This document shows positions 1 to 36,385 of a stretch of 36,385 nucleotides of DNA, piece by piece. Below the pieces are notes generated by a model. The model saw only the letters and a list, made by a program, of their open reading frames with translations, was not told the origin of the DNA and searched no databases. Source of the stretch: an uncultured Bacilli bacterium. Lineage in GTDB: Bacteria > Bacillota_I > Bacilli_A > RF39 > UBA660. Location: assembly GCA_947632265.1 (NCBI GenBank), contig CANROP010000003.1, forward strand, positions 1-36,385, in the 5' to 3' direction. Both the position numbers and the translations under genes were made by a program. Each line of letters opens with the position of its first letter. The stretch's first letter is position 1.

Positions 1-1
1 T

Positions 2-271
2 ACAGATATGCCAGATGCAAAATATTATGACAAGTATACGTCTGGTTCCGCAACAAATGCATGTAGCGGAGGAGTATGTTATGGACATGCCTTAAGCGAA
101 ACGAGTGGCTGGTATAGCGACTCTGCATCTTTCGTTAGTTCGTCCTATCCTTGGTTCAGGCGCGGTGGCTACTACGACGTTGGGGCTGGTGCCGGGGTGT
201 TCTGCTTCAGCTCCGTTGCAGGGGGAGCCTTTCCCAACAACTCTTTCCGCGTTGTTCTCGTATCTATATAA
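2..271 (+). CDS. C-terminal end of a surface/phage-type protein with a C-type-lectin/FGE-like tail (5' truncated), candidate DGR target
   Basis: Frame open to the window edge; ends ...PWFRRGGYYDVGAGAGVFCFSSVAGGAFPNNSFRVVLVSI*; 'RGG...AGVF...SFRVVL' resembles DGR-diversified CLec tails; strongly GC-rich against AT-rich surroundings. Confidence 0.6.
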   Translation, partial: TDMPDAKYYDKYTSGSATNACSGGVCYGHALSETSGWYSDSASFVSSSYPWFRRGGYYDVGAGAGVFCFSSVAGGAFPNNSFRVVLVSI

Positions 272-284
272 AAATTATAATTCA

Positions 285-318
285 GACTGATTAAACTTAA
301 ATAATCAGTTTTTTTATT
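285..318 (+). terminator. Rho-independent terminator
   Basis: CTGATTA aacttaaa TAATCAG followed by TTTTTTTA. Confidence 0.75.
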
Positions 319-359
319 ATAATTTAATTTATATCTTCATAAACTTAACTGGTGATTAT

Positions 360-1238
360 ATGAAGATAGGTATTCCAAGAAGTTTATATTATTATTACTT
401 TAAAGATTTATGGATTAATTTTTTTGATTTTCTTGATATAGATATTATAGTAAGTCCAAAAACAACTAGAGAAATACTAGATTTAGGCATAAATAATAGT
501 GTAGATGAAATGTGTTTATCTATGAAAAATTATATAGGACATGTTTTCTATTTAAAAGATAAATGTGATTATATATTAATACCTAGAATAGATAATTATG
601 GGTTAGATAATCAAACTTGTACTAATTTTTTATCTAGTTACGATATAATAAATAATTTAATTGATACTAAAATATTAAATTATAATATAAATTTAAGAAA
701 TAATGAAACAGAATTATCAGGATTATTTAAAATATCTTCTTTACTTGGTATAGATAAAGGTAAAATGAAAAAAGCATATATTTATGCGAAAGAAAAAGAA
801 AAAAGTATAAGAGAAAGTAAAATAAAAGAAAATATAGAAAAATTAAATAGTAATAAAAAGAAAATATTATTAGTAGGTCATCCTTATAATTTATATGATG
901 AATTAATAGGTAAACAAGTTATAAAAATGTTAACTGATTTAGATATAGAAATAATATATAGTGATTTATTTGATACTAATGATGAATTTAAATATTATTC
1001 AAAAGAACTATATTGGAAATATAGTAAAGATAATATAGGTAGTATTGTAAAATGCAAAGATAAGATAGATGGAATAATATTTATATCTAGTTTTCCATGT
1101 GGACTTGATAGTTTAGTAAATGAATTAGTTATTAGAAAATTAGATAAACCATATATTAATTTAATAATAGATGATGTTGAAAGTAGTGGTGGAATAGAAA
1201 CTAGAATAGAGAGTTTTGTAGATATAATCAACTCATAA
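360..1238 (+). CDS. DUF2229 / acyl-CoA dehydratase activase-related protein
   Basis: MKIGIPRSLYYYYFKDLW... N-terminus typical of DUF2229; GGTGAT SD; adjacent to BadF/HgdC-type activase. Confidence 0.75.
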   Translation: MKIGIPRSLYYYYFKDLWINFFDFLDIDIIVSPKTTREILDLGINNSVDEMCLSMKNYIGHVFYLKDKCDYILIPRIDNYGLDNQTCTNFLSSYDIINNLIDTKILNYNINLRNNETELSGLFKISSLLGIDKGKMKKAYIYAKEKEKSIRESKIKENIEKLNSNKKKILLVGHPYNLYDELIGKQVIKMLTDLDIEIIYSDLFDTNDEFKYYSKELYWKYSKDNIGSIVKCKDKIDGIIFISSFPCGLDSLVNELVIRKLDKPYINLIIDDVESSGGIETRIESFVDIINS

Positions 1239-1275
1239 AAATTACTATACCTAATATAATTAAATTGGTGATACT

Positions 1276-2340
1276 ATGGATAGAGTAATAGCTTTTCCAC
1301 TTATGGGTAACTATCATGTTCCAGCTAAATATTTACTATCTAAAATAAGTGATTGTAAAGTGATGGATGCACCTAAAATAACTAGTAAAACAATAGAACT
1401 CGGTAGTAAAAATAGTCCAGATTTTGTTTGTATGCCATTTAAATATACACTAGGTACATATATAGAATGTTTAGATATGGGGGCAAACACCTTAATACAA
1501 ATGGGTGGTGGTTGTAGGTATGGTTACTATAGTGAACTACAAGAAAAAATATTAAAAGATTTAGGATATGATTTTGAGTATTATAATTTAGTAAGTAAAG
1601 GATATGCTGATATATTTAAAATATATAATACATTAAAAAAAATTAATCCTAAATTAAAAAAAATAAAAAGTATTTATCATTTTATCATTACTAAAAATAT
1701 GGTTAAATATATAGATAAAATAGAAGATTATATAAGAGGGAATAAAGGATTTGAAGAAGTAGATGGATGTTTTGATAAAGAATTTAATGATATGTTAAAC
1801 TCTTATTTAAATAATAAAGGATTAATAAGTTTATATTTAAGATATAAAAAATATAAAAAAAGAATCAAAAATATTAAATTAAAAAAAATTGATAAAAGAA
1901 TAAAAATAGGAGTAATAGGAGAATTATATACACTTATGGAACCGTTTGCGAATTACAATATAGAAGATGCATTATATAAATTTAATGTTGAAGTAAAAAG
2001 ATTTACTAATGTTACATATTTATTATTTGAAAAGGGTAAGAAAAGTAAAAAATATTTAAAGAAATTAAATAATGTTAAATATAAAATGGGTGCAGATGCA
2101 CTTGATAATATTTATTATACTAAGTATTTAATAGATAATAAGTATGATGGAATAATACATATAAAATCTAGTTTTTGTACACCAGAGATAGGATCTATGG
2201 GTATTATAAATAAAATGTGTGAAGAAAATGATATGCCAGTACTTTTCATGAGTATGGACTCTAATACTTCTAAAGTAGGTATGGAAACTAGATTAGAAGC
2301 ATTTTATGATATGATTGAAATGAGGAAAAATAATGGATAA
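1276..2340 (+). CDS. Acyl-CoA dehydratase activase-related protein (COG3580/3581-like, 2-hydroxyglutaryl-CoA dehydratase family)
   Basis: MDRVIAFPLMGNYHVPAKYLL...; ...SMDSNTSKVGMETRLEAF; gene context. Confidence 0.7.
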   Translation: MDRVIAFPLMGNYHVPAKYLLSKISDCKVMDAPKITSKTIELGSKNSPDFVCMPFKYTLGTYIECLDMGANTLIQMGGGCRYGYYSELQEKILKDLGYDFEYYNLVSKGYADIFKIYNTLKKINPKLKKIKSIYHFIITKNMVKYIDKIEDYIRGNKGFEEVDGCFDKEFNDMLNSYLNNKGLISLYLRYKKYKKRIKNIKLKKIDKRIKIGVIGELYTLMEPFANYNIEDALYKFNVEVKRFTNVTYLLFEKGKKSKKYLKKLNNVKYKMGADALDNIYYTKYLIDNKYDGIIHIKSSFCTPEIGSMGIINKMCEENDMPVLFMSMDSNTSKVGMETRLEAFYDMIEMRKNNG

Positions 2341-3277
2341 ATGTTATTTAGGAGTAGATATAGGATCTATTTCTACAAAAGGAGTAATAATTGATTCTAA
2401 TTATAATATATTATCATCTAATTATATTTGGACAGAAGGTAGTCCTATAGAAGCAGTAAAAAGACTTATTCCTACATTAAAAGTACCAGATGGTTATAAA
2501 CTAAGTGGTATAGGTACAACAGGAAGTGCGAGAAAATTAATAGGACTTATGTTAGGTGCAAATATAGTAAAGAATGAAATAATTGCTCATGCTATTGGAA
2601 CATTAAATTATTATCCTGATTGTAAAACTATATTAGAAATAGGTGGGCAAGATTCTAAAATAATTATAATTAACAATGGAATAATAACAGATTACGCTAT
2701 GAATACATTATGTGCAGCAGGTACTGGATCATTTTTATCTAGTCAATCCAAAAGAATTGGCGTAGATATTAATGATTTTGGAGATATGGCACTAAATAGT
2801 AAAAATCCTGTTAAAATAGCTGCAAGATGTACAGTATTTGCTGAGTCAGATTTAATTCATAAGGCACAGTTAGGATATAAAAAAGAAGATATTGTAGCTG
2901 GCCTTTGTAAAAGTATAGTTTTGAATTATTTAAACAATGTTGGAAAAGGTAAAAAGATAAGAGAACCTATTGTATTTCAAGGTGGAGTAAGTAAAAATAA
3001 AGGGGTAGTTAAATATTTTAATGAAGTATTAAATACAAAAGTTATAGTAGATGATAATAGTCATTTAATGGGAGCTATTGGGGTTGCAATACTATCAGCT
3101 AAAGATAACAGTAATCTAGATTTTAATTTAGATATTAATGATATAAAATTTGAAACAAAAGGATTTGAATGTCATGGGTGTTCAAATAGTTGTGAGATAG
3201 TTAAAATATTTAAAGATGATAAATTTATAGATGCTTTTGGTAATAGATGTGATAAAACAATACGAATAAAACAATAA
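2333..3277 (+). CDS. BadF/BadG/HgdC-type ATPase, acyl-CoA dehydratase activase
   Basis: GVDIGSISTKGVIID, GIGTTGSAR, LEIGGQDSK, LCAAGTGSFL and AARCTVFAES motifs (ASKHA fold and cluster cysteines); C-terminal CHGCSNSC. Confidence 0.88.
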   Translation: MDKCYLGVDIGSISTKGVIIDSNYNILSSNYIWTEGSPIEAVKRLIPTLKVPDGYKLSGIGTTGSARKLIGLMLGANIVKNEIIAHAIGTLNYYPDCKTILEIGGQDSKIIIINNGIITDYAMNTLCAAGTGSFLSSQSKRIGVDINDFGDMALNSKNPVKIAARCTVFAESDLIHKAQLGYKKEDIVAGLCKSIVLNYLNNVGKGKKIREPIVFQGGVSKNKGVVKYFNEVLNTKVIVDDNSHLMGAIGVAILSAKDNSNLDFNLDINDIKFETKGFECHGCSNSCEIVKIFKDDKFIDAFGNRCDKTIRIKQ

Positions 3278-3297
3278 AATCATAAAGTAGTATTCAC

Positions 3298-3375
3298 TTC
3301 CAAAACTTGTCGTTTTTTGATAGTTTTGGAAATTTTTTTCCAAAACTTGACTTTATATAAAGTTTAATATATACT
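3298..3375 (+). promoter_or_regulatory. Sigma-A promoter with three TTCCAAAACT half-sites (direct-inverted-direct)
   Basis: TTCCAAAACTTG 3298-3309; AGTTTTGGAA 3322-3332; TTCCAAAACTTG 3338-3349 overlapping -35 TTGACT (3347-3352); 17-bp spacer; -10 TATACT (3370-3375). Confidence 0.75.
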
Positions 3376-3394
3376 TATAAAAGAGGTGAAAACT

Positions 3395-4600
3395 ATGATA
3401 GAAAGAACAGAATATCTCGAACAATTAAAAATGTTTAAAGATAAAGATTTAATCAAAGTTGTTACTGGAATAAGAAGATGTGGTAAGTCTACATTATTTG
3501 AATTATTTATAAATTATTTAAAAGAAAATGGAATAAAAGATAATCAAATAATAAATATAAATCTTGAGGATGCTGCTTATAATTTTGAAAGTTATAAGGA
3601 ATTATATGATTATGTAAATAAAAAAATAGATTCTAAAAAACAATTTTATGTATTTTTAGATGAAGTTCAAAATGTTCCTATGTTTCAAAAAGCAGTAGAT
3701 AGTTTATACATAAAGAAAAATGTTGATGTATATATAACTGGATCAAATGCTTATTTATTATCTGGAGAACTCGCAACATTATTATCAGGAAGATATGTAG
3801 AAATAAAATTATTACCATTATCATTTAAAGAGTATTTAAGTGCATTTAATAGCTCAACTAAAAGTCGTTATGAATATTTCTTAGATTATATGAAATATGG
3901 TGGTATGCCAGGTAATATACCTATACTTAAAGATAATCCAATTGGTTTAGATATTTACTTAGAAGGAATATTCAGTACTATAGTTTATAAAGATATAATA
4001 ACAAGAAATAATATAACAGATAAGATGATTCTAGAAAGTGTATTAAAATTTATATTTGATAATATAGGTAGTAGAATATCTACAAAAAAAATAAGTGATA
4101 CATTAACAAGTAAAGGAATTTCTACAAGTAATCATACGGTTGAAAATTATATATCTGCATTCGTAGAAAGTTTCTTAATATATAAAGCTGAAAGATTTGA
4201 TGTGAAAGGTAAAAATTTACTCGCTAGAGAATATAAATATTATGTTGCAGATCCAGGATTAAGAAGTTATTTATTAGGAAAAAAAGCTGATAGTGACATG
4301 GGTCATGTATTAGAAAATATAGTGTATCTTGAATTATTAAGAAGAGGATATAAAGTATATGTTGGAAAAGTTGACGATTTAGAAGTAGATTTTGTTGCTG
4401 AAAATAGAAATGGTTTAAAATATTTTCAAGTCGCCCTTACAGTTAGAGATGATAAAGTATTAGAAAGAGAACTAAAATCATTACAAAAAACAGGTGACCA
4501 TTATCCAAAATATTTGATAACTTATGATATGGATATGGAAGCTGATTATGATGGAATAACAAAAATCAATATAGTTGATTGGTTATTAAATGAAGAATGA
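3395..4600 (+). CDS. AAA ATPase with DUF4143 domain (COG1373-like)
   Basis: VVTGIRRCGKSTLF Walker A, FLDEVQNV Walker B, ITGSNAYLLSGELATLLSGRY; C-terminal VGKVDDLEVDFVAE. True start probably ATG 3395; track start 3386 is GTG inside the SD. Confidence 0.88.
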   Translation: MIERTEYLEQLKMFKDKDLIKVVTGIRRCGKSTLFELFINYLKENGIKDNQIININLEDAAYNFESYKELYDYVNKKIDSKKQFYVFLDEVQNVPMFQKAVDSLYIKKNVDVYITGSNAYLLSGELATLLSGRYVEIKLLPLSFKEYLSAFNSSTKSRYEYFLDYMKYGGMPGNIPILKDNPIGLDIYLEGIFSTIVYKDIITRNNITDKMILESVLKFIFDNIGSRISTKKISDTLTSKGISTSNHTVENYISAFVESFLIYKAERFDVKGKNLLAREYKYYVADPGLRSYLLGKKADSDMGHVLENIVYLELLRRGYKVYVGKVDDLEVDFVAENRNGLKYFQVALTVRDDKVLERELKSLQKTGDHYPKYLITYDMDMEADYDGITKINIVDWLLNEE

Positions 4601-4653
4601 GTATAACCTAACAATAGAATTGAAAAAGGCTGAATTTAATGATAGTAATTAAA

Positions 4654-4674
4654 TAGTTCCACACTGTGGAACTA
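4654..4674. promoter_or_regulatory. Orphan 21-nt palindrome TAGTTCCACAcTGTGGAACTA
   Basis: All 10 pairs complementary around a central C; no T-tract follows. Confidence 0.55.
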
Positions 4675-4880
4675 GCAGAAAAAAATTAAATTGATTTAAA
4701 AAAATAAATTTTATGAAATTTAAGAATAAAAAAGTCATAAAATCTTTTTGAACAAATTTAGATATGCTTAAAATAATTTTTTAAATATCAAAAATTTACT
4801 CTTTTTTGCTGTTTTGTTAAAAAAGTTTTTACTTTTTTTTTATTTTATAGTATAATTATATGTAGATTATAGGAGATGAT

Positions 4881-6128
4881 ATGATGAAGCATATTTATAC
4901 TAGTCTTGATATCGGTTCTGATACTATTAAAATAGTAGTTTGTGAATTATATCAGAACAAGTTAAATTTACTTGCATCATCTTCATATAAATCTAGTGGA
5001 ATAAAAAAGGGATTAATAACTGATGTCACTTTAGCTGAAAAATCTATTAGGGGAGCAATTAATGAAGTAGAAGATATGTTAGGAATAAAAATTAAAAGAG
5101 TAATTACTTCTATTCCATCATTTAATGCTGAATATTCAGTTATAAAGGGTAGCATTAGAATAAATAATGAAGATAACTGTGTTACTAGTAAAGATGTAAT
5201 TAATGTATTAGAATCATCTTTAAAAGGAAGAGAATCAAATGTACGTGAAATGGTTACTGTTTTACCTATTGATTTTAATATAGATAGTAGAGCATTTATA
5301 AAAAATCCAAAAGGAATGCATGCTGATATATTAAGTTCACGTGCGGTTTTAGTAACGGTACCTAAAAAAAATGTATATTCAGTAATAAGTCTACTTGAAA
5401 ATATGGGTATTGAAGTTGTAGATATATCACTAAATAATATTGGTAATCTATATTCTTTTAACAATAAAAACTTTGAACACCAAATAGGGGCTATTATAGA
5501 TATTGGAAGTGATATTACAGATATATCACTATATAATAAAAGTATTTTGGTTAAAAGTAGTATAGTAAATATGGGTGGAAAAAATATAGATAACGATATA
5601 TCTTATATGTATAAATTAGATGATAAAACAGCTACTAAATTAAAATTAAAATTTGCTTTAGCTCATAAGAAAAATGCTAGTGTAAATGATACCATAGAAG
5701 TTAAAAATGTAACGGATGAATATATTAAAATTAATCAGTTTGAATTATCTGAAATAGTTATGTCAAGACTTGAAGAAATACTAAATGAAGCTAAAAAAGA
5801 GATAAATCTATTGACAAGTAAGAAAATTGATTATATTATAATAACGGGTGGTGCTAGTAATATGCAGGGCTTTGAATACATAGTAAACGATGTATTTGGA
5901 GAAAGTGCCAATATAGGAAATGTTAAAATGCTTGGTATAAGAGATAACAGGTATTCAGCATGTATTGGAAATATAATATATTTTATTAGCAAGCTTAAAT
6001 TAAAAGATAAAAATTATACTATGATTAATGATGATGATGCATCTAATATGACTATGCTTAGTTCAAGGAAAATAAGTACATCAGATTCAATGCTAGGAAA
6101 GATATTTGGATTTTTCTTTAGCGAATAG
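4881..6128 (+). CDS. ftsA: Cell division protein FtsA
   Basis: [38 protein letters not shown] actin-fold motifs; followed by ftsZ. Confidence 0.93.
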
Positions 6129-6139
6129 AGGAGGAAATT

Positions 6140-7228
6140 ATGTTTGGATTAGAAATGGACCAAGTTGCTAAAATAAAAGTTATAGGTGTTGGTGGTGGCG
6201 GTAATAATGCCGTAAATAGAATGATAGAATCAGGAGTAAAGGGCGTTGAGTTCATAGTAGCTAATACTGATTTGCAAGTATTAAATTGTTCTAAAGCTCC
6301 AACTAAGATTCAAATCGGTGAGAATTTAACTGGTGGAAGAGGAGCAGGAGCAAAACCTGAAATAGGAAGAGAAGCTGCTCTTGAAAGCAAAAAGGAATTA
6401 GAAGAAGCTTTAGCAGGTGCAGATATGATATTTGTAACTTGTGGTATGGGTGGAGGAACTGGTACAGGTGCTGCTCCAGTTATCGCAAATATCGCACAAG
6501 AATTAGGTGCACTAACAGTTGGTATTGTAACTAAACCTTTCTCATTTGAAGGTAAAAAGAGAATGGAACAAGCAATTGAAGGACTTGAAGAGTTAAAGAA
6601 AAATGTAGATACCTTAATTGTTATACCAAATGATAAATTAAGAGATATAATAGATAAGTCAACACCACTTTTAGAATCATTTAAAGAAGTAGATAACGTA
6701 CTTAGAAGAGGAGTACAATCTATATCTGATTTAATAGCTGTTGCAGGATTAATCAACCTAGACTTTGCAGATGTTAAAACAGTTATGGAAAAAAGAGGTA
6801 CTGCTTTAATAGGTATTGGTATAGGTGTTGGAGAAAATAGAGCAGTAGAAGCTGCAAGACAAGCAATATCTAGTCCATTACTTGAAACTAATATAGATGG
6901 TGCGACGGATGCAATTATAAATGTAACTGGTGGTAATAATTTAACATTATATGAAGTAGAAGAAGCAGCAGAAGAAATTAGAAATGGTGCTAAAACCGAT
7001 ATGAATACAATATTTGGTGCTGTTATTAATGAAAATTTAAATGATGAAATAATCGTTACAGTAATTGCTACTGGATTTGATGATGATAAGAAAGAAGAAG
7101 AAAATAAATCTTTAAGATCTGATAGAGTTGCATCAGCAGTTAGAAGTGGTGATACAAGAGAAATATCATCAGATGATGACTCATCAGATGATATAATTCC
7201 ATCATTCTTAAGAAGAAGAGGACTATAG
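6140..7228 (+). CDS. ftsZ: Cell division protein FtsZ
   Basis: [27 protein letters not shown] tubulin signature; C-terminal [13 protein letters not shown]. Confidence 0.99.
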
Positions 7229-7249
7229 AAGTTTAATACTTCTTTTTTA
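7227..7249 (+). terminator. Rho-independent terminator after ftsZ
   Basis: AGAAGT ttaat ACTTCT TTTTTAG. Confidence 0.7.
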
Positions 7250-7267
7250 GTTTAAGATATTTAGTTT

Positions 7268-7347
7268 GGAGTAAAAAATTTCTATTTTCATAAAAAAATT
7301 ACTCCATGGAGTAATAAATTGACAAATTTCTATTATAATATTATAAT
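7268..7347 (+). promoter_or_regulatory. Sigma-A consensus promoter with three GGAGTAA half-sites, two forming a perfect 18-bp palindrome
   Basis: GGAGTAA 7268-7274; ATTACTCCATGGAGTAAT 7298-7315; -35 TTGACA 7319-7324; 17-bp spacer; -10 TATAAT 7342-7347. Confidence 0.8.
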
Positions 7348-7371
7348 GTATATAGAAAGGAAAGAGTTAAT

Positions 7372-8568
7372 ATGGTAATTCGTGAGAGATATTTGAATGC
7401 ATTAAGACCTTTTTATGATCAAGATTTAATTAAGGTGTTAGTTGGTATTAGACGTTCTGGTAAATCAGTTATTTTAAATCAGATTATTAATGAATTAAAA
7501 AATAATGGAATAGATGAAAAACATATAATTTATATAAATTTTGAAGATTTTGACTATCAAGAATATACAGATCCAAAAAAATTAAATAAATATGTTAAGG
7601 ATAAAATTACAGATGATAAGAAATATTATATATTTTTTGATGAAATCCAAAATGTAGACATGTGGGAGAAAGTTGTCAATTCGCTTAGAGCTACAAAAAA
7701 TACATCAATATTTATAACAGGTTCAAATAGTGATTTATTATCTAGTGATCTAGCAACCCATATTGCAGGAAGATATGTAAGTTTTAAAGTGACTCCTTTT
7801 ACTTTTAGTGAGGTATGTGAATTATTAAATATTTCAGATAAAAAAGATATAGATGATGTGTTTAAAGACTATATTAAATGGGGAGGAATGCCTCAAAGAT
7901 TTATGCAAAATACTGATGAATCTAAAAAGACATATTTAAATGATATATACGATTCTATAGTTATTAAAGATATAATTAGAAGATTTAATATAAAAGATGT
8001 GGATTTGTTAAATAGAATAGTCACTTATATTCTAACTACACCATCACAAACATTTTCACCAGAAAGTTTAAGAAAATATATGATGAGCGAATCACGTGGA
8101 GTATCATTAGAAACTTTATATAACTATCTTGATTATATAACAAGAGCTAATCTTATATCTAAAGCAGAAAGATATGATATAAGAGGAAAGAAAATATTAA
8201 CTGGAAAATATAAATATTATTTAACTGATTTAGGATTTACTAATATACTAAGTGAAGGAAAAAAAGAGCAAATTGGTGCCTATTTAGAAAATATAATTTA
8301 TAATGAATTGATTGCTAGAGGGTACAATGTAAAAATTGGAAATATAGAAAACGGAGAAATAGATTTTATCGCAACTAGGTTTGATGAAAAAATATATATT
8401 CAAGTTGCATATATTTTGGTAGATGAATTAGCAGTTAAAAGAGAGTTTGGTGCATATGGCAAAATAGAAGATAACTATCCAAAATATGTACTTTCAATGG
8501 ATAAGTTTGATTTTTCACAAAATGGTATTATTCATAAAAATATAATAGATTGGTTATTAGAAAAATAA
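7372..8568 (+). CDS. AAA ATPase with DUF4143 domain (paralogue of 3395-4600)
   Basis: VLVGIRRSGKSVILNQ, FFDEIQNV, ITGSNSDLLSSDLATHIAGRY; C-terminal IGNIENGEIDFIATR. Confidence 0.9.
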   Translation: MVIRERYLNALRPFYDQDLIKVLVGIRRSGKSVILNQIINELKNNGIDEKHIIYINFEDFDYQEYTDPKKLNKYVKDKITDDKKYYIFFDEIQNVDMWEKVVNSLRATKNTSIFITGSNSDLLSSDLATHIAGRYVSFKVTPFTFSEVCELLNISDKKDIDDVFKDYIKWGGMPQRFMQNTDESKKTYLNDIYDSIVIKDIIRRFNIKDVDLLNRIVTYILTTPSQTFSPESLRKYMMSESRGVSLETLYNYLDYITRANLISKAERYDIRGKKILTGKYKYYLTDLGFTNILSEGKKEQIGAYLENIIYNELIARGYNVKIGNIENGEIDFIATRFDEKIYIQVAYILVDELAVKREFGAYGKIEDNYPKYVLSMDKFDFSQNGIIHKNIIDWLLEK

Positions 8569-8591
8569 TAAATACAAATTAGGAGGTACAC

Positions 8592-10244
8592 ATGAAAACT
8601 GATATAGAGATAAGCCAAGAATGTAGTATGTTAGATATTAATTCTGTTGCTTTAAAACTAGGTGTAGATTCAAAATATTTAGAGTGTTATGGTAATTATA
8701 AAGCAAAAATAAGTTTAGATATAAATAATACTTTAAATAAAGAAAATAGTAAATTAATACTTGTTACATCTATAAATCCTACTCCTTTTGGAGAAGGTAA
8801 GACAACTGTTAGTATTGGTATTAATGATGCATTAAATAAATTAGGTAAAAATAGTGTAGTAGTTTTAAGAGAACCATCACTAGGACCTGTATTTGGAATA
8901 AAAGGTGGAGCTACTGGTGGAGGATATTCACAAGTTGTACCTATGGAGGATATAAATCTTCATTTTACTGGAGATATACATGCGATAGAATCTGCTAACA
9001 ATTTACTTTGTGCGATTATAGATAATCATATATATCAAGGAAATAGTCTTGGTATAGAAAAAGTAGTATTTAATAGATGTGTAGATTTAAATGATAGGGC
9101 ACTTCGTAATGTTGTATTAAAATATGATAATAAAGGACTTGAAAGATTAGATCACTACAATATAACGGTTGCTAGCGAAATTATGGCAATACTTTGTTTA
9201 TCAAAAAATTTAGAAGATTTAAAATCTCGTATAGGCAACATTTTAATAGGATATGATAAAAACGATAAAATGATATTTGCTAAAGATTTAAACTGTGTAG
9301 GTGCTATTACATTACTTCTTAAAGATGCTATAAAACCTAATTTAGTTCAAACCTTAGAAAATAATCCAGCAATAATACATGGAGGACCTTTTGCTAATAT
9401 AGCTCATGGATGTAACTCTATAATTGCTACTAAGCTAGGATTAAAATTATGTGATTATGTCGTAACAGAAGCTGGATTTGGAGCTGATTTAGGTGCTGAA
9501 AAATTCTTGGATATTAAATGTAGAATAGCTAACTTAAAACCTAACTGTATAGTAATAAATACTACTGTTAGAGGATTAAAGTATAATGGGGAAGTATCTA
9601 AAGAAAATATCAATAAAGAAAATCTAGATGCTTTAGATATCGGAATTAAAAATCTAGATAGACATATAGAAAACATGTTAAAATATAGTAATAACATAGT
9701 TGTATGTATTAATAAATTTGAAACAGATACTGATAGAGAAATAGATTTAATAAAGAGTCATGTATCTAGAAATAATATACCTGTAAGTGTTATTGAATCA
9801 TATAAATTAGGTAGTAATGGTGCACTCTCTTTAGCAAGTAAAATAATAGATATTTGTAATAATGAAGTAGATTATAAGCCACTATACGATTGTAATGATT
9901 CAGTTATAAATAAAATAAATAAGATTGCAAAAGAAATATATAGAGCTAAATCTGTTATTATACCTAGTGAAGTAAAAAACAAAATAGAAATAATAGAAAA
10001 AAATAATTTAGGTAATTTACCTATATGTATAGCTAAAACTCAGTATTCATTTTCAGATGATGCTAAATTACTTGGTGCACCAACTGATTTTGATATGAAT
10101 GTAACAGATATAAAAGTTTCTAGTGGAGCAGGATTTATAGTTGTATATATGGGTAATATTATGACTATGCCAGGACTCGGTAAAAATTCTGCATATTTAA
10201 ACATGGATATAGATAAAAATGGAGTGATAAAGGGAGTATTTTAA
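8592..10244 (+). CDS. fhs: Formate--tetrahydrofolate ligase
   Basis: TSINPTPFGEGKTTVSIG, REPSLGPVFGIKGGATGGGYSQVVPMEDINLHFTGD; AGGAGG SD. Confidence 0.98.
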   Translation: MKTDIEISQECSMLDINSVALKLGVDSKYLECYGNYKAKISLDINNTLNKENSKLILVTSINPTPFGEGKTTVSIGINDALNKLGKNSVVVLREPSLGPVFGIKGGATGGGYSQVVPMEDINLHFTGDIHAIESANNLLCAIIDNHIYQGNSLGIEKVVFNRCVDLNDRALRNVVLKYDNKGLERLDHYNITVASEIMAILCLSKNLEDLKSRIGNILIGYDKNDKMIFAKDLNCVGAITLLLKDAIKPNLVQTLENNPAIIHGGPFANIAHGCNSIIATKLGLKLCDYVVTEAGFGADLGAEKFLDIKCRIANLKPNCIVINTTVRGLKYNGEVSKENINKENLDALDIGIKNLDRHIENMLKYSNNIVVCINKFETDTDREIDLIKSHVSRNNIPVSVIESYKLGSNGALSLASKIIDICNNEVDYKPLYDCNDSVINKINKIAKEIYRAKSVIIPSEVKNKIEIIEKNNLGNLPICIAKTQYSFSDDAKLLGAPTDFDMNVTDIKVSSGAGFIVVYMGNIMTMPGLGKNSAYLNMDIDKNGVIKGVF

Positions 10245-10895
10245 ATGAAGTTAAAACATGTATTAATAATAAGTTTAATATTAATAGTTTTATTAATTAT
10301 AACTACAATTATATTATATAAATTAAATATAATTGAACATAAAAAATACAGTAATAATGATTTTAATATAGATACGTATATAAGCAGTATTGATAAAGAT
10401 AATGATGGAATAGATGATCAAACTGATATACTAAATGAAGCAAAAAAGTATGTAAAAACAAAACCAAAATACAAAAGTAAATATTATAGTACTGGATATT
10501 CAAATGATGAATATGGAGTATGTACTGATGTAGTTGCTATCGCATTAAAAAATTCTGGATATGATCTTATGGAACTTGTAAACTCGGATATAATTAATAA
10601 TAAAGAGGATTATGATATTGATGTTATAGATAAAAATATAGATTTTAGAAGAGTAAAAAATTTAAAAGTATATTTCAAAAATACTGCTATAGAACTTACA
10701 ACTGATATAAATGAGTTGGATGAATGGCAGGGTGGAGATATAGTTATATTTGATAAGCATATTGCTATTGTATCTGATAATAGAAATAAAAATGGAATAC
10801 CTTTTATAATACATCATTCAAATCCATATCAAATAAGATATGAAGAAGATGTACTTGAAAATTATAATGTAGTAGGACATTATAGAATTAGTTAA
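10245..10895 (+). CDS. DUF1287 family (NlpC/P60-like) membrane-anchored protein
   Basis: N-terminal hydrophobic segment; YSNDEYGVCTDVVAIALKNSGYDL ... GGDIVIFDKHIAIVSD ... HHSNP motifs. Confidence 0.75.
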   Translation: MKLKHVLIISLILIVLLIITTIILYKLNIIEHKKYSNNDFNIDTYISSIDKDNDGIDDQTDILNEAKKYVKTKPKYKSKYYSTGYSNDEYGVCTDVVAIALKNSGYDLMELVNSDIINNKEDYDIDVIDKNIDFRRVKNLKVYFKNTAIELTTDINELDEWQGGDIVIFDKHIAIVSDNRNKNGIPFIIHHSNPYQIRYEEDVLENYNVVGHYRIS

Positions 10896-10956
10896 AATAT
10901 TATAGAAAAATATAAGATATCATGTTATAATTAATAATAGATGTAGGATGTGAGTT

Positions 10957-12069
10957 ATGAAAAAAAGTATTATTTGCACTTTAATTTTTATATTTCTTTT
11001 AATACCAAGTAAAATTAAAGCTATATCAATTAAAGATACCAATATAAGTGGACCAGATATGTCTGCTACAGGAAAGTATTTTTCTTTAACGTTTGATATT
11101 GATTTTTCTGATATTGATAAAGAAAAAATGGATTCATTAGGTATCTTCGCACTCGATTATCAAATTGATTTTGATGATAGTATTTTAGTTCTTAATAATA
11201 TAACATCTAAAGGATTTGATTCAGATTTATATACATATGATGGTAAATATTATGTATTAAGTACAATAAATATGGATGATCCATATAATAATAAATGTGC
11301 AGATGGATTTTTATTCTGTTATAATTATACTGCAACTTTAAACTTTTATTTAGTAGATACCGATAAAAAGGATACAACTATTAAAGTTAATGATATAGAG
11401 GTTGCTTTATATAATGTTAGTGATGAAGAAATAAATATTGATAATGTATCTTTAATAGAAGGCATATCAAATAAAAGTAAAACTTTATCTTTATATAAAT
11501 CTAGTAAAATTACTGAGAAAAAACCTGATGATATAGTTATTAAATCTGAACCTAAAATAGATTATGAAAAAATTCTTACACAAGATAGAACTGTAAGTAC
11601 TAGAAAATCTAATATTAATTATTTAGATTCACTTACTATAGAAAATTATCCAATTGAATTTTTAAAGAGTAAAAATGATTATGATATAATAGTAGATGAT
11701 AGTGTAAATGAACTTAAGATAGACATTAAATTATCAGATTCTAAAGCTACCTATAAAATTATAGGTGCAGATGATTTAAAAAGTAATAATTATAAAGTTA
11801 CTATAGAAGTAACAGCAGAAAATGGAGATAAAAATGTATATACTATAAATGCTAAAAAAGAAAAAGAAGAAGAAACTATAGAAATAGATAAACCTAAAAT
11901 AGATAATACAGAAGTAAAAAATGAAGAAAATCATTTAGTTAAAATAGATAAAAAATATATAAAAATAGGTATAATTATAATTTCTTTAATAATTTTTATT
12001 TCAATTATAGTAGGTATAATATCATTTATAAATGGTAAAAAAATAGATAAAGAATTAGATAAATTTTAA
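10957..12069 (+). CDS. Secreted/membrane-anchored protein: cohesin-like domain + cadherin-like beta-sandwich + C-terminal TM
   Basis: Signal peptide; FALDYQIDFDDSILVLNNITSKGF...; NYLDSLTIENYPIEFLKSKNDYDI...; C-terminal IIIISLIIFISIIVGIISF. Confidence 0.6.
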   Translation: MKKSIICTLIFIFLLIPSKIKAISIKDTNISGPDMSATGKYFSLTFDIDFSDIDKEKMDSLGIFALDYQIDFDDSILVLNNITSKGFDSDLYTYDGKYYVLSTINMDDPYNNKCADGFLFCYNYTATLNFYLVDTDKKDTTIKVNDIEVALYNVSDEEINIDNVSLIEGISNKSKTLSLYKSSKITEKKPDDIVIKSEPKIDYEKILTQDRTVSTRKSNINYLDSLTIENYPIEFLKSKNDYDIIVDDSVNELKIDIKLSDSKATYKIIGADDLKSNNYKVTIEVTAENGDKNVYTINAKKEKEEETIEIDKPKIDNTEVKNEENHLVKIDKKYIKIGIIIISLIIFISIIVGIISFINGKKIDKELDKF

Positions 12070-12095
12070 ATATATTAAATTAATTGTATAATATT

Positions 12096-12132
12096 AAATC
12101 TCTTTTTACATCATAGATGTGAAAGGAGATTT
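12096..12132 (+). promoter_or_regulatory. RNA hairpin enclosing the sigG Shine-Dalgarno
   Basis: AAATCTCTTTTTACATC ATA GATGTGAAAGGAGATTT: 17 contiguous pairs (2 G-U), 3-nt loop; AAAGGAG lies in the 3' arm, just upstream of ATG 12137. Confidence 0.7.
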
Positions 12133-12136
12133 TTAT

Positions 12137-12913
12137 ATGGCACGTCATAAGGTCGAAATTTGTGGCGTGAATACTGCGGATTTAAAAGCACTCACTAATG
12201 AAGAGATGATAGAATTATTTAAAAAGTATAATAATGGGGATTTACTTGCCAAAGAAAAACTTGTAAATGGGAATCTCAAATTAGTATTAAGTATTCTTAA
12301 AAAATATAATAATAGATGTGATAATATGGATGATTTATTTCAAGTTGGGTGCATAGGATTAATAAAAGCAATAGATAACTTTGATATTAATTTTGATGTT
12401 AAATTTTCAACATATGCAGTACCTATGATATTAGGGGAGGTTAAAAGATACTTACGTGATAATAATAGTATTAGAGTTGCACGTAGTATAAAAGACATCG
12501 CATACCATGCTATGCTCATTAAGGAAGAATTAATAAATAAATTAAATAGAGAGCCTACAATAAAAGAAATAGCTGAAAAATTAAATTTGCCTGAATTTGA
12601 GGTGGGTAGTGCAATAGACAGTATGAAAGATACTATAAGTATTTTTGAACCAATATATAATGATGGTGGAGATACAATATATCTTGAAGATCAAATAGAA
12701 GATAAAAATAATAAAATGAAATCTATTGATGATAGAGTAGCTCTAAAAGAAGCAATAGAGAAACTTAAAGATAAAGAAAAATATATAATAATAGAAAAAT
12801 ATATAACGGGTAAAACACAAATGGAACTAGCAAGCGAAATAGGTATATCTCAAGCACAGATCTCAAGACTTGAAAAAACTGCACTTAATAATATAAAAAA
12901 CAATATCAAATAA
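12137..12913 (+). CDS. sigG: Sporulation sigma factor SigG
   Basis: MARHKVEICGVNT...LVNGNLKLVLS...DDLFQVGCIGLIKAIDNFD...KFSTYAVPMILGE...FEPIYNDGGD closely matches B. subtilis SigG; track start 12119 is upstream GTG in the hairpin. Confidence 0.92.
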   Translation: MARHKVEICGVNTADLKALTNEEMIELFKKYNNGDLLAKEKLVNGNLKLVLSILKKYNNRCDNMDDLFQVGCIGLIKAIDNFDINFDVKFSTYAVPMILGEVKRYLRDNNSIRVARSIKDIAYHAMLIKEELINKLNREPTIKEIAEKLNLPEFEVGSAIDSMKDTISIFEPIYNDGGDTIYLEDQIEDKNNKMKSIDDRVALKEAIEKLKDKEKYIIIEKYITGKTQMELASEIGISQAQISRLEKTALNNIKNNIK

Positions 12914-12956
12914 TAGGCAAAAATACAATTTTCTCATATAATATAATGGTGATAGT

Positions 12957-13187
12957 ATGAGACTTTCTGATTTACAAGATAAAACAGTTATAAATTTAAT
13001 AGATGGAAAAGATATAGGAAATATAATCGATATAAGTTTAGATGAAAATGGTAAAACAGATGGGTTAATTGTAGAAAAACATAGATTTATAATATCTTAT
13101 TTTACAAGTAAAAAAGAATTTGTCGTAAAATGGGAGCAAATAGAGAAAATAGGCGAAGATGTTATACTAGTTAAAGTTGTTTATTAA
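12957..13187 (+). CDS. ylmC: YlmC/YmxH family PRC-barrel sporulation protein
   Basis: MRLSDLQDKTVINLIDGKDIGNIIDISLDENG; downstream of sigG as in Bacillus. Confidence 0.82.
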   Translation: MRLSDLQDKTVINLIDGKDIGNIIDISLDENGKTDGLIVEKHRFIISYFTSKKEFVVKWEQIEKIGEDVILVKVVY

Positions 13188-13221
13188 GATTTTTTGTGAT
13201 ATACTTATTATCGGTGATAAA

Positions 13222-14226
13222 GTGAAAGTTTTATTATATACAGAAAATGAAAAGATGTTGAGTAAATCTGGACTTGGAAAAGCAATAACACATCAAATGC
13301 GTGCACTTGAAGAAAATGGAATTGAATATACTGAAAATCCTGATGATGATTATGATATTGTGCATATTAACTATTATGGACCTAAATCTTTTAATCTAGC
13401 TAAGAAAGCAAAAAAAGAAGGTAAAAAAGTTGTATATCATGCTCATTCAACAGAAGAGGATTTTAGAAATTCATTCATACTTTCTAATCAAATCGCACCT
13501 ATTTTTAAAGACTGGATTATAAAGTGTTATAGTTTAGGTGATCATATCCTAACTCCAACTCCATATTCTAAACATTTACTAGAAAGTTATGGTATAGATG
13601 TTCCAATAACCGATATAAGCAATGGTATAGATGTTAAATTCTTTGAAAAAAATATTGAACTAGGTAAAAAGTTTAGAAAAGATTTTGGTTATAGTGATAG
13701 CGATAAAATTATTATGGGGGTAGGTTTATATATAGAAAGAAAAGGAATACTAGATTTTGTTGAACTAGCACGCAGGCTTCCACAATATAAATTTATTTGG
13801 TTTGGATATTCTCCACTAGCTGCAAGCCCTATTAAAATAAGAAAAGCCGTAAATACAAAACTAGATAACTTATTTTTTGCAGGTTATGTAGAACCAGAAG
13901 TATTAAGAGGAGCCTATAGTGGATGTAATCTTTATTTATTCCCAACACTAGAAGAGACAGAAGGTATTCCAATAATGGAAGCGTGTGCTGCTAAAATTCC
14001 AGCCTTAATACGCGATATACCAGTATTTTCTGGATGGTTAGAAGATGGAGTAAATGTATATAAGGCTAAAGATATAGATGAATTTGAAACAAAGATAAAA
14101 GGTATCTTAGAAAGAAAACTAAAAGATTTAACTGAAGAGGGATATAAAGTAGCTCTTTCAAGAGATGTAAAATTAGTTGGTAAAAAACTAATAGATGTAT
14201 ATAAATCAGTATTAGATGAAGAATAA
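13222..14226 (+). CDS. Glycosyltransferase family 4
   Basis: VHINYYGPKSF, HAHSTEEDFR, PNGxD-type 'ISNGIDVKFF', FPTLEETEGIPIMEACA; GTG start after GGTGAT. Confidence 0.85.
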   Translation: MKVLLYTENEKMLSKSGLGKAITHQMRALEENGIEYTENPDDDYDIVHINYYGPKSFNLAKKAKKEGKKVVYHAHSTEEDFRNSFILSNQIAPIFKDWIIKCYSLGDHILTPTPYSKHLLESYGIDVPITDISNGIDVKFFEKNIELGKKFRKDFGYSDSDKIIMGVGLYIERKGILDFVELARRLPQYKFIWFGYSPLAASPIKIRKAVNTKLDNLFFAGYVEPEVLRGAYSGCNLYLFPTLEETEGIPIMEACAAKIPALIRDIPVFSGWLEDGVNVYKAKDIDEFETKIKGILERKLKDLTEEGYKVALSRDVKLVGKKLIDVYKSVLDEE

Positions 14227-14290
14227 TAACTATTCTTTTTTCTTGTCTTTTAAGACATTTTCTTGTATAATATTTTAATAGGTGATAGTG

Positions 14291-17233
14291 ATGTATTTAA
14301 AAAAGATAATCGCACAAGGATTTAAATCTTTTGCAGACAATATAGTAATAGATTTAGATAATAATATATCAGGAATAGTTGGACCTAATGGATCTGGTAA
14401 AAGTAACGTCGTAGATGCGATAAGATGGGTACTTGGAGAACAGTCAGTAAAATCTCTTAGAGGAGAAGACAACATGACTGATATAATATTTGCTGGAAGT
14501 AAAAGTAGAAAACCTATGAATAGTGCATCCGTCACTTTAGTATTCAATAATTCAGATAATTATTTAAATATTTCTTTTGATGAAGTATCTATAAAAAGAA
14601 GACTATATAAAGATGGAACAAACGAGTTTTATTTAAATGGCGAAAAATGTAGATTAAAAGATATAAACGATTTACTTATGGATAGTGGAATCGCAAAAGA
14701 ATCATTCAATATAATATCTCAGGGAAAAATAGATGATATATTATCAAGTAAACCAGAAAATAGAAGAATTGTATTTGAAGAGGCTGCAGGTGTTTTAAAA
14801 TATAAAAAAAGAAAAGAAGAAGCATTAAGAAAGCTAGATAAGACACATGATAACATGAGTCGTGTTTTAGATATTATAAAAGAACTTGAAGTACAAATAG
14901 AGCCATTAAGAGAGCAAAAGATTAAAGCGGGTGAATATTTAAGTTTAAACGATGAATTAAAGGAATTAGAAATCTCTCTACTTGCAAGCGATATAACAAA
15001 TATAAATTATAAATATCAAGAAAACAAAGAAAAGATAGATGAATTAAAAGAAGAGATATTAAGTTTAAATACTAATACATCTTCTAATGAAGCAAAAAGT
15101 TCTTCATATAAATTAAAAATTAGTGAAATAGATGAAGAAATAAAAAAAGTACAAAAAGAATTATTAGATATGACTTCTACAGTAGAGAAAATAAATTCAA
15201 AAAAACAAATAATACTTGAAAGAAAAAAATATGAAGTAGAAGATACTAAATTACATGATTCTCTAATTAAACTAAAAGAGGATGAACTTAATCTAAAAAA
15301 CGATATTAATTCGTATAATAATGAGATTAAATTAAAAAATGATGAAATAAAAAATATAGATATATCTATAAGTGACATTACAAAAAAATTAAGTGATATT
15401 AAAAATAACAAAAATGATTTATTATATAAACTTAATAATACTTTAAAAAATTTAGAAATACTTAAAGTTAAGATAGATAACTTAAAAAATAACATAGAAA
15501 ACGATTCAACATTACCTACATCAGTTAAAAACGTTTTAAATAATCCTAAATTACGTGGAATACATAGGACGATAGGTTCATTAATCGAAGTAGATGAAAA
15601 ATATTCTAAAGCAATATCAATTAGTTTAGGAGCTAATGCATCTAATGTAGTTGTTGATAATGAAGTTGTAGCTAAAGAAGCAATAAATTATTTAAAAAAT
15701 AATAATTTAGGTAGAGTTACTTTTTTCCCACTTAATATAATAAAAGCAAAAAATATTGATGAGTATACTTTTAATATAATAAAAAAAGAAGAAGGATTTA
15801 CATCTATTGCAAGTAATATAGTAAAATATGATAAAACGTATAAAAATATAATAGATAATCAACTCGGTAATGTAATTGTTGTAGATAATATTGATAATGC
15901 TAATAGAATAAGTAAAAATATATCTTATAAGTATAGAGTTGTAACTCTTGATGGAGAAATTTTACATGTTGGTGGTTCACTTACAGGTGGAAGTATAAAA
16001 GTTAGAAATATAATAACAGATAAATATGAACTTGAAAGCAATATAAAATCATATGAAAAATTAGAAAATGAACAAAAGAATATTGAAAATAATATAAATC
16101 AAGTTGATTATGACTTAAAAGCATTAGAAGATAAATTATATGTACTTAATAAAGATAAAATAGGTAAAGAAGATTACATAAGTTTTAAAGAAAGATCTAT
16201 AAACGATTGTAATAAAAAGTTAGAAGAGGTAAATCTAGAAATATTAAGCATTAATAATTCTTTAAATAATACTATAGATAAAGAAGAAGAATCTATATTA
16301 AAAGAGTATTACGATGCAACTTTAAAAAAGAATGAAGTAGAATCTAATTTAAGAGAGTTAGAATATAAAAGAAATAGTTTATCTAGTGAACTAGAAGAGT
16401 TTGAATATACTATAAAAAAAGAAAACTCATTATATAATGAGAAAAATAATTTATTAAAAGAACTTGAAATAGATGTAAATAGAGCTGATGTTAAACTAGA
16501 TAATTTACTTAATACATTAAATGAAACATATTCTATGACTTATGAAAAAGCGATAAGTATGTATAAACTTGATATAGATGATAATATTGCTAGAAATAAA
16601 GTAAGTACATTAAAAAGAAAAATAAGAGATTTAGGACCTGTTAATTTAATGGCTAAAGAAGAATATGATAGAGTAAGTACTAGATATGAATTCTTAATAA
16701 AGCAACAAGAAGATTTAAAAAATGCAGAAAATACTTTACTAGAGATAATAGAAGAAATGGATTCTGTAATGAAACAAGATTTTTTAAGTACATTTAAACT
16801 TATACAAGAAAATTTTTCTTCTACTTTTAAAGAATTATTTAATGGTGGACATGCAGAATTATCATTAACTGACTCTAATAATTTACTTGAAACAGGTATA
16901 GAAATAATGGCATCTCCACCAGGAAAAACATTAAAAAGTATAAGTTTACTTTCAGGTGGAGAAAGAACTTTTACAGCAATCAGTTTACTTTTTGCAATCC
17001 TAAAATCTAGACCAGTTCCATTTTGTGTGTTAGATGAAGTTGAAGCGGCCCTAGATGAGGTAAACGTAGAAGCATTTGGTAAATATATAAACAAATTAAA
17101 AGATAAAACACAATTCATAATAATTACACATAAGAAAAAAACTATGGAATTTGCAGATGTATTATATGGAATTACTATGCAAGAATCTGGAGTAAGTAAA
17201 TTAGTTTCAGTAAAACTTGAAGATTTAAAATAA
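14291..17233 (+). CDS. smc: Chromosome segregation protein SMC
   Basis: MYLKKIIAQGFKSFAD, GPNGSGKSNVVDAIRWVLGEQS, hinge, LSGGERTFTAISLLFAI, CVLDEVEAALDE. Confidence 0.97.
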   Translation: MYLKKIIAQGFKSFADNIVIDLDNNISGIVGPNGSGKSNVVDAIRWVLGEQSVKSLRGEDNMTDIIFAGSKSRKPMNSASVTLVFNNSDNYLNISFDEVSIKRRLYKDGTNEFYLNGEKCRLKDINDLLMDSGIAKESFNIISQGKIDDILSSKPENRRIVFEEAAGVLKYKKRKEEALRKLDKTHDNMSRVLDIIKELEVQIEPLREQKIKAGEYLSLNDELKELEISLLASDITNINYKYQENKEKIDELKEEILSLNTNTSSNEAKSSSYKLKISEIDEEIKKVQKELLDMTSTVEKINSKKQIILERKKYEVEDTKLHDSLIKLKEDELNLKNDINSYNNEIKLKNDEIKNIDISISDITKKLSDIKNNKNDLLYKLNNTLKNLEILKVKIDNLKNNIENDSTLPTSVKNVLNNPKLRGIHRTIGSLIEVDEKYSKAISISLGANASNVVVDNEVVAKEAINYLKNNNLGRVTFFPLNIIKAKNIDEYTFNIIKKEEGFTSIASNIVKYDKTYKNIIDNQLGNVIVVDNIDNANRISKNISYKYRVVTLDGEILHVGGSLTGGSIKVRNIITDKYELESNIKSYEKLENEQKNIENNINQVDYDLKALEDKLYVLNKDKIGKEDYISFKERSINDCNKKLEEVNLEILSINNSLNNTIDKEEESILKEYYDATLKKNEVESNLRELEYKRNSLSSELEEFEYTIKKENSLYNEKNNLLKELEIDVNRADVKLDNLLNTLNETYSMTYEKAISMYKLDIDDNIARNKVSTLKRKIRDLGPVNLMAKEEYDRVSTRYEFLIKQQEDLKNAENTLLEIIEEMDSVMKQDFLSTFKLIQENFSSTFKELFNGGHAELSLTDSNNLLETGIEIMASPPGKTLKSISLLSGGERTFTAISLLFAILKSRPVPFCVLDEVEAALDEVNVEAFGKYINKLKDKTQFIIITHKKKTMEFADVLYGITMQESGVSKLVSVKLEDLK

Positions 17234-17250
17234 TATAGGGAAGGGATATC

Positions 17251-18186
17251 ATGAATTATTTATTATATGGAACAGAAAAATATTTAATAGATAAAGAAAT
17301 AAAAAATGTAATAAGTAACAATAATTTTGAAGATTTAAATATTTCAAAATACGATTTAGAATTTAATACTATAAAAGAAATATTAGAAGATGCAAAAACG
17401 GTATCTCTTTTTGATGATAATAAATTAATAATAGTAGATAATGCAAGTATATTTAGTAGAACTACAAAAAAAATTGATGACGTAGATTTACTAGAAGATT
17501 ATTTAAAAAATAATAATAGTAATACATTTATTATATTTATAAATCATAATGAAAAAGTAGATAGTGTAAAAAAAATATTTAAAAATATAAAAGAACATGG
17601 AAAAATAAAAGAGTTTAATGCTGAAAAGAATATAGTAAGTAATGTAAAAGGAATGTTTGATGATTATAAGATAAGTATAGAATTAGTTGAATTACTTATA
17701 TCTAGAGTAGGTAAGAATTTAGAAATTTTATATAATGAAGTAGAAAAATTAAAAATATATAAAATAGATGATAAGATAATAACAAAAGAAGATATTATTA
17801 ATTTATCTATTGAAAATGTAGATATAGATATATTTAAATTTGTAGATGATATAATAAATAAAAATAAAAGTAATGCGATAAAAACTTATAAAGAACTTTT
17901 AAAAATAAACGAGGAACCAATAAAAATAATCGCACTTATCTCAAGTAAATTTAGACTTATGTATCAAGCAACTTTATTAGCTAAAAAAGGATATACTGAA
18001 GATGATATATCCCTAATATTAAAAGTTCATAAATATCCAGTTCATTTAGCTATTATATCAGGATATAAATATAATCCTAAAATACTACTTAAATACTTAT
18101 CTGATTTAGCAGATTTAGATATTGGAATAAAGACAGGTGAAAAAGATAAAGAACTCGCACTTGAACTATTTATTCTTTCTTTATAG
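17251..18186 (+). CDS. holA: DNA polymerase III subunit delta
   Basis: NYLLYGTEKYLIDKEI..., LLEDYLKNNNSNTFIIFI..., GKNLEILYNEVEKL. Confidence 0.85.
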   Translation: MNYLLYGTEKYLIDKEIKNVISNNNFEDLNISKYDLEFNTIKEILEDAKTVSLFDDNKLIIVDNASIFSRTTKKIDDVDLLEDYLKNNNSNTFIIFINHNEKVDSVKKIFKNIKEHGKIKEFNAEKNIVSNVKGMFDDYKISIELVELLISRVGKNLEILYNEVEKLKIYKIDDKIITKEDIINLSIENVDIDIFKFVDDIINKNKSNAIKTYKELLKINEEPIKIIALISSKFRLMYQATLLAKKGYTEDDISLILKVHKYPVHLAIISGYKYNPKILLKYLSDLADLDIGIKTGEKDKELALELFILSL

Positions 18187-18994
18187 ATGAGAGGAGAAAA
18201 TATTATAAAAAATATAAAAGATAAACGAAATAAAAATGAAGTATTTAATCTCACATCGACAAATGTAGTTATAAAAGATAATATTAAATTAGAAATCGAT
18301 AAATTAAAAAAAGAAGTAGAAAAGAATGCAAAACGTTTTGTAAATATATTATCTAATAACTGTTCGAGTGCTAATTTAGAAAAATTTTTCAATAATTTTT
18401 CCGTAACTGAATTTAATTTAGAACACATAGGAGAAAAGTCCGATGTTATAGGAGTTTATCTACCTTGGAATTTAAAAAAACAAATAGTATATTTATATTG
18501 CTTTTCTGCAATAGATCATGAATTTATGCATATGGCAAGTACTGATTTAATAGGTAATTATACTTGTATAGGATTTTGTATAACTTATAAAAATTTTAAA
18601 AGGAGTATAGGAAGGTACTTTAATGAAGGTTATACTCAGTTAATGGTTGAAAGATATTTAAAGCCTAAAAATCATTCATATCGTACTTTTGTAGTAATCG
18701 CAAGAGAAATAGAAGAGCTAATCGGAAAAGATAAAATGGAAAATTTATTTTTTTACTGATGGGTTAATTGGACTTGTAGAAGAACTTAAAAACTATGCTG
18801 ATGTAGAATTTATAATAGATTTTTTAAATAACGTAGATGAATTACATGATATAGAAATTGAATATAATAAAGCTAATTCTATTTCAGATAAAATAATTAA
18901 TAGTAAAAAGTATTATGCTATTTTATCTAAAATTGATATATTTATAAATAATTGTAAAAATAAAAATATAGGTATTCAAAAAAGGTTAAATTGA
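18187..18994 (+). pseudogene. Putative HExxH metallopeptidase-like protein, frameshifted at a T7 tract
   Basis: DHEFMHMAS + FNEGYTQLMVERY; frame 0 stops at 18757-18759 after T7 (18748-18754); frame from 18755 (TDGLIGLVEELKNYADVEFIIDFLNNVDEL...) is open to TGA 18992-18994 and matches the paralogue at 22949. Confidence 0.72.
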
Positions 18995-19014
18995 TTTTAA
19001 CCTTTTTAATCTAT
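18977..19014. terminator. Bidirectional terminator between convergent genes
   Basis: AAAAAAGGTTAAA ttga TTTTAACCTTTTTT. Confidence 0.75.
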
Positions 19015-20208
19015 TATTTTTTTAATATTATTATTTATATCTCTTAGTAGTCTTTCATTTTTATTATCACATGGCTTATAGTATCTTTTTCCTTTTAAAT
19101 TATCAGGTAAATATTGTTGCTTTACTATGTGGTTAGGATAGAGATGAGCATATTTATAGTCTTTAGATGTAGTTTTGATATGATTTGGTACATTACCAGT
19201 ATTTCCTTTATTTATATCGTTTATTGCTTCATCAATTGCCATAATCGCACTATTTGATTTAGGAGAAAGTGCAAGCTCTATTACAACCTCGGCAAGAGGT
19301 ATTCTTGCTTCAGGTAATCCAAGCCTTTCACAAGCATTAATACAAGCATCTACTTTAATACCCATAGATGGGTTAGCAAGCCCAATATCTTCATATGCGA
19401 TAACACTCATTCTTCTAAATATTATATCTAAATCTCCTGCTTCAATTAGTCTAGCAAGATAGTGAAGTGCAGCATCCACATCAGAACCTCTAATACTTTT
19501 TTGAAATGCACTTATAACATCATAATATCCATCTTCATTTTTATCGTGAAATAAATTAGGTTTATTACTGATACTTTTAAGTGATTCGATATCTACATTC
19601 TTATCAGTTGAATAATAAGCAATTTCAAGTAAATTATATGCATATCTTAAATCTCCACTAGATGTATTTGCAATATAATTAATACATTCATCATCAATTT
19701 TTATATCACTTAGTTCATTTTTAATAGCTCTATTTAGTGCAAGTTTTATATCATCACTTTCTAGTTCTTTTAATTCAAATATTTGACATCTTGATCTAAT
19801 TGCTGGGTTTATAGAGTGATATGGATTAGATGTAGTCATACCAATTAAAATAATAAGACCATTCTCTAGATATGGTAAAAGTAAATCTTGCTTATCTTTA
19901 TTTAATCTATGTATCTCATCCATGATAACTACAAGCTCTCCATACATTTTTGCTTCTTCAACTATTATATCAAAATCTTTTTTATTGTTAATAGTTGCAT
20001 TAAGCATTCTATATTTTAGACCTAATTCTTCTACAATAGCGGTTGCAATAGTAGTTTTACCTATACCAGGTTTACCATATAAAATCATAGAAAATAATTT
20101 TTTATTCTTTACTAAATTTCTTATAACTTTACCTTCGCCAAGTAAATGTGATTGTCCAATAACATCGTCAATCTTTTTAGGTCTAAGTCTAAGTGCTAAA
20201 GGTTCCAT
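19006..20208 (-). CDS. rarA: Replication-associated recombination protein A (RarA/MgsA AAA ATPase)
   Basis: PLALRLRPKKIDDVIGQSHLLGEGK, LYGKPGIGKTTIA, MDEIHRLNKDKQDLLLPYLENG. Confidence 0.95.
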   Translation of the reverse strand: MEPLALRLRPKKIDDVIGQSHLLGEGKVIRNLVKNKKLFSMILYGKPGIGKTTIATAIVEELGLKYRMLNATINNKKDFDIIVEEAKMYGELVVIMDEIHRLNKDKQDLLLPYLENGLIILIGMTTSNPYHSINPAIRSRCQIFELKELESDDIKLALNRAIKNELSDIKIDDECINYIANTSSGDLRYAYNLLEIAYYSTDKNVDIESLKSISNKPNLFHDKNEDGYYDVISAFQKSIRGSDVDAALHYLARLIEAGDLDIIFRRMSVIAYEDIGLANPSMGIKVDACINACERLGLPEARIPLAEVVIELALSPKSNSAIMAIDEAINDINKGNTGNVPNHIKTTSKDYKYAHLYPNHIVKQQYLPDNLKGKRYYKPCDNKNERLLRDINNNIKKIID

Positions 20209-20254
20209 AACATCACCATTTATTATTTTATCATAATATATCTAAATATAGAAT

Positions 20255-20263
20255 ATTTTAATA
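20255..20263. repeat. Left target-site duplication of IS (ATTTTAATA)
   Basis: Identical to 21972-21980, each directly abutting an IS terminal CAGTAA/TTACTG. Confidence 0.7.
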
Positions 20264-20294
20264 CAGTAATTCCGAATAAAAAAGGTTAATAAAT

Positions 20295-20353
20295 AAAAAA
20301 ATAGATAGAATAATGGATATAATGATAATTATATGTAGTCTATCTATTTTTTT
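20295..20353. terminator. Long inverted repeat/terminator inside the left end of the IS
   Basis: AAAAAAATAGATAG ... CTATCTATTTTTTT (14-bp stem). Confidence 0.55.
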
Positions 20354-20427
20354 TACATTTTTATTCATGTCAAAAGAGTATGTTGAAAAACACACTTGTA
20401 ACCCCCCTGATATTCTTTTTTATATGT

Positions 20428-21882
20428 TTAATCAAATCTAATTTGAAAACCTTGATTTAAATCTAATTCTTGAATTTTCATTAATTCTAAATAAATTAAA
20501 TTGCTAATTTCTACTTTTGTTTCTTTTAATTTTTTTATGATTGTAGATCCATAATACAGAATAGTTAAAAGTAAATGAGCTATTTGCATAAAGTAATAGT
20601 TTGCCTTCATTCCATTGCTGTTAAATGTATAACAATGTTCTATGTTTAATACTTTAGATTTTTGCTCTTTAAAACCTTGATTTTCTATCTTCCAACGTCT
20701 TCTTCCAAAAATAACAATTTCTTCATAGTTTGCTTTAGTAATTTTTATTGATGTTACAAACATAAATGTTGATTCTTTTAAGTTTTTACTTAATTCTATA
20801 GGAGATTCATCTTGTTGTTGTTTATCAACTTCATCTTTAGAAGTATACTTTATAACATTAGTAATCCCTTCTGTATTTTTAGTTCCACTTCCAAATCCTA
20901 CTTCATTTACAAATTCATATTCATTAATTACATCTGTTTCTATATTATCAAATTCTTCCATAATAGATGACATCACTGATTCTTTATATCTTAATATGTA
21001 ATCCATTTTATGACTTTTACATGCATCCATAAAAGGTTTTTTTACATAAAGGGCATCTCCTCCAATTGTTATTGGTAATTTTGGATATGCATCTCTTATT
21101 TTATCGAGTAAACGATAAGCAGCTTTTAATTCACAATCTTGTTTTTCTGTTTCGTTATTCATATATTCGTTTTCAACAAATTCTGTTGCAAAGGAAAACA
21201 CATAATCTTTGCAAATAAGTTTTGCTTCTAAAACATAATATTGATATTCAGTATATTCATCATCTGTTCCTTTATTATATACTTTATAAATACAATTTTT
21301 TCCTAAATTAATGCGTGTAGAAAATAATCCAGAACCATCAATTACAATATAAAAGCTACCATTTGATAATCTAAATTTATCAAGAGTTTTTGATTCAATC
21401 AATTTTTTTGTTAATTTTGTTCTTAACTTATCGAGTTCTACTATATTAATAGAATTCATTACATTAGAAATAGTATCGTCACATGGAAATTCAGTTAAAT
21501 TTGTATCCAATATTTGATTAATATTAGATATAAATTCTACTTTATTTAATTTAGTCATAATTTCTTTCATACTTTGAATGCCACAACATAAAGCAATTAA
21601 TCGAATGACAGTAATTTCTTGCATACTGTATTCTGTATAAGATTGATTTCTAATGTCGGAAAGATTAGCTAAATCATTTAACAAATTAGGGAAAACATTT
21701 TTGAAAATAATAATTAATTGTTCTAAAGGATTGGTATGAGCTTTTAGTTCTCTAATCATTGTCTTAGTTAAAATTGGTTTTCCATTTCTTTGAGTTATAG
21801 CCTTTCTAACTCTTCGCTTAAAGGTTCTTTCTTGTTCGTGCTTTACTTTTTTATTTATTCTATTTTTTTCATTTTTTGTCAC
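20428..21882 (-). CDS. Transposase (IS4-superfamily-like DDE)
   Basis: IDGSGLFSTR, ITIGGDALYVKKPF, GRRRWKIENQGFKEQK; true start probably GTG 21882, track start lies in SD. Confidence 0.85.
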   Translation of the reverse strand: MTKNEKNRINKKVKHEQERTFKRRVRKAITQRNGKPILTKTMIRELKAHTNPLEQLIIIFKNVFPNLLNDLANLSDIRNQSYTEYSMQEITVIRLIALCCGIQSMKEIMTKLNKVEFISNINQILDTNLTEFPCDDTISNVMNSINIVELDKLRTKLTKKLIESKTLDKFRLSNGSFYIVIDGSGLFSTRINLGKNCIYKVYNKGTDDEYTEYQYYVLEAKLICKDYVFSFATEFVENEYMNNETEKQDCELKAAYRLLDKIRDAYPKLPITIGGDALYVKKPFMDACKSHKMDYILRYKESVMSSIMEEFDNIETDVINEYEFVNEVGFGSGTKNTEGITNVIKYTSKDEVDKQQQDESPIELSKNLKESTFMFVTSIKITKANYEEIVIFGRRRWKIENQGFKEQKSKVLNIEHCYTFNSNGMKANYYFMQIAHLLLTILYYGSTIIKKLKETKVEISNLIYLELMKIQELDLNQGFQIRFD

Positions 21883-21945
21883 TATAATCACTTCCTATTT
21901 TATAGTAACAGAAGTTCAACTTTAATTCAATACTTTGATTTATCC

Positions 21946-22016
21946 CGTAGAATTTTTATTCGGAGTTACTGATTTTAATATAGGGAACTTGCAAAAAATA
22001 TTCTTTTATGGTATTA
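21946..22016. repeat. 71-bp perfect direct repeat, copy 1
   Basis: CGTAGAATTTTTATTCGGAGTTACTGATTTTAATATAGGGAACTTGCAAAAAATATTCTTTTATGGTATTA; includes IS right end plus 45 bp of flank. Confidence 0.95.
21972..21980. repeat. Right target-site duplication of IS (ATTTTAATA)
   Basis: Matches 20255-20263. Confidence 0.7.
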
Positions 22017-22316
22017 CCCGAGTTTCGCACTTGTTGAAGCAAAAAATCACTATTTAGCCTAGTGTTTATAAGACTCTGTGGTGATCTTTATTTTGTATAA
22101 TCATATTGTAACGAAACAAATACTTATTATATCTAGGTTAAACTAATATTATCGTAAAAAATATAAAATGTAAATATCATTTAAAAAAATATGGCAAAAA
22201 TTTATATAAAATGTGTCTATGTTACAATATAATTATACTAAAAACTATTATAAGTAAATCCTCATAATATAAGGCTTGAAAGCCTATTTTTTCTTTTTTC
22301 ATCTGCGAAACTTGGG
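22017..22316. mobile_element. 300-bp MITE-like element with 13-bp TIRs, no ORF
   Basis: CCCGAGTTTCGCA ... TGCGAAACTTGGG (12/13); internal TTTGTATAAT and terminator AGGCTTgaaAGCCTATTTTTT. Confidence 0.5.
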
Positions 22317-22387
22317 CGTAGAATTTTTATTCGGAGTTACTGATTTTAATATAGGGAACTTGCAAAAAATATTCTTTTATGGTATTA
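22317..22387. repeat. 71-bp perfect direct repeat, copy 2
   Basis: Identical to 21946-22016. Confidence 0.95.
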
Positions 22388-22410
22388 TGTAATTAGCAAG
22401 AGAAATTGCA

Positions 22411-22507
22411 TATAATAAAAAAGGATACATTTGATTAGTGGAATCAAATGCTTCCCTTATTTGGAGTGCATTTGAAATCAACTGTTGTTGAAATCAAATG
22501 CTTTTTT
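22411..22507 (+). ncRNA. Candidate antitoxin/antisense RNA (~85 nt) convergent with the small peptide gene
   Basis: -10 TATAAT 22411-22416 (weak -35); hairpin CATTTGATT/AATCAAATG (22428-22450); hairpin GCATTTGAAATCAAC tgtt GTTGAAATCAAATGC (22468-22501) followed by TTTTTT. Confidence 0.5.
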
Positions 22508-22585
22508 CTATTTAACTAACAATATAAATATTATAGCAAGTAGAAGTAATATGATAACAAATTGAGATTTTTCTCTTTTAGTCAT
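22508..22585 (-). CDS. 25-aa single-pass membrane peptide MTKREKSQFVIILLLLAIIFILLVK, candidate type I toxin
   Basis: Start preceded by GGAAGGCGGTGAT-ATT-ATG; basic N-terminus plus 16-aa hydrophobic stretch plus C-terminal K; own promoter; not in the ORF track. Confidence 0.65.
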   Translation of the reverse strand: MTKREKSQFVIILLLLAIIFILLVK

Positions 22586-22661
22586 AATATCACCGCCTTC
22601 CTTTTATCTTTTGATAATTGAAAGGGAAAGCATCTGATATATTTCAAACGTATCCATAAAC

Positions 22662-22690
22662 ATTATATCAAACAAATGTTTTTTACACAA
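22662..22690 (-). promoter_or_regulatory. Promoter for the 25-aa peptide mRNA
   Basis: Minus strand TTGTGT-17-TATAAT with extended -10 TGA-TATAAT. Confidence 0.65.
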
Positions 22691-22721
22691 TATTTTTATA
22701 CAAAATTAAATTAAAATTAAA

Positions 22722-22751
22722 TTTAAAGTGGTCGAATTCGATTACTTTAAA
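22722..22751. repeat. 30-bp near-perfect palindrome TTTAAAGTGGTCGAATTCGATTACTTTAAA
   Basis: Self-complementary except one GG/TT pair of positions. Confidence 0.6.
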
Positions 22752-22948
22752 ATCTTCATTATTCAATTTTTCCTATACCTCTAGAAAAAATTGCTTTTTT
22801 AATTTCTTAACAAATTTTTAACAATATCTGTTAGTGCTTCATTGTTTTAAGTTTTTGCTAAATAATATATATTCATATCCATAAACTCTAATTAAGTTAA
22901 TTTTACCATAATATATAAAAAAGTGGTATAATTGATTTGGTGGTTAGC

Positions 22949-23797
22949 ATGGATGACATAATAAAAATTATAAATAAAAATCCAAATATAGATATAGATT
23001 TAAAAGATAAAATAATAGAATGTGTAACATTAATAATAAATAAATATCCTATGAGTTATAGAAATCTAAATAATAATCTAGAAAATATAACGATAAGATA
23101 TACCACTAAAGAAGATGATGATAGATTAAATAAAATAAATGCAAAATCTATATATAATGCACTTGATAATGTATTATTGATAAATAAAGAAACACTAGAT
23201 GAAGAAAGCTACAAACATATATTAATACACGAATTACTACACGTATCTTCATTTAATTCTGATAATTTAGGCTTTGAAAGTTTGGGCGCTAAAAGTGGAA
23301 TGTCATTTAATGAGGGAATGACTGAATATTTAACTATGTCAATATTAAACGAATATAAAAAAGGATTCGCAATATATGGAAATGATGTTAACAATATAGT
23401 TTTATTAAGTAGTATAATTCCTTTTCAAAAATTAGTAAATTTGTATTTCTACGATGGACTTTTAGGACTATTTGAAGAATATATAAATAGAGTAGGAAGT
23501 TCTAATAATTTAAAAGATTTAATTATTAATATGGATAGTGAACACATAAAAAGAGCAAGAGAAAATAAATTTGATAATGAATATAAAGATAAGTACATTA
23601 AACTATTTATAGAAGATATTTCAAAAGTAGAATTTGATAGCGATATAAAAATACAAGATACAATAAGACTAGTTATAAATTTTATTAAAAATCAGTATAA
23701 AGTAGATTATATACCAGAAACAATTAAGAAAGATGTAGAGACTTTTATTAGTGTAATGTTTGGAAAATTAAATATAAAGGGGATAAAACATGTATAA
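22949..23797 (+). CDS. Putative HExxH metallopeptidase-like protein (intact paralogue of 18187-18994)
   Basis: LIHELLHVSSF ... FNEGMTEYLT; track start 22937 is GTG in SD (GGTGGT). Confidence 0.65.
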   Translation: MDDIIKIINKNPNIDIDLKDKIIECVTLIINKYPMSYRNLNNNLENITIRYTTKEDDDRLNKINAKSIYNALDNVLLINKETLDEESYKHILIHELLHVSSFNSDNLGFESLGAKSGMSFNEGMTEYLTMSILNEYKKGFAIYGNDVNNIVLLSSIIPFQKLVNLYFYDGLLGLFEEYINRVGSSNNLKDLIINMDSEHIKRARENKFDNEYKDKYIKLFIEDISKVEFDSDIKIQDTIRLVINFIKNQYKVDYIPETIKKDVETFISVMFGKLNIKGIKHV

Positions 23798-24677
23798 AAC
23801 TAGTGAATTAATAGAAGAATTTCTAAGATATTTACTTATAGATAAAGGATATAGTAATAATACTATTAATTCTTATAAAATAGATTTAGAGAAGTTTTTA
23901 GAATATAATAAAGATAAAAATATAAGTGATATTAGTAATAACGATTTAAAAGAATATGTTAAATGGTTAAAAAAAATTGAGTTAAGTGATAAAACAATAT
24001 CACGTAATATTTCATGTTTAAAAAGTTTTTATAAATTTCTATTAATAGAAAAATTTATAAATAATAATCCTAGTGATTCATTAATAATGCCAAAATTAAA
24101 GAAAAGTTTACCTAATACTCTTACAGAAGATGAAGTATTAAAATTATTAGATATAAAATTAACTGATGCATTTAGTTATAGAAATAAAGCTATGATGGAG
24201 TTACTTTATGCAACAGGTCTTAGAGTTAGTGAACTAGTAAATTTAAAATTACAAGATATAGATTTAAATCAAGATATAGTAAGAACTTTTGGTAAAGGTA
24301 GTAAAGAAAGAGTAATTCCTATTGGAGATTATGCTAGAGAATACTTAAAAAAATATATATATGAATATAGAGAACTTATGTTAAAAAAGAATAATGTTGA
24401 TTATTTATTTTTAAATAATCATGGAAATAGAATGACTAGACAAGGATTTTTTAAAATAATAAAAAAAATAGCACGCGATAATGGAATTACTAAAGAATTA
24501 TCTCCACATACAATAAGACATTCATTTGCTAGTCATTTACTTAAATATGGAGCAGATTTAAGAACTATACAAGAATTACTTGGTCACTCTGATATATCTA
24601 CAACACAGATATATACTCATATTACTAATGAAGAATTAAGAGAAAATTATGAAAACTTTCATCCACATGGAAGTTAA
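23790..24677 (+). CDS. xerD: Tyrosine recombinase XerD-like
   Basis: LLYATGLRVSELVNL, HTIRHSFASHLLKYGADLRTIQELLGHSDISTTQIYTH. Confidence 0.9.
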   Translation: MYKTSELIEEFLRYLLIDKGYSNNTINSYKIDLEKFLEYNKDKNISDISNNDLKEYVKWLKKIELSDKTISRNISCLKSFYKFLLIEKFINNNPSDSLIMPKLKKSLPNTLTEDEVLKLLDIKLTDAFSYRNKAMMELLYATGLRVSELVNLKLQDIDLNQDIVRTFGKGSKERVIPIGDYAREYLKKYIYEYRELMLKKNNVDYLFLNNHGNRMTRQGFFKIIKKIARDNGITKELSPHTIRHSFASHLLKYGADLRTIQELLGHSDISTTQIYTHITNEELRENYENFHPHGS

Positions 24678-24746
24678 ATACTAAATTAGATGTTGTTATA
24701 CTTTTTATTTTATTTTTTTCATGTTATAATTAGTTAGGTGATAAAA

Positions 24747-25862
24747 GTGAATATAAATAAAAATAGTTTAAATGAAGTAATAGAAATTTTAAAGAAAATA
24801 TTAAAATTATCCTATGTACTATTAATGATATTTGGTGCTTATATTATTTTAAGAATAATAAAAGAACTTGGGATAATTGTAATTGTTCTTAGATTATTAA
24901 AAATAGTCTCTCCACTATTTATAGGTATTGTTTTAGCATGGATTTTAAATCCCTTTGTCAAATGGTTAGAGAAAAAAGGGGTTAGAAGAGTACTTGGAAC
25001 AACAGTTGCTTATGTAATTTTAATAGGTGCACTTTTCTTACTTATACAATCTATTTTACCTTTACTTTATAATCAAACAATAGAACTAGTAGAAAATTTC
25101 CCAAATATATTTTCATCAATTAAAGAATGGGCTATCGATTTATTTAATAATATAGATTCTAGTGTAGTAAATGTTCAAAATATAGAAAAGACTATATCAC
25201 TTAGATTAGATGAATTTGCAACTGAATTATCTACTACTTTACCATCATTTATCATGAATGCTGCAAGTAGTATTATCTCTTCTGTTGGAACGTTTGTAAT
25301 AGGACTCGTAATAGGATTTTTCTTACTTCTTAGTTGTAATAATCTAGGTGCAACATTACTTGATTTAGTACCTAAAAAATTTAGAAATACAGCAAGTGAA
25401 CTTGCATTTAATATAAATCAATCACTAAGAGGATATGTAACAGGTGCATTTTTCGACGCATTACTCGTATTCGTAGTATCATCAATCGCGTTTGCTATAT
25501 TAGGGCTTAAATCTGCACTTTTATTTGGGTTATTCTGTGGAATTATGAATGTAATACCATATGCAGGACCATATATAGGTGGTGCTCCAGCTGTAGTAGT
25601 AGCATTCTCTCAAGGTACAGGAACAGGAATAGCAGTACTTCTTGCTATAGTTATTATTCAAACTATAGAAGGAAATGTATTACAAACTTTAATAATTAGT
25701 AAAACTACAAAACTAAATCCAGTAACAATAATTTTAGGACTTTTAGTATTTGGACATTTCTTTGGAATACTAGGAATGCTTCTTTCTACACCAATAATAA
25801 GTGTTATTAAAGTAGTAGTGAAATACTTTAATGAAAAGTATGAAATATTTAAGTTTATATAG
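24747..25862 (+). CDS. AI-2E family transporter
   Basis: Multiple TM; VSPLFIGIVLAWILNPFVKWLEKKGVRR; NVIPYAGPYIGGAP; track start GTG 24738 lies within GGTGAT. Confidence 0.85.
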   Translation: MNINKNSLNEVIEILKKILKLSYVLLMIFGAYIILRIIKELGIIVIVLRLLKIVSPLFIGIVLAWILNPFVKWLEKKGVRRVLGTTVAYVILIGALFLLIQSILPLLYNQTIELVENFPNIFSSIKEWAIDLFNNIDSSVVNVQNIEKTISLRLDEFATELSTTLPSFIMNAASSIISSVGTFVIGLVIGFFLLLSCNNLGATLLDLVPKKFRNTASELAFNINQSLRGYVTGAFFDALLVFVVSSIAFAILGLKSALLFGLFCGIMNVIPYAGPYIGGAPAVVVAFSQGTGTGIAVLLAIVIIQTIEGNVLQTLIISKTTKLNPVTIILGLLVFGHFFGILGMLLSTPIISVIKVVVKYFNEKYEIFKFI

Positions 25863-25870
25863 GAGTGTTT

Positions 25871-26422
25871 ATGGAGTATATAAAAAAAGAACCTAAAATA
25901 TTTGTATTATCAGGAAAAGCTAAGAGTGGTAAAAACGAAGTAGCTAAAATAATAGAGAATTATTATAAAAATAAGAATAAGAAAGTTATAATTACTGGTT
26001 TTACTTATTATTTAAAAGATTATGCGAAAAGAATAATTGGTTGGAATGGAAATGAATTAGAAAAACCAAGAGAGTTTTTACAACAATTTGGAATAGAATT
26101 TATAAAGAATAAAATAGATGATAAATTCTTTATTAATAGAACTATCCAAGATATTCTAGTGTTTTCATATTTTTATGATATAATAATCATCAGTGATGCA
26201 AGACTTGTTGATGAAATTGAAACATTAAAAAATACATATAATAATGTAATTACAATTAAAGTAACAAGAGATAACTATGATAATGGTTTAAAAGAAAACG
26301 AAAAAAATCACATAACAGAAATAGATTTAGATAATTATACTAATTTTGATCATGTAATTAATAACGAGAGTTATGATAAATTAGTTAAAGATGTTTTAGA
26401 ATTGTTAGGAAGTGAAATATGA
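25871..26422 (+). CDS. Deoxynucleoside monophosphate kinase-like P-loop kinase
   Basis: FVLSGKAKSGKNEVAKII Walker A; REFLQQFGIEFIKN; IIISDARLVDEIE. Confidence 0.65.
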   Translation: MEYIKKEPKIFVLSGKAKSGKNEVAKIIENYYKNKNKKVIITGFTYYLKDYAKRIIGWNGNELEKPREFLQQFGIEFIKNKIDDKFFINRTIQDILVFSYFYDIIIISDARLVDEIETLKNTYNNVITIKVTRDNYDNGLKENEKNHITEIDLDNYTNFDHVINNESYDKLVKDVLELLGSEI

Positions 26423-27081
26423 AAATAGTTGCGATAGATGGACCTGCAGGTAGTGGAAAAGGAACAGTATCACGTATACTATCAAAAAAGTGTAATTTAT
26501 TATATATAGATACAGGTGCGATGTATAGATCTATTGCTTATCAAGTTTTAAAACTAGGTATAGATATAACTGATGAAGAAAAAATAACAGATATAGCTAA
26601 AAATTCTAAAATTGAATTTATAGATGAAAAAACATATTTAAATGGAATAGATATAAGCAAAGAAATTAGAAGTATGGAGGTAACTAAAATAGTATCTCCA
26701 GTATCTAGTATAGTTCCACTTAGAGAAGTATTAGTAGGTATGCAAAGAGAAATGGCTCGAAATCATGATGTTATTATGGAAGGAAGAGATATAACTACAG
26801 TAGTATTTCCTAATGCAACTTATAAGTTTTATTTAGATGCAACTACTCCTGAAAGGGCAAAAAGAAGATATAAAGAAAATATTATAAAGGGTATTAATTC
26901 TAGTTATGAAGAAGTACTAGAAAACATAAAAAAAAGAGATTATAACGATATGAATAAGAGCGTTGGTGCACTTAAAATAGCTCATGATGCCATATACATA
27001 GATTCAACAAATATGACTATAGAAGAAGTAGTAAGTGCAATGGAAAATGTAATAGAAAACGATAAACATAAAGAGGTGTAA
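26419..27081 (+). CDS. cmk: Cytidylate kinase
   Basis: KIVAIDGPAGSGKGTVSRILSKK, YIDTGAMYR, MEGRDITTVVFPNA. Confidence 0.96.
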   Translation: MKIVAIDGPAGSGKGTVSRILSKKCNLLYIDTGAMYRSIAYQVLKLGIDITDEEKITDIAKNSKIEFIDEKTYLNGIDISKEIRSMEVTKIVSPVSSIVPLREVLVGMQREMARNHDVIMEGRDITTVVFPNATYKFYLDATTPERAKRRYKENIIKGINSSYEEVLENIKKRDYNDMNKSVGALKIAHDAIYIDSTNMTIEEVVSAMENVIENDKHKEV

Positions 27082-27083
27082 TA

Positions 27084-28829
27084 ATGAATTTAAAAGATTT
27101 ATATATAGATTTTTTTGTTAGCAAAGGTCACAAGCAAATACCGAGTGCACCAGTAGTACCAGAAAATGATCCTAGTGTACTTTTTAATACGGCAGGTATG
27201 CAACCACTTATACCATATTTGATGGGAGAAGAACATCCTTATGGGACTAGACTTTGTGATTATCAAAAATGTATTAGAACAAATGATTTAGATAATATAG
27301 GTGATACATATCATCATACATTTTTTGAAATGTTAGGTAATTGGTCACTTGGAGATTATTTTAAAAAAGAGGCAATTACTTGGAGTTATGAATTTTTAAC
27401 TGAGGTATTAAAAATTCCAAAAGAAAAATTAGGTGTAACTATATTTGCTGGAAATGAGTATATAAAAAGAGATGATGAAGCATACGAAATATGGAATAGT
27501 TTAGGTATACCTGAGGCAAGAATAGCTGCTATAAAAGATAATTTTTGGATAGCAGGGGAAACAGGGCCTTGTGGACCAGATTCAGAGATGTTTTATTTTA
27601 GAAGTAATGATGAAGTTCCAGAATATTTTGATCCTGATGATGAAAGATGGGTTGAAATATGGAATGATGTATTTATGCAATATTATAAACATGAAGATGG
27701 GTCTATAACTGAACTTCCTAAGAAGAATGTAGATACAGGTATGGGACTTGAACGTGTTGTAACTATACTAGAAGGATTAACTGATAATTATGCTTCTTCT
27801 GTTTGGAGCGATATTATAAAAGTTATAGAAGAAGTATCAAATAAACCATATATTGGAAATGAAGAGAGCATGAGAATAATAGCTGATCATTTAAGAACAG
27901 CAGTATTTATATCAGCAGATCCATCAGGAATAAAACCATCTAATACAGATCAAGGATATATACTTAGAAGATTAATTAGAAGAGCGATTAGACATGCTAA
28001 AAAATTAAATATAGATATAAATAGTAATTGGGAAGAAAAAATAGCTTTAGCTATTATGAATAAGTATAAAAAATACTATAGTGAGATAGAACAAAATCAA
28101 GATGTTGTATTAGAAGTTTTAAAAAATGAAAAGATAAAATTTAATAGAACTCTAGAAAAAGGTTTAAAAGAATTTGAAAAAATTACTAGTAATTTAAATG
28201 AAAATATTTTGGATAAGGATTTAGCATTCAGACTATATGATACATATGGATTTCCAATAGAATTAACAGAGGAATTAGCTCGTGAAAAAGGTATTCAAGT
28301 TGATATAGAAGGCTTTAAAGAAAAATTTAAGGCACATCAAGAACTATCACGTGCAGGATCTACTCAAAAATTTAAAGGTGGACTAGCTGGAAATGGAGAA
28401 ATAGAAACTAGATATCACACTGCAACACATTTACTTAATGCGGCTTTAAAGAAAGTAGTTGGTCCTGATGTACATCAAAAAGGAAGTAATATAACAGTAG
28501 ATAGAATGAGATTTGATTTTAGTTGTGACCATAAATTATCAGATATAGAAAAACAAGAAGCAGAAAATTTAGTTAACAAATGGATTAATGATTCAATAGA
28601 TGTAGTATGTACTGAAATGAAAAAAGAAGATGCGATAAAAAGTGGTGCTGAATGTATGTTTATTGAAAAATATCCTGATGTTGTAACAGTTTATTCAATA
28701 GGAGATATATCTAAAGAATTATGTGGTGGTCCACATGTAAAAAATACTAGTGAAATAGGTAAATTTAAGATAGTTAAAGAAGAAGCTAGTAGTGCAGGTG
28801 TTAGAAGAATAAAAGCTGTAATAGAATAG
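27084..28829 (+). CDS. alaS: Alanine--tRNA ligase, short (581 aa) form
   Basis: FNTAGMQPLIPYL, GETGPCGPDSEMFY, VDTGMGLERV, HTATHLLNAAL, CGGPHV; ends soon after the CxxxH motif, no C-Ala domain. Confidence 0.95.
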   Translation: MNLKDLYIDFFVSKGHKQIPSAPVVPENDPSVLFNTAGMQPLIPYLMGEEHPYGTRLCDYQKCIRTNDLDNIGDTYHHTFFEMLGNWSLGDYFKKEAITWSYEFLTEVLKIPKEKLGVTIFAGNEYIKRDDEAYEIWNSLGIPEARIAAIKDNFWIAGETGPCGPDSEMFYFRSNDEVPEYFDPDDERWVEIWNDVFMQYYKHEDGSITELPKKNVDTGMGLERVVTILEGLTDNYASSVWSDIIKVIEEVSNKPYIGNEESMRIIADHLRTAVFISADPSGIKPSNTDQGYILRRLIRRAIRHAKKLNIDINSNWEEKIALAIMNKYKKYYSEIEQNQDVVLEVLKNEKIKFNRTLEKGLKEFEKITSNLNENILDKDLAFRLYDTYGFPIELTEELAREKGIQVDIEGFKEKFKAHQELSRAGSTQKFKGGLAGNGEIETRYHTATHLLNAALKKVVGPDVHQKGSNITVDRMRFDFSCDHKLSDIEKQEAENLVNKWINDSIDVVCTEMKKEDAIKSGAECMFIEKYPDVVTVYSIGDISKELCGGPHVKNTSEIGKFKIVKEEASSAGVRRIKAVIE

Positions 28830-28846
28830 ACTTAAGAATATTATAA

Positions 28847-28883
28847 TAAAATAAAAGATGCGTAAATTACATCTTTTATTTTA
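28847..28883. terminator. Bidirectional terminator downstream of alaS
   Basis: TAAAATAAAAGATG cgtaaatta CATCTTTTATTTTA. Confidence 0.8.
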
Positions 28884-28890
28884 ATTATAT

Positions 28891-29091
28891 TTATATAGTT
28901 TTCATTAATTTTAAATCTTTTTCATCAATTTTTAAATAGTCTAAAAATTGATTACTTTGTTTCCCATGTGATTTAATTATTTTTTTACTTTTTACATCTT
29001 TCAAATATTTTTCGTATTCATCTAAAGTCATTCCCAACATATCGGCACATTCTTTTTGAGATTCGATAAGTTGTTTTTTATTCATTAACAT
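28891..29091 (-). CDS. Small hypothetical protein (66 aa)
   Basis: MLMNKKQLIESQKECADMLGMTLDEYEKYLKDVK...; TATAAT and GAGGTGAT upstream on the minus strand; track start 29109 includes the SD. Confidence 0.6.
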   Translation of the reverse strand: MLMNKKQLIESQKECADMLGMTLDEYEKYLKDVKSKKIIKSHGKQSNQFLDYLKIDEKDLKLMKTI

Positions 29092-29226
29092 AACTTTATC
29101 ACCTCGCAATTTAATTATAACTTACTTTAATAAAAATATCAGTAATTTTTTCTAAATATTTTTAAATTTTTAAACTTTTATTAATCGATAGTTTCAAGCA
29201 TATGTTATAATAATAGTGGTGATTAC

Positions 29227-31386
29227 ATGAGAAAAGACAAACCAAATATAACTTTTGATGAGTTATATGATAAAATATCAACGTATATTACAAATGAAAG
29301 TGATAGAAAAACAATAAAAGAAGCATATCTATTCGCTAAAGAAAAGCACTTTGGTCAAAAAAGACATACAGGAGAAGATTATATTACACATCCATTAAAT
29401 GTTGCCTATATACTTTCTGAAATAAATGCGGATTATCAAACAATATCAGCTGCTCTTCTTCACGATACGATAGAGGATTGCAATGTAACAAAAGAAGAAC
29501 TAGAAAAAAAATTTGGTAGTGAGATTGCATCCTTAGTATCTGGAGTAACTAAAATAAATAAATTAAACATTACTACCGATAGTGATGCTACACTTGCTAA
29601 TCATAGAAAAATTTTAGTTGGACTTACAGAAGATGTTAGAGTAATAATAATTAAACTTGCAGATAGGCTTCATAACATGCGTACACTATGGATATTAAGT
29701 GAAAAAAGTCAAAAAGAAAATTGTAAAGAAACTTTAGAAATACTAGTTCCAATTGCTCATAGACTTGGAATGAATCAGATAAAAAGTGAGTTAGAAGATT
29801 TATCACTTCGTTATTCAAAACCAGATGTGTACTTTTCAATAGTTGAAAAATTAAATCAATCTAAACTAGAGAGAGATTCTAATGTAGAACTTATGAAGAA
29901 AAATCTTACAGAATTACTTAATAGTCATGGTATTAAACATAAGATAAAGGGTAGAGCTAAAAGTATATATAGTATATATAAAAAACTTGATAATGGTAAA
30001 AGATTTAGTGATATATATGATTTAAATGCTTTAAGAGTATTTGTCGATACTGAACAAGATTGTTATCAGGCAATAGGAATAATTCATTCTAAATATAGAC
30101 CTATACCAAAAAGATTTAAAGATTATATAGCTATGCCAAAAGAAAATGGTTATCAATCACTACATACAACAGTTTTTGGAGAGAATGGACAATTATACGA
30201 AGTACAAGTAAGAACATACGATATGGACCGAGTTGCTGAACATGGTATTGCTTCACACTGGTCATATAAAGAAAAAGGAAAAACTATAATGCAGTCTGCA
30301 ATGGAAGAAAAATTACAGTTTTTTAGAAGTATAATTGAATTATCAAACGAAGAAGAAAACGATGAGATGTTTGTAAATAGTGTTAAAGAAGACGTCTTAA
30401 AAAATATGATATATGTATTTACACCTAAGGGAGATGTAATAGAACTCCCTCTTGGTTCAACACCAATAGATTTTGCATACAGAGTTCATAGTAAAGTTGG
30501 AGATTCAATGGTAGGTGCGATTGTAAATGGTAATATAGTTCCACTTGATTACAAATTAAATGATAACGATATAGTAAAAATAAATACCAATAAAAGTTCA
30601 TTCCCATCTAGAGAATGGATAAATATGGCTTATACTTCTCAAGCAAAAAATAAAATAAAATCATTCTTTAATAAAATAGATAAAGAAGAAAACTTAAAAA
30701 AGGGAGAAGAACTTTTAAATAAAGAATTAAGAAAGAAAAAAATATCTTCTATAGATTTCTTTAAAGATGAAAATATAGAAAAAATATTAGATGAATTACA
30801 TATAGATGAACTTGCTGATTTATATATAGGTATAGGAAGTAATAAGTATAGTCCTATAAGTATAATAAATATAATTAATACAGAAGAGAAGTCTAGAGAA
30901 GAGATTTTACTTGATAAAGTAAATTCAACATCAAAAGTAAATATAAATGTAAAAAATGATATCATAGTAGAAGGTATAGACGAAATTAAAGTAAATATCG
31001 CATCGTGCTGCAGGCCAGTTCCTGGAGATAGAATAATTGGTTATATTACTAAAGGTAATGGAATAACAGTACATAGAAGTGTATGTCCAAATGTAAGTGA
31101 ACTAGAGGAAAGACTTATAGATGTTAGATGGAATGATGAAATAGATAAAAATTATTCTACTAATATATTAGTACATACTTTAGATAATAAAAATATTCTA
31201 ATAGATATTATAGCTAAAACAGCATCTTCAGATATAATTGTTCAAAGCGTAAATACAGTTAACTCAATGGATGGTTATATATTTGAAATGGTTTTATCAG
31301 TTCCAAATAAAGAAAAACTAAATAAATTTATTAACTCACTAGAAATGCTAGAAAACATAATAAAAGTTGAAAGGATAATAAAATGA
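29227..31386 (+). CDS. rel: RelA/SpoT family (p)ppGpp synthetase/hydrolase
   Basis: HTGEDYITHPLNVAYIL, LLHDTIEDC, RLHNMRTL, YQSLHTTVFG, CCRPVPGDRIIGYITKG. Confidence 0.97.
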   Translation: MRKDKPNITFDELYDKISTYITNESDRKTIKEAYLFAKEKHFGQKRHTGEDYITHPLNVAYILSEINADYQTISAALLHDTIEDCNVTKEELEKKFGSEIASLVSGVTKINKLNITTDSDATLANHRKILVGLTEDVRVIIIKLADRLHNMRTLWILSEKSQKENCKETLEILVPIAHRLGMNQIKSELEDLSLRYSKPDVYFSIVEKLNQSKLERDSNVELMKKNLTELLNSHGIKHKIKGRAKSIYSIYKKLDNGKRFSDIYDLNALRVFVDTEQDCYQAIGIIHSKYRPIPKRFKDYIAMPKENGYQSLHTTVFGENGQLYEVQVRTYDMDRVAEHGIASHWSYKEKGKTIMQSAMEEKLQFFRSIIELSNEEENDEMFVNSVKEDVLKNMIYVFTPKGDVIELPLGSTPIDFAYRVHSKVGDSMVGAIVNGNIVPLDYKLNDNDIVKINTNKSSFPSREWINMAYTSQAKNKIKSFFNKIDKEENLKKGEELLNKELRKKKISSIDFFKDENIEKILDELHIDELADLYIGIGSNKYSPISIINIINTEEKSREEILLDKVNSTSKVNINVKNDIIVEGIDEIKVNIASCCRPVPGDRIIGYITKGNGITVHRSVCPNVSELEERLIDVRWNDEIDKNYSTNILVHTLDNKNILIDIIAKTASSDIIVQSVNTVNSMDGYIFEMVLSVPNKEKLNKFINSLEMLENIIKVERIIK

Positions 31387-31823
31387 GAGTACTTGTACAA
31401 AAAAGTCTTAACTCTAGTGTAGAAGTTTGCGGTAATACTGTTGGTAGTATAGATTATGGACTTGTATTATTAGTAGGATTTAAAAATGGAGATACAAGCA
31501 GTGATGTAGACTATTTAATAAAAAAGATTGTTAATTTAAGAATATTTGACGATGAAAATCATGTCATGAATAAATCTATATTGGATGTTAAAGGGAGCGT
31601 TTTAAGTATCTCACAGTTTACACTTTATGCAGATACTAAAAAAGGAAATAGACCAAGTTACATAAATGCAATGAATGGTAGTAATGCACATAAACTTTAC
31701 GATGAATTTAATGATAAATTAAGTAAAATAGTGAGAGTAGAAAAAGGTATATTTGGAGAAGACATGAAAGTAAATATAAAAAACGATGGACCTACAACAA
31801 TATTGTTAGAAAGTAAGGGATAA
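31383..31823 (+). CDS. dtd: D-aminoacyl-tRNA deacylase
   Basis: MRVLVQKSLNSSVEV, SISQFTLYADTKKGNRPSY, NDGPTTILLES. Confidence 0.96.
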   Translation: MRVLVQKSLNSSVEVCGNTVGSIDYGLVLLVGFKNGDTSSDVDYLIKKIVNLRIFDDENHVMNKSILDVKGSVLSISQFTLYADTKKGNRPSYINAMNGSNAHKLYDEFNDKLSKIVRVEKGIFGEDMKVNIKNDGPTTILLESKG

Positions 31824-31824
31824 T

Positions 31825-32883
31825 ATGATAAAAAATAAATTGGATTATAAATTAGTTAATTTAGCTTTAATAGCTTTAATAGTATTCTTAGTATATAAAA
31901 CAGGTAATCTTTGGATAGGAATTGTAAATAAAATCGTACAGATAATTTTACCATTTTTGTTCGCATTTGCTTTAGCATATGCATTATATCCATTTTTACA
32001 AAAAATGAGAGAAAAGAAATTTCCAAAATGGCTTGGAGTACTTATAATAATTGCTTTAATATTAATAGGTATCGCATTCGTAGTATATTTAATTACTACT
32101 GTAATGTTAGGACAATTATCAAGCTTGTTTAATAGTATAATTGAATTTATAAATTCAATACAAAAGCACAACTTTGATTTCAATTTAGCAGGACTTGAAA
32201 CAAGCCTGTCAGATACATTTAAAGAAATTATAAGTAAATTTGGCACTTATGTATCAGATGGTGCGATTAATTTAATCGATACATCACTTAGTTTATTTTC
32301 TAAAATTTTTATAGGTTTTGCATCTTTCATATATTTCCTAATAGATATGGATAAGATAAGAGAAGAAATTAAATTCTTCTTTAGTAAAAGATCAAAGAAA
32401 GCATATAACTATGTAAAAAGTTTAGATGAAGAGATGAGAAAATATTTAAGTGGACTTGTTCAAGTAATTATAATATCTTTAATAGAATATACATTAGTCT
32501 ATACACTTATTGGACATCCAAACGCTATATTATTAGGATTTTTAGTAGCTATAGCTAACCTTATTCCATATTTTGGTGGTATATGTGTAAATGTAATAGC
32601 TGCAATAACTGCATTTGTAGTAAGCCCATCACTTTTACTTAGAACTGTTATCGCATTTGTAGTATTAAGTTCAGTAGATAGTTATGTTATAAATCCAACT
32701 GTATATGGAAAAACTAATTCAATACATCCATTAGTCACAATAATTGCTTTATTTGCAGGTGGAATAATATTTGGAATACTTGGTGTATTTATATCATTCC
32801 CACTTGCGATAATAGTGGTTACTACATATAAATATTTTAAAGATGATATAACAAGAAACATAAAAAAAGTAACAAATAACTAG
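31825..32883 (+). CDS. AI-2E family transporter (second)
   Basis: Multi-TM; ILPFLFAFALAYALYPFLQKM; NLIPYFGGICVN. Confidence 0.85.
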   Translation: MIKNKLDYKLVNLALIALIVFLVYKTGNLWIGIVNKIVQIILPFLFAFALAYALYPFLQKMREKKFPKWLGVLIIIALILIGIAFVVYLITTVMLGQLSSLFNSIIEFINSIQKHNFDFNLAGLETSLSDTFKEIISKFGTYVSDGAINLIDTSLSLFSKIFIGFASFIYFLIDMDKIREEIKFFFSKRSKKAYNYVKSLDEEMRKYLSGLVQVIIISLIEYTLVYTLIGHPNAILLGFLVAIANLIPYFGGICVNVIAAITAFVVSPSLLLRTVIAFVVLSSVDSYVINPTVYGKTNSIHPLVTIIALFAGGIIFGILGVFISFPLAIIVVTTYKYFKDDITRNIKKVTNN

Positions 32884-32892
32884 GAGGTATTT

Positions 32893-34164
32893 ATGATACA
32901 AAAGGCAAAAGGTACATATGATGTATACGGAGAATATGGTAAAAAACTTTTATACGTCGAAGAATTAATTGAAGGTTTAATGGAAAAATATAATTATGAA
33001 TACTTTAGAACTCCAATTTTTGAATCTAGCAATCTATTTCATAGAGGTGTTGGAGAGACAACAGATATAGTAACTAAAGAAACTTATGATTTTAAAGATA
33101 GAGGAGATAGAGATATAACTTTAAGACCTGAAGGAACAGCTGGTATAGTAAGAAGTTATATTGAAAATAAAATGTATGGTAATCATATTACTCCTGTAAA
33201 GGCATGGTATTATGGACCTATGTTTAGATATGAAAGACCTCAGTCAGGTAGATTTAGAGAGTTTTATCAATTTGGTGTTGAAGCATTTGGAAGTAGCGAT
33301 GCACTTATAGATGCAGAGGTTATAAGTATACCAGTTAACTTATATAAATTATTAGGGCTTAAAGGTATAAAAGTAAATATTAATACACTTGGAGATAATG
33401 AATCAAGAAATAACTATAGAAATGCATTAATAGAATATTTTAGACCACATATAGATGAACTTTGTGAAGATTGCAAAGAAAGATTTAATAAAAATCCACT
33501 TAGAATACTTGATTGTAAACTAGATAGTAATTTAGATATTATAAAGAATGCACCAAAAACAATAGATTATTTAAACGATTTAAGTAAAAAACATTTTGAA
33601 GATGTAAAAAAATATTTGAGTGCCATGCATATAGAATATGTAGTAAACCCAAATTTAGTTAGAGGACTTGATTATTACACACATACAGTATTTGAAGTAG
33701 AAGCATCTATTGAGGGATTCGGTAGTCAAAATGTATTATGTGGTGGCGGAAGATATGATAATCTAGTAGAGATGTTAGATGGTCCAAAGACTAGTGGAGT
33801 AGGATTTGCGATGGGTATGGAAAGACTTATGACAGCCCTTGATTATGAAAAAATAGAATTACCTATTATAAACGATATAGATTGTTATGTTATTCCTATG
33901 AGTGATAACGAAAAAGAATTTGCTATAGATATTTGTATGGATTTAAGACTTAATGGATTTATTGTTGATATAGATTATTTAAGTAGAAATTTAAAGAGTA
34001 ATTTTAAACAAGCAGATAGACTAAATACTAAATTTGTTATCATAATAGGAGAAGAAGAAAAAGAATCAAATATACTTACTATAAAAGATAATGTAACTAA
34101 AGAAGAATACAAAGTAAAAATAGATAATGTAATTGATTTCTTAGATGAAAAACTAAGTGAATAA
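32893..34164 (+). CDS. hisS: Histidine--tRNA ligase
   Basis: KGTYDVYGEYGKK, LRPEGTAGIVRSY, YGPMFRYERPQSGRFREFYQFGVE, GLDYYTHTVFE, GGGRYDNLVE. Confidence 0.98.
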   Translation: MIQKAKGTYDVYGEYGKKLLYVEELIEGLMEKYNYEYFRTPIFESSNLFHRGVGETTDIVTKETYDFKDRGDRDITLRPEGTAGIVRSYIENKMYGNHITPVKAWYYGPMFRYERPQSGRFREFYQFGVEAFGSSDALIDAEVISIPVNLYKLLGLKGIKVNINTLGDNESRNNYRNALIEYFRPHIDELCEDCKERFNKNPLRILDCKLDSNLDIIKNAPKTIDYLNDLSKKHFEDVKKYLSAMHIEYVVNPNLVRGLDYYTHTVFEVEASIEGFGSQNVLCGGGRYDNLVEMLDGPKTSGVGFAMGMERLMTALDYEKIELPIINDIDCYVIPMSDNEKEFAIDICMDLRLNGFIVDIDYLSRNLKSNFKQADRLNTKFVIIIGEEEKESNILTIKDNVTKEEYKVKIDNVIDFLDEKLSE

Positions 34165-34168
34165 AAAT

Positions 34169-34197
34169 TTGACATTTAAATATTAATTTTGTATAAT
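34169..34197 (+). promoter_or_regulatory. Perfect consensus sigma-A promoter
   Basis: TTGACA-17-TATAAT. Confidence 0.85.
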
Positions 34198-34218
34198 ACA
34201 TTACATTAAAAATTAATT

Positions 34219-34246
34219 AAACTCATCATTATTGATGAGTTTTTTA
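34219..34246 (+). terminator. Intrinsic terminator/attenuator between promoter and start codon
   Basis: AACTCATCA ttat TGATGAGTT TTTT; about 15-20 nt after predicted TSS, upstream of SD AAGGGGG. Confidence 0.8.
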
Positions 34247-34259
34247 AGGGGGAAATATT

Positions 34260-35417
34260 ATGGATTTTAAACTTTTATATAGTATAATTAGATATGAATT
34301 TTTTGATGTTATGGAAATAGATAATCACGAACTATACGATGATAAAATATCTTATATAACTAAATCTTTATTAGATTTATCAAAACCAATAATACCTCCA
34401 TTAGGTAGTGATTACACATACATTTTAAGAATGCATTATGGAGTTTTTAATAATGGAAAAGGGGAAACATTAAACTTTATTGGAAATAAAGTTGGTATAA
34501 CTCGTGAGGGAATAAGACAGATATTAGTTAGATCTAAAAAAGAACTATTTTTATATATTTATAATAGTTCAAAAGTAAGAAAAAGAATAAGTACATTAGA
34601 ACTTGATCCTATGTATAGCAAACTTAAAGATTATCCTGCTGTATGTTTTGCTAATAATAGTAGAGTTTATACTTCATTTAATAGAAATAATATATATACA
34701 CTAGAAGATTTATTATCATATAGTTATGAAGAATTAAAAATATGTGGTGTAGGAGAAAGATCACTAAATAAATTAATCGAAAATGTACATTTAAGTGGAT
34801 ATAGATTTATAGATGAATTAACTAAAGATGAAAAAAGAATGTTAATATATAAAAGCGATATTACTAAATTATTAAATTCTTCTCCTTGGTTAATTGATGG
34901 TGTTGAAGAATTAAAACATGATATAAAAGCAACTTTTAATAATAAATCTAATACAATAATGAATTTAATTTCACTTATAAATAGTGATAAATATGAAATA
35001 TCTCCTTTAATTATTAATGAATTAATAAATTTAGGATTAAGTGTAGATAGTTCTATTATGATAAAAAGTAATCTTACTAAAGAAAAATATATGTCAAATG
35101 TAGTAAATAATACTATTAAACAAGGTTGTAACATTTCAGATATATTAAATCTTGATTGTTTAGCACTCAATATAAGAAATAGTACTAAAAAAATCTTATT
35201 TATGGCTGGAATAGAGAAAATAGGAGATTTAATAAATTATAGAATAACAGATTTAAATAGAATTAAAAATCTAAATCATGTAAGATTAGATGAAGTAATA
35301 AAAAATATACATAGTCTAGGTTTGTTATTTAGAGATGAAGCAATACATATGAAAGTATACAACACTTTCCTATATGAAGAAGTATCTAAAGAAAAAACTA
35401 AAACTATTCAAAACTGA
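34260..35417 (+). CDS. Sigma-70 region-4 HTH fused to two RNAP alpha-CTD-like domains
   Basis: ILRMHYGVFNNGKGETLNFIGNKVGITREGIRQILVRSKKEL (sigma 4); IYTLEDLLSYSYEELKICGVGERSLNKLIENVHLSGYRF and IEKIGDLINYRITDLNRIKNLNHVRLDEVIKNIHSLGLLF (alpha-CTD). Confidence 0.82.
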   Translation: MDFKLLYSIIRYEFFDVMEIDNHELYDDKISYITKSLLDLSKPIIPPLGSDYTYILRMHYGVFNNGKGETLNFIGNKVGITREGIRQILVRSKKELFLYIYNSSKVRKRISTLELDPMYSKLKDYPAVCFANNSRVYTSFNRNNIYTLEDLLSYSYEELKICGVGERSLNKLIENVHLSGYRFIDELTKDEKRMLIYKSDITKLLNSSPWLIDGVEELKHDIKATFNNKSNTIMNLISLINSDKYEISPLIINELINLGLSVDSSIMIKSNLTKEKYMSNVVNNTIKQGCNISDILNLDCLALNIRNSTKKILFMAGIEKIGDLINYRITDLNRIKNLNHVRLDEVIKNIHSLGLLFRDEAIHMKVYNTFLYEEVSKEKTKTIQN

Positions 35418-35425
35418 GGTGTTAT

Positions 35426-36385
35426 ATGAATTTGGATGATAGAGAAATTACATTACTGAGAAAAGAACAAGTATTTAGTGACAATAAAATAGAAGTAATA
35501 GAAAAATTGGGAATTAGATGTGCATTAACAGACTTTTCAATTGTTTTAGGAGCTTATGTTAATGATGATCATCATGTGTTTTATGATAATTCTTTGAAAG
35601 GTCGAATAGGTTGGTATCATCTATCATCTTCTGATGGCACAGGAGATGTCGCTTATGTTAATGAAGATGGAGAGGTAGCATCTGTTTTTAATGGTGCGAG
35701 ATATTGTGGAGTTCGACCAGTTATATCTTTTAATGATATTTCTTCTTTTTCTTCAAATTTAGTTGAAGGAAGTAATGGAGTCTTTGAAATTGAATACGGA
35801 GAATATCCACAGTATGTAGTTAGTACAGATATAGAGAAAGAATTAGAACGTGCATATAGCCTAGGCTTATTAAGAAAAACTGATAAAACATATACTACAG
35901 ATTCTAGAGAATGTTCTGATCGTTTTTATCCATTTGAAGCTATAGAACATGAAGAATATGAATATAATGGAAGAAAGTATATAAGAGTATATTATAGAAA
36001 TGAATATTCCAAAATACTTTCGAATAATAAAAAATATAAAACAGGGGATTATGTATGGATAAAAATTTCCCCTTTAATATGGTATGTTGATAGTAAAGCT
36101 AAATTATTGTTAAGCAAAAATATAGTTGCTTCTGGTATAAGGTTTTGTGATAATGGAACTTATAAAGGAGATTTTAAAACAACAGAAATGTATCAATTTT
36201 TAAATACTTATTTTAAGAAAGATATAATACCAAGTGTAGTTAAAGAGATGACAGATGAAGAAAAAGAAGAAAGAGAAAAAAGAAAAAATCCTTATAATCT
36301 AAATTTTGGAAAAGTTAGTGAAGAAGATATAATAAAAGGTTCTATAGAAAGTGGAGTTGCAGTATTTTTGCATGGTGCATCAAGT
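35426..36385 (+). CDS. N-terminal part of a large protein (3' truncated): two DUF6273-like domains, then probable AAA ATPase beginning (FLHGASS)
   Basis: ATG 35426 after GAGGTG; open to window edge: MNLDDREITLLRKEQVFSDNK...GVRPVISFNDI...YVWIKISPLIWYVD...SGIRF...SIESGVAVFLHGASS; missing from ORF track because it has no stop. Confidence 0.7.
   Translation, partial: MNLDDREITLLRKEQVFSDNKIEVIEKLGIRCALTDFSIVLGAYVNDDHHVFYDNSLKGRIGWYHLSSSDGTGDVAYVNEDGEVASVFNGARYCGVRPVISFNDISSFSSNLVEGSNGVFEIEYGEYPQYVVSTDIEKELERAYSLGLLRKTDKTYTTDSRECSDRFYPFEAIEHEEYEYNGRKYIRVYYRNEYSKILSNNKKYKTGDYVWIKISPLIWYVDSKAKLLLSKNIVASGIRFCDNGTYKGDFKTTEMYQFLNTYFKKDIIPSVVKEMTDEEKEEREKRKNPYNLNFGKVSEEDIIKGSIESGVAVFLHGASS

What the first reader, a model, noticed from the sequence alone, without database searches (positions are those of the whole stretch)
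22411..22690. Candidate unannotated type I toxin-antitoxin locus
On the minus strand, TTGTGT-17-TATAAT drives an mRNA of about 240 nt encoding the 25-aa peptide MTKREKSQFVIILLLLAIIFILLVK with a good SD (GGCGGTGAT-ATT-ATG). On the plus strand, a TATAAT (22411) could start an RNA of about 85 nt ending in hairpin+T6 (22468-22507), convergent with and antisense to the mRNA 3'UTR. Hairpins at 22428-22450 and 22468-22501 can terminate opposite strands. This matches the layout of TxpA/RatA- and BsrG/SR4-type systems (small hydrophobic toxin, 3'-overlapping antisense RNA), but I do not recognise the peptide.
Basis: partly seen in the sequence, partly recalled or inferred. Interest (0 to 1): 0.85.

Follow-up and report, generated by a model that had tools for sequence, protein, structure and literature searches.

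The report
Multicopy bacterial type I toxin-antitoxin locus
This stretch encodes a tiny membrane peptide, probably a self-poison, and a small antisense RNA that should silence it; the same two-RNA unit is scattered up to about 20 times per genome across a large family of uncultured small-genome bacteria and seems not to have been described before.

Summary
The 25-aa ORF, its promoter, Shine-Dalgarno (SD) site and the convergent antisense RNA are real. The antisense promoter was misplaced: it is TTGCAA-17-TATTAT at 22360-22388, not TATAAT at 22411, giving an RNA of about 113 nt. The locus is one of about 20 in this 1.23-Mb genome, with five peptide families (A-E) sharing one layout and one antisense promoter. 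A 72-nt model of that promoter hits 175 of 246 genomes (111 of 150 genera) of the same family, but only about 1 of 260 others in the class. Of 64 such loci tested, 53 carry a hydrophobic 20-40 aa ORF with an SD in the expected place, against 1% of random segments; dN/dS within families is 0.20-0.34. The toxin mRNA 5' end pairs with its own 3' end: cognate duplexes average -36 kcal/mol, cross-family -18, and 41 held-out mRNAs repeat this. B. subtilis bsrG mRNA folds the same way, so the best reading is a BsrG/SR4-like type I system with unrelated peptides. Toxicity, transcription and repression are untested. It is a new group of families of a known kind. Interest comes from abundance, diversity and lineage restriction.

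The parts
22508..22585 (-). toxin-like ORF, 25 aa MTKREKSQFVIILLLLAIIFILLVK (family A): charged N-terminus, one predicted membrane helix
   Evidence: conserved in paralogues and relatives; family A dN/dS 0.23
22589..22597 (-). Shine-Dalgarno GGCGGTGAT of the toxin ORF, inside a predicted local hairpin
   Evidence: fold
22662..22690 (-). toxin mRNA promoter TTGTGT-17-TATAAT
   Evidence: conserved upstream of the mRNA start in relatives
22412..22657 (-). toxin mRNA, about 243 nt (ends inferred from promoter and U-tract)
22644..22655 (-). 5' arm of outer 5'-3' stem (mRNA GGAUACGUUUGA)
22423..22434 (-). 3' arm of outer 5'-3' stem (mRNA UCAAAUGUAUCC); also 3' arm of the toxin terminator hairpin
22624..22638 (-). 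5' arm of inner 5'-3' stem (mRNA AUCAGAUGCUUUCCC)
22443..22456 (-). 3' arm of inner 5'-3' stem (mRNA GGGAAGCAUUUGAU); also 5' arm of the toxin terminator hairpin
22417..22450 (-). toxin mRNA intrinsic terminator: hairpin 22428-22450 plus U-tract 22417-22422
   Evidence: the U-tract complement is near-invariant in 55 loci
22360..22388 (+). antisense RNA promoter TTGCAA-17-TATTAT, extended -10
   Evidence: model R1 hits
22395..22507 (+). antisense (antitoxin) RNA, about 113 nt, complementary to the toxin mRNA 3' UTR and ending just before the toxin stop codon
22395..22410 (+). 5' hairpin of the antisense RNA (GCAA-GAGAAA-TTGC)
   Evidence: hairpin predicted in 59 of 60 relatives, with stem changes that keep pairing
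22468..22507 (+). antisense RNA terminator: hairpin 22468-22501 plus T6
   Evidence: hairpin kept in relatives

Best explanation
A chromosomal type I toxin-antitoxin locus that works like BsrG/SR4 of B. subtilis. The minus strand makes a compact mRNA of about 243 nt whose 5' end pairs with its 3' end and whose SD lies in a local hairpin, so it is poorly translated (predicted). The plus strand makes an antisense RNA of about 113 nt, complementary to the mRNA 3' UTR. I infer that it pairs with the mRNA, probably starting at hairpin loops, and leads to RNase III decay. When the antisense RNA falls behind, a 25-aa membrane peptide is made and damages the membrane (inferred). The locus belongs to an expanded group of at least five peptide families that share the layout, the antisense promoter and the 5'-3' pairing. 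Shown here: sequence layout, conservation, coding constraint, covariation of the 5'-3' stem, lineage restriction. Inferred: transcription, translation, toxicity, repression.
For: Multicopy in own genome, with divergent peptides in the same layout. Present in all 16 genus genomes and 175 of 246 family genomes. 53 of 64 loci found by antisense promoter alone carry a hydrophobic ORF with SD in place, against 0.97% of random segments. dN/dS 0.20-0.34 in five families. 5'-3' duplex: cognate -36.1, other-family -17.6, shuffled -14.0 kcal/mol, cognate best in 42 of 45; held-out set -36.7 against -21.2, 37 of 41. Outer stem pairs in 187 of 198 cells, permuted mean 134, maximum 167 of 2000, including a within-family C-G to U-A double change (L044). 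Antisense 5' hairpin in 59 of 60. bsrG mRNA has the same 5'-3' helix, and its SD hairpin and 3' interaction with SR4 are published (PMC6562991, PMC7430163). Decay runs mostly one way in the own genome: six loci keep the antisense part without an intact toxin unit, and the one toxin lacking an antisense part also has a broken promoter spacing.
Against: No transcript, peptide or growth effect has been shown. In silico the SD stays closed both in the full-length and in the 3'-truncated mRNA, so no activation step is visible. Loci are related by descent, so permutation counts overstate independence; the cross-family and held-out tests reduce this but do not remove it.
Confidence: 0.85

Rival explanations
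1. A Hok/AapA-like system: the 5'-3' pairing keeps the full-length mRNA inert, and trimming of the 3' end is required to open the SD; the antisense RNA then acts on the trimmed, active form.
For: The 5'-3' pairing is very strong and covaries, as published for aapA/IsoA (PMC6733600). Family E has a leader ORF with a strong SD overlapping the toxin ORF, which recalls mok/hok.
Against: Removing the last 45 nt does not free the SD in the predicted folds. The antisense RNA covers the 3' UTR, which trimming would remove. In Gram-positive systems such processing has not been seen (PMC6562991, PMC11228461).
Confidence: 0.15
2. A non-toxic small membrane peptide under antisense RNA control, kept for a regulatory or membrane-stress role.
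For: Toxicity has not been tested. Peptides are conserved in sequence and loci lie between housekeeping genes.
Against: Copy number up to 20, five divergent peptides in one regulatory frame, and decay that tends to lose the toxin while the antisense part stays fit a harmful product better.
Confidence: 0.12
3. A MITE-like repeat that spreads without a gene function; the ORF is incidental.
For: Multicopy, short, intergenic; a repeated element lies next to the window copy.
Against: dN/dS 0.20-0.34, conserved SD and stop, toxin-like ORF in 53 of 64 loci against 1% by chance; compensatory pairing between mRNA ends.
Confidence: 0.03

Closest known systems
bsrG/SR4 (and bsrE/SR5, txpA/RatA) of Bacillus subtilis
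   Same: Convergent antisense RNA overlapping the mRNA 3' UTR; hydrophobic peptide; SD in a local hairpin (published, PMC6562991); long 5'-3' helix in the toxin mRNA (my fold of bsrG from SPBc2; helix P1 in PMC7430163).
   Different: No peptide homology found. The mRNA here is 218-272 nt and the antisense RNA about 113 nt, against 294 and 180 nt for bsrG/SR4. Here the outer 3' arm doubles as part of the terminator hairpin, whereas bsrG has a separate terminator. Chromosomal between housekeeping genes, not on a prophage.
aapA/IsoA of Helicobacter pylori and hok/Sok
   Same: Covarying 5'-3' long-distance pairing of the toxin mRNA; several chromosomal copies (aapA).
   Different: In hok/Sok the antisense RNA acts near the 5' end; here it covers the 3' UTR. 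3' trimming does not free the SD in silico.
par (fst/RNAII) of Enterococcus faecalis
   Same: Convergent RNAs and a very small hydrophobic peptide (from general knowledge).
   Different: In par, direct repeats give the two RNA 5' ends complementary segments (from memory). Here the mRNA 5' end and the antisense RNA carry the same-sense sequence, so the mRNA end pairs with its own 3' end.
Clostridioides difficile CD2517.1/RCd8-type loci
   Same: Multicopy chromosomal type I loci with convergent antisense RNAs (PMC6563280).
   Different: Peptides of 50-53 aa; here 21-30 aa.

Membership tests
Type I toxin-antitoxin systems | small hydrophobic peptide with one membrane helix and its own SD | tested here: met
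Type I toxin-antitoxin systems | antisense RNA gene overlapping the toxin mRNA | tested here: met
   sequence and conservation only; transcription not observed
Type I toxin-antitoxin systems | toxin mRNA folded so that the SD is hidden | tested here: met
   prediction only
Type I toxin-antitoxin systems | peptide inhibits growth and the RNA prevents it | not testable with these tools
   needs expression experiments
BsrG/TxpA peptide family | sequence homology of the peptide | tested here: not met
   no Pfam or NCBIfam match for families A-E at E up to 10 that is a type I toxin
BsrG/SR4-like regulation | 3'-overlapping convergent antisense RNA | tested here: met
BsrG/SR4-like regulation | 5'-3' helix plus SD hairpin in toxin mRNA | tested here: met
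   prediction
BsrG/SR4-like regulation | RNase III-dependent decay of the mRNA-antisense duplex | not testable with these tools
Hok/AapA-like regulation | 5'-3' long-distance pairing in full-length mRNA | tested here: met
Hok/AapA-like regulation | 3' truncation opens the SD | tested here: not met
   mean SD accessibility much the same after removal of the last 45 nt (prediction)
Rfam families of type I RNAs | match at gathering score | tested here: not met
   no match in the window

The most novel reading that the evidence does not exclude
The group is a genome-wide network: many paralogous loci share one antisense promoter and leader logic, orphan antisense copies protect in trans against related toxins, and the mRNA leader is a copy of the terminator, so that completing the terminator lets leader and terminator hairpins fuse into the closing duplex. 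Termination itself would then switch the mRNA to a silent form.
Probability: 0.2. Interest if true: 0.75.

Novelty: new member of a known kind. Interest (0 to 1): 0.62.

Why it matters
Type I systems are hard to find because they are short and lineage-specific. This group was invisible to the family libraries searched here, yet it is among the most frequent genetic modules found in these small genomes (at least 20 model hits in a 1.23-Mb genome). It gives tens to hundreds of natural variants of one architecture for testing how toxin, antisense RNA and mRNA fold coevolve, and the shared promoter model gives a practical way to annotate them in uncultured bacteria. It also raises the question of what such tiny genomes gain from so many addiction-like modules that are, as far as tested, neither on phages nor on plasmids.

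Tried and rejected
1) TATAAT at 22411 as antisense promoter: rejected, not conserved and part of the U-tract complement. 2) Phage or plasmid origin: no match in phages or plasmids, none for two exact motifs in viral contigs. 3) Known peptide family: none. 4) Rfam: none. 5) RNAalifold on the antisense promoter alignment gave no consensus pair, because the 5' hairpin comes in two registers; per-sequence folding showed it in 59 of 60. 6) MAFFT alignment of the outer-stem arms shifted registers, so pairs were counted in a script. 7) I first read family E as starting at an upstream ATG; the frames differ, so this is an overlapping leader ORF. 9) The organism could not be named: the only named record with a relative of the neighbouring protein is an uncultured Erysipelotrichaceae MAG, at 46% identity over 44 residues.

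Full report
What is there. The plus-strand promoter is not. Alignment of 55 related loci shows a conserved TTGCAA-17-TATTAT with extended -10 at 22360-22388. The TATAAT at 22411 reads TAAAAT in about half of the relatives and is the complement of the toxin U-tract region. The antisense RNA therefore runs from about 22395 to 22507 and ends right before the toxin stop codon; it covers the 3' UTR and not the ORF.

It is one of many. The locus has close copies in the same genome: C22 at 93% identity, C57 twice, C67 with the start codon ATG changed to ATT, and a fragment in C86. Short extra matches to the two promoters only led to paralogues with other peptides in the same place: A MTKRE..., B MxKKDFL..., C MRKSEKYLC..., D MKTKTF..., E MELVIAF.... 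In the window's own genome I count 12 complete peptide genes (C3, C22, C57a, C41a, C13, C5, C10, C19a, C83, C98, C14, C4b), six loci where the antisense part survives without an intact toxin unit (C67, C41b, C19b, C4a, C75, C12), and one toxin lacking the antisense part whose -35/-10 spacing is also broken (C57b). This asymmetry is what a harmful product would leave, but the numbers are small.

How widespread. A 72-nt sequence model of the antisense promoter and 5' hairpin (R1) hits 175 of 246 genomes and 111 of 150 genera of the same family at E <= 1e-3, and 209 of 289 genomes in an order-wide draw, with every listed hit in that one family. In a class-wide draw of 298 genomes only one genome outside the family is hit (G557, of roughly 260 outside genomes). 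It carries a family D peptide near a contig end, so transfer or a binning error are both possible. The match is thus strongly restricted to one lineage. Genome names are withheld; the lineage is probably an uncultured order of Bacilli such as RF39 (inference from genome size and gene content).

Is the ORF a gene? Loci found by the antisense promoter alone, mostly in other genera, carry a hydrophobic 20-40 aa ORF with SD at the right distance in 53 of 64 cases; random segments of the same loci do so in 170 of 17579. dN/dS within families is 0.20-0.34 (family E is confounded by an overlapping leader ORF). No family is in Pfam or NCBIfam.

The RNA architecture. In 45 distinct mRNAs from the genus the first 50 nt pair with the last 60 nt at -36.1 kcal/mol on average; pairing with 3' ends from other families gives -17.6 and with shuffled 3' ends -14.0. 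The cognate 3' end beats every other-family 3' end in 42 of 45. In 41 further mRNAs not used before, mostly from other genera, the values are -36.7 and -21.2, 37 of 41. In the 11-bp outer stem 187 of 198 cells pair, against 134 +/- 9 (maximum 167 in 2000) when 3' arms are permuted, with double changes between families and one within family A (L044, C-G to U-A). Sequences are related, so these counts are not independent; the cross-family comparison is the safer part. In family A both arms of the toxin terminator hairpin also pair with the leader, so leader and terminator can each form a hairpin or fuse into one long duplex. The SD lies in a local hairpin with the early codons, with or without the 3' end. 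The antisense RNA begins with a small hairpin, often capped GAAA, in 59 of 60 loci.

How it most likely works. The published B. subtilis bsrG mRNA has an SD hairpin and a helix P1, and binds SR4 at its 3' end, followed by RNase III decay (PMC6562991, PMC7430163). I fetched bsrG from phage SPBc2 and folded it: its 5' end also pairs with its 3' region (-30.2, shuffled -22.2 +/- 3.8). So the nearest working model is BsrG/SR4. A Hok or AapA mode, in which 3' trimming opens the SD (PMC6733600), is less favoured because the predicted SD stays closed after trimming and the antisense target would be removed.

Setting. Neighbours of other copies are housekeeping genes (DNA polymerase III alpha, glmS-like, mutL, efp, a penicillin-binding protein, an AP endonuclease, clpP), and rarA lies near the window copy. 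No phage, plasmid or viral contig match was found. These look like chromosomal loci.

Literature. I found no paper on type I systems in this lineage in the held library. A 2025 paper states that type I systems were known only from Proteobacteria, Firmicutes and Tenericutes before its cyanobacterial case (PMC12390103). The library is incomplete, so prior description cannot be excluded.

Verdict. A real, intact-looking type I toxin-antitoxin locus of a new, expanded, lineage-restricted group; architecture like BsrG/SR4; function inferred.

Noticed in passing
window 21946-22016 and 22317-22387: A perfect 71-nt direct repeat flanks a 300-bp stretch (22017-22316) with imperfect inverted ends CCCGAGTTTCGCA / TGCGAAACTTGGG. 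The right copy holds the antisense promoter. Its left end resembles contig ends elsewhere in the genome and in G011, so it is probably a repeated mobile element.
   Followed up: partly
window 20428-21891 (-): IS4/IS1380-like DDE transposase gene beside the locus, below the NCBIfam equivalog cut-offs.
   Followed up: no
L059, L060, L065, L066, L067, L051, L143, L144 (family E): A 28-29 aa leader ORF with a strong SD overlaps the toxin ORF in another frame, recalling mok/hok translational coupling.
   Followed up: partly
L024, L037, L038, L054, L056 and others, antisense -35 region: In many loci the antisense -35 sits in an inverted repeat followed by a T-run (such as GAACTTGCAAAAAGTTCTTTTTT), which looks like a terminator overlapping the promoter.
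   Followed up: no
L038, L065, L066, G015:C6: Tandem arrays of two or three toxin-antitoxin units.
   Followed up: no
L153 (G557:C32): The only hit outside the family: a family D locus at a contig end in another family of the class, transfer or binning error.
   Followed up: partly
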